Part shown: one piece after another, positions 1 through 64,000 of the stretch
Layout of the letters: each line of letters begins with the position of its first letter
How positions within the stretch are numbered: position 1 is the stretch's first letter
Origin: Sulfurospirillaceae bacterium
GTDB lineage: Bacteria; Campylobacterota; Campylobacteria; Campylobacterales; Sulfurospirillaceae
Direction: 5' to 3'
Assembly: GCA_028684065.1 (NCBI GenBank)
Contig: JAQUGO010000002.1
Coordinates: forward strand, 186,001-250,000
DNA length: 64,000 nt
Position numbers and translations under genes: made by a program
The notes under the pieces: generated by a model
Told to the model about the DNA's origin: nothing
The model's input: the letters and a program-made list of their open reading frames with translations, nothing else
Database searches by the model: none

Positions 1-416
1 ATTTTACTTTTATTAATTTCAGGTAAGCCATATATCGCGTGCTCTAAATTTTCTTTATCTTCATGCTCACAATAGTGTTTTTCATAGGCTTCCAACCCTA
101 AACGATAGTCTGCTGAAAGATCCACAACCTTGACATGTAAAGCTAAAAGTTCCTTTGCAAAACCCATCGCAGCTTTATGAGGTAACGCTAAAAAAGCAAG
201 TTCTGCGTGTTTAGCAACTTCTTGGGCATCTGCTTTCTGCACTTCTTGCTCAAATACTTTAGTTAAAGATGGATGTAAATCAGTCGCTTTGACACCGCCT
301 TCGGTAGTTGCAATATATGTTATTTCAAAATGGGGATGAGAAATCAAAATTTTCATTAACTCTAATCCCGTATAACCACTTGCGCCAATAATCGCTACAT
401 GTATCTTTTTCATCAT
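1..416 (-). CDS. argC: N-acetyl-gamma-glutamyl-phosphate reductase, N-terminal part
   Basis: This is the start of ArgC, which reduces N-acetylglutamyl phosphate to the semialdehyde in arginine biosynthesis. The visible N-terminus contains the NAD(P)-binding Rossmann motif GASGYTGLELMK about ten residues in, followed by a TTEGG segment. The gene runs off the left edge, so the catalytic cysteine and the C-terminal half are not in view. Two adjacent ATG codons (416 and 413) could start it. The first directly follows the greA stop with no gap, so argC is probably translated from the greA transcript. Confidence 0.9.
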   Translation of the reverse strand, partial: MMKKIHVAIIGASGYTGLELMKILISHPHFEITYIATTEGGVKATDLHPSLTKVFEQEVQKADAQEVAKHAELAFLALPHKAAMGFAKELLALHVKVVDLSADYRLGLEAYEKHYCEHEDKENLEHAIYGLPEINKSK

Positions 417-908
417 TTAACTCTCAAAATCAATTTTATGGTAAGCAATCTCTAAGATTTCATACACATGTTTTCCACCAGGTAACGCCACGGTTACCTC
501 ATCACCTTCGGCTTTACCCATTAACTGCTTAGACAAAGGAGAATGATACGAGATCCATCCTTTGTTAGGATTGCTTTCCGTACTTCCTACAATTGTATAA
601 GTAATTTCTTCGTTACTTTCCATATCCTCCAACATCACTGTAGAACCAAAACGTACCTTGTCATGCTCATACGTTGAAGGATCAATCACTTGTGCACGTG
701 AAAGCAATTCACTCAGCTCACCAATGCGTCCATCGATAAATGCCAGACGCTCTTTTGCAGCATGGTATTCTGCGTTTTCTTTTAAATCCCCGTGGCTTCG
801 TGCAATATCAAGCTCAATAACTGTTTCAGGGCGTTGCTTTTTTTTCAAATCTGCCAGTTCATTGGTCAATTTTTTATAACCGTATTCGGTCATAGGTTCT
901 TTATTCAT
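417..908 (-). CDS. greA: Transcription elongation factor GreA
   Basis: GreA rescues backtracked RNA polymerase by stimulating cleavage of the nascent transcript. At 163 residues it has family length. The N-terminal coiled coil carries the conserved segment ARSHGDLKENAEYHAAKE around residues 37-54, and the C-terminal FKBP-like domain ends in the typical LPGGKHVYEILEI pattern. The start at 908 is supported by an AGGAG sequence six bases upstream. It lies 27 bases after lpxB and abuts argC, suggesting an lpxB-greA-argC transcript. Confidence 0.95.
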   Translation of the reverse strand: MNKEPMTEYGYKKLTNELADLKKKQRPETVIELDIARSHGDLKENAEYHAAKERLAFIDGRIGELSELLSRAQVIDPSTYEHDKVRFGSTVMLEDMESNEEITYTIVGSTESNPNKGWISYHSPLSKQLMGKAEGDEVTVALPGGKHVYEILEIAYHKIDFES

Positions 909-935
909 ACTATTCTCCTCACGCTAATCTTCTTA

Positions 936-1964
936 TTATACCTTCATTATGCTTATCATCGTATCTTTACTTCCATGCCCTAAAATACGTCGCAGTTTTA
1001 ATGCATGTTCAAAAAATGCTTCCCTGTCTATGCTGGCATAGGCTTCCAAAAGATTTTTGACACTCACCTCCTCTTGCAATAACTCAGGATGTAACTCTGG
1101 CATTTTTTCAAAATCAAAGATGATATTGGCAAGTCCTACATGACTCAGCTTCACAAAATGCTTCGCTATCCAATAATCAATCAATTTCGCTTTGTACGCT
1201 AACACCATCGGCACACCAATCAACGCGGCTTCCAATGTTGCCGTACCTGAACAAACAAAGGCAAACTCACTTTGTAAAAAAGTTTCGTACGTATTTTTTG
1301 AAAGTGTAAATTGACTAATATCACCATAAATTTCAATTATCTCCTGTTCACTAAAATGAGAAGGAATAACTAAAATTTTCTCTTTATCAATACTTTTGGC
1401 GACTTCTCGATACAGTGGCATCAAAGCTTTAATCTCACTTTTACGACTCCCTGGCAAAAAGGCTACATGCCCTGTAGGTTCATATTTTTCTTTGCATGTA
1501 GGAATTTCATCCAAAAGTGGATGCCCAACATAAGTGGCTTTGGTATAAAACTGTTGCTCAAAGGGCAAAATAGAAGCAAGTACATCACAATATTGCTCAA
1601 CTTTAGCAACCCTTTTGGCTTTCCACGCCCAAACTTGAGGCAAAATATAATAGATAATTTCTATATTGGGGTTAACTTTTTTAATCGCTTTAGCGAGCGG
1701 TAAATTAAACGCTGGCGAATCAATCAACAACACTTTATCTACAAAGCAACTCATGGCAGCCATCACTTTAATGGCCTTTTGCGCTTTTTTTATTTTTGGA
1801 ATTGCATCTAAAAACCCCATTATTGAAAATGCGCGACTGGGAATGACTGGTTTTCCGAAGCGTTCATCAAAAATTCCAAATAGCTCACACTCATGTAATG
1901 CACTTAAAATAGGCTCAAGATGAAGGTTGGCAGAAGGTTCTAGTGCCGATACAAGTAGTTTCAA
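936..1964 (-). CDS. lpxB: Lipid-A-disaccharide synthase
   Basis: LpxB is the inner-membrane-associated glycosyltransferase (family GT19) that joins UDP-diacylglucosamine and lipid X to make the lipid A disaccharide. The protein begins LKLLVSALEPSANLHLEPIL, the usual LpxB N-terminus, and has the conserved CSGTATLEAALIGVPMV nucleotide-binding loop near residues 235-255. I chose the TTG at 1964 (343 residues): it has an AGGGA ribosome-binding site six bases upstream, and homologues start here. An ATG 21 codons upstream (2027) is in frame but would add a basic extension not typical of the family. Confidence 0.93.
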   Translation of the reverse strand: MKLLVSALEPSANLHLEPILSALHECELFGIFDERFGKPVIPSRAFSIMGFLDAIPKIKKAQKAIKVMAAMSCFVDKVLLIDSPAFNLPLAKAIKKVNPNIEIIYYILPQVWAWKAKRVAKVEQYCDVLASILPFEQQFYTKATYVGHPLLDEIPTCKEKYEPTGHVAFLPGSRKSEIKALMPLYREVAKSIDKEKILVIPSHFSEQEIIEIYGDISQFTLSKNTYETFLQSEFAFVCSGTATLEAALIGVPMVLAYKAKLIDYWIAKHFVKLSHVGLANIIFDFEKMPELHPELLQEEVSVKNLLEAYASIDREAFFEHALKLRRILGHGSKDTMISIMKV

Positions 1965-2033
1965 TCCTTTTCCCTTATAAAATCTTTTTAAGATAATATA
2001 CAAAAATCTCTTAAAATTGTAAGCCACTTTCGT

Positions 2034-2039
2034 TATAAT
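2034..2039 (+). promoter_or_regulatory. Probable -10 element of the surE promoter
   Basis: A perfect TATAAT sits 26 bases upstream of the surE ATG in the short divergent gap between lpxB and surE. No clear -35 is seen, which is normal for Campylobacterota sigma-70 promoters. Confidence 0.6.
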
Positions 2040-2065
2040 AGCCCTAAAAAAGTAGGCACATTTTA

Positions 2066-2857
2066 ATGAAACATATTTTGATTACCAATGATGACGGCTT
2101 TGAAAGCAAAGGCCTTCATGCCTTAGCCCAAGCATTGCGCCCTTTAGGACATGTTACCATCGTTGCACCCACCACTGAAAAATCCGCTTGCGGGCACTCT
2201 CTTACATTAACACGCCCCCTTCGTTTTATCGCTATTGAAGATGATTTTTTTAAGCTGGATGATGGCACACCAACCGATTGTATCTATCTCTCTTTAAATG
2301 CTCTTTTTGAAGGTGATAAAAAACCTGATTTAGTAGTGAGCGGTATCAACCGAGGTTCAAATTTGGGTGAAGATATTACGTATAGCGGAACCGCAAGTGC
2401 TGCCATGGAAGCAGCTATTCATGGTGTCCCTGCCATTGCAATTTCGCAAGTCTATGAAGGAAATCCGCAAAATATCGAAATACATGGCTATTCTTTGGCA
2501 CAACAAGTTGCACACGATTTAGCTAAAAAAATCTTAGAAGGCGAGTTTCCACTTGCGGATAGACGCTTTTTAAATGTCAATATCCCAGCTCTAAAACCAG
2601 AAGAATGTAAAGGTTATAAAATCACACGCGCCGGGTACCGTATGTATGGCAATAACGCCCATTTGCACCGTAATCCAAGAGGCGAAGAGTATTATTGGTT
2701 AGGTGTGCATACTTTAGAATGGCGAAAAAGTGCCTTAGAAGATTGTGACCTTAGTGCAATTGATGCGGGCTATATTTCTATCACCCCTATTCAATTGGAT
2801 ATGACGGCACACGATGAGTTGGAAAAACTACAACAATGGATTGAGAATGGACGATAG
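2066..2857 (+). CDS. surE: 5'/3'-nucleotidase SurE
   Basis: SurE is a metal-dependent phosphatase that dephosphorylates nucleoside monophosphates and is linked to stationary-phase survival. The N-terminus holds the metal-binding ITNDDG motif (Asp8, Asp9). The conserved SGINRGSNLGEDITYSGT segment near residues 91-108 carries further active-site residues. The length of 263 residues is normal. It starts a plus-strand pair divergent from lpxB, and its 3' end overlaps tcdA by 11 bases, so the two are probably translationally coupled. Confidence 0.95.
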   Translation: MKHILITNDDGFESKGLHALAQALRPLGHVTIVAPTTEKSACGHSLTLTRPLRFIAIEDDFFKLDDGTPTDCIYLSLNALFEGDKKPDLVVSGINRGSNLGEDITYSGTASAAMEAAIHGVPAIAISQVYEGNPQNIEIHGYSLAQQVAHDLAKKILEGEFPLADRRFLNVNIPALKPEECKGYKITRAGYRMYGNNAHLHRNPRGEEYYWLGVHTLEWRKSALEDCDLSAIDAGYISITPIQLDMTAHDELEKLQQWIENGR

Positions 2858-3491
2858 GTACTCACGCGTTAGAAAGATTTTTAATGAAGATTTTGAGCTA
2901 CTTCAACATGCAAAAGTTCTCCTTTTTGGTGTCGGTGGTGTCGGTAGTATCTGCTTAGATGCCCTTTTTCGCTCAGGCGTTACAGACATCACCATCGTTG
3001 ATTTTGACTGCTATGATATCACTAACCAAAACCGCCAGTTAGGAAGTGAAGCCGTGGGTGAAATCAAAGTCAAACGCCTAAAAGAGCTCTACCCAACCGT
3101 AACACCTATTGAGCAAAAAGTAACGCCTTCATGGATTGAAAATTTTGATTTTAGCCCTTACGATGTGGTCATCGATGCGATTGATGATATGCCTTCAAAA
3201 GTCGCCATTGCACATTATGCCAGTGAAAAACTCATCAGCTCCAGCGGCGGCGCTAAAAAAATAGACCCTACCAAAGTACGTTATTGCTCTGTGTGGAAAA
3301 CACACGGCGATGCGTTAGCTAAAAAATTTCGTTATGAACTCAAAAAAAGCGGCTTTAGCAAAGATTTTCTCACCGTTTTTTCCGATGAAGAACCCAACTG
3401 CAAAGACTTAGGCAGTTTGATATGCGTCACAGGAACCTTTGGATTAACACTTGCTTCTTTGACAATTCGAAAGCTTACCAACAAGCTGTAA
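2847..3491 (+). CDS. tcdA: tRNA threonylcarbamoyladenosine dehydratase (TcdA/CsdL family)
   Basis: This ThiF/E1-like enzyme is predicted to use ATP to cyclise the t6A modification of tRNA to ct6A. Its N-terminus has the adenylating Rossmann motif FGVGGVGS, the VDFDCYDITNQNRQ segment typical of the family (about residues 41-54), and the DAIDD motif. The ATG at 2847 gives 214 residues and begins MDDRYSRVRKIF, as in homologues; an in-frame codon at 2814 would lie deeper inside surE. The neighbouring window also holds a TsaC-like t6A gene and a tRNA-Thr. ThiF-like paralogues with other substrates exist, but the NRQ signature favours TcdA. Confidence 0.85.
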   Translation: MDDRYSRVRKIFNEDFELLQHAKVLLFGVGGVGSICLDALFRSGVTDITIVDFDCYDITNQNRQLGSEAVGEIKVKRLKELYPTVTPIEQKVTPSWIENFDFSPYDVVIDAIDDMPSKVAIAHYASEKLISSSGGAKKIDPTKVRYCSVWKTHGDALAKKFRYELKKSGFSKDFLTVFSDEEPNCKDLGSLICVTGTFGLTLASLTIRKLTNKL

Positions 3492-3497
3492 GCTTTC
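3469..3497. terminator. Inverted repeat at the end of tcdA
   Basis: GAAAGCTTA (3469-3477) and TAAGCTTTC (3489-3497) form a perfect 9-base stem with an 11-base loop. It spans the tcdA stop codon and lies between two convergent genes. There is no T-run, so a role as a bidirectional terminator or an mRNA 3' hairpin is inferred. Confidence 0.4.
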
Positions 3498-3519
3498 CAT
3501 GTCAAGAGTATCTAGCCGT

Positions 3520-4071
3520 TTAATTCAAATCACCATCTTTCCAGTATTTTGTTCCTTGTATAGTCGCTTGAAGAGCTAAACCATTTTTGGTGAGTTTATA
3601 GAGCTTTATCCCTGGTTGTACGGTAATCGCACCTTCTGCTGAACCACCTTTTTTGTCTGATTTTGCGGCCGCATCTGCTTGTGCATTAGCCTCCCAGCCA
3701 CTATTTACAAATGATTCAAGAACTTCTTTATTGTCAAAAACAAAAATAGCTCTAAAGTCTTTGACGCCAAGACCAATACCGATACCTCCAGAAGCCATCT
3801 TCATGTATGTTTTTTTACCGGTTTTATTATTAACGGCTATGCCACTTCCACCCTCAGCAGAAAAGAAGATAACATTGACACCAATATTGCTAAATGTGGC
3901 ATACCCATAAGCTTGTTTTATTGCACTTGCAGAGCCTGGATACGCTTTATAGAGCATTTTTAATGTCTCTTGACTATCACTATTAATTGCCTTTTTCTGT
4001 TCGGCAACCGATTCAGCATATGACAAAGTAGCACACAGTAAGATTAACAGTAAAGCTTTGATAATTTTCAT
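3520..4071 (-). CDS. Secreted YSC84/SYLF-domain protein
   Basis: A 183-residue protein with a clear signal peptide (MKIIKALLLILLCATLSYA). The mature part matches the YSC84-like (SYLF) domain: YGYATFSNIGVNVIFFSAEGGSGIAV, then MKMASGGIGIGLGVKDFRAIFVFDN. In eukaryotes this domain binds lipid; the bacterial role is unknown. The gene stands alone between tcdA and an unrecognised gene, with a TTTACTTTTTATTC-rich leader. Periplasmic or outer-membrane-associated location is inferred from the signal peptide. Confidence 0.8.
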   Translation of the reverse strand: MKIIKALLLILLCATLSYAESVAEQKKAINSDSQETLKMLYKAYPGSASAIKQAYGYATFSNIGVNVIFFSAEGGSGIAVNNKTGKKTYMKMASGGIGIGLGVKDFRAIFVFDNKEVLESFVNSGWEANAQADAAAKSDKKGGSAEGAITVQPGIKLYKLTKNGLALQATIQGTKYWKDGDLN

Positions 4072-4129
4072 AACTTCTCCTTTTTACTTTTTATTCTCTT
4101 TCATCTAAACATACATCAAGATGAAAACC

Positions 4130-4786
4130 TTATTTTAAACTTGACTCTTCTTCCATAGACATCATTAAAAATCCCGTAAATCCAGCGTTATCATTAGGGC
4201 TTATCTTCTTGCTGACTTCCTTTTTCATGGTTTTTAAAACTTTTGTATACTGCACGTAAAATTCATAACTGGGTCGTGGTTTGTAAACCAAACCTTCTAT
4301 CTCAAAAAACGTGATGATATTTTTGGTAGTTGTCGGTTTGATGAAAAATTCTTTGTCTCTATAAAAATAATAAGAAATAAGTGTGACGAGTGACCATTTG
4401 GCTAAAGTATAAAAGGATAATATCTCTACCATGATGTCAAATCCCTCTTTTTTATTACCATAAAGCATTTCATACAAGCCAATGGAAAGCATATCTTTTC
4501 GCTCCATGCGCATATCTTTAATCATATCTCGTACTTTTGGTTTTTCGAATAACGATATTAAGGATGATTTTGAAACGATTTTGGTGAAATTTGCGCAGAT
4601 AATGTCAGGCTGTGTAAAATTCTCTTTAGAGAACATTTCGCGGACTTGTTCGCCGATTTTAGCGGTATTGTGTCTTTTTATGATGGGCAAAAGTCCAACA
4701 TCTTCAAAACCTTGTGGGTATAGTTCCAAAAAATAGGCTTCTGCTTCTTTGAGTTTTTGGTGATTCATGTTTAATTCTTTCATCAT
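4130..4786 (-). CDS. Conserved protein of unknown function
   Basis: A 218-residue protein I do not recognise. It has no signal peptide. One moderately hydrophobic stretch (FYTLAKWSLVTLISYYFY) lies near residues 128-145, so a weak membrane association cannot be excluded. The C-terminus carries a distinctive PNDNAGFTGFLMMSMEEE pattern that looks like a family signature. The start is uncertain: ATG codons occur at residues 1, 2 and 7. It sits in the small variable zone between tcdA and tRNA-Thr. No function is proposed. Confidence 0.65.
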   Translation of the reverse strand: MMKELNMNHQKLKEAEAYFLELYPQGFEDVGLLPIIKRHNTAKIGEQVREMFSKENFTQPDIICANFTKIVSKSSLISLFEKPKVRDMIKDMRMERKDMLSIGLYEMLYGNKKEGFDIMVEILSFYTLAKWSLVTLISYYFYRDKEFFIKPTTTKNIITFFEIEGLVYKPRPSYEFYVQYTKVLKTMKKEVSKKISPNDNAGFTGFLMMSMEEESSLK

Positions 4787-4918
4787 GACAAACTTTCAAA
4801 TTTTACCAAATTTTTCATTTTTTGCGTATATAAATACTTCGTGTTTACGTACAATATTTTGATATACTATGCATATATCTAAAGTATCTTTGTAATCAGT
4901 AGAGCACTTTTTCACTAA

Positions 4919-5035
4919 GCTCTTTTAGATGATGAACACCAATGGCACGAATCCTACCAAGTCAAAGAGGTCGATACCGTGAAATGTGTTTATGATATGA
5001 TTGATAATTTAGGCGTAGTCAAAGATTCTTTATAA
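4919..5035 (+). pseudogene. C-terminal gene fragment of unknown origin
   Basis: An open frame without a start codon reads ALLDDEHQWHESYQVKEVD and continues to a TAA at 5033-5035, 38 residues in all. It is preceded directly by an in-frame stop (4916-4918). The amino-acid composition looks like real protein rather than random AT-rich sequence, suggesting the tail of a lost gene. No parent family was recognised. It lies in the 259-base gap between the unknown gene ending the minus-strand pair and the EamA transporter. Confidence 0.45.
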
Positions 5036-5045
5036 AGTTTATAAA

Positions 5046-5939
5046 TTGGAAAAAAATCAAACATTAGCATATAAATATGCTCTAATATCCGTTTTACTAT
5101 GGTCAACAGTTGCGACTGCTTTTAAAGTTTCTCTCAACTTTATGACTCCTTTAGAACTTTTATTTTACTCTTCGTGTAGTTCTCTTTTTATTTTAGGTTC
5201 TATCCTTGTCTATCAAAAGAAGTTAACAGAAGCTTTTTTACATGTAAAGCATCAGCCAATTTTGGTTTTGATTTTGGGAGCCATAAACCCTTTTATCTAT
5301 TATCTACTCCTCTTTAAAGCCTATGCCATTTTACCAGCACAAGAAGCGCAAGCAATTAACTATACGTGGGCCTTAATGTTTGCCTATCTCTCTGTTATAT
5401 TTTTAAAACAAAAACTTTTCAAAGCGGATATTGTTGCTGGGCTTATTTGCTACTTTGGTGTTTTAATAATTTCAACAAAAGGTCATCCTTTAAGCTTACA
5501 TTTCTCTGACATGTACGGTGTCTTGCTTGCTCTATTCAGTACAATATTGTGGTCACTGTATTGGATATTTAACTCAAAATCGCATGCCGATTCTGTAGTC
5601 GGTCTCTTTTGTAATTTTTTTGTTGGTGTCATTTTTATATCATTGTACATTGTGTATAGTGGCAGTATCAAACTACCTAATATTGAGACTAGTTTAGGTG
5701 CTATCTATGTAGGATTGTTTGAGATGGGCATCACTTTTGTTTTTTGGCTCAAAGCGGTTAAACTAAGTCACAGCGTTTCGAAGATATCAAATCTCATCTT
5801 CCTTTCGCCATTTTTATCGCTTTTTTTCATTTATTATTTTGTAGGCGAAGACATTCTGCCTTCAACTATTTTGGCATTAGTATTGATTATCTTGGGATTA
5901 GTAATACAACAAAAGTATAAACAAAAGAGTGAGATATAG
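5046..5939 (+). CDS. EamA/DMT-family membrane transporter
   Basis: A 297-residue integral membrane protein with about ten transmembrane segments and two repeated EamA halves, the architecture of drug/metabolite transporters. The N-terminal SVLLWSTVATAFKVSLNFMTP and the central FSTILWSLYWIFNSK are typical EamA repeat starts. The substrate cannot be told from sequence. Translation begins at a TTG (5046) with only a poor ribosome-binding site. The gene belongs to the variable zone beside tRNA-Thr and may be an accessory gain. Confidence 0.8.
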   Translation: MEKNQTLAYKYALISVLLWSTVATAFKVSLNFMTPLELLFYSSCSSLFILGSILVYQKKLTEAFLHVKHQPILVLILGAINPFIYYLLLFKAYAILPAQEAQAINYTWALMFAYLSVIFLKQKLFKADIVAGLICYFGVLIISTKGHPLSLHFSDMYGVLLALFSTILWSLYWIFNSKSHADSVVGLFCNFFVGVIFISLYIVYSGSIKLPNIETSLGAIYVGLFEMGITFVFWLKAVKLSHSVSKISNLIFLSPFLSLFFIYYFVGEDILPSTILALVLIILGLVIQQKYKQKSEI

Positions 5940-5985
5940 TTCTTTCGCTGATTAACATTAGAGTGAACTTTCCAATGCAGTATAT

Positions 5986-6060
5986 GGAGCTAACGACGGG
6001 ACTCGAACCCGTGACCTGTTGATTACGAATCAACTGCTCTACCAGCTGAGCCACGTCAGC
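5986..6060 (-). tRNA. tRNA-Thr (anticodon CGT), CCA encoded
   Basis: The minus strand folds as a full cloverleaf. The acceptor arm is GCTGACG (6060-6054) with CGTTAGC (5996-5990), including one G-U pair. The anticodon stem GTTGA/TCAAC encloses the loop TTCGTAA, giving anticodon CGT, which reads ACG. The T arm has the canonical GGTTCGAGTCCC. The discriminator is T and CCA is encoded at 5988-5986. It lies about 70 bases downstream of the TsaC-like gene on the same strand. Its 3' end faces the variable zone. Confidence 0.95.
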
Positions 6061-6129
6061 ACCATAGGCAAAATTTTATACTATATTTGCTTTATTTTTC
6101 ATTGCACTACAAAGTACGAATACTGGGGA

Positions 6130-6573
6130 TTAGCGTAATTTTTGTATTTTTGTTTTTCTAAGCTTATAAATCGAAGAAGGGGCGGACTCAAAAAAACCTT
6201 GACATGTAAAGAGTATGGCATCAGCATTTTTTTGAGCAAACTTTTCATCAAATCCTTTGCCACTTGGATTAGAAGAGGTGGAATAACTCCATTTTAGTTT
6301 TTTTAAAAACTCTAAATGAGCTTCATCTTTGACCACACGAATTGCTAATCCACAAGGATAAGCAAAAGTAGTCTTTTTTGCCCTTCGCACTTTAGATTTA
6401 TGCTGTTTGGGAACACGCGTAAACTGGTCTAATGTTTGGAGAGAATCAACACTCATAAGAAAAGGCTTTCCTAAAGGGCGTTTTTTAATAATGCAGAGTG
6501 CCTCAGTATTTTGGGAGAGAAACCCTGCCGTTGTTTCTGTTTGTGCTAAATAAACAAGGTCAGGGTTCATCAT
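6130..6573 (-). CDS. Short Sua5/YciO/YrdC (TsaC-like) protein
   Basis: This 147-residue protein resembles TsaC, which makes threonylcarbamoyl-AMP from threonine, bicarbonate and ATP for tRNA t6A. The N-terminus VYLAQTETTAGFLSQNTEAL followed by IIKKRPLGKPFLMSV corresponds to the TsaC substrate loop (YPTDTxYGL...KxR). The later CGLAIRVV and STSSNPSGKGFD match the conserved SAN region. It is shorter than the roughly 190-residue E. coli enzyme, as is common in Campylobacterota. It begins four bases after carB and is followed by tRNA-Thr. Confidence 0.75.
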   Translation of the reverse strand: MMNPDLVYLAQTETTAGFLSQNTEALCIIKKRPLGKPFLMSVDSLQTLDQFTRVPKQHKSKVRRAKKTTFAYPCGLAIRVVKDEAHLEFLKKLKWSYSTSSNPSGKGFDEKFAQKNADAILFTCQGFFESAPSSIYKLRKTKIQKLR

Positions 6574-6577
6574 TATT

Positions 6578-9500
6578 TTAGTTTAGATAATCTTGTAATG
6601 CTCTAGGTTCTAATGCGCTCTTATCTTGAATATATTCTATTGCTGTAGTTGCAGCAGCAGCAGCGGAAACCGTTGTAAAGTAGGGTATATGAAAACGTAA
6701 AACTGCTTGGCGAATTTTTTTCGCATCATCTTTACTTGATTTATTGTCACTGGTGTTAATCACTAGTGCGATATCCCCATTTTTGAGTTTATCTTCGATA
6801 TTGGGTCTGCCCTCAGAGATTTTATACACGAACTCCGCATTGACACCTGCGTCTTGCAATGCTTTATGTGTTCCTCCTGTTGCCACTACTTTAAAGCCAA
6901 GTGCTTCAAATTTACTTCCAATCTCTTTTGCAAATGATTTATCAATATCTACAAGAGAAATAAAAACCGTTCCAGTTTTTGGAAGCACATTGGATGAAGC
7001 GATTTGACTTTTAGCAAATGAAGCTGGGAAGTTTCGACTAATACCCATAACCTCTCCAGTCGATTTCATCTCAGGCCCTAAAATCAAATCTGCCCCTTGA
7101 AGTTTATTGAATGGGAATACGGCTTCTTTAACAGCAACATGATCGAATTTTTTAGGTTTTAGTATGCCATTGCCTTCACGAACAACATCAAATTTATCAT
7201 AAAAACTGAGCGCTTCTCTTAGGTTTCCTTGGTACATAACGCGCGTGGCTACTTTGGCCATTGGAATACCTGTGGCTTTACTGACAAACGGTACAGTTCG
7301 GCTCGCTCGTGGATTGACTTCAATCATATAAACATCATCTTGATAGATGGCATATTGGATATTCATCAAACCAACAACGCCTAAATTGAGGGCTATTTGT
7401 TTGGTTTGTGCTTCTATTTTACTCAATATCACATCGCTTAACGAAATAGATGGCAATGAACAAGCGCTATCACCACTGTGGATGCCCGCTTCTTCGATAT
7501 GTTGCATAATGCCACCAATGTACACTTCTTTGCCATCACAAATTGCGTCCACGTCTACTTCAATTGCACGGTCTAAAAACTGGTCAATAAGTACAGGTGA
7601 ATTGTGACTAACACTAACAGCTTCGTTCATATAGGTGCGTAATTCACTCTCATTGTAAACGATGCGCATGGCACGACCTCCAAGCACATAACTTGGGCGT
7701 ACTAGAACAGGATAACCTATTTCTTTGGCACGCTCAATAGCTTCTTCTTCGCTCGTTGCAGTCGCATTATTGGGTTGTTTAATGTTATTTTCTGTAATAA
7801 ATTTTGAAAACTTTTTTCTATCCTCTGCCATATCAATGACGCGGGCTGTTGTACCGATGATTTTAGCACCGATAACCGTTAGTCTTTTCGCTAACTTAAG
7901 TGGTGTTTGTCCACCAAAATGTACGATAATTCCATCTGGATTTTCTTTTTCAACCACGCTTCTAACATGTTCAAAATCAATCGGCTCAAAATACAAAATA
8001 TCGCTGGTATCATAATCTGTTGAAACGGTTTCAGGATTACAATTGTACATAATCGTTTTAATACCCATATCATTCAGTGCATACGCCGCATGAACACAAC
8101 AGTAGTCAAATTCAATGCCTTGTCCGATGCGATTTGGTCCACCACCAATAATCATCACTTTTTTAGCACTATCTTTTTCTTTGGCAACGATAGGTAATTT
8201 CGTAATATTGGTTGTCGAATACAGATACGGTGTCAATGCTTTAAATTCTGCAGCACAAGTATCCACTTCGTTATATTCAAAATCAATGCCTAATTTAGTA
8301 CGTGCAAAATAAATATCGTTTTGTGTTAATTCTAAATTGTCTTGTTTATTGATAAGTTTTGCAATCATCTTGTCCGAAAAACCTTGTGTTTTAGCAGAAC
8401 GTAATAGTACTTCATCGTTTAAGATAAACATATCAATTTTCTTTTCAAAATCAACAATTTCTTTGATTTGATTTAAAAACCATGGATCGATTTTACATAA
8501 ATTAAAAACATCCTCTACGCTGTAGCCTCTTCTGAATGCTTCTGCAAGATAAAGATATCTATCACTATTAGGTCGTCTAATCTCATTTTTTAGTTTATCT
8601 TCATCAACTTTTAATGATTCAAAACCACTAAGATTAGTTTCCAATGAACATAAAGCTTTTTGAAATGACTCTTTAAAGGTACGTCCGATGGCCATAACTT
8701 CACCCACACTTTTCATAGATGTGGTCAAGGTAGAATCTGCCATGGGGAATTTTTCAAAAGTAAAGCGTGGAATTTTGGTTACGATATAGTCGATAACAGG
8801 CTCAAAACTTGCCGCCGTTCCTGTAATATCATTTTGAATTTCATCTAAAGTAAAACCAACTGCAAGTAAAGTTGCAACTTTAGCGATAGGATAACCCGTT
8901 GCTTTTGAAGCAAGGGCTGAACTACGACTTACACGAGGATTCATTTCGATAACGGTCATACGTCCTGTTTGAGGGCAAATCGAAAATTGTACGTTGCTTC
9001 CACCTGTATCAACGCCAATTTCACGCAGAATTGCAAAAGACGCATTACGCATACGTTGATATTCTTTGTCAGTTAACGTTAGTGCTGGTGCAATCGTAAC
9101 GCTATCTCCGGTATGGACACCCATCGGATCAAAGTTTTCAATAGAACAAACGATGATACAGTTATCCGCACTATCACGAATAACTTCCATTTCGTACTCT
9201 TTCCAACCTAGCAGTGATTCTTCAATTAAAATTTCATTAATAGGACTCGCGTCAAGTCCAGCTCCTGCTAATTCTTTAAATTCATCAATATTATAAGCAA
9301 CACCACTACCACCACCAGCTAATGTATAAGAAGCACGGATGATTAAAGGAAATCCTATTTTTTCAGCAGCAATAAAAGCCTCTTCAAGATTATAGGCATA
9401 TGCGCTGATAGGTAAGTCCATTCCTATCCTTATCATTGCTTCTTTAAAAGCCTGTCTATCTTCACCTTTTTTAATGGCCGCAGGATTAGCACCTAAAAAC

Positions 9501-9835
9501 TTAATACCTTCAAGCATTCCTTGTTCATGCATTTTCATCGCTGCATTTAAGGCTGTTTGCCCTCCCATCGTAGGGAGAATAGCATCAACTCCTTCTTTTT
9601 CAATAATACGTGCAATGACTTCAGGTGTAATAGGTTCTATATAGGTTCTATCAGCAAATTCTGGATCTGTCATGATAGTTGCAGGATTAGAATTTACTAG
9701 AACAACTCGGTAGCCAAGCTCTTTTAATGTTTTAGCGGCTTGTGTCCCAGAATAATCAAATTCACATGCTTGACCTATGACAATTGGGCCTGATCCAATT
9801 AATAGTATGGTGTTAATATCTTGACGTTTTGGCAT
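6578..9835 (-). CDS. carB: Carbamoyl-phosphate synthase large subunit
   Basis: CarB makes carbamoyl phosphate from bicarbonate, ammonia and two ATP for arginine and pyrimidine synthesis. The 1085-residue protein has the full layout. The first half begins [21 protein letters not shown] with an ATP-grasp domain. The second repeats this as [19 protein letters not shown] (about residue 564) with a second ATP-grasp domain. A C-terminal methylglyoxal-synthase-like regulatory domain (from about residue 940) completes it. A good AAAGGAAAGAG ribosome-binding site precedes the ATG. The small subunit carA is not in the window. Confidence 0.97.
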
Positions 9836-9900
9836 CTCTTTCCTTTGAGCTTCTCTATAGTGTTCAATCTAAGACCCTTAAGATTTTAGATTCAAGACTA

Positions 9901-10650
9901 TTAGGGATTTAAAATAATATGCATATACGAAGGAATACTTGGTGTTGCATAGGGCTTAAGAACAATGGTCTTTGAAGATTCTTCTTCGATAACTTCCGTT
10001 ACCACACCTACTTTAATTCCTTCAAAAAATATACCATCCAAGCCACTCGTAACCACTTCATCACCTATTTGAGGTAATAACCATTGTGAAATATACTTCA
10101 CTAATACCTCTTTGCGATTGCCTTGTGCGATACCTGGCATTTTTTGCTCTCCAATAGAAACTGAAAAAATAGACTTTGGATCGTTAAGCATCAGTGCTTG
10201 TGGGTGCCCATCACTTTCAGCAACGATACCCGCAGCATAACCTTGATGTAACAAGCCATAAATTTTGCTTCTGTTAAAATCATTAAATTCTATCCACACT
10301 TTACCATAGTCATTCAAATTTGAATACCCTATCGTCTTCACTAACTTTACATTGGGTGAATATTCAGTGCTATTGTTTTCCTTGAGTAGAGCGTTCAATT
10401 TGCTCGCAAATGCTATCGATAAAATGGCCGATGCTTGCATTTTTTGATTTTCTGCTCGTAAACGAATAATCTCTTCTTTTTGTGCAAAATGTTCATTAAT
10501 TTTCTCTTCAAAGCGCATCTTCATATCAACATAGGTGGCTAAAATCTTATTATTTAGCCCCCCTATAAAATGCCTTGCTTCCGTTCCATAACGTAATGAA
10601 ACAAAAATGAAAAGCGATAGAAATAAAACGATTTTAAATTTACTATTCAT
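9901..10650 (-). CDS. mreC: Rod shape-determining protein MreC
   Basis: MreC is a bitopic inner-membrane protein that links MreB to the periplasmic elongasome. A single N-terminal transmembrane helix (residues 6-22) is followed by a coiled coil (about 42-75, [20 protein letters not shown]), then a periplasmic beta domain with the [19 protein letters not shown] pattern typical of MreC. It has 249 residues. Its start overlaps the end of mreB by 8 bases, the standard mreBC arrangement. No mreD follows; carB comes next. Confidence 0.92.
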
Positions 10651-11677
10651 TCGACAATTGTTGGAGCAAATCTATCTCTTCGAGTGCTTTTCCTGTACCT
10701 TTTGCAACAGCAAGTAATGGCTCATCTGCAACAAAAACAGGTAATTTAACAATATCAGAAAGATATTTATCAAATCCACGAATTAATGCACCACCCCCGG
10801 TTAATACAATACCATTTTCAACAATATCACCTGCTAAATCAGGTGGCATTACTTCTAAAACATCTTTTAAAGCATCCGCAATTTCTTTAAGTGGCTCTTT
10901 AATAGCATCTCTTACATCTTCACTTGAAAGCTCAATACGACTTAAAAGTCCACTGACCTGATCACGTCCTTTAACTACCATTAAAAGTGGTTCATCCATA
11001 GGTACTGCTGTTCCTATCGCTATTTTAATCTCTTCACCAGTTCGCTCACCAATTAGTAAGTTATATTTTTTCTTTACATAATCCACAATGGCCATATCAA
11101 TTTTATCACCCGCAACGCGAATCGATTTACTAATAACAAGACCACCTAATGAAACAACACCGATTTCAGTTGTACCACCACCGATATCCACAACAAAACT
11201 TCCTTGTGGTTCACGAATTGGAAGTCCTGCCCCAATAGCGGCAGCCATTGGCTCTTCGATTAAAAATACTTGGCGAGCCCCTGCACTCATCGCAGATTCA
11301 CGTACCGCTTTACGTTCCACTTGCGTTAAGCCATATGGCACACAAATAATAATACGTGGACGTAAAAAACTTTTTCTACGGTGTGCTTTTTCAATGAAAT
11401 AACGAATCATCTTTTCTGTCATATCAAAATCGGCAATAACTCCGTCACGCATTGGACGAATTGCTTCAATATCACCTGGTGTTTTACCCACCATGTTTTT
11501 AGCCTCTTTTCCGACAGCTAAAATACTTTGCTTGCCATAACGGTTACGTTGAACCGCTACTACGGAAGGCTCATTGATAATAATCCCTTTACCTTTGACA
11601 AGAACAAGTGTATTAGCAGTTCCCAAGTCGATACTCATATCGCTGGAGAAAAACCCTATCAGTTTGTCTAAAATCAT
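10643..11677 (-). CDS. mreB: Rod shape-determining protein MreB
   Basis: MreB is the bacterial actin that organises lateral wall synthesis. The 344-residue protein has the actin-fold phosphate motifs [18 protein letters not shown] near the N-terminus and [17 protein letters not shown] (about 168-184), plus the C-terminal adenosine motif [14 protein letters not shown]. It follows clpX by 15 bases and overlaps mreC, within the block queH-fabZ-lpxA-clpX-mreB-mreC-carB. Confidence 0.96.
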
Positions 11678-11692
11678 TTCATTTACCCTTTT

Positions 11693-12919
11693 TTAAGCAC
11701 TTTTTTTATTTTTTTTAATGTATAGTGGTTTAACACCATGACTAACCACATCTTTTGTGACCATGACTTCATAGCCAGCAAGTTCTGGTAATTCATACAT
11801 TACATCAACCATCACATCTTCCATAATGGTACGAAGTCCGCGAGCACCTGTTTTGCGCTTAATCGCAAGTTCTGCCACCGCATCTAGTGCCTCTTTTTCA
11901 AACGAAAGCTCAACTTCATCAATTGCAAATAACTTTTTGTACTGTTTATAAATCGCATTTTTGGGCTCTGTTAAGATTCTGACCATATCATCTTTAGTGA
12001 TTTGCGCCAAAGTTGCAGTTACATGCAAACGTCCAATCAATTCAGGAATCAAGCCATAATGCACTAAGTCGTCCGGTTCGGCAAGTGAAAACATATCAGT
12101 TTCTTGTGTTTTAGTCCGTTTTTCCTGCTCAAAACCAAGTACATTTTTACCAATACGACGTTTAATAATTTCTTCTAAACCATCAAAAGCTCCGGCACAT
12201 ACAAATAAAATATTGGTGGTATCAATTTGAATAAAATCTTGGTTAGGATGCTTGCGTCCACCTTTTGGTGGAATATTAACAATACTTCCCTCAATAATTT
12301 TGAGTAATGCTTGTTGTACGCCTTCACCAGAAACATCTCTCGTAATTGAACGATTTTCACTCATGCGTGCAATTTTATCGATTTCATCAATAAAAACAAT
12401 GCCTTGTTCTGCTTTTTTAATATCCCCATTGGCTGATTGTAAAAGTTTTGTTAAGATGTTTTCAACATCCTCACCAACATATCCAGCCTCTGTTAGGCTT
12501 GTAGCATCCGAAATGGCAATCGGCACATCTAAAAAGCGCGCTAATGTTTGCGCCATCAATGTTTTACCACTACCTGTTGGCCCAATCAATAAAATATTTG
12601 ATTTTGAGATTTCAGTGTCATCTTTAATCGTACTTTGTTTAAAAATACGTTTATAATGGTTATAAACGCCCACTGAAAAGATTTTTTTTGCCTGATCTTG
12701 TCCTATGACAAAATCATCTAACACTTTTTTTAATTCTTTTGGTGCTAATAGTTCTTGATTGATCGATTCAGCCTCGACAGTATTCTCTTGGACTTCACCA
12801 AAAAATATTTTATGGGCAGATATTACACAATGCTCACAAATAAAAACATCTTCACCTGCGATGAGTCTTGTGTCGCTACTCTCTTTTGAGCCACAAAAAC
12901 TACATTCTCTATTCGTCAT
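11693..12919 (-). CDS. clpX: ATP-dependent Clp protease ATP-binding subunit ClpX
   Basis: ClpX is the AAA+ unfoldase that feeds substrates to ClpP. The N-terminal zinc-binding domain has its four cysteines (Cys6, Cys9, Cys28, Cys31). Walker A is GPTGSGKT (113-120), the pore loop is GYVGED, and Walker B is [10 protein letters not shown]. The 408-residue length is normal. It overlaps the end of lpxA by 11 bases, so it is coupled to lipid A synthesis genes. clpP is not in the window. Confidence 0.97.
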
Positions 12920-13703
12920 TCGTTTTCCTCTCGTATGGAATGCCTCGTTTGGACTCCATTATAAAATTACACAGTTGTAATACTTTTTCGTTTTTTTCAC
13001 TCATCAGTAACTGTGTTGCTGTCTCTTTAATCGCATTTTCACTTCTAAATAGCAATCTATATGCTGCTTGAATAGCTGCAATATCCTCTTTTTCAAAACG
13101 CCTTTTTAGTCCAACTTTATTAAGCCCACGAACAACTGCACGATTTCCTTCTGCTAAACAGAAATGAGGGATATCTTGGCTTATAGCACTCGCTCCACCT
13201 ATCATAACACCTTCACCAATATGAACAAATTGATGTATAGGTGTCATACCACCGATTACGGTAAAAGAACCCACATGAACATGCCCAGCTAAAGTAGCAT
13301 TATTGGCCATAATCACATTATTCCCTACTTGACAATCATGCGCAATATGGCAATAAATCATAATAAAACAATTATTACCAATACGCGTGACACCACCACC
13401 TTTTTGCGTACCTGCGTTAATGGTTACAAATTCACGGATGGTGTTGCCACGTCCTATCTCAACACTAACATTGTCCTCTTTTTTATACCCAATATCCTGC
13501 GGTGGCATGCCTATCACGGCATAAGGACAAATCTTGGTATCTTCGCCGATTTTAGTTAAACCATAAATTTGAGCCCCTTGCATGACCTCAACACCACTTT
13601 TGAGTGTTGTGTTTTTAGAAATAAAAGCATAAGGACCAACGATGACATCGTCCGCTAAGTTAGCACCCTCTTCCACAATGGCAGTTGCATGAATACTTGG
13701 CAT
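12909..13703 (-). CDS. lpxA: UDP-N-acetylglucosamine acyltransferase
   Basis: LpxA transfers a hydroxyacyl chain from acyl carrier protein to UDP-GlcNAc, the first step of lipid A synthesis. The protein is a left-handed beta helix of hexapeptide repeats, with the catalytic region [18 protein letters not shown] (His in HIAHDC) and the GGMTPIHQF motif. I chose ATG 13703 (264 residues, beginning [14 protein letters not shown] as in homologues). It lies one base after the fabZ stop; the in-frame codon at 13718 overlaps fabZ and adds five atypical residues. Confidence 0.95.
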
Positions 13704-13704
13704 G

Positions 13705-14151
13705 TTATTTGTCCACAATCATAGCTTTAAGTTCTGCTTCCGCGACTAATTTATCATCGACATAGGCTTTTGCATCCAACACCCATATGTTTCCACGGTG
13801 CTTTAAAACGTTTAATTTATACACGAGCTTATCTCCTGGTTTTACGGGGTTTCGGAACTTTGCATTATCAATACTCATAAAATAAACTACTTTTTCTTTC
13901 GTATTCTCTTGTCCTTCTTCATCCATACTTTTAAATGCTAAAACGCCACCAGCTTGTGCCATACCTTCAATAATCATAACGCCTGGATAAATGGGATGTC
14001 CAGGAAAATGACCTTGAAAAATCTGCTCGCCAATAGTGACATTTTTATACGCCTCAATTAATTCACCAGGGACAATCTCTGTCACTCTATCAATAAGTAA
14101 AAAAGGAAATCTATGGGGAAGTATTTTTTGAATTTCTACAACATCTATCAT
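13705..14151 (-). CDS. fabZ: 3-hydroxyacyl-ACP dehydratase FabZ
   Basis: FabZ dehydrates 3-hydroxyacyl-ACP in type II fatty acid synthesis. The hot-dog fold has the active-site helix [20 protein letters not shown] (catalytic His in GHFPGHP and Glu in IIEGMAQ) and the opening [14 protein letters not shown]. The ATG at 14151 (148 residues) has an AGAAGG site seven bases upstream. A TTG at 14169 is in frame, but the ribosome-binding site would then fall inside the coding region. It directly precedes lpxA, which draws on the same hydroxyacyl-ACP pool. Confidence 0.95.
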
Positions 14152-14181
14152 CTTTGAACCTTCTAACAAAATTCTAATATT

Positions 14182-15270
14182 TTATCTAATTAATGCTAAA
14201 TTTTCTCTAATATCCTGATATGTTTTAGATATTGCGTAGATTTCATAATGTCCCAAATCTACCTTATCTAAAACAATTATTGGGGATGAAGAGAATAAAA
14301 AAGAATCAAATAATGCCTTGCGGCACATTATTTCAACCTCAACAGAAGGCGGATATACCAACATTTCTTTAACATTTTGATAGGTATTTTGGGTGAGCGT
14401 ATTAAACAATTCTAGACTTAAAAATAGCACTTCTTCTTTTGAAAAATACCCCTTTCCTTCACTGACATACTCAACTTTCCCTTTAATTAACTCTTTTTTA
14501 AAGTGTGAATAAAATAAAAAGTAACTAGGAATCACTTCCTTAGTGTTAGTCTTAACCCATGCTCTTTGTAAACGATAATTCAAAAACTTTTCACGTACCA
14601 GTCGAAAAGGTATCTGTTGTTGTTCACATGTGATAACCTCTTTATAGAGTGCTATTCTTTCTTCAATAGAGGAGGGAAGAATGTGAAATGGCATAGGAGA
14701 ACTAAGCTCATCCTGTAGGCGATGCTGTTGGTCACGTTGCACGTGTAAAGCAAAAAGGCATCCACAATAATCTTGATGGTACAAATTAGCTTCTTTTGCC
14801 ATACTAAACTGTTCATTCGTACCCCCTCCTTTTCGAAAGTCAGGTGCGACCATGTTTAAATCATATTTTTTAACAATCTCAAGTAACGATTTTTGTAAAC
14901 TTTCAATAGATTTTTTAGGGCTTGTTAGCAATGTTGTTGTTATTGTTTTTTCACCAATATCTAGGGCTTTGAGAGCAGTTGTTTCTAACCTGTTATCAAA
15001 ACAAACATTACATCGTTTGCCTTTTTCTGGCTCTTGCTCTAACCCTCTCACAGCATTGAGCCATCCTTCATAGTCATAGTCTCCTACATGTAAAGGAATG
15101 CCCAGTTTCTGGCAACTTCTTTGAACATCTAACAAACGTAATTGATACTCAGAATAAGGGTGAATGTTTGGATCGTAAAAAAAACCTATTAAAGGTTCAT
15201 TAGGAAATTGCAATTGCAATTTTTGAAGAAAAAAATGACTGTCAACAGAACAGCAGATGTGTACAAGCAT
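14182..15270 (-). CDS. queH: Epoxyqueuosine reductase QueH-like, with C-terminal extension
   Basis: QueH reduces epoxyqueuosine to queuosine in the tRNA wobble position, using an iron-sulfur site. All cysteine motifs are present: HICCS at the start, CNVCFDN near residue 91 and YCGC near 171. The core (about residues 1-195) is full family length. A further roughly 165 residues rich in Phe, Tyr and Leu follow, for which I recognise no domain. ATG 15270 (362 residues) is preferred over TTG 15276. It heads the minus-strand block, with fabZ about 30 bases downstream. Confidence 0.82.
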   Translation of the reverse strand: MLVHICCSVDSHFFLQKLQLQFPNEPLIGFFYDPNIHPYSEYQLRLLDVQRSCQKLGIPLHVGDYDYEGWLNAVRGLEQEPEKGKRCNVCFDNRLETTALKALDIGEKTITTTLLTSPKKSIESLQKSLLEIVKKYDLNMVAPDFRKGGGTNEQFSMAKEANLYHQDYCGCLFALHVQRDQQHRLQDELSSPMPFHILPSSIEERIALYKEVITCEQQQIPFRLVREKFLNYRLQRAWVKTNTKEVIPSYFLFYSHFKKELIKGKVEYVSEGKGYFSKEEVLFLSLELFNTLTQNTYQNVKEMLVYPPSVEVEIMCRKALFDSFLFSSSPIIVLDKVDLGHYEIYAISKTYQDIRENLALIR

Positions 15271-15370
15271 GCTCAACTTTCATTTTAATTTTGTTTCAAA
15301 GTATAACACATGTTGACCTAAGGATAGTTAATGAGATTCTTATACTCTTTATCTGTCAGATGTTTTATAG

Positions 15371-15376
15371 TATAAT
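15371..15376 (+). promoter_or_regulatory. Probable -10 element for the DUF748 gene
   Basis: A perfect TATAAT lies 27 bases upstream of the ATG at 15404, in the AT-rich divergent gap between queH and the DUF748 gene. An AGGAG ribosome-binding site follows at about 15393. Confidence 0.6.
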
Positions 15377-15403
15377 ATTTTTAGCTACTAATAGGAGACA
15401 ACT

Positions 15404-18259
15404 ATGCTCATAAGGTATTTAAAAAATATTCGATTTTGGTTGATTTTCCTTCCTCTGTTTTATACAATGGTTGGTTTTATTATCGTACCGTGGATACTTA
15501 GTTCTCAGGTACCTCCGTTACTCAAAGAAAAGCTCAACCTAAATGTACATATCAAATCAGCTACCTTTAACCCTTTTACTTTTGAGGTGACCTTAAGCGA
15601 TTTCTCTTTATCAGATGCAAATAACAAACAACTTTTTGGCATCAAACATCTTTATCTCAATTATGAACTATCTCACTTATTTCAAAAAGAACTTTTCATT
15701 AAGTTGATTCGTATTGATGAACCAAGTGCCTTATTGCAAATTTCACCTGAAGGAAAACTCAATTTAGCTGAATTAATTCCTCCTTCTAGCACAGCAGTAG
15801 ATGATACATCCACAAATACACCTCTATCACTTGCCTTTTTAATTGAACAAATTACTATTTCTAACGGGCATCTTCTTTTTGAAGATTTGAGTGCTCAAAA
15901 ACCTTTTTCTCTCCCCATAGGTCCCATTGACTATACTATTAATAATTTTGGTTTTAATAAAGATGATCTCAGTATTCATACCCTTGAAATACTACTGAAA
16001 AATGAAGAAAAAATTACTCTTGCAAGTAGTCTTTCCCTTAGCCCTGTTAAACTTCACGGTGAATTAACACTTAATACCATAGAACTACAAGACTTTTGGC
16101 CTTATATTATGCCTAATGCAAAAGCACAATTAACACAAGGTACTGTGTCTATCAATTTGCCTTTTTGGGTTGACTTAAGCCAAAAAGAGCCTTCAATAGC
16201 CATTAATAAGGCATCTTTAACACTCAATAATCTTGAATTTACAGATGATAAACAACATAAAATCATTTCACTTCCTAAATTAACCCTTAACGCCTTGACA
16301 TTTATGTGGCCACAAGCCACAGGAGAAATTGAAACCTTAAGCTTGAGTAATCCCTTTGTAGATGTAGCATTTGAACATAATTATATGCCTACCTTTATTT
16401 CACTTTTTTCATCATCCAAAGAGCCTACAAAAACATCCAATAAGACTTCGTCACCCAATAACGCTTTAGGCACAATGACACTTCGTTCTTTAAAACTTGA
16501 TAATGGTGAATTAACTATCACTGATAAAAATGTAAAAAACAGTATCCCTTCTAAACTGACGCATCTCTCTTTAGAAGTCAACAATATTTCAACCGATACC
16601 AATCAAACACTTACATACACTCTTGCAAGTACTCTTGATGAAAAAAGCACTCTCTCTTTAGATGGGACTTATTTGCAAAAGAATCATGCTGTAAAAAGTA
16701 CCTTTGAAGCGACTGCTTTAGCACTTTCAAAAATACAACCTTATATTTCACCTATAACATCATTACATGTCAAACAAGGCCTTTTATCCCTTAAAGGAGA
16801 TATTAAAGCCTCTTTTGAATCAAAACCAGCCATTGCTATTAATGCCGATACCGTTGGTATAACAAACCTATTAATTCACGATGCCACTCAAACATCCTTT
16901 GTTGCTTGGGAAAATTTAGTGCTTAAAACCATACACTATAAAAACCTTCCAGAATCTTTACATATCGAAGCAATTGCGTTAACAAAACCCTATGTCAATT
17001 TAGATATTCATAAAGATCACACTACCAATTTTACAAATATCATTACCACTCATGAAACGTCCAAGGAGACGAAAAAACCAGTAGCTCCTATGGAGCTTTA
17101 TATTGGAAAAGTCATGTTACAAGATGGACATGCCAATTTTAAAGATGCCTCCTTACCGATATCTTTTGAAACCTATATGAATAAACTTAATGGTTCAGTC
17201 TCAACACTCAATACAAAAAACACGAAACCTTCCCTTCTCTCATTGGAAGGCAAAGTGGGAAAATATGGATATACGAAAGTCGAAGGTTCACTGTTACCTT
17301 TTGATTTTAAAAATCACTCTAACCTAAAATTACTTTTCAAAAATATTGATTTACACTCGCTCACCCCTTATTCAGGAAAATTTCTTGGCTATGCTATTGA
17401 AAAAGGCAAACTCTCTATGGATTTATCATACACCATTAAAAAAGGTGTTATGGAAGGAGCGAATAAAATCAATTTAGACACCCTCACCCTTGGTAAAAAA
17501 ATTGAAAGTCCTGATGCAGCAAATTTACCATTAGAATTAGCCATTGCTTTGTTAAAAGATTCTAATGGTCAAATCGATATTGACCTACCTGTGAGTGGTA
17601 ATTTGAATGACCCCGATTTTAAATACGGTGCTTTAGTCTGGAAAGCTTTTGGTAATCTTATTGGAGGAATTATTACTTCGCCCTTTAAATTATTGGGCTC
17701 CATTGTAGGAGTCTCCCAAAGTGAAGGACTTAAAAGTATTGATTTCCCAGCGGGAGATGCCTCATTAGTGGCTTCAGAAGAAGAGAAAATGGAGCAATAT
17801 CGCCTTATCTTAGAGAAAAAAATAGGATTAAAGCTTATCATTGCACCAAGCTATAATGAAGAAGCAGATACGTTTGCATTGAAAAATAAAGAGCTCTCTT
17901 CTGCCATTGAAAACTTAACAGGTAAGAATAAAGAAGAAAATAGTTATGGCAAAGCTATTAAAACACTTTTTATTCAAAAATATAATGAAAAAATTTATGA
18001 ACAGTTGCAACAAACCTATAAAGAAGAAAACCGTGATAAAGCTTATATCAATGATGCACTTAAAACGAAAATATTAAGCACCATTAGTTTGCCAAATGAT
18101 ACTTTACAAATATTGGCAACACAAAGAGCCCAAAATGTCATTACACTTTTGACAACAAAATATCACATTAACCCTTCACGTGTTCAAATGGGTGAGTTAA
18201 AATCATCCGATGCGATGCGAGATGCATGGATAGGATGTGAAGTAAGTGTTAGCAATTAA
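15404..18259 (+). CDS. DUF748 (AsmA-like) envelope protein
   Basis: A 951-residue protein with one N-terminal transmembrane helix (about residues 9-32) and a long periplasmic region of repeated beta-rich segments such as LNVHIKSATFNPFTFEVTLS and MTLRSLKLDNGELTITDKN. This matches DUF748, an AsmA/TamB-like family thought to act in envelope lipid transport or stability. The C-terminus (LATQRAQNVITLLTTKY then INPSRVQMGE) resembles the OmpA-C style ending seen in this family. It has its own promoter and stands alone, facing the peroxiredoxin gene. Confidence 0.85.
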   Translation: MLIRYLKNIRFWLIFLPLFYTMVGFIIVPWILSSQVPPLLKEKLNLNVHIKSATFNPFTFEVTLSDFSLSDANNKQLFGIKHLYLNYELSHLFQKELFIKLIRIDEPSALLQISPEGKLNLAELIPPSSTAVDDTSTNTPLSLAFLIEQITISNGHLLFEDLSAQKPFSLPIGPIDYTINNFGFNKDDLSIHTLEILLKNEEKITLASSLSLSPVKLHGELTLNTIELQDFWPYIMPNAKAQLTQGTVSINLPFWVDLSQKEPSIAINKASLTLNNLEFTDDKQHKIISLPKLTLNALTFMWPQATGEIETLSLSNPFVDVAFEHNYMPTFISLFSSSKEPTKTSNKTSSPNNALGTMTLRSLKLDNGELTITDKNVKNSIPSKLTHLSLEVNNISTDTNQTLTYTLASTLDEKSTLSLDGTYLQKNHAVKSTFEATALALSKIQPYISPITSLHVKQGLLSLKGDIKASFESKPAIAINADTVGITNLLIHDATQTSFVAWENLVLKTIHYKNLPESLHIEAIALTKPYVNLDIHKDHTTNFTNIITTHETSKETKKPVAPMELYIGKVMLQDGHANFKDASLPISFETYMNKLNGSVSTLNTKNTKPSLLSLEGKVGKYGYTKVEGSLLPFDFKNHSNLKLLFKNIDLHSLTPYSGKFLGYAIEKGKLSMDLSYTIKKGVMEGANKINLDTLTLGKKIESPDAANLPLELAIALLKDSNGQIDIDLPVSGNLNDPDFKYGALVWKAFGNLIGGIITSPFKLLGSIVGVSQSEGLKSIDFPAGDASLVASEEEKMEQYRLILEKKIGLKLIIAPSYNEEADTFALKNKELSSAIENLTGKNKEENSYGKAIKTLFIQKYNEKIYEQLQQTYKEENRDKAYINDALKTKILSTISLPNDTLQILATQRAQNVITLLTTKYHINPSRVQMGELKSSDAMRDAWIGCEVSVSN

Positions 18260-18261
18260 GA

Positions 18262-18288
18262 AGAGGCGCTTACTTTTGTAAGGCCTCT
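18262..18288. terminator. Bidirectional terminator hairpin, partly inside bcp
   Basis: AGAGGC-G-CTTAC (18262-18273) pairs with GTAAGGCCTCT (18278-18288): eleven pairs with one bulged G and a TTTT loop. It sits between convergent genes. The left arm and part of the right arm overlap the last codons of the peroxiredoxin gene, whose stop is at 18270-18272. Confidence 0.65.
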
Positions 18289-18737
18289 AATTGGATTTTT
18301 ACAGCATTTGCATGTCCTGCCACTTTAACACTTGACCAAATATGAGCGATTTTACCTTCTGGATTAATCAAAAAAGTTGAGCGAACGATGCCCATGTACT
18401 CTTTTCCACAAAACTTCTTTAACTGCCACACACCATAACTCTGCGCAACCTCTGTACTTTCATCGGCTAAAAGTGTAATGTCTAATTTTTGTTTTTCGAT
18501 AAAACTACGATGCTTTTTGGTACTATCAGGGCTAATGCCTAAAATAACCGCACCTTGTGCTTCAAATTGTGGTAAAGACGCTGTAAAATCACACGCTTCC
18601 GTTGTACACCCTGGTGTATTATCTTTTGGGTAAAAATAAAGGACTATCCATTTACCTTCTAAATCTCGTAATGAAATCTCCACATCATCTTGATTTGGCA
18701 AACTAAACGCAGGAGCTTTGTCACCTATTTTTAACAT
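18270..18737 (-). CDS. bcp: Thioredoxin-dependent peroxiredoxin, Bcp/PrxQ type
   Basis: Bcp reduces hydrogen peroxide and organic hydroperoxides using thioredoxin; trxA and trxB lie 10 kb away. The motif NTPGCTTEACDF holds the peroxidatic cysteine and a second cysteine five residues on, the PrxQ pattern that forms an intramolecular disulfide. ATG 18737 (155 residues, MLKIGDKAPAFSLPN) is chosen because an AGGA site precedes it. An in-frame ATG at 18764 overlaps the aldehyde dehydrogenase and would put that site inside the protein. Confidence 0.93.
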   Translation of the reverse strand: MLKIGDKAPAFSLPNQDDVEISLRDLEGKWIVLYFYPKDNTPGCTTEACDFTASLPQFEAQGAVILGISPDSTKKHRSFIEKQKLDITLLADESTEVAQSYGVWQLKKFCGKEYMGIVRSTFLINPEGKIAHIWSSVKVAGHANAVKIQLEALQK

Positions 18738-18757
18738 ACTTTTTCCTTTTTCCTTTT

Positions 18758-20179
18758 TTAACATATTACCACAGATTTGATTTGGGTGTAGTCATCCATA
18801 AGCGCATATTTTGGTCCTTCTTTGCCAATGCCACTGTTTTTACTACCGCCATATGGCTGTAAGTCAAACCGTAACGTCGGAATATCATTTATGACAACAC
18901 CCCCTGCTTCTAGGTTATCAATAGCATCTTGCACCATTAAAAGATTATTGGAAAAAATCGAATATTGAAGCCCGTATGGCGAATGGTTCATTTTGCTTTT
19001 GGCTTCTTCATAGCTTGCAACTTTTATTAACGAAACAATCGGTGCGAATACTTCTTCACAAACGATATTCATCTCTTCTGTAACATCTACCATAATCGTT
19101 GGTGTAAACATTAAATCCTTACATGTAAAGCCATATTTGAGCTTGGCCCCTTCATCAATCGCATTCTGCACCCAACGTTTTGCTTGTGTTACTGCTTTTT
19201 CATTAATCATCGGGCCAATAAAGGTTTGTGCATTATAAGGAGAGCCTACATGTAAAGCTTCTGTTTCTTTCACCAATACCTCCGTAAATGCTTCGTAAAT
19301 ACGCTCATGCACATAAATACGTTGCAGAGAGATACACACTTGCCCAGAGTTAATAAACGCTCCAACAGCACATTTAGAAGCGGCTAACGCAATTTCTGCT
19401 GAACTATCAATATACGTTGCTGCATTACCACCCAGTTCCAATGCTATTTTTTTAATCCCCGCCTTTTGGGTAATTTCACGCCCCACAGGAACACTCCCTG
19501 TAAAACTAATGACTCTAGGAATAGGGCTTTGAACTAAAGCGTCATTCACACCATCCCCACTGTAAATAAGGCTTAATGCATCTTTGATAGCAAAAGGACT
19601 TTCAATAAAAAGTTGTGCCAATAAAAATGCTGTGCGTGGTGCTTGTGATGTTGGTTTTAACACGACAGCGTTACCTGCAACCAACGCAGGTGCAATTTTA
19701 TGTGCCACCAAATTGAGTGGAAAATTAAAAGGCGTGATGGCTAAAACAACACCTACAGCTTCACGTTTATAAAAAGCTAAAGTTTTTTTACCACTCGGCG
19801 TTGCTGTGGTGTCAAATGTTTCACCATTGATTTCGACTATCGCACTAGCAGAAAGCTTGATAGTTTCAATACATCTATCCACCTCAATACGTGAAAAACG
19901 GATAGGTTTCCCTACTTCTCGAGTCATTGTTTGGGCTACCTTTTCTTTCTCTTTTTCTAACTTTTCAGCCACATCTAAAAGCCAATGAATGCGCTGATGT
20001 AGAGGTGAATTTTTGGTGTCTTTAAAAGCCTTATGCGCAATCCTAAGTACCTCTAATGCATCATCTTTATTGCATACAGCGACGTGAGAAACGACTTCTC
20101 CATTATAAGGGCTGTGTACCTCTTTATAAATACTTTTTACTGTACATGTAGAGCCAAAATAGACGTCAGCTTGCATCAT
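18758..20179 (-). CDS. NAD(P)-dependent aldehyde dehydrogenase
   Basis: A 473-residue aldehyde dehydrogenase superfamily member that oxidises an aldehyde to an acid. Visible are the cofactor and substrate motifs PFNFPLNLVAHKIAPAL, the general base in ALELGGNAA, and the catalytic cysteine in FINSGQVCISLQR. The overall pattern is close to lactaldehyde or non-phosphorylating glyceraldehyde-3-phosphate dehydrogenases, but the true substrate cannot be fixed. AAAGGAAAA precedes the two start ATGs. The peroxiredoxin follows immediately on the same strand. Confidence 0.88.
   Translation of the reverse strand: MMQADVYFGSTCTVKSIYKEVHSPYNGEVVSHVAVCNKDDALEVLRIAHKAFKDTKNSPLHQRIHWLLDVAEKLEKEKEKVAQTMTREVGKPIRFSRIEVDRCIETIKLSASAIVEINGETFDTTATPSGKKTLAFYKREAVGVVLAITPFNFPLNLVAHKIAPALVAGNAVVLKPTSQAPRTAFLLAQLFIESPFAIKDALSLIYSGDGVNDALVQSPIPRVISFTGSVPVGREITQKAGIKKIALELGGNAATYIDSSAEIALAASKCAVGAFINSGQVCISLQRIYVHERIYEAFTEVLVKETEALHVGSPYNAQTFIGPMINEKAVTQAKRWVQNAIDEGAKLKYGFTCKDLMFTPTIMVDVTEEMNIVCEEVFAPIVSLIKVASYEEAKSKMNHSPYGLQYSIFSNNLLMVQDAIDNLEAGGVVINDIPTLRFDLQPYGGSKNSGIGKEGPKYALMDDYTQIKSVVIC
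19121..19130 (+). repeat. ACATGTAAAG motif (one of nine dispersed copies)
   Basis: Exact plus-strand copies of ACATGTAAAG start at 133, 5240, 6202, 15086, 19121, 19248, 50561 and 56481; a minus-strand copy covers 42842-42851. Close variants occur at 16765, 20144, 34004, 37385, 41258 and 53572. The copies lie in unrelated genes and use two reading frames, so this is a DNA-level motif; its role is unknown. Confidence 0.6.
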
Positions 20180-20240
20180 TTTTCCTTTACTTTAGTGTGC
20201 AAAATTATACTACTAAAAGAACATTTAATCAAAATTGCGG

Positions 20241-20246
20241 TATTAT
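20241..20246 (+). promoter_or_regulatory. Probable -10 element of the ilvE operon
   Basis: TATTAT lies 34 bases upstream of the ilvE ATG at 20281, within the gap after the divergent aldehyde dehydrogenase start. An AAGGTG ribosome-binding site follows. Confidence 0.45.
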
Positions 20247-20280
20247 CATAGTTCTTTATATAACACACAAGGTGTCAAGA

Positions 20281-21195
20281 ATGGATCAAGCAAAATATAT
20301 TTGGATGGACGGAAAACTCGTTGCATGGGAAGATGCAAAAATACATGTTTTAACACATACGCTTCACTACGGTAATGGTGTCTTTGAAGGTACGCGTGCT
20401 TATATGACCGAAAAAGGTTTAGCAATTTTTAAATTGCGTGAACATACTAAACGTTTACTTAACTCTGCTAAGATTACACGTATCAAGCCTACCTTTAGCC
20501 TTGAAGAGCTAGAAGCAGCTCAAGTGGAAGTACTTAAAGCCAATGATTTTACTTCAAATGTCTATATTCGCCCATTGATTTATTTAGGCTATGGGATTAT
20601 GGGGTTAAACCATGTTCACGCACCTGTAAACACAGCGATAGCAGCATGGCAATGGGGTAGTTACTTAGGTGATGAAGGTATTGAAAAAGGAATTCGTGTC
20701 AAAATTTCTTCTTTTACACGTAATCCTGTTACCTCTACTATGGGTAAAGCAAAAGCTGCTGCAAACTATCTTAATTCGCAACTAGCTAAATACGAAGCCG
20801 TAGAAGCAGGTTACGAAGAAGCGCTCTTACTCGATGCGGATGGTTTTATTGCTGAAGGAAGTGGTGAATGTTTTTTTATCGTAAGAGATGGTGTTTTAAT
20901 CTCTCCACCTAATGATACGTCATTAGAGAGTATTACACAAGGAATGGTTTTAGAACTTGCGAAAGATGCGGGGATTCCAATCCAGCGACGCCGTATTACA
21001 CGTGATGAAGTTTACATCGCAGATGAAGCCTTTTTTACAGGAACAGCGGCAGAAGTGACACCTATTCGTGATGTCGATAACTATGTGATTGGCGATGGTG
21101 CACGTGGACCAATGACAGAACAGTTACAAAAAGCCTATTTTGATGTAGTATATGGAAAAAATCCAAAATACAAACATCTTTTAACCTATATCTAA
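20281..21195 (+). CDS. ilvE: Branched-chain-amino-acid aminotransferase
   Basis: IlvE is the class IV PLP aminotransferase that performs the last step of leucine, isoleucine and valine synthesis. Key segments are HYGNGVFEGTRAY near residue 33, the PLP-lysine region GKAKAAANYLNSQLAK, and GSGECFFIV. ATG 20281 gives the standard 304 residues (MDQAKYIWMDGKLV). An upstream ATG at 20197 would add 28 residues that overlap the promoter. It leads the operon ilvE-SPFH-hisIE-DUF2393-DUF2393. Confidence 0.95.
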   Translation: MDQAKYIWMDGKLVAWEDAKIHVLTHTLHYGNGVFEGTRAYMTEKGLAIFKLREHTKRLLNSAKITRIKPTFSLEELEAAQVEVLKANDFTSNVYIRPLIYLGYGIMGLNHVHAPVNTAIAAWQWGSYLGDEGIEKGIRVKISSFTRNPVTSTMGKAKAAANYLNSQLAKYEAVEAGYEEALLLDADGFIAEGSGECFFIVRDGVLISPPNDTSLESITQGMVLELAKDAGIPIQRRRITRDEVYIADEAFFTGTAAEVTPIRDVDNYVIGDGARGPMTEQLQKAYFDVVYGKNPKYKHLLTYI

Positions 21196-21216
21196 CCCAA
21201 AATACAAAGGAAAATT

Positions 21217-22308
21217 ATGCCAGCAGATTTAAACGATTATTTTAAAAAGAAAAATGGTGGCGGTGGAGGAGGCAGCCGAGGAGGCGAAGAGCCAAGAGTT
21301 CCTCTTAATATTGAGCCGCCAGAGTTTTTGAAAAACCTTGGTAAGAAAGCTGGCTTTTTTTATACGCTTATCGCGCTTATCGTTATTGCTGTAGTCGCTA
21401 AACCATTTGTGATTATCAATTCTGGTGAGATGGGAATTAAAGCCACCGCTGGTAAGTTTGAACCTATACCAATGGACCCTGGGTTCCATCTTTTTATCCC
21501 ATTCATACAACAAGTTTTTATTGTAGATACGAAAGTACGAATTATGAACTATTCTTCTACTGAAGATCTTGGCGAAACAATGCAACGAGGCTCTGGCATC
21601 AAACGAAATGCTGCTATTTCTGTTCTCGATGCAAGAGGCCTTCCTGTTTTAATTGACCTCACCGTTCAATATAAACTCGAACCTTCCACCGCACCGCAAA
21701 CTATTGCGACATGGGGTATGGCATGGGAAGATAAAATTATCAATCCCGTCGTACGTGATGTAACCCGTAGTGTTGTCGGTAAGTTTAATGCTGAAGAGCT
21801 CCCTCAAAAACGTAACGAAATTGCAGTTAATATCGAGGAAGGTATTCGTAAAGCGATTGATGCACAGCCAGGACAACCGGTTGAGCTCCTAACCGTCCAA
21901 CTTAGAGAAATTGTTTTGCCAGCTAAAATTAAAGAACAAATTGAACGTGTTCAAGTCGCCAAGCAAGAAGTTGAACGAACCCGCTACGAAGTTGAGCGAG
22001 CTAACCAAGAAGCACTAAAGCGTGCTGCTGAAGCAGAAGGTCAAGCCAAAGCTAGAGAAATTAATGCTCAAGGTCAAGCCAATGCCATTAAAATTGAGGC
22101 AGATGCAGATGCTTATGCTAATAAAGAAATTAGCAAAAGTATTTCTGAACCATTATTAAAACTTCGTCAAATAGAAGTACAAGGTAAATTCAATGATGCT
22201 CTTCGCGAAAACAAAGATGCCAAAATCTTTTTAACCCCAGGAGGCTCAACACCGAATATTTGGGTTGATACCAAAGATACCCAAAAAGCGGTTAGCGTAA
22301 GCAAATGA
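21217..22308 (+). CDS. SPFH/prohibitin-family (HflK-like) membrane protein
   Basis: A 363-residue band-7 protein. It starts with a glycine-rich cytoplasmic tail (about residues 12-28), as in HflK, then one transmembrane helix (about 49-70), the SPFH domain, and a long charged coiled coil (about 240-300, QVAKQEVERTRYEVERANQE). Such proteins form large membrane microdomain assemblies and modulate FtsH or organise lipids. No hflC partner is adjacent. I recall the same ilvE-SPFH neighbourhood in C. jejuni. Its stop overlaps the hisIE start as ATGA. Confidence 0.85.
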   Translation: MPADLNDYFKKKNGGGGGGSRGGEEPRVPLNIEPPEFLKNLGKKAGFFYTLIALIVIAVVAKPFVIINSGEMGIKATAGKFEPIPMDPGFHLFIPFIQQVFIVDTKVRIMNYSSTEDLGETMQRGSGIKRNAAISVLDARGLPVLIDLTVQYKLEPSTAPQTIATWGMAWEDKIINPVVRDVTRSVVGKFNAEELPQKRNEIAVNIEEGIRKAIDAQPGQPVELLTVQLREIVLPAKIKEQIERVQVAKQEVERTRYEVERANQEALKRAAEAEGQAKAREINAQGQANAIKIEADADAYANKEISKSISEPLLKLRQIEVQGKFNDALRENKDAKIFLTPGGSTPNIWVDTKDTQKAVSVSK

Positions 22309-22997
22309 AACCAGCGCTTTTAAATTCTATTGATTGGGGAAAATCGCCTCTTTTACCTGTTATCGCTCAAGACTTCACAACCAATGAAGTCTTGATGCTG
22401 GCTTATATGAATGAAGCCTCTCTTCAATTAACACTTGAGACTGGCTTAGCACATTATTTTTCTAGAAGCCGTCAAAAGCTTTGGAAGAAAGGGGAAAGTA
22501 GTGGACATTTTCAATATCTCAAAGAGGCTTATTTAGATTGCGATAGCGATACACTTTTACTAAAAGTTGAACAAGTAGGCGTTGCTTGTCATACGGGTAG
22601 ATCCACATGCTTTTTTAACCGAATTGATGTTAGAGAAGCACCTAAAGAGCCCGCGTGTAAGATTGAAAACTATAACATTCAAGATAAAATCTATCATATC
22701 ATTCAAGAGCGTAAAAATGCTGATCCGAAAACTTCTTATGTAGCTTCTTTATTACATAAAGGCGAAAACAGTATTCTTAAAAAGGTGGTTGAAGAAGCTG
22801 GAGAGTTTTGTTTTGCCATCAAAGATAATGACTCCAAAGAAATTGTCTATGAAGCTGCTGATTTAATGTTTCACACACTTGTTGCATTAGGAGCAAAAAA
22901 TATTCATCCAGATCTTATCAGCCAAGAGCTAGAGAGACGTTTTGGATTGAGTGGTATCGAAGAGAAAAATAGTAGAAATGACAGCAATAGCCATTAA
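22305..22997 (+). CDS. hisI: Bifunctional phosphoribosyl-AMP cyclohydrolase / phosphoribosyl-ATP diphosphatase
   Basis: HisIE catalyses steps two and three of histidine synthesis. The N-terminal HisI domain (about 1-120) has the FSRSRQKLWKKGESSGH motif and the zinc-site sequence ACHTGRSTCFF. The C-terminal HisE domain (about 125-225) has SYVASLLHKGENSILKKVVE and the EAADLMFHTLVAL helix. Its 230 residues match the fused enzyme. It overlaps the gene before by 4 bases and the gene after by 20. No other his gene is in the window. Confidence 0.93.
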   Translation: MKPALLNSIDWGKSPLLPVIAQDFTTNEVLMLAYMNEASLQLTLETGLAHYFSRSRQKLWKKGESSGHFQYLKEAYLDCDSDTLLLKVEQVGVACHTGRSTCFFNRIDVREAPKEPACKIENYNIQDKIYHIIQERKNADPKTSYVASLLHKGENSILKKVVEEAGEFCFAIKDNDSKEIVYEAADLMFHTLVALGAKNIHPDLISQELERRFGLSGIEEKNSRNDSNSH

Positions 22998-23514
22998 ACT
23001 TTCTTTTCTAACCTACCTTAGAAACCTTGGGCTATATGATTATTTAGCCTTTGGTTGGCTTATATTCACTTTTTTTATTCTTATTTTTTTAGCAATATTA
23101 GTAGCACGTAGATCGGCAACATTATCTTTACTCCTTATTATCCTTTCTTTAATTATTTTTGTCTTATCGCCTTTTTTAATAAAAATGAAACTTGCTGAAA
23201 TACTTAGACCTGTCACTGTGCAATTAGAGAGCATCAAAAAACTAACCTTTTCTGACACTTTAATTGTGGATGCAACTCTTATTAATCAAGCCCAAAAAGA
23301 CTTTAAAAAATGTCTTGTAACAACAAGTATCATCAAAGATACAGCACAAACTGGCTATAAATATTATCTTAATCAATTAAAACCAATTGATAATCAGTCG
23401 ATATTAGTAAACGAGACTCTCACTAAAGAAGGTACATTAGACTATAGAGTAGTTTTTGACAATTATAATTACGAAGGAAATGTCACCGCTATGATACATG
23501 CGGAATGCTATTAA
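22978..23514 (+). CDS. DUF2393 membrane protein (first copy)
   Basis: A 178-residue protein with two N-terminal transmembrane helices (YLAFGWLIFTFFILIFLAIL, then LLLIILSLIIFVLSPFLI) and a C-terminal extracytoplasmic domain. The pattern fits DUF2393, a family found mainly in Campylobacterota with no known function. ATG 22978 is chosen; the in-frame codon at 22951 lies deep in hisIE. It overlaps hisIE by 20 bases and is followed by a second copy of the family. Confidence 0.7.
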   Translation: MTAIAIKLSFLTYLRNLGLYDYLAFGWLIFTFFILIFLAILVARRSATLSLLLIILSLIIFVLSPFLIKMKLAEILRPVTVQLESIKKLTFSDTLIVDATLINQAQKDFKKCLVTTSIIKDTAQTGYKYYLNQLKPIDNQSILVNETLTKEGTLDYRVVFDNYNYEGNVTAMIHAECY

Positions 23515-23524
23515 AGGAGATTTA

Positions 23525-24064
23525 TTGAGCTATTTTACATTTCTTCATTGGTTTGCATTAGTCATTATCGGAGTATTATTAATCCTTTTTTTAGTGCTTA
23601 TTTTTCAGAATTCAAATGAAAAATTTCCACTTTCATCCATTTTTACTGCCATTCTTTCTGCTGTTATATTAACTGTATTTTCTTTTTATGCGCTTGATAA
23701 GTATACTAAATCTGCTATCCTCGAGCACGTCATTATTAAAAAAATTCTTATTAATGAATCTTTTTCGATCTCTGGGCAAATTCGGAATATAGGTAATTTT
23801 ACAATTAGCTCATGTTCACTAGAAGTCAAACTCTCAAATGACTTGACAGGATATGGGGGAGAAGGGGCTCCACGTTTTGAGCCAAAATCGGTATTTGATA
23901 ACTTATTTAAACGAGGAAATGAGACTAATACCATAGAAACTAGCAAAACATTTGTTATCACTGAAGATCTTTATAAGGGAGAAATGCGAAATTTTTCTGT
24001 CTTTATGCGTTATCCGCCCTCATTTTCTAAACCTACCGTTAGGTATGAACTTTTCTGCCACTAA
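23525..24064 (+). CDS. DUF2393 membrane protein (second copy)
   Basis: A 179-residue relative of the preceding gene: two N-terminal transmembrane helices (FALVIIGVLLILFLVLIF, then FTAILSAVILTVFSFYAL) and an extracytoplasmic domain with ILINESFSISGQIRNIGNFT. I chose TTG 23525 because a perfect AAAGGAG lies five bases upstream; the ATG at 23498 would start inside the previous gene. Its stop overlaps the convergent radical SAM gene by four bases. Function unknown. Confidence 0.7.
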   Translation: MSYFTFLHWFALVIIGVLLILFLVLIFQNSNEKFPLSSIFTAILSAVILTVFSFYALDKYTKSAILEHVIIKKILINESFSISGQIRNIGNFTISSCSLEVKLSNDLTGYGGEGAPRFEPKSVFDNLFKRGNETNTIETSKTFVITEDLYKGEMRNFSVFMRYPPSFSKPTVRYELFCH

Positions 24065-25020
24065 TAAATAATATTTTCTCTCTGAAAAGCTTCTCTAATT
24101 TTAGCCATCTGTAAATGTTTATTTCCACACCACAGCGGGGCTAAAAGAGTGTCATTAGAGATACCAGCACTAATTCTTTGGATCATCACTTCTTTAGGTA
24201 CCATCAAAAGTGCTTTGACCAATGTGTCAATATATAACGCTTCACTAATTGGTAAAAATTTTCCTTTTTGGTAATCATTGGCAAGAGCTGTTTGTTTTAC
24301 AACATATAAAGGATGTATTTTTAATGATTTGACCCCATGTTTGAGTGAAAATTGAACACTTTCAAGCATCATATCTTGTGTCTCATCTGGTAGTCCAAAA
24401 ATTAAATGAGCGCATGTATTAAGCCCATATGTCTTACATGTGCGATGCAAAATTTCAGAAAGGTTAGCTACATCATGCCCACGATTTATTTTTGTTAATG
24501 TCTCATCATAAATCGACTGTACACCATATTCGACCCAAATCTCTTTTTTTATTGAAAGCTCTTGAAGGTAAGTAAGTACTTCTTTGGTAATACTATCGGT
24601 GCGTGTCCCAATACTCAGTCCAATAACATCTTCTAAGCTTAATGCTTTTTCATAAAGTGCTCTTAACGTCTCTAGTGGGGCATACGTATTAGTAAAAGAT
24701 TGAAAATAGATAATAAATTTCTGGGCACCAAACTTTTTTTGAAGAATCGATTTTGTTTTATGATATTGTGCTTCAAGTTGTCGTAATTGAAAATCGAGAT
24801 AAGGATTTTCTGGTTTATTGGGATGGAGATAGAATTTTTTGGATTGTTTATGTTCTAAATTAGGGCTAAAAGACTCATTCTCGCAAAAAATACACCCTCC
24901 ACGAGCAACCGTTCCATCAATATTTGGGCATGTAAACCCTAATAGGGAAATAGGTATTTTATAAACAGTAGCACCAAACTTTTCTCTCCAGTATCTACCA
25001 GCCGTTAAAATCTCATGCAT
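24061..25020 (-). CDS. TIGR01212-family (YhcC-like) radical SAM protein
   Basis: A 319-residue radical SAM enzyme. Its cluster cysteines are in FTCPNIDGTVARGGCIFC (Cys31, Cys43, Cys46), the long-spaced motif typical of the YhcC/TIGR01212 group rather than the standard CxxxCxxC. Other family segments are YFQSFTNTYAPLETLRALYE and EYGVQSIYDETL. The reaction is not established. It abuts purF, whose stop codon shares position 25020. Confidence 0.87.
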   Translation of the reverse strand: MHEILTAGRYWREKFGATVYKIPISLLGFTCPNIDGTVARGGCIFCENESFSPNLEHKQSKKFYLHPNKPENPYLDFQLRQLEAQYHKTKSILQKKFGAQKFIIYFQSFTNTYAPLETLRALYEKALSLEDVIGLSIGTRTDSITKEVLTYLQELSIKKEIWVEYGVQSIYDETLTKINRGHDVANLSEILHRTCKTYGLNTCAHLIFGLPDETQDMMLESVQFSLKHGVKSLKIHPLYVVKQTALANDYQKGKFLPISEALYIDTLVKALLMVPKEVMIQRISAGISNDTLLAPLWCGNKHLQMAKIREAFQRENIIY

Positions 25021-26357
25021 TATTTAATGAAATAGTTACCATCAAAACTAACTAATGAATAGTTCATATCATTGCCTATACTCTCTTTGAGTGCATCAAT
25101 ACTTAAGAAAGCCAAAGTATCAGCACCTATATATTCTCTAACTTCTTCAACGCTCTTATTGGCACTAATAAGCTCTTTATAGCTGGGTGTATCAATCCCA
25201 TAAAGACAAGGATGCTCAATGGTTGGAGCCGCGATACGCATGTGTACTTCTGCAGCACCAGCTCTTTTTAAAAGTTTAACGATTTGATGCGATGTTGTAC
25301 CTCTTACAATACTATCATCGACAACAACAATTTTTTTGCCTTCTAAAATTTTATGAATAGGTGAGAGTTTGAGTTTAACTTTTAAATCTCTTACCGCCTG
25401 TGTTGGCTCAATAAATGTACGACCAACGTAGTGATTTCGTACAATTGCCATTTCAAACGGAATCCCGCTTTGTTGTGCATAGCCAAGAGCAGCACTCACT
25501 CCACTATCAGGAACAGGAATGACTAAATCAGCTTCAACTGGCGAAAGTTCAGCAAGTTTCATACCCATTTTTTTGCGAGTAGCATAAACATTCTTACCTT
25601 CAATAACACTATCTGGACGAGCAAAATAGATAAATTCAAAGGCGCATATATGAGGATCTGGCTCAAATAATTGTATACTCTCAAATGTTTCTTTACCATG
25701 CTCAAAAATAACCATTTCACCAGGGCGTACGTCTCTCACAAACTCGGCATCTACCAAATCAAGAGCACATGTCTCGCTCGCAACGATGTATCCACCTTCT
25801 TTAAATTTACCAATTGACAAAGGTCGAACACCATATTTATCTCTTACAGCAAACATTTTTGAGCGGCTTTGAATTAAAAGAGAATATGCTCCCTTAATCA
25901 CATTGAGGGCCTCGACAATTCTATCTTTGAGCTTGGCCTCTTGACTGCGTGCGATTAGATGAATAATGTTCTCAGTATCCATAGAAGATTGGAAAATAGC
26001 ACCTTGTTCAATCAATTTACTTCTAACTTCATGTTTATTAATCAAATTACCATTATGTACAATCGAGATATCACCTAACTTATAACTAGCAGCAACAGGT
26101 TGTGCATCTCGCACTGAATCACTCCCAGCAGTTGAATAGCGATTGTGACCAATAGCCATATCACCATGCAAGAAGGAGAGTTTCGCTTCATTAAAAACCT
26201 CTGTTACAAGTCCATTATCTTTAATGGTTCTAATTTTTTTTCCATCACTCGCACTAATTCCTGTTGCTTCTTGACCACGATGTTGCATTGAAAAAAGAGC
26301 ATAATATGCTATTTTAGAAGCATGCTTTACATCAAAAATACCTACAATCGCACACAT
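25020..26357 (-). CDS. purF: Amidophosphoribosyltransferase
   Basis: PurF converts PRPP and glutamine to phosphoribosylamine, the first committed step of purine synthesis. After Met removal the N-terminal nucleophile is Cys2 (MCAIVGIFDV). The glutaminase domain has MQHRGQEATGI and HNRYSTAGS. The C-terminal PRTase domain has the PRPP loop VVVDDSIVRGTTS. The 445-residue length is normal. dapB lies 14 bases upstream on the same strand. Confidence 0.96.
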   Translation of the reverse strand: MCAIVGIFDVKHASKIAYYALFSMQHRGQEATGISASDGKKIRTIKDNGLVTEVFNEAKLSFLHGDMAIGHNRYSTAGSDSVRDAQPVAASYKLGDISIVHNGNLINKHEVRSKLIEQGAIFQSSMDTENIIHLIARSQEAKLKDRIVEALNVIKGAYSLLIQSRSKMFAVRDKYGVRPLSIGKFKEGGYIVASETCALDLVDAEFVRDVRPGEMVIFEHGKETFESIQLFEPDPHICAFEFIYFARPDSVIEGKNVYATRKKMGMKLAELSPVEADLVIPVPDSGVSAALGYAQQSGIPFEMAIVRNHYVGRTFIEPTQAVRDLKVKLKLSPIHKILEGKKIVVVDDSIVRGTTSHQIVKLLKRAGAAEVHMRIAAPTIEHPCLYGIDTPSYKELISANKSVEEVREYIGADTLAFLSIDALKESIGNDMNYSLVSFDGNYFIK

Positions 26358-26371
26358 TGATTTGACCTTTT

Positions 26372-27139
26372 TTACAGACCTAAACAGTCACTAATATTAT
26401 AGAGACCATTTGGTTGATTAATAATCCACTTCGCCGCTTTAATGGCGCCTTTTGCAAATGTATCACGACTGGTTGCTGTGTGATTCATTTCAATAAACTC
26501 ACCGTCATTGTAAAAACCTACCGTATGACGTCCAACAATATCGCCACCTCGTAGTGCCATAATAGCAATTTCATCTTTACTACGCTCACCAATCAAGCCA
26601 TTTCTTCCACTGACTCTCACATCATCCAGATTAAGGCCACGGCCCCTTGCTGCATGCTCCCCAAGTGTCAACGCTGTACCACTTGGTGCATCTTTTTTAT
26701 GGCGATGATGTTGCTCAACAATTTCAATATCAAAGTCATTTAAACTTTTTGATGCAAGCTCTACCAAGCGATTAAGAACAGCAACACCCAAAGACATATT
26801 GGTTGAATATAAAATTGGCATATTGTTGGCAGCTTCATGAAGAAGATTTTGCTGATGTTCATTTAATCCCGTTGTACCAATAACGAGCGGTGTAGGATTT
26901 TTTAAAGCATTTTCTAAAAGAGCCTCTGTGCCCATAGCTATTGTAAAATCTATCACAACTTCACTTTTTCTCAATAATTCTTGTAAATCATCAGTTATAA
27001 TAGCGTCTTTAGGAGTTGTAAAATTAAAAGCCTCAATGGCATGTAAAATATGAGGTCTTGCTAATGCATCTTTTTGTAAATTTTCAATTAAAAGTCTTCC
27101 AACGCGACCAGTTGATCCGTGAATACCAACTTCTATCAT
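26372..27139 (-). CDS. dapB: 4-hydroxy-tetrahydrodipicolinate reductase
   Basis: DapB reduces the dihydrodipicolinate precursor in lysine and diaminopimelate synthesis. The NAD(P) motif is GIHGSTGRVGRL at the N-terminus. The catalytic signature EQHHRHKKDAPSGTAL lies near residues 141-156. The 255-residue length is normal. It sits between trxB and purF in a closely spaced minus-strand row. Confidence 0.95.
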   Translation of the reverse strand: MIEVGIHGSTGRVGRLLIENLQKDALARPHILHAIEAFNFTTPKDAIITDDLQELLRKSEVVIDFTIAMGTEALLENALKNPTPLVIGTTGLNEHQQNLLHEAANNMPILYSTNMSLGVAVLNRLVELASKSLNDFDIEIVEQHHRHKKDAPSGTALTLGEHAARGRGLNLDDVRVSGRNGLIGERSKDEIAIMALRGGDIVGRHTVGFYNDGEFIEMNHTATSRDTFAKGAIKAAKWIINQPNGLYNISDCLGL

Positions 27140-27153
27140 CTCCGTTTCCTTTG

Positions 27154-28089
27154 TTAAGAATGATTAACGTATTCTAAAGCTTGAATACCAGCCGTTGCAC
27201 CATCACCTGCAGCGCATACAACTTGTTTAGAGGCTTGGATACGAAGGTCCCCTGCAGCAAAAAGTCCCTTAACTGATGTTTTCATCGAAAGATCAACCTC
27301 AACATTACCATTTTCATCAACATCACATAAAAAACTTCCATCTTCTTGTTTTAAAATAGAATTATTAACATTCATACCAACAAATACAAAAACACCTGGA
27401 ACAGCGATATCTCTCTCTTTTCCATCTGCGTCAATCACGATTAATCCATTTAGACCCATTTTATCACCATAGGCTTTTTTGACTTTTGCATTTAAAACAA
27501 GTTCTATATTTGATGCATTTTTAACGCGTTCAACGGTACTTGGACTTGCTCTAAAGGTATCTCTTCTGTGGACTAAATAAACTTTTGAACAAATATGAGA
27601 AAGATAAAGTGCTTCTTCAAGTGCAGTATCGCCACCACCTAATGCGATGACTTCTTTATTTTTATAAAAAAATCCATCACATGTAGCGCAGGTACTTACA
27701 CCTTTACCAAAAAACTCCGCCTCTCCTTCAAAATTAGCACGTTTCGGGGTACTCCCAGTACACACAATAACACTTTTTGCTTGTTCACTTTTACCACCGT
27801 TTAACGCGATTGTAAAAGTTCCATCTTCATTTCTTGAGACGCGCGTTACTTCTTCCATGGCATGTTTCATTCCAAAACGCATACATTGCTCAGTCCAAGG
27901 AGCCATAAAATCTAGTCCACTGAGGACTTCCGCACTTCCTGGATAATTTTCAATTTCACTACTACTGGTGATTTGCCCACCAGGCATGCCTTTTTCAAAC
28001 ATAACCACATTTTTCAACCCGCCACGTGTTGCATATAACCCTGCACTGAGTCCTGCAGGTCCTCCACCGATAATTGCTAAATCTAACAT
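27154..28089 (-). CDS. trxB: Thioredoxin reductase
   Basis: TrxB transfers electrons from NADPH to thioredoxin. The FAD motif is [10 protein letters not shown] (8-17), the redox-active disulfide is [10 protein letters not shown] (Cys134, Cys137), the NADPH motif is [12 protein letters not shown], and FAAGDL is near the C-terminus. The length is 311 residues. An AAGGAATAAGC site precedes the ATG. A candidate -10 TACAAT lies upstream in the 157-base gap after trxA. It may supply reductant to the Bcp peroxiredoxin. Confidence 0.96.
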
Positions 28090-28210
28090 GCTTATTCCTT
28101 GTAGTCTCTTTTACAATTGTACTAACTTTTATTTTAAATATTTTACCATTTTGCTCTTTAATACTTTATGTAAAAATTTGTATTGTGGCAAATAAGGAGA
28201 ACTATGAAGA

Positions 28211-28236
28211 TAAGGGGGAAGTATTTCCTCCCCTTT
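28211..28236. terminator. GC-rich hairpin after trxA
   Basis: AAGGGG (28212-28217) pairs with CCCCTT (28230-28235), with further partial pairing toward the loop. It lies ten bases past the trxA stop. The T-run after it is on the plus-strand side, so terminator strength for trxA is uncertain. Confidence 0.35.
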
Positions 28237-28246
28237 AAATTTTATT

Positions 28247-28564
28247 TTAGAGAAGTGAATTTATTTTATCAGCTAATACTTGTTTTGATGATGCACCAAT
28301 CATTTGGTCAACTAACTCACCATTTTTAAAAAATAGGATGGTTGGAATTGAACGAATACCATACTTGATAGCAACATCTTGCTCTTCATCCGTATTAACT
28401 TTACAAATTTTTGCTTTTCCCTCAAAATCACCTGCTAATTCATCAATAACGGGAGCAATCATACGACAAGGTCCACACCATGGTGCCCAAAAATCAACAA
28501 GTGCTACACCTTCTTTAACTGTGCCATCAAAATTTGATGCGTTTAATTCTAAATACTTACCCAT
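28247..28564 (-). CDS. trxA: Thioredoxin
   Basis: A 105-residue thioredoxin with the active site WCGPC (Cys30, Cys33) and the cis-proline loop IRSIPTILFF. It supplies reducing power to peroxiredoxins and ribonucleotide reductase. A CAGGAGAAAAGA ribosome-binding region precedes the ATG, and a candidate -10 (TAGAAT) lies about 35 bases further up. trxB is downstream on the same strand after a hairpin and may have its own promoter. Confidence 0.96.
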   Translation of the reverse strand: MGKYLELNASNFDGTVKEGVALVDFWAPWCGPCRMIAPVIDELAGDFEGKAKICKVNTDEEQDVAIKYGIRSIPTILFFKNGELVDQMIGASSKQVLADKINSLL

Positions 28565-28661
28565 TCTTTTCTCCTGTAATTTATTATTGTTTATTCTAAA
28601 GATGCCTTAATTATACTCACTCTAACTTTAAAATTACCATAGCAACCAAGTTTACTCTTAT

Positions 28662-28988
28662 TTAATAACTAATATTTTTTATTAGTTCCAACTTTTCCTC
28701 GGTCACTAAAATTGCGTCTATTTCATAATCGCATGATACTTTCATTTTTAGAAAATAATAATCGATTGTTTTACTAATTTTTGCCATTTTAGAAGGTGTA
28801 ATACGTATTATTGGGTCATATAATTTCGAGTATTTTACTTCACAAAAATGTAAAATATCTTCTTTGTGTGCAATGATGTCAATTTCTCCAAATTTTGAAT
28901 GAAAATTGCGTGCAAGTATAGTATAACCTTCTTGTTGCATATATAAAGAGGCTCTATCTTCCGCCTCTTTACCTACTGCTGTACTCAT
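28662..28988 (-). CDS. YraN/UPF0102 family protein
   Basis: A 108-residue protein with the family's endonuclease-like core: GEIDIIAHKEDILHFCEVK, a PD-(D/E)XK-type arrangement, about residues 32-50. The biochemical role of YraN is not settled. It begins one base after hom ends. In C. jejuni, as I recall, the order hom-YraN-trxA-trxB is the same. Confidence 0.85.
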   Translation of the reverse strand: MSTAVGKEAEDRASLYMQQEGYTILARNFHSKFGEIDIIAHKEDILHFCEVKYSKLYDPIIRITPSKMAKISKTIDYYFLKMKVSCDYEIDAILVTEEKLELIKNISY

Positions 28989-30260
28989 TTAACTTTCAAT
29001 GCGTATCATTGCTGGTGAACATACAACAAATTCTAAGTTTTTAAGTTCCTGAAGTGCATTTTGAATATCTTTTTCTTTGCATGTATGGGTAGAAAAAAGC
29101 AATACAGCACTATTTTCCTTAACAATATCCTGTTTTTGTAAAAAACTACTAATTGAAATCGTGTGTTTACCTAATATCTCAGAAATCTTAGATAGTACAC
29201 CTATTTTATCAGCAACTTTAACGCGAATATAATATTTCGTTGCTATTTCATCAGAAGGCATCAAACTAAGGCCACTATTCTCAAGGGGTTTAATAAATCC
29301 TAACATAGGTGAATTTTGCGTGTGGCGAGCGATATCTATCAAATCAGACACCACAGCACTGGCCGTTGCACTTCCCCCAGCACCTGGTCCATAATACATT
29401 GTTTCACCTACTCGGTCACCTATCACACTAATACCATTCATAACACCATCTACTTTAGCGATCATTTGCTCTATTGGGACAAGTGCTGGATGCACACGAA
29501 GTTCTACCTGATGACCACTTTTTTTAGCAATTGTTAGTAACTTAATGTTATAGCCAAACTCTTTGGCAAAATAAATATCTTCACTATTAATATTTTCAAT
29601 ACCCTCTATGAGAATCTCTTCAGGTTTAACATCAAGCCCATATGCAATACTCGCTAAAATTAACAGTTTATGTGCTGCATCAAAACCACCCACATCAAAG
29701 GTAGGGTCAGTTTCTGCATAGCCTAATGCTTGCGCTTCTTTAAGCACATCAGCAAATTCAGCCTTTTCATTCATCATCTTAGTTAAAATAAAATTGCATG
29801 TACCATTCATAATACCTTTGATGGCTTCAATATGGTTAGCACTTAATCCTTCTCGAAGCGCTTTAATAATTGGTATTCCACCTGCAACACTTGCTTCATA
29901 ACCAATGGGTGTATCACCTGCTAAATCTTTCAATTCATAGCGGTGATATGCTAACAAAGCTTTGTTAGCAGTTACCACTGCCTTCTTATTTTTCAATGCT
30001 TTTTTAACAATTTCATAAGCCTCGTCAACGCCACCCATTAATTCTATAACAACATCAATTTCGGGATTATTTAATACATCATCAACATTATCACTTAAGG
30101 CTATATTGACATCTCTTTTTTTGCTCAAATCTTTAACAATACCCAGAACAGGAACAATTTTTTTGCCACTTCGTGCCGTAATGATTTCTTCATTCTCTTG
30201 AAGTATCTTTATAACGTTACTTCCAACAGTACCTACACCAATAATCCCAACTTTAATCAT
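28989..30260 (-). CDS. hom: Homoserine dehydrogenase
   Basis: Hom reduces aspartate semialdehyde to homoserine for threonine and methionine. The NAD(P) motif is GVGTVGSNV (8-16). The catalytic region includes GIMNGTCNFILTKM and YAETDPTFDVGGFDAAHKL. The C-terminal ACT domain (about 345-423), which carries feedback regulation in relatives, is present. The length of 423 residues is normal. It is spaced six bases from the upstream aminotransferase. Confidence 0.95.
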   Translation of the reverse strand: MIKVGIIGVGTVGSNVIKILQENEEIITARSGKKIVPVLGIVKDLSKKRDVNIALSDNVDDVLNNPEIDVVIELMGGVDEAYEIVKKALKNKKAVVTANKALLAYHRYELKDLAGDTPIGYEASVAGGIPIIKALREGLSANHIEAIKGIMNGTCNFILTKMMNEKAEFADVLKEAQALGYAETDPTFDVGGFDAAHKLLILASIAYGLDVKPEEILIEGIENINSEDIYFAKEFGYNIKLLTIAKKSGHQVELRVHPALVPIEQMIAKVDGVMNGISVIGDRVGETMYYGPGAGGSATASAVVSDLIDIARHTQNSPMLGFIKPLENSGLSLMPSDEIATKYYIRVKVADKIGVLSKISEILGKHTISISSFLQKQDIVKENSAVLLFSTHTCKEKDIQNALQELKNLEFVVCSPAMIRIES

Positions 30261-30265
30261 TACTT

Positions 30266-31477
30266 TTAACCTTCTAAACTCTTTAAATATTTCTTCACAT
30301 TCCGTGCCGCTTGGCGGATACGGTTTTCATTTTCAATCAATGCAATTCTGACATACCCTTCGCCTGCTTCACCAAAACCAATACCAGGACTGACTGCTAC
30401 TTTAGCTTCGGTTAAAAGTTGTTTTGCAAATTCCATACTTCCTAAATGTGCTGCAACTTTAGGAATTTTTGCCCATACAAACATTGTAGATTGAGGTTTC
30501 TCCATAGGCCAACCAGCATTGATAAAGCTTTCTACTAAAACATCACGACGCTTTTTATAGATATTGCGGATTTCTTCAACACACTCTTGTGGACCATCTA
30601 AAGCAATAGTTGATGCAACTTGAATCGGCGTAAACATCCCATAATCAAACCACGATTTTATTTTTTGAAGTGCACCAACAAGTTTTTTATTACCCACAAC
30701 AAAACCTACGCGCCAACCTGCCATATTGTAGCTTTTTGAAAGAGTATAGCATTCAACGGCTACGTCTTTAGCCCCTTTAACTTGAAAAATTGAAGGTGTT
30801 TCATACCCATCAAAAGAGAGATCGGCATAAGCAATATCACTAATTATATAAAAGCGCTCTTCTTTAGCATAAGCGACTAAGTCTTCATAGAAAGAAATAT
30901 CTGTCGTAACACATGTAGGATTATGCGGAAAATTAACGACTACGAATTTTGGCTTAGGCGCTGATTCACGAAATACTTTTTTCAGTTTTATAAAAAATTG
31001 TTCTTTATCAAGTTCATATTTTTCATTATAGTCCAATCCAAACTTGTGAACATTTCCTCCTGCTATCATAAAGGCATAGGCATGAATAGGATAAGCAGGG
31101 TCAGGGACAACGACACCATCACCAGGGTTCATAATCGCTTGTGCAAGGTGTACAAAACCTTCTTTACTACCTAATGTTGCAACAGCCTCAGTGTTAGGAT
31201 CAAGTTCAACACCATATTTACGTAAGTACCAATTACAAATAGCCAAACGTAATTTATAAATACCTTTACTCACAGAATAGCCGTGTGTGCCATCTTTTTG
31301 AGCTGATTCTACAAGTTTATCAATAATATGTTGCGGTGTCCTACCATCGGGATTTCCCATTGAAAAATCAATAATATCATCTCCTGCTCGCCTAGCGGCA
31401 AGTTTGAGGTCATTAATCTGGGCAAAAACATAACTTGGTAATCTTTCTATCGTATTAAATCGTATCTCATCAAACAT
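30266..31477 (-). CDS. Class I/II PLP aminotransferase (AlaC/aspartate-type)
   Basis: A 403-residue aminotransferase with PDPAYPIHAYAF, NFPHNPTC and the PLP lysine in TLSKSYNMAGWRVGF. Sequence pattern places it near AlaC (alanine) and related LL-diaminopimelate or aspartate aminotransferases, so the exact amino acid is open. Its position beside hom suggests a role in aspartate-family metabolism. TCTCCTTTT-type ribosome binding precedes its ATG (AAAAGGAGA on the coding strand). Confidence 0.88.
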   Translation of the reverse strand: MFDEIRFNTIERLPSYVFAQINDLKLAARRAGDDIIDFSMGNPDGRTPQHIIDKLVESAQKDGTHGYSVSKGIYKLRLAICNWYLRKYGVELDPNTEAVATLGSKEGFVHLAQAIMNPGDGVVVPDPAYPIHAYAFMIAGGNVHKFGLDYNEKYELDKEQFFIKLKKVFRESAPKPKFVVVNFPHNPTCVTTDISFYEDLVAYAKEERFYIISDIAYADLSFDGYETPSIFQVKGAKDVAVECYTLSKSYNMAGWRVGFVVGNKKLVGALQKIKSWFDYGMFTPIQVASTIALDGPQECVEEIRNIYKKRRDVLVESFINAGWPMEKPQSTMFVWAKIPKVAAHLGSMEFAKQLLTEAKVAVSPGIGFGEAGEGYVRIALIENENRIRQAARNVKKYLKSLEG

Positions 31478-31489
31478 TGCTTCTCCTTT

Positions 31490-32308
31490 TTAATCTTTAG
31501 CCAAAACTGCTAAACCATGTTTTATATTTTCAAGCATAAAAGCATCACTAAGTTTGAGATAAATAGCTCCACTAGGTACCTTAACTTTAAGACTTTTCAT
31601 AGATTCAACAGATTTAATATCACTTATAACATGTAAATTTTCATCAAAAAAGACAACATGCGGGAACCATTTATCACCTGCATGTGCACTAATAGTAATC
31701 TCTTTAATAGCTCTTACCCGTACCCAATAAGGTTTTAATGGCTTTCCAAGATTTGTATTAACTCCAAATTCAAGTTCTTTTGCACCAAGAGATGCATTCT
31801 CTGAATTAATATCATAAAACCAGTAGTGGTTATCATTGTTAATAACATTATTAACACTACAGCCTCTAAGTTCCAATGCTTTTGCGAAAGCAACAGGATC
31901 TACGATATGCTCTGTCTGTAAATATATTTCCCATACAAACCCTGTACTATCCCGTAGTGCATTGTTCGTTAAAAAATAGTTATATCCCATACTTTCTAAT
32001 GTTTCATTAATAATTTTAAGAAAAATGATAGGGTCCTGCATTGTTCTAAAAGCCAATCGAAGATGCACTGGATTATCATAGATAAGCTTTAAAAGACCAT
32101 TTTGTTTGAGTACCTTAATCACTTTGATACTATCAACACTGCCATTAATTTTTACGAACTCTTCACTGTGTGCAAATAAGACGTTGATAAGATTTTTTTG
32201 TGTTTCGTATTTCGTGGCACCAATATAGCTTTTAATTTTTTCATCCAATAAAGGATTAGCATACAGTGCAAGTGAAAACCACACTATTGTTAATAGTAAT
32301 TTCACCAA
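31490..32308 (-). CDS. Secreted protein of unknown function
   Basis: A 272-residue protein with a signal peptide (MVKLLLTIVWFSLALYA). The mature chain has no motif I can name. It is predicted periplasmic and rich in beta-type segments toward the C-terminus, such as KVKVPSGAIYLKLSDAFML. It overlaps the RodZ-like gene upstream by seven bases, and I recall an equivalent pair (Cj0151c/Cj0152c) in C. jejuni. Tight coupling suggests the two proteins act together at the envelope; this is inference. Confidence 0.7.
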   Translation of the reverse strand: MVKLLLTIVWFSLALYANPLLDEKIKSYIGATKYETQKNLINVLFAHSEEFVKINGSVDSIKVIKVLKQNGLLKLIYDNPVHLRLAFRTMQDPIIFLKIINETLESMGYNYFLTNNALRDSTGFVWEIYLQTEHIVDPVAFAKALELRGCSVNNVINNDNHYWFYDINSENASLGAKELEFGVNTNLGKPLKPYWVRVRAIKEITISAHAGDKWFPHVVFFDENLHVISDIKSVESMKSLKVKVPSGAIYLKLSDAFMLENIKHGLAVLAKD

Positions 32309-33258
32309 TTTTTACCTCTATTGAGTTCTATAAATTTCTCTTCTGAGATTTTTTTGATACTCCCTTGATCAACTAAAAAACGCGTCGACCCTTGCTCTAT
32401 AAAATCTTCCACACTACCATCATAAACTAAACGAAAAAATCCATTGCCTGTCTTAATTAACTGTTTCTTAGTTAAATCAATAGTGATATTGTCTTCATTA
32501 GAAGTCACTGTACGGTTGAAATTATCTAAAGAAATAATTCCTACCCAAATTTTACGTGTTGGGACAATTATGGCTCGTGTTTTTGGTAATTGTGCTGTTA
32601 GTTTTGAACTATTTTTTTCTTCACTTAAAGGCACAGTGGCACTTGATTTTATTATAACTGTTTCAATCGACTGATTGACTTCATTATCAACACTGGTATT
32701 AGTATCAGTTTTTTTGCTTCCATTAAAATCGATCGGTACAATGATGGTTTCAACAGTGACATTGCTACTATTACTATCTACCACGCGTTCTTCTACTTTT
32801 ACACCCAATGTTTTAGCAGCTTCTTGGACGACTGGAGCACTTTGATAACCTGCTATTTGTACGTCGACCTTTGTTTTATTTATAAGGCTTGCTAAATCAA
32901 TATCAATTTTAAAGATTGAAAAAACAGCAACAATCCCTGAAATTAAAAAAATCAATAAAATAGCCCATACAACGCGTTTATAAGATCGCTCACTTTTGGC
33001 TCTTACAAAAATTTTCTCTTTTTTAGCATCTTCTTCTACTTTATTGTCATACCAATACTCATAAAATCCTTCAAGCCAATCACTCAAATCAAGCTTATAT
33101 TCGCGTGAAATAATTTTTACAAAACCAACTGTATTGATTTTATTTAATTTTTCATACTGATTATTTATCATATATTCAAGTTGTTTGACTTCAATATGTG
33201 TTTTTTTGCAAACTTCTTGCAAACCAATTTTTTCCAATACCTTAATATCATTATCCAT
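32302..33258 (-). CDS. RodZ-like bitopic membrane protein with glycosylation sequons
   Basis: A 318-residue protein starting MDNDIKVLEKIGLQEVC at ATG 33258, which follows an AGGAT site; the longer frame would begin inside rlmB. The N-terminal ~70 residues look like a helix-turn-helix of the RodZ type. One transmembrane helix spans about 96-116. The periplasmic part has a low-complexity linker and a C-terminal domain resembling RodZ DUF4115 (IWVGIISLDN to FFRLVYDGS). Five D/E-X-N-X-S/T sequons occur at Asn163, 187, 195, 216 and 257. A cell-shape role is possible but not shown. Confidence 0.65.
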   Translation of the reverse strand: MDNDIKVLEKIGLQEVCKKTHIEVKQLEYMINNQYEKLNKINTVGFVKIISREYKLDLSDWLEGFYEYWYDNKVEEDAKKEKIFVRAKSERSYKRVVWAILLIFLISGIVAVFSIFKIDIDLASLINKTKVDVQIAGYQSAPVVQEAAKTLGVKVEERVVDSNSSNVTVETIIVPIDFNGSKKTDTNTSVDNEVNQSIETVIIKSSATVPLSEEKNSSKLTAQLPKTRAIIVPTRKIWVGIISLDNFNRTVTSNEDNITIDLTKKQLIKTGNGFFRLVYDGSVEDFIEQGSTRFLVDQGSIKKISEEKFIELNRGKNW

Positions 33259-33934
33259 TGGCAATCCTATCACAGAATATGGCAGCAGCAGCACTTACAT
33301 TTAACGAATCAAATGGTCTTCCCATCTTAATTGATACAATTTTATCTAAACGCTCTTTGATTTTTGGAGGAATTCCACTTCCTTCACTTCCCATCATTAA
33401 GGCTTTTTTAGGTCCAAATTCAACCTCTCTTATATCAACACCACCCATATCTGCCCCATAAACATTAAAACCTACCTGTTTAAGTTCATTGAGCATATCA
33501 AGTGTTGAGGGATAAACAACAATAGGAAGTTCAAATGCAGCGGCACTACTGGTTCGAATAACACCTTCAAGATTAACACTTTTGACTCCGCTTAGAATAA
33601 TACCATCCGCACCAAAAGCATAAGCACTTCTGATAATTGCACCGATATTACCAACATCCGTTACTTCATTAAGAATAATTAAGAACGTACCTTTTTTAAC
33701 ATCGTTAAAATCGGCTAATTCAATATCCGCAATTTCTGCAATAAATCCTTGATGGTTTCCACCATGACAAAGTGCCTGTGCCTTTCTGTCATCAACACTG
33801 CATATTTTATTTGTCACTTTTGCGATTTGTGAAAAAAGTTTTGGATCGCATTTTTTGGACAAAAATACAGTTATTATCTTTTGAGGATAGTTTTTTAACA
33901 GATGTAAAAAAAGTTGTTTTCCATAAATAATCAT
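33251..33934 (-). CDS. rlmB: 23S rRNA (guanosine-2'-O-)-methyltransferase, TrmH/RlmB family
   Basis: A 227-residue SPOUT methyltransferase. The three family motifs are present: VTDVGNIGAIIRSAYAFGAD, MMGSEGSGIP, and IKMGRPFDSLNVSAAAA. RlmB methylates G2251 of 23S rRNA; other TrmH paralogues modify tRNA, so the target is inferred. Its stop overlaps the RodZ-like gene by eight bases. No ribosome-binding site precedes the ATG, and a -10-like TACAAT lies only seven bases upstream, so it may be leaderless. Confidence 0.9.
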   Translation of the reverse strand: MIIYGKQLFLHLLKNYPQKIITVFLSKKCDPKLFSQIAKVTNKICSVDDRKAQALCHGGNHQGFIAEIADIELADFNDVKKGTFLIILNEVTDVGNIGAIIRSAYAFGADGIILSGVKSVNLEGVIRTSSAAAFELPIVVYPSTLDMLNELKQVGFNVYGADMGGVDIREVEFGPKKALMMGSEGSGIPPKIKERLDKIVSIKMGRPFDSLNVSAAAAIFCDRIANG

Positions 33935-33941
33935 GGTAATT

Positions 33942-33947
33942 ATTGTA
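33942..33947 (-). promoter_or_regulatory. -10-like element very close to the rlmB start
   Basis: TACAAT on the minus strand ends seven bases before the rlmB ATG. If used, transcription would start at or next to the ATG. There is no Shine-Dalgarno sequence between them. Confidence 0.35.
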
Positions 33948-34015
33948 TCTAAAATGTCTTAAATTAACACTAGCTGTGCAAAAATTGATACCTTTTTAGT
34001 CTTACATGTAACGAA

Positions 34016-34828
34016 TTAGTTTTGAAGTTTGCTGTACCATTCTTTAACACTCAAACCTGTGAGTTTTGAAAGAAGTTTTGCTTTTTGTTTTGGGGGAAGA
34101 TCGAGGCTTAAAATATCCTCTTTGGTGATAGCTTCACCAGCCATTTTTGGCTCTGGTTCAATCACAATAACCCATTCACCCTTAAGGTTGGCCTTAATGC
34201 TTAATTTTTGTAATTCAAAGGCTGTTGCTAAAAAACGTTTTTCATAACGTTTGGTCGCTTCTTTAATTGCAAATATTTTTCGTTCTGGTGCCAATTGCGC
34301 CAATTCTTCAAAAAGTTTTTCAATGCGATGCGGAGATTCATAGAGGATAGCGGTATAAGGTGTATTTAGCACTTCAAATAATTCATTTTGACGCTCCTGT
34401 CCCTTGTGAGATAAAAAGCCAAAGAATAAAAACTGATGACATGCTATGCCACTGGTTACATAGGCCAATAATGCGGCATTTGCACCAGGCAAAACCTCAT
34501 AAGCAAAACCATTTTCTTGGCAATAACGAACCAATGTTGCTCCTGGGTCACTAATACCGGGCATCCCTGCATCACTTAAGTACGCAACAGTACCTTCAAA
34601 AAGTGTCTTATCAAGTGTTTCTAAAACAGCTTGTTCATTATGAGAATGCATAGAAATAAATTTTTTAATGTTGTGTTTTAGTCCGTGTCTTTGAGAAAGG
34701 AGAGAAAGGAGTTTTTTTGTAACACGCGTATCTTCGCAAAAGAGCGTATCACATATAGCAAGAAGCTTTAAGCTTCTTGCTGAAATATCATCTAAATTTC
34801 CTATCGGTGTAGGAATAAAATATACCAA
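34016..34828 (-). CDS. rsmI: 16S rRNA 2'-O-ribose C1402 methyltransferase
   Basis: RsmI methylates C1402 in the 16S decoding centre. The N-terminus YFIPTPIGNLDDIS and the motifs CEDTR, AYLSDAGMPGISDPG and ALLAYVTSG are diagnostic. The 270-residue length is normal. It lies between rpmE and rlmB in a row of translation-related genes. Confidence 0.95.
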   Translation of the reverse strand: MVYFIPTPIGNLDDISARSLKLLAICDTLFCEDTRVTKKLLSLLSQRHGLKHNIKKFISMHSHNEQAVLETLDKTLFEGTVAYLSDAGMPGISDPGATLVRYCQENGFAYEVLPGANAALLAYVTSGIACHQFLFFGFLSHKGQERQNELFEVLNTPYTAILYESPHRIEKLFEELAQLAPERKIFAIKEATKRYEKRFLATAFELQKLSIKANLKGEWVIVIEPEPKMAGEAITKEDILSLDLPPKQKAKLLSKLTGLSVKEWYSKLQN

Positions 34829-34845
34829 AGTGTTCTAAGATAAAA

Positions 34846-35046
34846 TTATTTTAAGCTATATTTTTTCTTAAACTTCTCAACACGACCCGCAGCATCAACA
34901 ATCTTCTCACTGCCCGTGAAGAAAGGATGGCATGAACTGCAAATGTCAATTCTTAATTCTGACTTGTTTGACATAGTTTCAAAACTATTGCCACAAGCAC
35001 ACGTTACGACGCACGCTACATATTCTGGATGAATATCTTTTTTCAT
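34846..35046 (-). CDS. rpmE: 50S ribosomal protein L31, zinc type
   Basis: L31 is a small ribosomal protein of the large subunit. From ATG 35046 it is 66 residues, [20 protein letters not shown], preceded by AAGGAAAAACGAT. The in-frame codon at 35070 adds eight residues not seen in the family. Zinc ligands are in TCACGN and [11 protein letters not shown], so this is the zinc-binding C+ form, normally replaced by a C- paralogue only under zinc limitation. Confidence 0.95.
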
Positions 35047-35143
35047 ATCGTTTTTCCTTGTATTTATCATAAAAATAAAATGTATTATTGGCTCATTGTA
35101 CCAAAGGGTGCAAATTATAGCACAAAAGATTCATTATTTCAAG

Positions 35144-35812
35144 TCATGCGATGATTTTAGAAGTAACCACTACCACAGCTGTTTCGCTTCTTAATATCGT
35201 TGGACAATCCAAGCCAAAAACCTCTTTTTGTAAAAACATTTCGCGCTCTTTTGCACTAAATCCACCTTCAGGTCCTATCAATATCGAGGTAATACTGGTT
35301 TCATTCGTTAAAACATCTGCTGAAAAATCTAAAATGACACTGCTTGGATATAACTCTAAATAATTTTTTACATTTTTGAGTACTTCAATACGCATCAAAT
35401 TACTTCTACCGCACTGTTGTGATGAATTAATTAAAATACGTTTTAAACGCTCTTCATCAACTTTATACTGCTTTTGTGAAAAATCCGAAAATACAAAGCT
35501 AATCTTTTCAACCCCTAGTTCATTAAGCATAGGGAGGGTCTTTTCAATGCTTTTAGGATCAACGACACACCATCCTATATGTAAAGATTTTGAGGCAACT
35601 ATCCTAGACTCTTGCTTGGCTACTTGCTCAAGGTGGGACTCTTTTTTATCAATACGTGTAATCGTGTATTCATAGAGATAATCGTCCTCTAAATTACGCC
35701 ATGTTAAGGTATCTCCTATACTCACACGACGTACTTTAAAAAGATGAGCATATTCTTTGGTATCAACAATTAAGGGATTTTCTCCTGCATTGGGATGGTA
35801 AACAAACTGCAT
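35144..35812 (-). CDS. rsmE: 16S rRNA m3U1498 methyltransferase
   Basis: RsmE is a SPOUT enzyme methylating U1498 of 16S rRNA. The N-terminal PUA-like part includes HLFKVRRVSIGDTLTW. The C-terminal SAM site has SILIGPEGGFSAKEREMF and LRSETAVVVVTSKI. The 222-residue length is normal. It starts just after the stop of the small membrane protein gene upstream. Confidence 0.93.
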   Translation of the reverse strand: MQFVYHPNAGENPLIVDTKEYAHLFKVRRVSIGDTLTWRNLEDDYLYEYTITRIDKKESHLEQVAKQESRIVASKSLHIGWCVVDPKSIEKTLPMLNELGVEKISFVFSDFSQKQYKVDEERLKRILINSSQQCGRSNLMRIEVLKNVKNYLELYPSSVILDFSADVLTNETSITSILIGPEGGFSAKEREMFLQKEVFGLDCPTILRSETAVVVVTSKIIA

Positions 35813-35817
35813 CTTAT

Positions 35818-36228
35818 TTATTTTCCGTAAGCTAAAGCAATGACAACCAAAAGAAATCCTAATTCAACACTATATTTTTTAAAGGCTAACTTTTTGTAAT
35901 TTTCTTGTGCCTGAGCATCTGTTTTGAGCATTCGCTTGTAAACTTTATGATTTTTAATACCAAAGACCACACCATAAAGCCACACGGCAAGCATAGAAAC
36001 GACTTCCATTGAAAAAACAAATTTTGTAACAGATAAAACAATAAGTCCTGTAAAAAAAATTGCCGCTAATACGATGTAATATTGAGGTGTAATCAGCTCT
36101 AAGAGTTTAGAAACTTTAAAAAATGTTCTATTACTCTTAAGAAGATAAAGATTGATTCCAATAATAACAACCAATAAAACGATAAAAACCACATGCAACT
36201 CTATCGACAATGCAATTAACTCTTCCAC
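35818..36228 (-). CDS. Small four-helix membrane protein
   Basis: A 136-residue protein with about four transmembrane helices (FIVLLVVIIGINLYLL; YIVLAAIFFTGLIVLS; VVSMLAVWLYGVVFGI; LGFLLVVIALAYG). A similar integral membrane protein precedes rsmE in C. jejuni as I recall (Cj0157c). No motif indicates function. Translation begins at GTG 36228 after a GGAG nine bases upstream. Confidence 0.7.
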   Translation of the reverse strand: MEELIALSIELHVVFIVLLVVIIGINLYLLKSNRTFFKVSKLLELITPQYYIVLAAIFFTGLIVLSVTKFVFSMEVVSMLAVWLYGVVFGIKNHKVYKRMLKTDAQAQENYKKLAFKKYSVELGFLLVVIALAYGK

Positions 36229-36274
36229 TTTAAGGGGCTCCTTACTAAACTAATGCAAAATTTTACCATTTTAG

Positions 36275-36280
36275 TATAAT
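36275..36280 (+). promoter_or_regulatory. Probable -10 element of the moeA-like gene
   Basis: A perfect TATAAT lies 27 bases upstream of the ATG at 36308, followed by GAGGCTGAGG as ribosome-binding region. Confidence 0.6.
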
Positions 36281-36307
36281 ATTCTTCATAAACTATGAGG
36301 CTGAGGC

Positions 36308-37462
36308 ATGTTAATATCCTATTCTAAAGCATTAGAAATTATTCGCGCAACAATTTTACCTTTGCAATCAACATATAAAACAACATTACTTGAGAGTATT
36401 CATCGTATTGCAAGCCAAGATATTTTTGCAAAATGGGATATGCCAAATGAGACTATGAGTCTCAAAGAGGGGTTTGGCCTTCATCTTGGTTCTCTCCCAA
36501 CTTACCACCTCATAACCGAAGCCAACCCCTTGTTTGTTCCGCCAAACTATGCAATAGAACTCTCCACTGGGTCAACTCTCATTTCTGGTATTAATGCTGT
36601 TATCGCGAAAGAAGATGTTGAATTTAATGCTGATAGTACCCTAAATATTCCATCTTCTCTTCCTGTAGGACACAATATTAAACAACAAGGTGAAGATTTT
36701 TGCCGTAATCAATGCATTGTAAAACGTTGTGAGTCTATTAATGCCTATACCTTATCTGCTCTTGCCAGCCAAGGGTTAACCCATATTGAAACATTTTCTC
36801 CTCCCAAAGTTTCCATCTTAAGTATAGGCAATACTCTACTTTCCTTAGGTGTATCAAAGCAAGATGGTATGGTTTACAATTCTAATGCAATGAGTTTAGC
36901 AGCCCGAATATTAGAGCTTGGAGCATCCATCCAAAGTATTGAAGTTTGTTCTGAAGATACCTCTTTGATTGTTCAGAAGCTTGCTGAATTAAGTGAAGAA
37001 GCCGATTTTATTATCACAACAGGGGGAATGGGAACACAGGATGTTATGCATAAAGCACTAGCGCAAGAAGTATTATCTGTCTTATTTCATTATGTTCAAA
37101 TTAGCCCGGCCAGACCTAGTGCTCTTAGTTTACTCAAAAACAAGCCTATCTTGCACCTTCCTGGACTTCCATTATCATGTCTATTAGGCTTTGAGATGCT
37201 TGGAACTCCCATTCTTAAAAGGCTTCAACATATTCCACTCAATCAACAACCGCCCATTGCCCTCAAAAACCAACAAATGATTACATGCAAAGCTTGTTCG
37301 ACGAGCGCTATACCGGGCGTAAGTGATGGTATTACGTTCACAAATGCACCTGCTTATCAAGCCGCCATGCTCAACACTCTTTCTACATGTAATGGCTATA
37401 TTTTAATTGAAGGGCAAGAACAAATCGAACCTGGCGAAAATGTCCTGTTTTACCCGTTTTAA
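36308..37462 (+). CDS. Divergent MoeA-like molybdopterin protein
   Basis: A 384-residue protein with MoeA domain order: N-terminal linker, beta-rich domain, central MogA-like domain (about 165-310) and C-terminal barrel. MoeA inserts molybdate into adenylylated molybdopterin. Here most signature motifs are altered. The usual SAMDGYA is SLKEGFG (Glu54 for the catalytic Asp), KPGKP is SPARP (266-270), and GLPGNP is GLPLSC (286-291). QQGED (126-130) and TTGGMGTQD (237-245) remain. It may be weakly active, specialised or inactive. It faces moaA with no gap. Confidence 0.75.
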   Translation: MLISYSKALEIIRATILPLQSTYKTTLLESIHRIASQDIFAKWDMPNETMSLKEGFGLHLGSLPTYHLITEANPLFVPPNYAIELSTGSTLISGINAVIAKEDVEFNADSTLNIPSSLPVGHNIKQQGEDFCRNQCIVKRCESINAYTLSALASQGLTHIETFSPPKVSILSIGNTLLSLGVSKQDGMVYNSNAMSLAARILELGASIQSIEVCSEDTSLIVQKLAELSEEADFIITTGGMGTQDVMHKALAQEVLSVLFHYVQISPARPSALSLLKNKPILHLPGLPLSCLLGFEMLGTPILKRLQHIPLNQQPPIALKNQQMITCKACSTSAIPGVSDGITFTNAPAYQAAMLNTLSTCNGYILIEGQEQIEPGENVLFYPF

Positions 37463-38431
37463 TCATCCCCCTGTTTCATAAAAAGCGCGATTTGATGTTT
37501 CATTAGCATCATCTTCTGTCCACTTATTTTTTTCAGGTTTATTGCGTAGAACCTCTTTTAAAATTTCACTCGCACCGATAACATCACCGTTTTGTACCGC
37601 TTCTTTGATACTCATCGCTTCATCAAAATAAAGACAAGGTATCAACATTCCTTCAGCTGTCAATCGAATACGATTACAATCTTCACAAAAATCATGTTTA
37701 TGCGGATCAATAATGCCAAAACGATACCCATCGTCAAATTCAAATAATTGCGCCGGGCTTGAACCCTCTCTACCAATTTCTTTAAAATGATATTTTTTTG
37801 CAACAATTGCCTGTACTTCGTGTGCACTTAAACCTTGTAATTTTTCTTTCGCAAATTTATTTTCCATATACTCAATAAATCGAATGGACATGCCTCGTGC
37901 TTTGGCATACTCTAAAACATCCAATATTTCATCTGCATTTATCCCTTTGATAGGGACCATATTGATTTTTACTTTCAATCCAACTCTTAGTGCTTCATCA
38001 ATACCTGCCATAACCTTGGGTAAAACATCTTTTTGTGCCATCTGCATTGCCACATTCGGCTTTAAACTGTCAAGCGAAATATTAACACGTTTTAGTCCCG
38101 CATCTTTAAGCTTTTGCGCAGCCTCTTTCAAAAGATATCCATTACTTGTTAGGGCCAAATCTAAGCCACTTTTATGCTTATTAATCATCATAATAAAAGC
38201 ATCTAAATCTGTCCTTAGTAAAGGCTCTCCTCCTGTAATTCTAATTTTAGTAATACCTTCATCAATCGCTACTTTAATAAATAAAAAAAGATCTTCAAAA
38301 CTAAGTAAATTTTCCTTAGGAACCCAAGAAAATGGTTTTTCTGGCATACAATATTGGCACCTAAAATTACATCGTTCTGTCACTGAGACTCGAAGATAGC
38401 TTACTTTTCGTCCATGTCCATCTATTAACAT
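37463..38431 (-). CDS. moaA: GTP 3',8-cyclase
   Basis: MoaA is the radical SAM enzyme that starts molybdenum cofactor synthesis from GTP. The N-terminal cluster is CNFRCQYC (Cys21, 25, 28). The C-terminal cluster ligands are in [14 protein letters not shown] and IPCLYFD. The protein ends in the conserved GG needed for activity. It has 322 residues. AAAGGAAAGAG precedes the ATG. Its stop codon abuts that of the moeA-like gene. Confidence 0.96.
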
Positions 38432-38507
38432 CTCTTTCCTTTACGTTTAAAACACTTATTATACAAATAAAATATTAAGTTGAAGCTATTTGTAAAAATT
38501 ATTGAGT

Positions 38508-38513
38508 TACAAT
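38508..38513 (+). promoter_or_regulatory. Probable -10 element of the PAS/chemoreceptor pair
   Basis: TACAAT lies 40 bases upstream of the GTG start at 38554, in the divergent gap with moaA. Confidence 0.4.
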
Positions 38514-38553
38514 TTACTCACTTTTAATAAACCGTTAAACAAAGGAGTCAACA

Positions 38554-39066
38554 GTGCAAAAGCCTGTTCCTACTGGCAAAGAACACTCTGTTAATGCGGA
38601 GGCGTTTTTAGTTTCCAAAACTGATACTCAAGGAAAAATTACTTATTGTAATGAACCGTTTATCAAAATTGTTGGTGCAAGCGAACAAGAGCTCTTAGGA
38701 AAGCCTCATAATATTGTGAGACACCCTGATATGCCTCGCGTTATTTTTAAATTACTATGGGATAAGGTTAAAAATAAAGAAGAAATTTTTGCGTACGTCA
38801 AAAACTTAAGTTTTGATGGAGGCTGTTACTGGGTCTATGCTAATATTACTGCTTCCTTAGACAAAAATGGACAAATTGTAGGCTATTACTCCGTTAGACG
38901 TAAAGCCAACCCTAAAGCACTCGATGCGATTAAGCCTCTTTATGAAAAGTTACTCTCTCTTGAAAAAACAGGAGGTATTGAGGCATCGTTTCAATATTTG
39001 ACAGATTTATTACGCGAAAAAGGAGTTAGTTATGAAGAATTTTCAAACAATCTTCAACGATTATAA
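38554..39066 (+). CDS. PAS-domain redox sensor (Aer/CetB-like)
   Basis: A 170-residue cytoplasmic protein that is essentially one PAS domain. It matches the FAD-binding PAS of Aer: [38 protein letters not shown], and [13 protein letters not shown]. In C. jejuni the similar CetB senses energy state and signals through a separate transducer, CetA. Start is GTG 38554 with AAAGGAG six bases upstream. It overlaps the chemoreceptor gene by 35 bases, which supports a working pair. Confidence 0.82.
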
Positions 39067-40465
39067 GCTACCAATTGCTTCACTTTTTGTTTTTGCAATT
39101 GTCGTTGCTTTTCAATGGAGCAATGACGGAGAATTTTTAACGTCAACCCTTCTTTTTGGTGTAACTGTTGGCTCTTTTTTTGGGAATCGAAAAACAATGC
39201 AATGCAATGCTGAATTTTATGAAAAAGTCTTAACTGTTGTTAAAGAAGCTGCACAAGGAAATCTTGAACCTCGTATTGTTAATGTTGACATACACGCACC
39301 AATGGGTAAAGTCGCACTAGGAATTAATGACCTCTTAGACCAAATTGAAGCCTTAATGCGTGAAACTAAAACATCTATTGAAACAGCAAGTGCAGGAAAA
39401 ACACACCGAAATATCTTTAATGAAGGTTTCCGTGGCCTTTTTGCAACCAATGCACGCTATATTAGCGAAGGAGTTAAAGGCATTACAGAAGGTCAAAAAG
39501 GAAAAGCTAGAGGTATGCTCTCTGCTGCTTTTTCAGACCTTGGTAATGGAAATCGTGGCATCATAGAAGTTCAACATGATTTATCCGATGATATTCACAG
39601 CATGACGAGTATTAAAGAATCTTCACAAGCAACTGCTAAAAAGTCTGACGAAAGCCTTGAGACTGTTATAACATTATCTAATGGAATCAAAGAACTTTTG
39701 GAATTATTAATCAGTACCAATGAGGCTATCACATCATTAAGTGAGCGAACAACAGAAATTTCGTCTGTCGTTAATCTTATCAAAGATATTGCCGATCAAA
39801 CCAATCTTTTAGCTCTCAATGCCGCCATTGAAGCAGCACGCGCTGGCGAACATGGGCGAGGATTTGCTGTCGTTGCTGATGAAGTACGAAAACTAGCAGA
39901 ACGCACACAAAAAGCTACCCAAGAAATTTCAATGACTATTCAAACACTCCAACAAGAAACGAATGGTATCCATGCTAATTCTGAACGTATCAGCACTATT
40001 GCCAATACCAGTGGCGATAATGTCATTCATTTTGAGGAAGCCCTTAAAGAGTTTAGTACCGTTGCCAATCGAACAGCAACTATTTCTCAGACCTTAGAAA
40101 ATAAAATATTTACTACCTTAGCCAAAATTGATCATATCGTTTTTAAAACAACAGCTTACTCTGCCATCCTTAACGAAAAAGCCGATACTATTATCGCTGA
40201 CCACAAAGCATGCAGACTAGGTACTTGGTATCAAAATAGTGATACCAAAGAGAGATTTGGGTCAACAAAATCTTATATTATGCTTGAAGAACCACACAAA
40301 GTTGTTCATACATGTGTTTTAGAAAATGCAGAGCGCGTACAAAATGGCTATTCTATGAATAATCTACATGCCTTCATTGATACTTTTAAAACAATGGAAG
40401 ATTCAAGTGCTAAACTCTTTAAACTTTTGGATTCAATGATTTCTGAAGTTTCTGCACATAAGTGA
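39032..40465 (+). CDS. Methyl-accepting chemotaxis protein with C-terminal CZB domain
   Basis: A 477-residue transducer without a periplasmic sensor domain. It has two close N-terminal hydrophobic segments (about 13-28 and 37-51), a HAMP-like region, the signalling hairpin [20 protein letters not shown] (253-272), and a C-terminal zinc-binding CZB domain. All four CZB ligands are visible: His368, Cys394 in [10 protein letters not shown], His422 and His426. ATG 39032 has a perfect AAAAGGAG site. With the PAS gene it forms a split Aer-type energy-taxis receptor; CZB may add zinc or hypochlorite sensing as in relatives. Confidence 0.88.
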
Positions 40466-40474
40466 AAATTGTAT

Positions 40475-40502
40475 AAAAGAAGGGGCTAACGCCTCTTCTT
40501 TT
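40475..40502. terminator. Bidirectional rho-independent terminator
   Basis: AAAAGAAGGGGC (40475-40486) and GCCTCTTCTTTT (40491-40502) form a 12-pair stem (one G-U) with loop TAAC. A-rich and T-rich ends flank it on both sides. It separates the chemoreceptor from the convergent gene, whose stop it touches. Confidence 0.85.
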
Positions 40503-41007
40503 ATTTTAAATTTGCAAGCTTTAAAACCAAATCTATTTCACCTATTCCCACACGTAAATCTTTAGCAATTTCTGCTTCACTTTTCCCTTTTGCAAACTGA
40601 GCCACTATCATCTTTTCATTTGAGGAAGCAGAAGATGTCGGCATACAGCTCATCTCTTTGGTACGACTTTCAATGCGGTCAATACGCGCCGTTTGTTCTG
40701 TTTGAAATGTTTGCATGATAGATTCGATATCTTGCAAGGAAGAGACCATAGGAATGACCGTATTTTGTATTTCATGTTTTACTTTTTCCAGTATTCGCTG
40801 CTCTATTTCTTGCGGGTCAATCGCATTATGCTGCGATAACTCTTTGATACTCTTACTAAGTTGGTGATTTTGAAAATTCAGTTCTTCAATACTCTTTTCA
40901 TACATCAGCAATTTCTTATTTACTTCAATATCTCTGATATAAACCATTAAAAAAACAATGATAACAAGTGCACTTAAAGCTAGAAAAGCCAAAGTTTCAA
41001 TACTCAC
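40501..41007 (-). CDS. Membrane-anchored coiled-coil protein
   Basis: A 168-residue protein with an N-terminal transmembrane helix (about 5-24), a long coiled coil (about 35-120), a low-complexity SSASS linker, and a C-terminal ~40-residue segment AQFAKGKSEAEIAKDLRVGI that looks like a small helix-turn-helix. This layout fits DUF6115-type proteins of Campylobacterota. Function unknown. It overlaps the preceding gene by 11 bases, suggesting co-expression. Confidence 0.65.
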   Translation of the reverse strand: MSIETLAFLALSALVIIVFLMVYIRDIEVNKKLLMYEKSIEELNFQNHQLSKSIKELSQHNAIDPQEIEQRILEKVKHEIQNTVIPMVSSLQDIESIMQTFQTEQTARIDRIESRTKEMSCMPTSSASSNEKMIVAQFAKGKSEAEIAKDLRVGIGEIDLVLKLANLK

Positions 41008-41527
41008 TATGTAATCCTTTCATCTGACGTATCATAGCACGTTCACATGCTACCATATAGGCACTCCAAGTTTGTTCATCATCGTCATGCATCATTTCTA
41101 TTTTGGCCAAAGTTTCACTTTGTGCTCTAAAAAATACAGGTATATTTCTTCGTGGAAATGTCGGCAAATCAATTCTACCATAGTAGTGTTCTCCTGCACA
41201 TAATGCAGGCGTATCACATTGAAAATATCCATGACCAATAGATTCTATACTTGCCTTACATGTAAGGATAGAATCATCATTGCTATCCGAATGTAATGAG
41301 TGAGTCAATGTATCTATTTTTCGATGAAGCTCGATGAGTAATGTTAATAAAACTTGATCACTATCATCAGCTATTTTTCGTATTTTTGGTGTTTTTAGCC
41401 ATGCGCCAAGAGGATCATCGTTCATTTGCATTAAACTATAATACTCCTTCATAAAATCCGAATTCTCGACAGTACCCTTGTCAAATACAATGGCTAAAAC
41501 TGCAGGAACCAAACGAATTTCGCTCAT
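40997..41527 (-). CDS. Conserved protein of unknown function, possibly PilZ-like
   Basis: A 176-residue soluble protein. The second half (CKASIESIGHGYFQCDTPALCAGEHYYGRIDLP) faintly resembles a PilZ-type beta barrel, but the c-di-GMP RxxxR and DxSxxG motifs are not evident, so this is weak. The first half is helical with no named motif. It sits between mqnP (two bases after it) and the coiled-coil gene, and the three probably form one transcript. Confidence 0.55.
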   Translation of the reverse strand: MSEIRLVPAVLAIVFDKGTVENSDFMKEYYSLMQMNDDPLGAWLKTPKIRKIADDSDQVLLTLLIELHRKIDTLTHSLHSDSNDDSILTCKASIESIGHGYFQCDTPALCAGEHYYGRIDLPTFPRRNIPVFFRAQSETLAKIEMMHDDDEQTWSAYMVACERAMIRQMKGLHSEY

Positions 41528-41529
41528 CT

Positions 41530-42411
41530 TTATATCCTATCACACAAAATAAAAATAAAAAATATAATGCCCAAATAACCATTTAGAGTAAAGAATGCTC
41601 TGTCAATCTTCGAAAAATCTTTAATAACTATTCGATGTTCTGCATAGAGAATCATAGCTGAAATAGCCACACCACAATATGCCAACAAGCCTAACTTCGC
41701 AGTAATGACAAATAACAACCAAAATAAAATCGTTTGTGCGTGAAATAATCTTGAGATAAAAAAAGTAGCATCCTTGCCAAAACGAGAAGGAATTGAAAAC
41801 AGGCCATTTTCCTGATCATATTCCATATCTTGCAAAGAATAAAGTAAATCAAAACCTGCTACCCAATACATCACACCAAGTGAGAGTAATATTGCCCATA
41901 AAGGGATATTTTCACCAACGGCAACTGCTCCTGCAATGGGTGCTAAACCTAAAGAGAGCCCAAGAACTAAGTGAGCATAAGGAGAGAAGCGTTTGAAGAG
42001 TGAGTAGCCTGCTAGAATACCTAAAATAGGAAACGATAAATAAAAGGCTAATGGATTAATCAGATAGGCAACAGCACAAAAAATAAGTGCATTTAGTAGA
42101 ATAAAAAATTTCATATTTCCAGAACCTACACGCCCATCGACACTAGGTCTCATCGCTGTTCGCGGGTTATATTGGTCAATATCTCTATCGGCATAACGAT
42201 TAAATGCCATTGCAAAATTACGGGCACTTACTGCGGCCAATAGACCAAGCACGAGAAGCGTCCATCCAAACCAAAGTGAGCCATTAAGCTCTTTGGCATA
42301 AACAATCATTGCTATAAAAATAAAAGGTAATGAAAAAATTGAATGCTTAAACATAATCAATTCATTAATATCTTTAAGTGTATTCCACCATTTAACCACG
42401 TATGACCCCAA
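41530..42411 (-). CDS. mqnP: UbiA-family prenyltransferase, menaquinone biosynthesis
   Basis: A 293-residue membrane prenyltransferase with about eight helices. The two Asp-rich motifs are present: MAFNRYADRDIDQYNPRTAM and SLQDMEYDQENGLFSIPSRF. Campylobacterota make menaquinone by the futalosine route, in which MqnP attaches the isoprenoid tail; that is the likely role since ubiquinone is not made in this group. The start is uncertain: TTG 42411 or GTG 42399. A quinone supply fits the nuo operon nearby. Confidence 0.82.
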   Translation of the reverse strand: MGSYVVKWWNTLKDINELIMFKHSIFSLPFIFIAMIVYAKELNGSLWFGWTLLVLGLLAAVSARNFAMAFNRYADRDIDQYNPRTAMRPSVDGRVGSGNMKFFILLNALIFCAVAYLINPLAFYLSFPILGILAGYSLFKRFSPYAHLVLGLSLGLAPIAGAVAVGENIPLWAILLSLGVMYWVAGFDLLYSLQDMEYDQENGLFSIPSRFGKDATFFISRLFHAQTILFWLLFVITAKLGLLAYCGVAISAMILYAEHRIVIKDFSKIDRAFFTLNGYLGIIFFIFILCDRI

Positions 42412-42454
42412 AAATTAGATGAATTAATTTTACAACAAAACGGTTTAAAAGTGT

Positions 42455-42460
42455 TATAAT
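42455..42460 (+). promoter_or_regulatory. Probable -10 element of miaA
   Basis: A perfect TATAAT lies 32 bases upstream of the miaA TTG start, in the divergent gap with mqnP. Confidence 0.55.
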
Positions 42461-42492
42461 TAATCTTGTAAAACACGAGATTAAGGGCTTTT

Positions 42493-43398
42493 TTGAAAAC
42501 TATTGCTATTTTAGGACCTACGGCTTCGGGTAAAACAGCACTTTCCATTGCACTTGCCCTTGAGCATCAGGGAATTATCTTATCGCTTGATTCACTGAGT
42601 ATTTATAAAGAAATTGATATAGCCTCTGCCAAACCAACCCTAGAAGAGCGGCAAGGAATCCCCCACTTTGGTATTGATGAACTTTTGCCTAATGAGCCGT
42701 TTAATGTTGTGATGTTTTTTGAACTTTACAAAAAAGCTCTTACTTATGCAAAGTGCCACGATAAAAATCTTTTTATCGTTGGAGGAACAGGGTTTTACCT
42801 TAAAGCATTGATGGATGGATTAAGCCAGAAGCCTTCTATTTCTTTACATGTCAAAGAGCAAATTCAAACACACCTGCACAATCTTCCTGAAACGTATGCG
42901 ATGATTGAGCACTACGATAGCGCTTATGCACAAAAAATCGCCTCAACGGATCGTTACCGTATTGAAAAATGGCTAGAAATATTTCTCTCAGCAAACACCA
43001 TTCCTAGTGCATATCTTATATCGCACAAAAATAAAGCTCTTTTAGAAGATGTTGAACTATTTGAGATTGAAACGGACAAAGAAGCTTTGCGTAAAAAAAT
43101 TGCGCTTCGTACGGAGCTAATGTTAAAAAATGGTCTTATAGATGAAGTTTTTGCTTTGGAGAACCACTATACTAGAGCGCCCCAATGCATGAAATCTATT
43201 GGCATTAAAGAAGTATTAGATTATTTTGATGGTAAATATGCTCTTAACTTACTACACGAGAAAATTACTACCAACACGGTACAACTTGCTAAACGACAAC
43301 GCACTTTTAATACCTCTCAATTCCCTCCCCATATTAAACAGCCTTTAGAGAAACTATATGGTATCATTTCTGAAACCTTACATGGAGAGCCATTTTAG
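42493..43398 (+). CDS. miaA: tRNA dimethylallyltransferase
   Basis: MiaA isopentenylates A37 in tRNAs reading codons that start with U. The P-loop GPTASGKTAL is at the N-terminus, followed by LSLDSLSIYKEIDIASAKP and VGGTGFYLKALMDGL. The C-terminal KRQRTFNTSQF is also typical. The length is 301 residues. The start is TTG 42493 with an AAGGGC site. Its stop codon overlaps the convergent pflA stop. Confidence 0.94.
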   Translation: MKTIAILGPTASGKTALSIALALEHQGIILSLDSLSIYKEIDIASAKPTLEERQGIPHFGIDELLPNEPFNVVMFFELYKKALTYAKCHDKNLFIVGGTGFYLKALMDGLSQKPSISLHVKEQIQTHLHNLPETYAMIEHYDSAYAQKIASTDRYRIEKWLEIFLSANTIPSAYLISHKNKALLEDVELFEIETDKEALRKKIALRTELMLKNGLIDEVFALENHYTRAPQCMKSIGIKEVLDYFDGKYALNLLHEKITTNTVQLAKRQRTFNTSQFPPHIKQPLEKLYGIISETLHGEPF

Positions 43399-45788
43399 AA
43401 AAGTTTTAAGTTCTCTTGGCAAATAGATTTCCATGAGCTTGTTTCATTATTGTCAATGCATTGTGAAAAATACTCTTTTGCTTTTTGCTCGTCTTTATTT
43501 TTTAAGCTAAGTTCACCCGCATTATAATACGCTCTAATTTTATCTTTACTCTCTAACTTTTGCTTTAGTAATGTCTCTACTAAATTAAGGGCTTCCATGT
43601 CCTTTCCTAACCGTTTAAGTGCTTCAATATAATTAAATTCTACCCATGGTGAAAGCGTTGATGATTTAAAATCTTTTTGTAATTTTAAAATACTTTGTGC
43701 ATATTTACTAAGCATTAAATCATCTTTGGTGTCATTACTATAGCGAATCATTTCAGCATAGATATCGATAGAACTAAAATCATGTGGATAGTCCTTATCT
43801 ATCAAATCCACAATACTCAAGGCATCTTCTATTTTTTTGAGTTTCATTAAAGCAAAAAACATACTATGCAATGTTGGTTGTGCTATTTTGCGTTTGACAC
43901 TTTGTGATAAGGCTATAATATCGTTTTTAAAATCTATTACTTTTTGAAATTGCCCCATTTTGTAAAGAGCATCTACCTCTTTTTGCGACCACGCAAAACG
44001 CATCTCTAGCTTTGGCTCTTTAAGATGTTTGACACTAATTTCTTCAGCACGATCAAAGCGAGATAACTTCATAAAGCAGTCAAAAAGCTTTTCTTCACTT
44101 TGAACACCATCAAAAATTAATTTATACTCTTCCGTTAAACCAATCACTTCTTGGCATTTATTTTCTTTCAAGTAGTTCAATGAAAGTGATTTTGCCGCAC
44201 TGTAAATAAGCTCTTCGGGCTTTTCATCGTACGTACCACTGACTGCCAAAAGTTCATTCTTCATGGCTAACAATTCACTAAATTTTTCTTGTTTGACTAA
44301 TAGTTTCGCTTTTTCTATTAATGCTTTTTCACCAATTGGATTACTCCCGTAATTCTTAATAAGCTTGTCATAATAACTGGCTAACTTAGTTTCATTTGAC
44401 TCATTGAGTTTAAAAAAGAGCGCATCAAGACTTTCTTTTACATCTCCTACAAACTCTCCATTAAGTTTATACTCACTTAAATATTCTTGATATTTATCAT
44501 AGGCTGCTTGGACTTCATTACCCTTTGCATGCCAATCTCCACTCTCTTTTAAAAGCTGTTCACGCATCTCATCTTTTTTTGTCAAATTTTCTAACAATAA
44601 ATCCGCTATTTTTGCAGCCAAATCATATAAACCGTGTTCATTAAGCCTTTTTGCTAATTTGTGACTCTCTTCTTTATCTTTGAGTAAAAAATTTGCATTA
44701 GCATTGAGCACTTTCAAGAGATACTCTTTAGCTTCTTTTAGCTTTCCTGCATCCATTTGATGATCACCTAAGCGAATAGCCGCTTCTGATGCAATATCTA
44801 GATCACGGGCACTGTAAAGCACTTCTAAGTAGAGCTTAAGAGCTTTATCTTTCTCTTTTTTTGCAAAAAGATTGTCCGCAAAAAGCAAAATAGCTTTTTT
44901 AGTAAAGTTGCTCTCAGCATGCTCACTCACTAATATATCAATAAAATAATTAGCATCAGCCTTTGAGCCCATTTTTAGATATGTCTTTGCCATTAGCATA
45001 AATACTTCAGGAATATTTTCATCACTGGTGAACTCTTTAGACCAACGTTTTGCCATGGTAATAAGGTCTTCTGAATCAAAACTTGCTGAGGCACTATTTT
45101 CATCTTGTGCACTTAACACTTTATCCATAGAACGCATACTATAAAGCTCTAATTCACTTCGAAAAATAGAATTAGGAAAAAGCGTTAAAACTTTTTTAAC
45201 ATCTTTTACCACTTCCTCAAATAAACCATTTTCATACTCTTTTTTAATATCTAAATAGAGTTGTATATCTTTGCTTTGTGCATAAGAAATCGGGGCACCG
45301 TTCAAATCAAGTGCACCAATATAAGGACGCTTATATTTTTCAAAATTAATAGGAAAATCTAAACCATTTAAGACAGGTTTTTCTGCATATAAAGAAGCTT
45401 CTTCTAAAAGAATAATCCAATGGGTATAATATTTTTGCACGGGTTGAGCTAATATAGCAGTAGTATTATATAAAGAATCTTCTACAGGAAGAATTTTTGA
45501 ATTAACTTTGGGTTCAATTGCAATATAAAACTCTTTATCTTTTTCATAAAAATCAATTTCTGCTAGTTTAAGTTTTTTAGATTCAAATGTTTTATGGATA
45601 CTTTTATCAATTTTGCAAATATAATGTTTTTTTTCAAAAGCATCAGAAATTGTTTCACAAATAAGTGGCTTTGTATCAATAATATGCAAAATTGCATAAT
45701 TAATTTTGCTCTCTTTACCACTGTTAAAGACAATATCTAGGGCAAATATATGTACCGATAAGACAAGAAGGATTAAAATTAATTTCAT
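43395..45788 (-). CDS. pflA: TPR-repeat periplasmic protein, PflA-like flagellar motor component
   Basis: A 797-residue protein with a signal peptide (MKLILILLVLSVHIFALDI), an N-terminal beta-type domain and many TPR-like helical repeats from about residue 170 to the end (for example AKTYLKMGSKADANYFIDIL). In Campylobacter, PflA is a periplasmic motor scaffold needed for rotation; its gene follows nuoN there too, as I recall. N-glycosylation sequons ESNFT, ESNET and DNNET are present. It lacks a ribosome-binding site, and TATAAT lies six bases before the ATG within an inverted repeat. Confidence 0.83.
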   Translation of the reverse strand: MKLILILLVLSVHIFALDIVFNSGKESKINYAILHIIDTKPLICETISDAFEKKHYICKIDKSIHKTFESKKLKLAEIDFYEKDKEFYIAIEPKVNSKILPVEDSLYNTTAILAQPVQKYYTHWIILLEEASLYAEKPVLNGLDFPINFEKYKRPYIGALDLNGAPISYAQSKDIQLYLDIKKEYENGLFEEVVKDVKKVLTLFPNSIFRSELELYSMRSMDKVLSAQDENSASASFDSEDLITMAKRWSKEFTSDENIPEVFMLMAKTYLKMGSKADANYFIDILVSEHAESNFTKKAILLFADNLFAKKEKDKALKLYLEVLYSARDLDIASEAAIRLGDHQMDAGKLKEAKEYLLKVLNANANFLLKDKEESHKLAKRLNEHGLYDLAAKIADLLLENLTKKDEMREQLLKESGDWHAKGNEVQAAYDKYQEYLSEYKLNGEFVGDVKESLDALFFKLNESNETKLASYYDKLIKNYGSNPIGEKALIEKAKLLVKQEKFSELLAMKNELLAVSGTYDEKPEELIYSAAKSLSLNYLKENKCQEVIGLTEEYKLIFDGVQSEEKLFDCFMKLSRFDRAEEISVKHLKEPKLEMRFAWSQKEVDALYKMGQFQKVIDFKNDIIALSQSVKRKIAQPTLHSMFFALMKLKKIEDALSIVDLIDKDYPHDFSSIDIYAEMIRYSNDTKDDLMLSKYAQSILKLQKDFKSSTLSPWVEFNYIEALKRLGKDMEALNLVETLLKQKLESKDKIRAYYNAGELSLKNKDEQKAKEYFSQCIDNNETSSWKSICQENLKLF

Positions 45789-45817
45789 GGGTACATTATA
45801 GCAAAATATGTACCCAT
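45787..45817. promoter_or_regulatory. Inverted repeat overlapping the pflA -10 and start codon
   Basis: ATGGGTACAT (45787-45796) and ATGTACCCAT (45808-45817) are perfect 10-base arms around an 11-base spacer. Read for pflA, the spacer side holds TATAAT (45800-45795), and the distal arm includes the start codon. On the plus strand a T7 run follows the hairpin. It could be an operator, a leaderless promoter or a transcription barrier after nuoN. Confidence 0.55.
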
Positions 45818-45862
45818 TTTTTTAAGAGCAATGAAGTGAAAGCGGTGTAATAAAACCTCTTT

Positions 45863-47350
45863 TTAAAATCCGCTCGCGATAACGTATTTGGTAATGACAT
45901 TTAAAAGTGGCTCAACGAATAAGACTGCAAAAAGTGTCATCATCGCTGCAAAACCTACAATAACCTTAAGAGGTGTTGATGCATTTGTTGCATAGATACC
46001 GGCATCATTACTCACTGGGTCTTTTAAAAACATGTAGATAACCAATTTCATATAGTAATAGACAGCAATGGCACTGTTGAGAACAATAATAATAGCGAGC
46101 CAAATAAACTGACTATTGACAGCGGCACTGATGAGATACAACTTACCCCAGAAAACAGAAAATGGTGGCATACCTGCAAGTGCAAACATAAAGACACCCA
46201 TAATGGTTGCTGTTATTGGCATGATTTTAACCATACCAGAGAATTTAGTAAACGGGTGTTGATAACGCTCATCCCAAAGATTTTTCTGATGTCGCACGAT
46301 CCAGAGCATCGCAAATGCACCAAGATTGGTAAACATGAAAAGTGTCCAATAAAGAAAAAGTGCTGAGTTTGCTTGTGTTGTACCGATAAGGATGGCAGCC
46401 ATCATAGAACCTGCATGAGATATGGAACTAAATGCAAGCATTCGTTTCACATCTTCTTGCACTAATGCCGTAATATTTGCTAATGTCATTGTTAATACCA
46501 CAACACCGTACAATATATATTCTAACCATACTACACCGGAAAGTACCAACATTTCAAATAGACGCATAGCAACGACAAAACCAGCTATTTTTGGCACAAT
46601 TGACATATAGCCAGCTAAAGGGGCAGAACTTCCTTCATAGACATCAGGAGTCCATGTATGAGACGGTACTAAGGAAAGTTTAAAACCAAGTGCACCAATC
46701 ATAAAGACAGTACCTGCCAAGACACCGACTAATGGTTCAAAATCTCTTTCGATTAAGACTTGTTCAATTTGATGAATTTCAACACTTCCTGTTAATGCAT
46801 AAAAAATAAGTGCTGAGAGTGTATAGAAACCTGCGGCTAATGCACCCATTGTAAAATACTTAATGGCTGCTTCAAATGCTTTAGCACGATTGTGTAAAGC
46901 AATCAATGTATAAAGCGCCAAACTTGATGTTTCAAGTCCTAAGAATATAAGAATTAAATTGTCACTGGCAACCATAAATTGGAAGCCCACAATCATGAAC
47001 ATAAACAAGGCATAGTACTCTGCCATCTTAAATTCTTTGAAATGACGATGACTTAATGAAAGGGGTACAAAGAAAGCTGAGGCAACCAAGATAATCACTT
47101 GTGCAATCCGTGCAATGCCATCAACTAGCATAACATCAAAAAAACCTCTAATAGAACCATTATAACCGATAACTGCTCCTAAGTCGAGAAGGATAAAAAG
47201 CACTGTAATCATCGTGTAAAAACTTCTATTGAGTCCCTTTGCCATCAAATCGATACAAATGACACCTAAAGCCCCTACTACTAAAATTGCCATAGGAAGA
47301 AGGGCTGGAAGATTGAGGCTTGCCATACTGATTGAGATTGGCTCTAACAT
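45863..47350 (-). CDS. nuoN: NADH-quinone oxidoreductase subunit N
   Basis: One of three antiporter-like proton-pumping subunits of complex I. The 495-residue protein has about 14 helices and the conserved stretch [20 protein letters not shown], with key lysines and histidines of the Mrp-type fold, and [12 protein letters not shown]. It is the last gene of the nuo operon and abuts nuoM. The pflA gene follows after 74 bases. Confidence 0.96.
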
Positions 47351-48876
47351 TATTTGGTCCCTCCTATACTATTAACATTTATGATAAATTTGCTTGTATT
47401 CGGGTCTATCGCTTTTTTCTCCATCAAAACAAGCATTTTTTTAACACTCATATCAATTGTTGTTAAAATTGGTTTAGGATATACACCTAAAATGACAACC
47501 AATGCCACTAATGGCACCAACGCTGTTAATTCTTTACCATTTAAATCTTTTAAACCCTTATTTTCTTCATGTGTGACTTCTCCAAAAAAAGATTTTTTAT
47601 AAAGAGTCAGCATATAAATTGCGCCTAAAATAATTCCTGTACCTGCTAATAAAGTCATAATCCAGCTTACTTTATAAAAACCCGCTAAGGATAAAAACTC
47701 TCCAACAAAGCCAATGGATAAAGGAAGTCCAACAGAAGCCATTAACATAATGCCATATACAGTAGCAAACCCTGGCATTACGCTTGCAAGCCCACCAAAA
47801 TCTTTCATTAGTTTGGTATGGCGTCTATCATAAATAACACCTACGAGCATAAAGAGTGCACCACTGACGATACCATGACTCAGCATTAAAAAGATAGAAC
47901 CAGTAATGCCTTCAGCATTCATAGCAAATGTTCCAAGAACCACTATTCCCATATGTGAAATAGAACTATAAGCAATAACTTGCTTCATATCTTCTTGTGC
48001 ATAAGCTACCATCGCCGCATAAATAACCATGATAATTGCAATAATCGCAATGGGATATAAAAAATAAACTGCAGCATCTGGAAATAATGGAAGTGAAAAA
48101 CGAACAAAACCGTAACTTCCCATTTTCAATAATACTGCCGCTAGAATAATAGAACCAATCGTTGGTGCTTGTCCGTGCGCATAAGGCAACCACGTATGAA
48201 AAGGAAACATTGGTACTTTGATAGCAAAGGCTAAGAAAAAGGCACCAAAGAGCCATAATTGTGTATCGAAAGGAATTTGTAACAAGTACCAATCAGGCAA
48301 AGCAAAACTCCAAACACCTGTTGCATCGTGATACAAAAATGCCATATATAAGATACCTACTAGCATCAAAACTGAACCAGCAAAAGTATAAAGGAAAAAC
48401 TTAACAGCAGCATACAAGCGCTGTGCACTACCCCATGCACCAATAATATAAAGCATTGGTACCAAAGAAAGTTCCCAAAATGCATAAAACAAAATAACAT
48501 CTAAAATAAGGAAAACTCCTACCATTGTCATTTCTAAGAAAAGAACAGAAATGATAAGATTTTTTACATCTTTTTCAATACTAAGGGAAATGAGCGCAAT
48601 CATGGTAATAAAACTTGTCAGCAATGCTAAGAAAAGCGAAATACCGTCTACACCAAGATAATAACTCATACCAATACTTGGAATTAAAGGTGAATATTCA
48701 ACAAATTGATACCCAGCATTACTACCATCAAAGCCGATCCATAAAACAAGGCAGAGTAAAAATTCGATAGCACTGACGCTTATACCATAAGCCCTAGCAC
48801 TATCTTTATTTACCATAAAACCTAACAGACCTGCAACAGCGGGGAAAAATACGATTAACGATAAAATGTGATCCAT
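47350..48876 (-). CDS. nuoM: NADH-quinone oxidoreductase subunit M
   Basis: A 508-residue antiporter-like subunit of the membrane arm. It has [20 protein letters not shown] around the broken-helix region and [13 protein letters not shown], both typical of NuoM. The essential Glu in [14 protein letters not shown] is present. Its start is ten bases after nuoL, and its stop touches nuoN. Confidence 0.96.
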
Positions 48877-48885
48877 TACTAACTC

Positions 48886-50742
48886 CTACACCATTGGTCT
48901 ATAAAAAATTGCAAGAGCAAGCAACACCACCATGCCAACAATCATCCAGCGTAACATGTCTGAAAGATTACCGTTTTGCATTTGTCGTGTTTTCGTTCCT
49001 GTTCCATACACTATTTTAGCAATCATATCCACCGTAGCGTCAACAATTTTAACATCAATTTTTTGCCAAATAAAGTGAGAAAGTACAGTAAATGGACGCA
49101 TAATATACATTGCATATAATTTAGGAATAAAATATTGATTGATTAATAATTTATAACAAGCTCTATTTTCAAGTGATTTACTAAAGCCTCCACGACTGTA
49201 CATGTAAATAGCAAAAGCAATGCCACTAATTGCGATAGCTGATGTTCCTGCTATCAAGGCCCATTCTGTCCCATGGCTCAGATGAACTTCATAATGACTG
49301 AGTAAGCGTGTTACAAAGCCTTCAAAGCTATGTTCAAAGAAACCTGCGATAATCGCTAGAAGACCTAATGGCATTAAGGCATAAATGACAAAAGGTTGTG
49401 CTTCGTGCGGATGAATACCATATTTTGGATGCTCTTTTTCACCAAAGAAAACCAACATCACTAAACGGAAGCTGTAAAATGCTGTCATACCCGCACCTAT
49501 AAAAAGTGCAAACCATAGGTAATATGCGCCATGGTTAAAAGCAACTTCTAAAATTTTATCTTTTGAGAAGAAGCCTGCAAATGGGTAAATACCAGCAAGT
49601 GCAACTGAAGCAACACTCATTAAAATAGCGGTTGCTTTCATCGAGCCATAAAGTCCACCCATTTTTTTAATATTGAGCTCATCGTGCATCGCATGCATAA
49701 CATTACCTGCACCTAAAAAGAGAAGTGATTTAAAGAAAGCATGTGTCATAAGGTGGAAAAGTGCTATCCAATAAGCACCAAGCCCTGCAGCCACAAACAT
49801 ATAACCTAACTGTGAAAGTGTGGAATATGCAATAATACGTTTTAAGTCATTATTAACCAGTGCCATTGATGCTGCAAATACAGCAACAAATGCACCCAAT
49901 GAGGCAATAGCAAATCCAATATGTGGAATTAAGGTATAAAGCTCTCCACAACGAATCACTAAATAAACACCCGCCGTTACCATCGTAGCGGCGTGAATGA
50001 GTGCAGAAACGGGCGTTGGGCCTTCCATCGCATCAGCAAGCCATGTATGGAGTGGAAATTGTGCTGATTTACCCATTGCACCAATAAATAAGAAAGTACC
50101 AATTGTTGTTACTATCGTAATATCCATTGATTTAACAGCTGCAAATACGATATCGTATTGGAATGAGCCAATTTGCCAATAAATAAGGAAAAGACCCATC
50201 AACATGCCAAGGTCAGCAATTCGGTTCATAATAAATGCTTCATTTGCAGCCCATGAGGCACTGTGTTTGTGATACCAAAAACCAATAAGAAGCCATGAAC
50301 AAAGACCAACGCCTTCCCATCCGATAAAGAGTCCTACAAAGTTATCACTCATCACCAAAATCATCATTGAAAAAACGAATGCAGATAAATAGGAGAAAAA
50401 GCGGTTAAAGCTCTTATCATGATCCATATACCCAATTGAATAGATATGAACAATGGTTGAAACCAAAGTTACTGTGACCATCATAATCACTGATACTTGA
50501 TCCACTACAAATCCAAACGGAACATGAAGATTTCCAGCATCAATCCAATCCATCATCTTGACATGTAAAGCGCCATTAGCATTAACATCAATCAATAGAA
50601 CAAAAGATGCCACCATGGAAAGACCAATCAAAGCTGAAGCTAAAATACCCGTAAAGAGCATTTTAGGGCGTGCTGCAAAAAGTGCTACCAATAAGGAACT
50701 CAGAAGGGGTGCAAAAAGTGCAATATAGACAAATTTTTCCAT
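48886..50742 (-). CDS. nuoL: NADH-quinone oxidoreductase subunit L
   Basis: The distal antiporter-like subunit with the long lateral helix at its C-terminus. The 618-residue protein shows FIGWEGVGLCSWLLIGFW, FPLHTWLADAMEGPTPVSAL and YSTLSQLGYMFVAAGLG, all diagnostic. It lies three bases after nuoK. One copy of the ACATGTAAAG motif lies inside it at 50561. Confidence 0.96.
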   Translation of the reverse strand: MEKFVYIALFAPLLSSLLVALFAARPKMLFTGILASALIGLSMVASFVLLIDVNANGALHVKMMDWIDAGNLHVPFGFVVDQVSVIMMVTVTLVSTIVHIYSIGYMDHDKSFNRFFSYLSAFVFSMMILVMSDNFVGLFIGWEGVGLCSWLLIGFWYHKHSASWAANEAFIMNRIADLGMLMGLFLIYWQIGSFQYDIVFAAVKSMDITIVTTIGTFLFIGAMGKSAQFPLHTWLADAMEGPTPVSALIHAATMVTAGVYLVIRCGELYTLIPHIGFAIASLGAFVAVFAASMALVNNDLKRIIAYSTLSQLGYMFVAAGLGAYWIALFHLMTHAFFKSLLFLGAGNVMHAMHDELNIKKMGGLYGSMKATAILMSVASVALAGIYPFAGFFSKDKILEVAFNHGAYYLWFALFIGAGMTAFYSFRLVMLVFFGEKEHPKYGIHPHEAQPFVIYALMPLGLLAIIAGFFEHSFEGFVTRLLSHYEVHLSHGTEWALIAGTSAIAISGIAFAIYMYSRGGFSKSLENRACYKLLINQYFIPKLYAMYIMRPFTVLSHFIWQKIDVKIVDATVDMIAKIVYGTGTKTRQMQNGNLSDMLRWMIVGMVVLLALAIFYRPMV

Positions 50743-50745
50743 TGA

Positions 50746-51048
50746 TTATCCCTTCATCATCTGTAGACTGTTAAGATCAATGCTTCCATTGCGCTTGTAC
50801 CATAAAATCAATAGTCCAAGACCAACGGCAACCTCACTTGCGGCAACTGCAATGATAAAAAATGAGAACATTTGCCCACTTAAATCACCGTAATATTTAG
50901 ATACAGCCACAAATCCTACGTTGACCGCATTGAGTAAAATCTCTGTTGAGAAAAATAGCATTAAAAGGTTTGTTCTGCGCATGACACCAACTAAACCAAT
51001 CGAAAATAAAATACCTGTTAAAACAAGGTAGTGGGTTAACGTTATCAT
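50746..51048 (-). CDS. nuoK: NADH-quinone oxidoreductase subunit K
   Basis: A 100-residue, three-helix membrane subunit (MrpC-like). The buried glutamates of the E-channel are in FSTEILLNAVNVGFVA and AAASEVAVGLGLLIL. Its start overlaps the nuoJ stop (ATGA type). Confidence 0.95.
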   Translation of the reverse strand: MITLTHYLVLTGILFSIGLVGVMRRTNLLMLFFSTEILLNAVNVGFVAVSKYYGDLSGQMFSFFIIAVAASEVAVGLGLLILWYKRNGSIDLNSLQMMKG

Positions 51049-51596
51049 TTAACCTCCTTTACAACATCACATTCTTCACTCATTTCTTCTTCTAAATCCA
51101 TTTTTTTACTGGCTAAAACAATACCCGCAATCATCGCAACTAAAAGCATAATAGCAGCTAATTCAAATGGCACCAAATATTTGGTAAATAATACAAGTCC
51201 TATCATTTGAATATTGCCCGTATTTTGTAAGGATGGGTAATTTGCTTGAATGGCTCCAGAAAAGAACGGAGCACATAAAATTGCTAGTATCAAAATCGCA
51301 CTCAAAATAGAAAGCGTATACGCTATCTTTTTATTTTTGATATTTTCTTTGACATCCCGTGTGGTATCAAAAAACATCATACCAAAGGCATAAAGCGCCA
51401 TAACGGCACCTGAATAAACCGTGATTTGCACCACGCCTAAAAACTCTGCACCCAAGATAAAAAAGAATCCAGAGATAAAAATCATTCCGCCCGCCAATGC
51501 ACTCATCGCATAGAGTGCATTTTTACTAAGCACCACAATGGTAAACATACCAATGGTCAGTGCCGAAAAAATATAAAAAGCTATAATTTCATACAT
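51045..51596 (-). CDS. nuoJ: NADH-quinone oxidoreductase subunit J
   Basis: A 183-residue membrane subunit with five predicted helices. The conserved ALYAMSALAGGMIFISGFFF and FLGVVQITVYSGAVMALYAF are typical; the latter forms the pi-bulge helix of the E-channel. A short acidic cytoplasmic tail ends the protein. It lies seven bases after nuoI. Confidence 0.94.
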   Translation of the reverse strand: MYEIIAFYIFSALTIGMFTIVVLSKNALYAMSALAGGMIFISGFFFILGAEFLGVVQITVYSGAVMALYAFGMMFFDTTRDVKENIKNKKIAYTLSILSAILILAILCAPFFSGAIQANYPSLQNTGNIQMIGLVLFTKYLVPFELAAIMLLVAMIAGIVLASKKMDLEEEMSEECDVVKEVK

Positions 51597-51603
51597 GGTA
51601 ACC

Positions 51604-52221
51604 TCAATACGCTAATGGTGTTTTTTTAACGAACTCATCTGCATTATCACTCAATGCACCAAATCCTGGGAACTCTTGTTGTTGTTTTGCTTTGAAAGTA
51701 TCAAGAGGGGTTAACATATCCTCTTTAAGTCCAAAATGTGCACGTTGTTCGCTAGCATTTTCATAGTCACTTCCGTGAACAATTGCTAACTCAGGACACA
51801 CTTCAGCACAGTACCCACAAAAAATACAGCGACCAAAGTTAATGGAGTATTCACTCACCACTTTACGACTTCGTTCATCCACATGTGTGTCCATGCGGAT
51901 ACAATTTGAAATACAAATTTTTTCGCACAATCCACATCCGATACAGCGCTCACTACCACTTTCAAATAAACGCAACAATCTATGTACAGCACGATATCGT
52001 GGTCCCATCTCTAACTTTTCAGCAGGATATTGCACGGTATGAATATCAAAACGTATCATCTCACGAAACACTATCCAAAGACCGACAAAAAGTTCCCCTT
52101 TGATACTACGTTTAACCGTACGTTTAAACATCTGCCAACCATTTTCAGGTACTTTTTCACCTTCAAAAAAGATGTAGCCAGGAGCTATATTTCTATTTTT
52201 AAAATCTTTTAATTCCATCAC
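51604..52221 (-). CDS. nuoI: NADH-quinone oxidoreductase subunit I
   Basis: A 205-residue peripheral-arm ferredoxin carrying clusters N6a and N6b. The two 4Fe-4S motifs are [15 protein letters not shown] and [13 protein letters not shown]. In complexes without NuoE/NuoF these clusters still pass electrons toward NuoB. The N-terminal ~60 residues form the membrane-adjacent helix. It lies between nuoH and nuoJ. Confidence 0.96.
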
Positions 52222-52229
52222 TACTCCTT

Positions 52230-53222
52230 CTAGACCAATGCAAGACCGGTAATTACAACATTAATTACCGCTAGAGGCATAAGCACTTTCCAGCACACCC
52301 ACATTAACTGATCTGGTCTGATATGTGGCCACGCCGCTCTTACCCATAAAAACAAGAAAACCCAAAATGATACTTTGAAAAGCATCACTAACGCCCCTGG
52401 AATAAACCAAATAGGGTTATATCCGCCCATAAAGACAATACTTACTAAAACCGAAATGGTGATCATATTGGCATATTCACCTACGAAGAAAAGACCCCAA
52501 CGCATGCCAGAGTATTCCGTAGCATACCCAGATACAACTTCTGCTTCGAACTCTATCGTATCAAATGGAGAACGATTTGTTTCCATAAAGCCAGCCATTG
52601 CAAAAAGAAGGAACGCTAAAGGTTGTTTCCAAATGAGCCAATTTGTCACACCACCACTTTGATAATCATTGATATCAATGAGTGAAAGCGAGCCTATCAT
52701 CATAATCGGTGCTAAAACAGAAAGTCCACTAACCACTTCAAAGGAAAGCATTTGCACAACTGCACGTGCTGCACCCAAAAGTGACCATTTGTTAGCACTA
52801 CTCATACCGGCTAACAACGGTCCATAAACACCAACAGATGATACACCCATTACATATAAAAGCGCTACATTGATGTCTGAGACAATCGGTGTGATTGTAT
52901 AGCCAAAAAGTGTAAACTCAGGAAAATAAGGAACGGCCGCCATAGCTGTAAATGCTGTCGTTGCCGCAATCACTGGCGCTAAGATGAAAATTGGTTTGAT
53001 AACATTTTGAGGGATAATATCCTCTTTGGTAAACAACTTAATACCATCAGCCGCTAGTTGTAACACACCATAAGGGCCTACATGCATAGGTCCAAGTCGA
53101 CGTTGCATAAAAGCCAATACCTTTCGCTCAATCCAAGTGGCAAAAGCACCCATACCTGCTGTCACTGAAAGAACAATGACGGCTTTGATAATCGTTTCAA
53201 TTACTACAGCTGTTTCATTCAT
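52230..53222 (-). CDS. nuoH: NADH-quinone oxidoreductase subunit H
   Basis: A 330-residue membrane subunit forming the quinone entry site. Diagnostic segments are [40 protein letters not shown] and [20 protein letters not shown]. Its start overlaps the nuoG stop by eight bases. Confidence 0.96.
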
Positions 53223-55692
53223 GGTCTACACCTCTTATCGTTAGCTTCGCAAATCTATATCCATTTTCAAACAATGGCGCAATATCCAGTTTCGTATCAA
53301 ATGTTGGTAAATACGGAATTAACCCACCGATATGCGCATCACACTGAACAGAAACTACCAATTTAGCCCCTGTATCATTACTAATATGTACCACTGAACC
53401 CTCTTTTAACTGATGGGCTTCTAAAAATTCTGCTGAGGCATAAAGTGCACCTGTCGTATTCAATTGATGTGCTCTGTTTGTAAAAGCGCTAAATTGTAAA
53501 ATAGGGTTTGCTAAATATACAACATTTGAACCAAACTCTTGTACCTCAGATAAAGGTTCAACATCAGTGTTACATGTAAGCGTTGAAACAGAAAGCAAAT
53601 AACCTCTATTTTCGTAACCGCTATTATCAAATACATTCGGCAGCGTATCAAATTCTACAGCTTGATAGCCTTTAGCCAGAGGTAATGCTTTGGTATAGTC
53701 TATAGTCCACTCACTTTCCAAACCAAGAGCAATGGCGATATCATTTAAACAGTAGCCTTTAAAAAGAAGTGCTGCATTGGTTGGAACGACACGTTTATTC
53801 ATTGAAGTAAACGTACCTTCTTGTTGGTTAAGTGCAGGCATTGCCAAATCTCCATTACCAAGTGCACTTAAAGTAAAGTCAGCTTTCACATTATATCCCA
53901 GCGTAAATTGGCCTTTTGCTTCATCCAAATCACAAATTAAGGCAACACCTAAAGTATTGGTGCGACTTGGGATAATTAAGACATTAAAATCAGTATATTT
54001 TTCAATAAGTCCTAAAAGTTTTGCAATATTTTCTGCACGAGGATGTGCGTATAAATCTTCACCTACAATTAAACTAAAACTATCTTTTTTCTCAAGAAGT
54101 TTTTGAATTTTTTCATTCAAATCAGCCTCTGCGCCAATTAGTTCAAGCAAGGCATTAGTATCAACGTCAATCTCTTTATCAATGACTTTGGTAACACTTT
54201 TCACAACCTCTTTTTCTTCACCACTCTCTTCATCTTTGACCATCTCTTTGACATCTTCTTTAATGCTTTCTTGAATGGTTTTTTTACTTATTGTGTGAAA
54301 TGTTGCAAGATAATCAACTAAGGATTGTGGCATAGCTGCTTTATTTCCAAAAGTATCCAGTAAAAAATAGGCAATTGCTTCTTCAGCCCCAACTTTATGC
54401 GTAATACTTAAAAGGTTTTTAGAATATGCCGAAACAACAGGATCAATGATAGGGTGGAAATAAAGTCCTGCACCTTTGTTGATAAGCAGTGCATTGTTCA
54501 TTGCATAACCGCTATTTGGGCTATCTGTTTTAAGGGCTGAACCAAAGCTAACCACAAAATTGCTTTCGCGTACTTTGTTCAAATCACCATTGTAAAGATT
54601 TGTGCCACTTGTTTGTGAAAAAGCTTTTAAAAATTTCTGATATGAAAGAGCATCGGAATTAATCAAACGATAACCAAATTTTTCTTTGAGTTTTTGTAAA
54701 ATGAGTGCTTCTTCATTAGTAATGTAACTGTCAAAAGCAATTGTATCAACTTTGGTTTTTAACAATTCAACCGCATGTGCAAATGCTTTTTCATCTTTAC
54801 CTTCAACTACATTTTCGAAATCAAACCCATAACGTGCGGCACCATGCAATGGAGCATAGTTTTGGTCACTGCTCACACGGTAGATTTTTGGTTGTGAATC
54901 TTTAATAGAAGAGTGTTTTATATCATAATACATAAGTGAGCAGTCACTACTATGAGGATTACTCGCAGGAATTTTTTTAAGTTCCCAAGCATTTGATTTG
55001 TATTGGAAATCACTTCCAACCAATGCCCCTACGGGACAAACGGCTGTACACTCACCACAAAATGTACAATCTAAACTGTCAGCACCACTGGCAACACCAA
55101 TGATAGACTTTTGAAGTTTATTCCACATCGCATAGGCATCTTTTTCCGTGTTATCTTTCCAGCTCTTATCAAGCTCTGCACCACCTCTTGGTACGGTTTT
55201 AAGAGCACTATCACCAATCATATCTTTACAAACTGTGACACAACGTTCGCATACAATACATAAAGATGAATCATAATGTATCAATCCCCAGTTTTTTGTT
55301 GGGCGGTGTGTATCAGCGATGCAATGACGTTGTGAATCTACACCCATTTCTAGGGTATAATTTTGCAATTCACATTCACCACTTTGATCACATACACCGC
55401 ATTCTAAAGGGTGATTGATATCATAAATCTCCATGATAGCTCTTCGCTCTTTTTCAATATCTTCTGTTTTGGTAATAACGCTCATTCCCTCTTTGGTTCT
55501 GGCATTACAGCTATAGGCGCGCTTTCCATCTACCTCAACCAAGCATAAACGACATGCAAGGGTTGGCGAACAGTTAGTAACATAACAAAGAGCTGGTATG
55601 AAAATACCATTCCTTCGCGCAACATTTAAAACATATTCGCCCTCTTTGGCAACACACTGTTTTCCGTCAATTGTTATTACAATATCGCTCAT
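53215..55692 (-). CDS. nuoG: NADH-quinone oxidoreductase subunit G
   Basis: The largest peripheral subunit, 825 residues from ATG 55692 (an upstream codon adds four residues and overlaps the preceding gene). The N-terminal 2Fe-2S ligands (Cys36, 47, 50, 62), the HxxxC N3 motif, and 4Fe-4S motifs LCIVCERCVTVC and CTFCGECTAVC are present. The C-terminal molybdopterin-like half lacks a cofactor role. It holds a highly acidic insertion at about 466-510. Residues ~540-573 closely match the neighbouring NuoF-position protein. Confidence 0.94.
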   Translation of the reverse strand: MSDIVITIDGKQCVAKEGEYVLNVARRNGIFIPALCYVTNCSPTLACRLCLVEVDGKRAYSCNARTKEGMSVITKTEDIEKERRAIMEIYDINHPLECGVCDQSGECELQNYTLEMGVDSQRHCIADTHRPTKNWGLIHYDSSLCIVCERCVTVCKDMIGDSALKTVPRGGAELDKSWKDNTEKDAYAMWNKLQKSIIGVASGADSLDCTFCGECTAVCPVGALVGSDFQYKSNAWELKKIPASNPHSSDCSLMYYDIKHSSIKDSQPKIYRVSSDQNYAPLHGAARYGFDFENVVEGKDEKAFAHAVELLKTKVDTIAFDSYITNEEALILQKLKEKFGYRLINSDALSYQKFLKAFSQTSGTNLYNGDLNKVRESNFVVSFGSALKTDSPNSGYAMNNALLINKGAGLYFHPIIDPVVSAYSKNLLSITHKVGAEEAIAYFLLDTFGNKAAMPQSLVDYLATFHTISKKTIQESIKEDVKEMVKDEESGEEKEVVKSVTKVIDKEIDVDTNALLELIGAEADLNEKIQKLLEKKDSFSLIVGEDLYAHPRAENIAKLLGLIEKYTDFNVLIIPSRTNTLGVALICDLDEAKGQFTLGYNVKADFTLSALGNGDLAMPALNQQEGTFTSMNKRVVPTNAALLFKGYCLNDIAIALGLESEWTIDYTKALPLAKGYQAVEFDTLPNVFDNSGYENRGYLLSVSTLTCNTDVEPLSEVQEFGSNVVYLANPILQFSAFTNRAHQLNTTGALYASAEFLEAHQLKEGSVVHISNDTGAKLVVSVQCDAHIGGLIPYLPTFDTKLDIAPLFENGYRFAKLTIRGVDHE

Positions 55693-55700
55693 TGAACTTC

Positions 55701-56552
55701 TCACTTCACAATTTTTGCTACACTGTAGCGATAGGATATATCCTCATTTTTGGCACACGGCATCAAAGCGATCGTTCCTTTCAAACTCTCGTCTAAGACA
55801 AATGTACGTGGATACATCGCTTGATTTATAGCAACCTGAATTTTTTCTCCATGTTGCACCTTTGCTGCCATTTGAAATTGTAAGGATCCCACTAAATTAC
55901 CCTCTTCTTCTTTATCATGTGCGGGACATCGATAGACCACGACACCATCAAAACTTTTTAGGGACTCAACTTCTTCAGGTATAATCTCTTTTGTATCTGT
56001 TATTTCTAAATCTTCAGTATGTGAAAGTAAAATTTTGGCTTTTCCGTATGAAGCGAAAAGACCTGCAAGACGTGCTATATTTTTTGCCCGAGGGTGATTA
56101 TAAAGATCATCGCCCAATACAATCACAACACGTGCACTTTGCTCATAAAGAGATTGAATTTCTTCAATTTCTTCTTCCCCTATATTACTTTCTGCACTTA
56201 AATATCCGTCATCTAAATTTTCAAAATAGACTTGTAAATCATTGGGTAACACTGTGTTTGCTAAGAATGCTTTGGTCAATAATGCTAAAACACCCTCTTC
56301 TGAACCTGCTTCATAACGACTAAAAAAAGTTGTTTGCTCACGTAGTTCTTTTTCTTCCATCGTACAAAGATAGACTAGCGATGCTTTTTCAACTTCAACA
56401 CACGAGGCTATTTCTTGAAGCATTGTTTTATTATCACGTGAAAGCAGAGTTCCTAGCACAATAATCAAATCATTACCCTTACATGTAAAGGTGAAATGCG
56501 TTACATCATGGTGCATAAGGGCGGTTATAAAATCTGCTTTTGCGTTTTTCAC
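55701..56552 (-). CDS. NuoF-position protein, NuoG-related, no FMN or iron-sulfur motifs
   Basis: A 283-residue protein where nuoF normally lies. It has no FMN-binding glycine-rich loop and no 4Fe-4S motif, so it cannot be a classic NADH-oxidising NuoF. Instead VIVLGDDLYNHPRAKNIARL (143-162) aligns with NuoG (about 540 on), with roughly 16 of 34 residues identical. The rest is colinear with the NuoG C-terminal half. In C. jejuni the equivalent gene (Cj1574c) replaces NuoF, and reduced flavodoxin is the proposed electron donor. It overlaps nuoG and the NuoE-position gene. Confidence 0.8.
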   Translation of the reverse strand: MKNAKADFITALMHHDVTHFTFTCKGNDLIIVLGTLLSRDNKTMLQEIASCVEVEKASLVYLCTMEEKELREQTTFFSRYEAGSEEGVLALLTKAFLANTVLPNDLQVYFENLDDGYLSAESNIGEEEIEEIQSLYEQSARVVIVLGDDLYNHPRAKNIARLAGLFASYGKAKILLSHTEDLEITDTKEIIPEEVESLKSFDGVVVYRCPAHDKEEEGNLVGSLQFQMAAKVQHGEKIQVAINQAMYPRTFVLDESLKGTIALMPCAKNEDISYRYSVAKIVK

Positions 56553-56788
56553 TCGCTTTTGCCTTTAACTTTTTTAACCACGATAGTCCAATCGGTTTCG
56601 TTAAACTTCAAAGAGTTCATAAGAGTCCAACCTGCCTCTTTAATCACATCAGCACTTTTCTGAATCGGTGTAAAATCACCAATTTCAAACATAAAAATGG
56701 AAACTTCGCCCTCTTTGGTTTCATTTACAATTTCTAGCATTCTTCCGTAAAAATCATCTTTAAGATGTCGTAAATCATAACGTTGCAT
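56549..56788 (-). CDS. NuoE-position protein without iron-sulfur ligands
   Basis: A 79-residue protein in the nuoE position. Canonical NuoE has about 160 residues and four cysteines for a 2Fe-2S cluster; this one has none. Its sequence MQRYDLRHLKDDFYGRML is typical of the short Campylobacterota protein (Cj1575c type) thought to help dock a non-NADH electron donor. It starts eight bases after nuoD and overlaps the next gene by four. Confidence 0.78.
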   Translation of the reverse strand: MQRYDLRHLKDDFYGRMLEIVNETKEGEVSIFMFEIGDFTPIQKSADVIKEAGWTLMNSLKFNETDWTIVVKKVKGKSE

Positions 56789-56796
56789 GCCTTCTC

Positions 56797-58023
56797 CTAT
56801 CTGTCGATTTCGCCAAAGACGATATTACTATTTCCAATAATAGCAACAACATCTGCAAGGTATTCACCCACCAACATCTCTTGAAAAAAGCCCGTATGGA
56901 AGAAACTTGGTGCTCGTAGTTTTAAACGATATGGATACGGGTCACCTTGAGAATTGATGTAAAAACCAAGTTCACCTTTAGGTGATTCAGTTGCAACATA
57001 CACTTCGCCTACTGGAGGACGCATACCTTGTGTCACTAAAACAAAATGCTGCATCAACGAATAATTTTGTGTCATCACTTGCTCTTTAGGCGCAGAAATG
57101 TATTGAGGGGCATGAGCCATTATTTCTGGACTTGTTCCGGCATACATTGGCATAAGTTGTTTTAAAATACGGATACTTTGGCGCATCTCTTCCATGTGCA
57201 ATTTATACCTTCCATAACTATCACACGTGGTACTCACAGGCACATCAAATTCAACTTCATCATAGAGTTCATAAGGCTCTTCTTTACGAATATCCCATGC
57301 AATTCCTGAACCTCTAAGCATTGGACCACTCAAGCCCCAAGATTGAGCTTGTTCAGGTGTAACCCTGCCTACATTTTCCAAACGCATTTTCCAAATACGA
57401 TTTTGATCTAACAGACCTTCGTAATCGGCAATATCAATCGGTAAATGGTTAATAAATTTATTGAGTCTATCTAACCAGCCTGCTGGTAAATCTAAAGGAA
57501 CACCACCAATTCTAACAGAAGAGTGAGTCAATCGAGCTCCACAATAATCTTCAATCAAATCTAAGGCATACTCTCTTTCTCTAAACGCATACAAGAAAAT
57601 GGTCATTGCTCCAACGTCAAGTGCGTGACATGCCAACCAAAAAAGATGCGAAGTAATACGGTTCAGTTCTAAAAGCAACATGCGAATTACTTTAGCGCGA
57701 CGTGGCACTTCAAGGCCAATAAGCTTTTCTACCGCAAGTGCAAAACCATAGTTATTGGAAGTTGCAGCGATATAATCCATTCTATCCGTTGTTGGCAAAA
57801 ATTCATTATAAATCATATTTTCTGCCATTTTCTCCATACCACGGTGCAAATACCCAATATCTGGCGTTGCTTTGGTAACAATTTCACCATCGAGTTCTAA
57901 AATAAGGCGTAGTTGTCCGTGAGAGCTTGGATGTTGTGGTCCAAAGTTAACAATCATATGGTTGTCTTCTCGCTCGAAGACTAAGTTTTCAAAAAATGGT
58001 TTGAGTCTATTTACCTTTTGCAT
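56797..58023 (-). CDS. nuoD: NADH-quinone oxidoreductase subunit D
   Basis: The 49-kDa-type subunit that forms the quinone pocket with NuoB. The 408-residue protein has [20 protein letters not shown] with the quinone-site histidine, [14 protein letters not shown], and ends FGEIDR as expected of the family. It lies three bases after nuoC. Confidence 0.97.
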
Positions 58024-58026
58024 GGC

Positions 58027-58827
58027 TTAAGGTCTCTCTTTCAAGAATTTCACATCTTCTTTTTTCAATTTTTTAACGATAAATACACCACCTTCTTCTT
58101 GGTAGTCTGTGGCTGTTTTCTCTTGACTTACAGGAGCCCCGAATGGCACTTCGTGATGAATGTGTGAGAAGCGATAGGTATCATCCACATCAATGCGAGC
58201 GGCATCTCTCTCTTCTGGTCCAATAATATCGCGATACTCTTTACCAAAAATTTTATCAATTTCATACCATTGCGCCGCTTCATCTCCATGTAAAGGATAC
58301 GTTTTACGTAATGGATGATCATACCAATCATCAGGCATCAAAATGCGTTTCATATAGTGATGCCCACTGATAATCACACCAAACATGTCATACATTTCAC
58401 GCTCTGCCCAATCAGCACTTTTATAAACACCTGTGACACTCTTCAAAGTCTCTTTTTCTTTGATAAAACATTTAATACGAAGGCGTTTACGTTTACTAGT
58501 AGAAAGCATCTGGTAAAAAATTTCAAACTCACCACGCTTTGCTAACCAATCAATGGCGCTGTGCTCGGATAAAAAGTTATAAGCTAATTCATCTCGAAGC
58601 GTTGTGAGTACATCAACATTATCAGTAGCATTAATATACACAACCATTTGGTCACGTTGAATATACGCTTCTTGTATCTCAAATTTTTCTTTGAGTATCG
58701 CTAAATCTTGTGCAAAAACAGCATCACTTTGCACATCAAATTTTGGCACTTGTGGGGCAACCCAAAATCTATCACTAAAATAGGGTTTTTTTTGTACGTT
58801 TTCTTTTTCTTTATACTGTCGCATCAT
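58027..58827 (-). CDS. nuoC: NADH-quinone oxidoreductase subunit C
   Basis: The 30-kDa-type subunit of the peripheral arm, 266 residues, separate from nuoD. The family signature [20 protein letters not shown] is followed by [19 protein letters not shown]. The N-terminal ~35 residues and the last ~45 are extensions beyond the core. The start overlaps the nuoB stop as ATGA. Confidence 0.95.
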
Positions 58828-59333
58828 ACCAACCTTTTTGGCTGAAGTTTATGAGAAGCACTTTCTGTTCGAATCTTCTTTTGGAGGAGCATCAACGCAT
58901 ATTGTAATGTTTCCGGACGAGGAGCACACCCTGGTAAATAAATATCTACAGGTATGATTCTATCGGCTCCTTGAACTGTAGCATAGGTATTAAACATACC
59001 GCCAGTATTGGCACAACTTCCCATACTAATAACCCATTTAGGCTCAGCCATTTGGTCATACAAACGTCGCATAAAAGGAGAGTGCTTTTTGGTAAGTGTC
59101 CCAGCAATAACAATGACGTCAGCTTGTCGTGGACTCGCTCTAAAAATGGTTCCAAATCGGTCAAAGTCGTAACGACTTGCACCGGTTGCCATCATCTCAA
59201 TGGCGCAACATGCTAAACCGTACGTAAGTGGCCAAAGTGAATTGCTTCTACCCCATTGTACCAGCTTATCAACGGTTGTTAAAGCAACAGGCAAACCTGC
59301 TTCTTGAAGATAATTTATCTTATGCTGTGCCAT
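58824..59333 (-). CDS. nuoB: NADH-quinone oxidoreductase subunit B
   Basis: NuoB carries cluster N2, the last iron-sulfur centre before quinone. Ligands are in [34 protein letters not shown] and [12 protein letters not shown] 59333 gives 169 residues and has AAAGGAG seven bases upstream; the in-frame codon at 59354 would lie before that site. It overlaps nuoA by 19 bases. Confidence 0.96.
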
Positions 59334-59704
59334 TCTAGTGCTCCTTTTTTCCATGCATATACAAATCCTATTGCAAGAACTAGTACAAATAAAATCATTT
59401 CTACCAATCCAAACATACCTAGCACTTTAAAATCTACTGCCCATGGAAACATAAAAATAATTTCCACATCAAACAAGATAAATAAAAGAGCAAAAAGATA
59501 AAAATGTGCCGATATTTTGTTGGGCTGTTTTGTTACCTCTGGACCACATTCATAAATGGTCAGTTTTAACTTCTCTGTATCCAATCGTGCCATTCTTCGA
59601 CTCACGATTCTGGCTAATGCAGCGATTCCATAAAAAACGCCTGCGCCAAAAAAGAGAAGAAAAAAAGCTCCAAAATAGGGGTGAGCAAAATCCATATGTG
59701 TCAT
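59315..59704 (-). CDS. nuoA: NADH-quinone oxidoreductase subunit A
   Basis: A 129-residue, three-helix membrane subunit next to the quinone site. [20 protein letters not shown] includes the conserved YECG loop, and [20 protein letters not shown] is diagnostic. It is the first gene of the 14-gene nuo operon (A-B-C-D-E'-F'-G-H-I-J-K-L-M-N). The ATG at 59704 has an AAGGA site seven bases upstream. Confidence 0.95.
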
Positions 59705-59733
59705 ACAGAATCCTTCAATATTTTTTCAAAACA

Positions 59734-59739
59734 AGTATA
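59734..59739 (-). promoter_or_regulatory. Probable -10 element of the nuo operon
   Basis: TATACT on the minus strand lies 29 bases before the nuoA ATG, within the 73-base gap after the AAA ATPase gene. It is the only good -10 candidate there. Confidence 0.5.
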
Positions 59740-59777
59740 GATAAAAGTTCATTTATAAACTCTTATATCTAATCGCT

Positions 59778-61520
59778 TTACGCTAAATGGTGCATAAAAC
59801 CAACGGATTTAGTATCTCCAAAAGCTCCTTTAGATTCTCTTTCAATGGCTATTTTAAAATCTTCTAACGTAAAAATCGGCTTTTCTTTTGTAGCAACTTT
59901 TAAAGCAGTATTTTTCAGAACCAATCGTATTTGTCCACCAGTTAACGGGAAATGGGCTAATGCTTCGCTATCAAAGCCTTTTTCATATGTAGCATTTTCA
60001 GGAAGTAATTTTTTCCAAAGTTCTAAACGCTGTTTAAAATCAGGTTTTTCAAAGGCTATTTTATAATCAAAACGCCTTGAAAATGCAGGGTCTATCGTTT
60101 CCAACAAGTTGGTTGTCGCTACTAAAAGCCCATCAAAACGCTCAATTTGCTCTAAAAAAATATTTTGCATTTGATTATGCATCTTATCCGCTCCCGAATT
60201 TGCATCGATGGAACGTGAACTTAAAAATTGATCAGCTTCATTTAAAAGCAAAAGTGGTTCACTTTTTGTTTTCTTACAAAGTTCTTTATAGGTATCGAAG
60301 ATATTGCGCACATTCTTTTCACTCTCACCAACATATTTGGAAAGAATCTTTGAACAATCAAAGCTTAACACACGCTTTTTCATTGACTTTGCCAACGAAA
60401 CAGCCGTCATCGTTTTACCAGTTCCAGGAGGGCCATAAAAAAGAATTTTTGCATCTATCCCACTGCGGCGCTCTTTAACACCCCATTCACGCAACAGTTT
60501 TACCACATTTTTATCGATTTGTTTTAAGAGGTTGTCTAATATTTCACGTGTTTTAGGATGCAAAATAACATCATCTAAACTCGTTTTGGGGTCAATCAAT
60601 TCAAATAATTCTTGCTCACCGATAAGCATATCGAGTTTGATTTTTTTGCTTTTTTTCTCTTTATTCGGATGCATAATTTTTTGTAAAAACTCTTCACTTA
60701 TAAAAAAACTACGTGTAACTCCTCCAAAAGTGCTAAGCATTTCATCATAATCAATAATTAAATTTTCGATAAGCTTCGAGCCTTCTTCGAGTAAAGAGCG
60801 GTTTTTGATTTTTTCATAATCGTCAAAACTAATTAAGCTAATAAGGGTATTCATATCACGCAGGCTTTCAAACTCACCCGCATACTCTTCTTTTAAGAGG
60901 GCTAAAAAAATCAACTGCTCTTTGGGACCCAATTCATTTTCTTTAAAAATACTCTCAACCACAATCTCGTTTTCAGTGACTTTAATACGCTCATTAATAC
61001 GACTTTCAAGTAATTGAAGTTTTGATTTAATGCGTCCAATACTGGGTGAATTATCTGTGGCATTGTGTTTGGCATGGCTTAGTTTTTGGTATAAGTCAAT
61101 GCGAAAAAATTGGTCTTTTAAATACTCTAGATGATCCTCATAGGAAGTAATTTCAGGCAGAATAACCTCAAGCGTTCCTTCTTCAAGAAGTTTTAAAAAA
61201 GCAGAGCTTAGTGTTACACTACTGTTAAGAAGTTCAAGATTAGAGATATCCACTGCTTTTGCATTTAAAAAGCTGTTTTGAACAATCCATCCCTGCTCAA
61301 TAATATCTTTTACAAGGGGAAGTTGCTCCAAATGCAAATAATTTTTATCACCAAAAAGTTTAATTAAGATATCAGATACATTCAAATCGACGGAACCCAA
61401 AACATATTCCTTAGTCATAACCTGCAATAGTTTTGCTTCTGCCGGTGAACATTTTAAATGTTCATAAATTTGGCATTTTTCAACAGTATTACTCTCTAAA
61501 AAATCTATCAAATATTGCAA
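59778..61520 (-). CDS. Stand-alone AAA ATPase of unknown role
   Basis: A 580-residue protein. The C-terminal third is an AAA domain: Walker A GPPGTGKT (363-370), pore segment KYVGES (395-400), Walker B LLLLNEAD (423-430) with Asn427 where Asp is usual, sensor ATTN and arginine finger SRRFD. The N-terminal ~300 residues are helical with no named domain; such regions often bind substrates. It resembles classical-AAA remodelling ATPases of unknown target. Start is TTG 61520 with AAGG upstream, and it has its own promoter and an upstream terminator. Confidence 0.82.
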   Translation of the reverse strand: MQYLIDFLESNTVEKCQIYEHLKCSPAEAKLLQVMTKEYVLGSVDLNVSDILIKLFGDKNYLHLEQLPLVKDIIEQGWIVQNSFLNAKAVDISNLELLNSSVTLSSAFLKLLEEGTLEVILPEITSYEDHLEYLKDQFFRIDLYQKLSHAKHNATDNSPSIGRIKSKLQLLESRINERIKVTENEIVVESIFKENELGPKEQLIFLALLKEEYAGEFESLRDMNTLISLISFDDYEKIKNRSLLEEGSKLIENLIIDYDEMLSTFGGVTRSFFISEEFLQKIMHPNKEKKSKKIKLDMLIGEQELFELIDPKTSLDDVILHPKTREILDNLLKQIDKNVVKLLREWGVKERRSGIDAKILFYGPPGTGKTMTAVSLAKSMKKRVLSFDCSKILSKYVGESEKNVRNIFDTYKELCKKTKSEPLLLLNEADQFLSSRSIDANSGADKMHNQMQNIFLEQIERFDGLLVATTNLLETIDPAFSRRFDYKIAFEKPDFKQRLELWKKLLPENATYEKGFDSEALAHFPLTGGQIRLVLKNTALKVATKEKPIFTLEDFKIAIERESKGAFGDTKSVGFMHHLA

Positions 61521-61549
61521 TTTTTACCTTTTTATAAAACGAGTCAGAA

Positions 61550-61555
61550 ATTATA
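61550..61555 (-). promoter_or_regulatory. Probable -10 element of the AAA ATPase gene
   Basis: A perfect TATAAT on the minus strand lies 29 bases before the TTG start. Confidence 0.55.
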
Positions 61556-61582
61556 GCACCATTATATAACAATTAAATGACG

Positions 61583-61610
61583 AAGGAGAGGCTTGTTTAA
61601 GCATCTCCTT
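61583..61610. terminator. Hairpin terminator after the acyl-CoA ligase gene
   Basis: AAGGAGAGGCTT (61583-61594) pairs with AAGCATCTCCTT (61599-61610): eleven of twelve pairs, loop GTTT. It lies between the ligase stop and the AAA ATPase promoter. The T-run is weak. Confidence 0.6.
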
Positions 61611-61625
61611 TATCTTCATAACGTT

Positions 61626-63188
61626 TTATTTATTTTTAAAAAGACCCTCTTTTACTTTATCTTTAAGGATACGTTTGAGCACTTTTCCCGTTGCATTTTT
61701 CGGTAATTCTTCTACAAAATAGATATGCTTTGGCAATTTAAAATTTGCAAGATGTTCTTTTAGATATTTCCTTATATCCATTTCTTGCAATACGGTACCC
61801 TCTGTAGGCTGGATAAATGCAAGCACATCTTCATCGTTAGTGGCATCTTTAATACCAATGACAGCAACGGCATCGATACCTTCATATTTATGAATAATTT
61901 CTTCAATTTCTCTTGGATAAATATTAATTCCTTTAGAGATAATTAAGTCTTTTTTTCTATCCACAAGATAAAGAAATCCATCATCGTCTTTTTTACCTAA
62001 ATCACCACTCAATAACCATCCATTAATGATGGTTTCATCCGTGGCATCTGGGCGATTAAGGTAGCCTTGCATGACACAATCACCTTTAATCATAATTTCA
62101 CCGACTTCGCCAGTCTTGACTTCCATCATCTCATCATTGACAATTTTAATGGCATATCCAGGCAAAGGTAATCCTACGGAGAGAGGCTTTTGTTTATCTA
62201 AACGATTCACGGAAACTGCGGGAGAACACTCACTTAAGCCATACCCTTCAAGGAGTTTAGCGTGTTTAAACTTCGCAGAAAAATCAATCAAGGATTGCTC
62301 ACTTAAAGGTGCACTCCCTGAAATAAAAATACGTACTTTGTTAAACCACATAAAATACCATGGAATTTTTGCTTTTAAAAGTGCCGTATAAAGTGTTGGA
62401 ACTCCTAAGAAAATCGTTACTTGCTTTAACAATGTTTGCTTTAAGACATTTGCAAAAGGGAAAACGGATTTAACAATGACAATGGAAGAAGAGGTTACCA
62501 TCGGCAATAACACCATAATTGAAAGTGTAAAGGAGTGAAACATGGGTAAAAAGACGATAAATCTATCTTTTTCAGTAATTTGAAAAGATTCTGATCCAGC
62601 AAAAGCATTAGAGAAAAAATTGCGGTAAGAGAGCATTGCCCCTTTAGGTTTACCCGTGGTCCCAGAAGTATATACAATACATGCCAAATCATCTAAAGAA
62701 GGCTGTTTTGCTAATTTCTCATACGTTTCTTGGGAAATGTCAATCTCTGTAAAACTATAATTATGCTCATCTAAATGCTCATATTTATCCGTCCATACAA
62801 TTTTTTCAACAGATGTACATGTATGCAAATCTTTTGTTTCACTGGCAAATGTCGCTGAACAAATCAGCATTTTAGCGCTGCAATCATTTAAAATATATTT
62901 AAATTCTTCTTTCTTTAAAAAAGTATTCAAAGGAATAGCAATAGCGCCTATTTTCGTAATACCAAATAAAGAAACTATAAATTCCTCAGAGTTGCCAACA
63001 ATCATGGCAACTCTATCTCCACTCTTAATACCACTAAATTCTAGAAATCGCGCAAAAGTATCAATGTTTTGTTTTAATTTAAGGTATGTGACCTTTCGCT
63101 CATCTATAAATAAAGCTGTCTTTTTAGGGCTATTTTTAGCATTTGCCTCAATAGCTTCATAAAAATTCTGATATTTATAGTCAATCAT
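61626..63188 (-). CDS. Long-chain acyl-CoA ligase-like AMP-forming enzyme
   Basis: A 520-residue adenylate-forming enzyme. It has the P-loop YTSGTTGKPKGAMLSYRN, the YGLSECSP motif, the SGDLGKKDDDGFLYLVDRK hinge and the C-terminal catalytic lysine in NATGKVLKRIL. These fit fatty acyl-CoA synthetases (FadD-like) that activate carboxylic acids with ATP and CoA. Chain length cannot be read from sequence. A FadL-type porin gene ends two bases upstream, strongly suggesting joint fatty-acid uptake and activation. Confidence 0.87.
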   Translation of the reverse strand: MIDYKYQNFYEAIEANAKNSPKKTALFIDERKVTYLKLKQNIDTFARFLEFSGIKSGDRVAMIVGNSEEFIVSLFGITKIGAIAIPLNTFLKKEEFKYILNDCSAKMLICSATFASETKDLHTCTSVEKIVWTDKYEHLDEHNYSFTEIDISQETYEKLAKQPSLDDLACIVYTSGTTGKPKGAMLSYRNFFSNAFAGSESFQITEKDRFIVFLPMFHSFTLSIMVLLPMVTSSSIVIVKSVFPFANVLKQTLLKQVTIFLGVPTLYTALLKAKIPWYFMWFNKVRIFISGSAPLSEQSLIDFSAKFKHAKLLEGYGLSECSPAVSVNRLDKQKPLSVGLPLPGYAIKIVNDEMMEVKTGEVGEIMIKGDCVMQGYLNRPDATDETIINGWLLSGDLGKKDDDGFLYLVDRKKDLIISKGINIYPREIEEIIHKYEGIDAVAVIGIKDATNDEDVLAFIQPTEGTVLQEMDIRKYLKEHLANFKLPKHIYFVEELPKNATGKVLKRILKDKVKEGLFKNK

Positions 63189-63190
63189 AT

Positions 63191-64000
63191 TTAGAACTTA
63201 TACTTAAATGATGCGGTCACAAGGTGAGCTGCTGAATCTGTAAAAGTCCCATGAATGCCTGTTGCAGGGTTTGCTTCATCCACTCTATTGTCAATACTTC
63301 TACTTTCTTTAGCATCGTATAAATATGCCAAGCCTATTGCCATTTGCTTATTTAGCTTATATTCAAATCCTATAGAATAGAGTTTGGCATCAGAATCGGG
63401 AAGCTCAAAACCTAATGTACTATCTGGAGTAGGTGTTTTGTCGATTGCAAAGCCAGCCATTAATTTTAAAGTATCACTGTATTGATGAGAGACGCCTATT
63501 CTATATGCGTTTGCATCTTTCCAATTTTTTGGCCTTGCCGCATCAAAATATGGTGCTAAACCACCGATAGATTGATCATAATTAAAATCTAAATTTTCAT
63601 AAGCAGACCAATATGTTCGTTCAAACACAAATTCGACCGTTGTTTTATCTATCGTATAAGCAGCCGCTAGCGCAAGTGATGCAGGAAGTGGTATGGTTAC
63701 ACTTGCTCCAATATTGTTAAAAACCTTAGTTGCTCCTGAATATAAATCAGCATTACCATCAACCGTTAAATCTACTTTCGAACGATATGTTGATGAGAGG
63801 GTTAGTTCTTTTATTGGTTTATAGCTAAGAGCTAAATTATAACCAAAATCTATAGAGTCTCCCGTAAGATCTCTACTGACTGCCGCCGTACTTTTGACAA
63901 CACCATCAGTATAAACACCTCTTAATCCAAAGCCCGCGGATAGTTGGTCATTAAAATGGTAGCTTGCCGTTGGGTTAACCTCTATAACTTTTAATGTAAA
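63191..64000 (-). CDS. FadL/OmpP1-family outer membrane porin, C-terminal part
   Basis: The gene enters from the right edge; 269 C-terminal residues are visible. Amphipathic beta strands alternate throughout, for example VIEVNPTASYHFNDQLSAGF, which is the conserved FadL NPTxxY/F region, and the chain ends HLVTASFKYKF with the terminal Phe of outer membrane barrels. FadL proteins carry long-chain fatty acids or other hydrophobic compounds across the outer membrane. A GTG at 63628 is in frame but internal. The acyl-CoA ligase follows directly. Confidence 0.85.
   Translation of the reverse strand, partial: FTLKVIEVNPTASYHFNDQLSAGFGLRGVYTDGVVKSTAAVSRDLTGDSIDFGYNLALSYKPIKELTLSSTYRSKVDLTVDGNADLYSGATKVFNNIGASVTIPLPASLALAAAYTIDKTTVEFVFERTYWSAYENLDFNYDQSIGGLAPYFDAARPKNWKDANAYRIGVSHQYSDTLKLMAGFAIDKTPTPDSTLGFELPDSDAKLYSIGFEYKLNKQMAIGLAYLYDAKESRSIDNRVDEANPATGIHGTFTDSAAHLVTASFKYKF

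Follow-up and report, generated by a model that had tools for sequence, protein, structure and literature searches.

A NuoG paralogue, probably the cofactor-free remnant of a second, full-length NuoG, fills the NuoF position in a Sulfurospirillaceae complex I operon

What kind of protein occupies the place of NuoF in a complex I operon that otherwise looks complete, and does it work within complex I? This question was raised by a 64,000-nucleotide stretch of DNA from a Sulfurospirillaceae bacterium (GCA_028684065.1, contig JAQUGO010000002.1, positions 186,001 to 250,000 of the forward strand), hereafter called the window. Its nuo genes are arranged A-B-C-D-X-F-G-H-I-J-K-L-M-N, in which X stands at the NuoE position and F at the NuoF position. 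F comprises 283 aa with a GTG start, and its gene overlaps both the NuoE-position gene and the NuoG gene by 4 nt (Table 1). The same operon slot is held by Cj1574c/HP1265, which were described as replacing nuoF (PMC4178425, PMC6682613), the replacement genes being known as nuoX/nuoY (PMC6682613). HP1265 was annotated as NuoF in H. pylori (PMC3561388), and X of this species was found by NMR to bind FMN (PMC6269979). A passage of PMC4178425 describes Campylobacter work in which Cj1574c was linked to flavodoxin and complex I.

Table 1. Location of F, its parts and the neighbouring genes in the window
Feature	Coordinates	Strand	Basis and remarks
F-position protein ("nuoY")	55701..56552	(-)	Homology, tree and model; probably what is left of a second NuoG (G1), without Fe-S sites
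Predicted molybdopterin-oxidoreductase-type alpha/beta domain, F ~22-191	55979..56489	(-)	Model, pLDDT ~75 over 22-178
C-terminal part, F ~190-283	55704..55985	(-)	Collinear with NuoG ~700-829; no confident model
LDDGYLSAESNIGEEE motif, F113-128	56169..56216	(-)	Conserved in G1 and in F, orphan copies included; not in adjacent NuoG
NuoE-position protein X ("nuoX", PF16514)	56549..56788	(-)	Pfam match
NuoG (G2), paralogue of F	53215..55704	(-)	829 aa; ~374-829 aligns with F
nuoD, nuoC, nuoB, nuoA	56797..59704	(-)
nuoH, I, J, K, L, M, N	45863..53222	(-)
AAA+ ATPase gene, upstream of nuoA	59778..61520	(-)	Adjoins orphan F upstream in f9 genomes without this nuo operon
DUF7494/TPR gene, downstream of nuoN	43395..45788	(-)	Adjoins orphan F downstream in f11 G154, f13 and f14

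The FMN/NADH and 4Fe-4S domains of NuoF (PF01512 and PF10589) were sought in F by Pfam and neither was found; no other Pfam match to F was returned. The sole PF01512 protein of the genome lies in a second, conventional nuo cluster, and the occurrence of two complex I clusters in Sulfurospirillum was already known (PMC4794192). On contig C7 of genome G000 (L004, L105), a conventional NADH-type second set carries nuoA, nuoB, a fused nuoCD, nuoE and nuoF on one strand, with a short NuoG (506 aa) and nuoH-N placed divergently from the nuoA-F part; between these parts lie other genes, some of them for GGDEF-type signalling.

From a short block of identities (GDDLYNHPRAKNIARLAGL at F147-165 and GEDLYAHPRAENIAKLLGL at NuoG548-566), the first-pass annotation of this DNA had proposed that F is a paralogue of NuoG and not derived from the NuoF flavoprotein. 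The homology was found to be real, and stronger than that annotation could show. BLASTP of F against the neighbouring NuoG gave E=3e-10 with 21 of 47 positions identical, and the Smith-Waterman score of 123 was reached by none of 1000 shuffles (mean 41, sd 6). In the profile-profile alignment that had been suggested as a check, 17 short F proteins and 33 NuoG proteins from the NuoG position, aligned separately, matched with a probability of 99.8% (E=1.6e-27) over 254 collinear columns. F16-269 aligned to NuoG376-829 in profile columns, so that the homology spans almost all of F, with one stretch of ~110 residues present in NuoG only. The two side matches originally pointed out, GSEEG/GAEEA and VLPNDL/MPQSLV, were both in register. 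As a control, the F profile was compared with profiles of NuoC, NuoD, NuoH, NuoI and the flavoprotein described below, and the probability was below 2% in these comparisons. The NCBIfam NuoG model NF006305 matched F at 7.7e-25 in three stretches, and a PDB sequence search with F returned no relatives.

The predicted fold agrees with this relationship. In an AlphaFold model built from a three-sequence alignment, in which the C-terminal 95 residues had no confident model, the region ~20-202 was best matched by 7xqw_A (Z 16.6, 2.4 A over 169 residues). The structures matched were catalytic subunits of formate dehydrogenase and nitrate reductase, and Foldseek recovered E. coli NuoG with the same model (E=3e-3). 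The modelled part of F is thus predicted to be a molybdopterin-oxidoreductase-type domain, and the dissimilarity of folds outside the short block that would have spoken against paralogy was not what the model gave. An AlphaFold model of NuoG, also from a three-sequence alignment, had a pLDDT of 29.

F therefore resembles the C-terminal half of NuoG/Nqo3 (the 75 kDa subunit) but lacks both the 2Fe-2S and 4Fe-4S half and the inner ~110 residues. With the entire N-terminal half, the ligands of clusters N1b, N4 and N5 are missing, and F is consequently not expected to conduct electrons as NuoG does. Across the F family, neither an invariant cysteine nor a recognised cofactor site was found. The NuoG of the window itself has its cysteines for the off-pathway cluster N7 replaced (N249, S252, S256, H287), whereas these are kept in 20 of 33 related NuoG proteins; the association between short F and N7 loss is imperfect.

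The proposed origin of F, duplication of the C-terminal half of NuoG, did not hold. F was used to search 200 genomes of the same order, and forty loci were read for gene order. In many families, the match to F fell inside a protein of 660-785 aa, and in ~20 family groups the order was nuoD - X - flavoprotein (~670 aa) - G1 - G2 (NuoG) - nuoH - nuoI. G1 is a full-length NuoG paralogue that occupies the F position and retains the 2Fe-2S and 4Fe-4S cysteines in 21-22 of 22 copies; no additional short F was found in the genomes with a long G1. The apparent absence of F or G1 from genome G115 is explained by a contig end. A tree built on the region common to these proteins had two clades, one made up of all G2 proteins (100/99) and the other of G1, short F and orphan F (encoded away from this kind of nuo operon) (100/99). 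F is therefore orthologous to G1, and was not copied from the C-terminal half of the adjacent NuoG.

G1 (e.g., L080:4254-6527) and F have in common, besides the operon slot, an acidic LDxGYLSAExNxGEEE motif that is also kept in orphan F, and by its GYLSAExNxGEEE portion F is set apart from the adjacent NuoG, which lacks it. In contrast to F, G1 keeps the Fe-S sites, in most cases including that of N7, and is invariably preceded by the 670-aa flavoprotein. Since the Fe-S half of G1 is retained in most families, F is read as what was left after this half and the adjacent flavoprotein had been lost. The two losses coincide: the flavoprotein adjoins every one of the 22 G1 copies that retain the Fe-S half, and it is absent at the 10 nuo-borne short F loci read for this, at the window F and beside the truncated G1 of family f12, an intermediate form of 472 aa.

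The flavoprotein combines the 4Fe-4S domain of NuoF with a GltD/NfnB-like FAD domain; one example is L080:2244-4244, between X and G1, with equivalents in ~20 family codes. It matched the A subunit of Caldicellulosiruptor NfnABC (9bov) at 4e-86, NfnA (9n5u) at 3e-73 and 8oh5_C, which we take to be a Stn-type subunit, at 6e-69. Set beside these electron-bifurcating NfnABC/Stn transhydrogenases, it corresponds to their NfnB-like part and to the NuoF 4Fe-4S part, but here the parts are separate genes within a complex I operon, and they are absent from the window. Among the open-access papers searched, with subscription papers largely outside the search, none described the flavoprotein-G1-G2 arrangement, orphan nuoY or a relationship of nuoY to NuoG.

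Families f6, f9 and f14 hold both long and short forms, and short F could either have been produced by repeated truncation or have arisen once and spread by replacing the flavoprotein and G1. The latter is possible, though somewhat short of an even prospect. A single clade of all short forms was not rejected by the AU test (p=0.49) despite the mixed families, but neither was a clade of the long and short forms of f9 (p=0.56). Moreover, the G2 tree united f9 members of the two forms (99/97), and the intermediate G1 of f12 also speaks against a single event.

The occurrence of F outside complex I was evaluated in the order-wide sample of 200 genomes, in which a table of X presence was set against that of F and the counts were made by hand. 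X was missing from 38 genomes, which carried a short F in 30 cases, a long G1 in three (fragmented assemblies) and no clear F in five. The orphan-F genomes tested for X (PF16514) and NuoD had neither X nor a NuoD of this type; NuoD of any kind was not found in f14 g40 (G060, G073), and only a conventional fused NuoCD was present in f9 g12/g67. F likewise persists in many genomes that have no NuoG of this type or no NuoE-position protein. Gene order shows how this came about. Within genus g14 of f11, the order is ABC - nuoA-D - X - F - nuoG-N - TPR - miaA in G010 and ABC - F - TPR - miaA in the congeneric G154; similarly, G163 (f9) has AAA - nuoA ... N - one further gene - mqnD - murB - topA, and f9 g12/g67 have AAA - F - mqnD - murB - topA. 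These comparisons indicate that the flanking nuo genes were lost in place while F stayed. In f13, f14 g40 and f14 g71, F adjoins the TPR gene that elsewhere follows nuoN. In f16 (L142-L145), orphan F immediately follows hemN of a hemA-E-B-C-N operon, which may hint at a second role, and in f11 g36 it lies beside a MoeA-like gene, these gene names being assigned from the sequences.

Most pairs of orphan F proteins are under purifying selection, with dN/dS of 0.04-0.39 in the closer pairs, the lowest values coming with saturated dS. Higher values (0.5-0.65) were obtained for some pairs, possibly reflecting AT bias and loose constraint. It is thus highly improbable that F is a functionless, decaying leftover of G1. 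F is indeed truncated, fast-evolving and missing from a few genomes (f14 g69 and two of five f14 g40), but its motif is conserved, its frames are intact across many families under purifying selection, and it was kept in place while the genes on both sides were deleted.

Conversely, complex I occurs without F in G185 and G144 (f14 g48) and in G002 (f3), where X is followed directly by NuoG. F is not an obligate complex I subunit, as it occurs without other nuo genes. According to the model in the literature (PMC4178425, PMC6682613), F would replace NuoF as a complex I subunit and help flavodoxin and the FMN-binding X to pass electrons to NuoG, the orphans being relics or cases of minor moonlighting. 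We consider this unlikely. The location of F between X and NuoG with overlapping starts and the FMN bound by X in H. pylori fit such a role, but F shows neither an invariant cysteine nor a recognisable cofactor site, several lineages have retained it alone once X and every nuo gene of this type had gone, and some nuo operons do without it. Flavodoxin presence does not track F either: the f16 and f13 genomes have F and no long-chain flavodoxin, and F is missing from the f14 g69 genomes, where flavodoxin is present, which leaves a link between the two unsupported by co-occurrence. The suggestion that F might stack on NuoG and offer a docking face for flavodoxin, a prediction of the first-pass annotation, is weakened, because F outlasts NuoG and X and because flavodoxin does not follow its distribution. 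The probable role of F, like its origin, thus differs from what had been proposed.

The reading that we prefer is that F is a cofactor-free remnant of G1, probably kept for a function independent of complex I and likely to serve in binding or as an adaptor without redox activity. That F works outside complex I is most likely, because it is retained without nuo genes and some nuo operons lack it. A contribution to complex I as well is suggested by the near-constant location of F in the operon of genomes that have nuo genes, and here by the 4-nt overlaps. In the proposed sequence of events, G1 would be an ancient tandem duplicate of NuoG, which most of the Campylobacterales families sampled keep as a full Fe-S protein between the flavoprotein and the true NuoG, an arrangement that may serve for electron input of the NAD(P)H type. 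In the family of the window and several others, the flavoprotein would have been lost and G1 would have shed its Fe-S half and an inner piece, leaving the molybdopterin-oxidoreductase-like domain and the C-terminal part, with the acidic motif already present in G1. As F outlasts the deletion of all surrounding nuo genes, its function would need no complex I. Carrying no electrons itself, it would act as an adaptor on complex I where this is present and presumably on another partner elsewhere.

Cj1574c of C. jejuni is said to be essential and the nuo genes not, a result attributed to Weerakoon and Olson in 2008, and this fits an independent role of F. More tentatively, and at close to an even prospect, F may be a housekeeping protein of Campylobacterota that was derived from a complex I subunit and functions independently of complex I, its full-length ancestor having belonged to an NAD(P)H input arm of complex I, still present in many relatives, that would resemble NfnABC and might bifurcate electrons. 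If true, this would explain the reported essentiality in spite of dispensable nuo genes. A complex I whose input module resembles NfnABC is suggested by the long forms, and the papers searched held no description of one. A concrete route is also offered by which this complex I came to be without an NADH module, in that a flavoprotein disappeared together with the Fe-S half of a second NuoG. Finally, a protein that carries the annotation NuoF in both pathogens and free-living bacteria is given a corrected identity: the family sharing the slot of Cj1574c/HP1265 is a relative of NuoG and not of NuoF, as established on other genomes of the order rather than on these two named sequences. An old puzzle is hereby made testable, namely the role of a NuoG remnant in cells without this kind of complex I.

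Some minor observations were made along the way. In the f6 genome G118, a second X-F pair most like that of the window's family was found at a contig end (C9:397-1352), attributable to contamination or transfer. In G144, NuoG is apparently split into two ORFs of 305 and 510 aa (L162:3528-5944). The AAA+ ATPase gene of the window, directly upstream of nuoA, a position that it also has in f9 and f19 genomes, showed distant similarity to the model of the anti-phage ATPase IteA and to CDC48-type ATPases.
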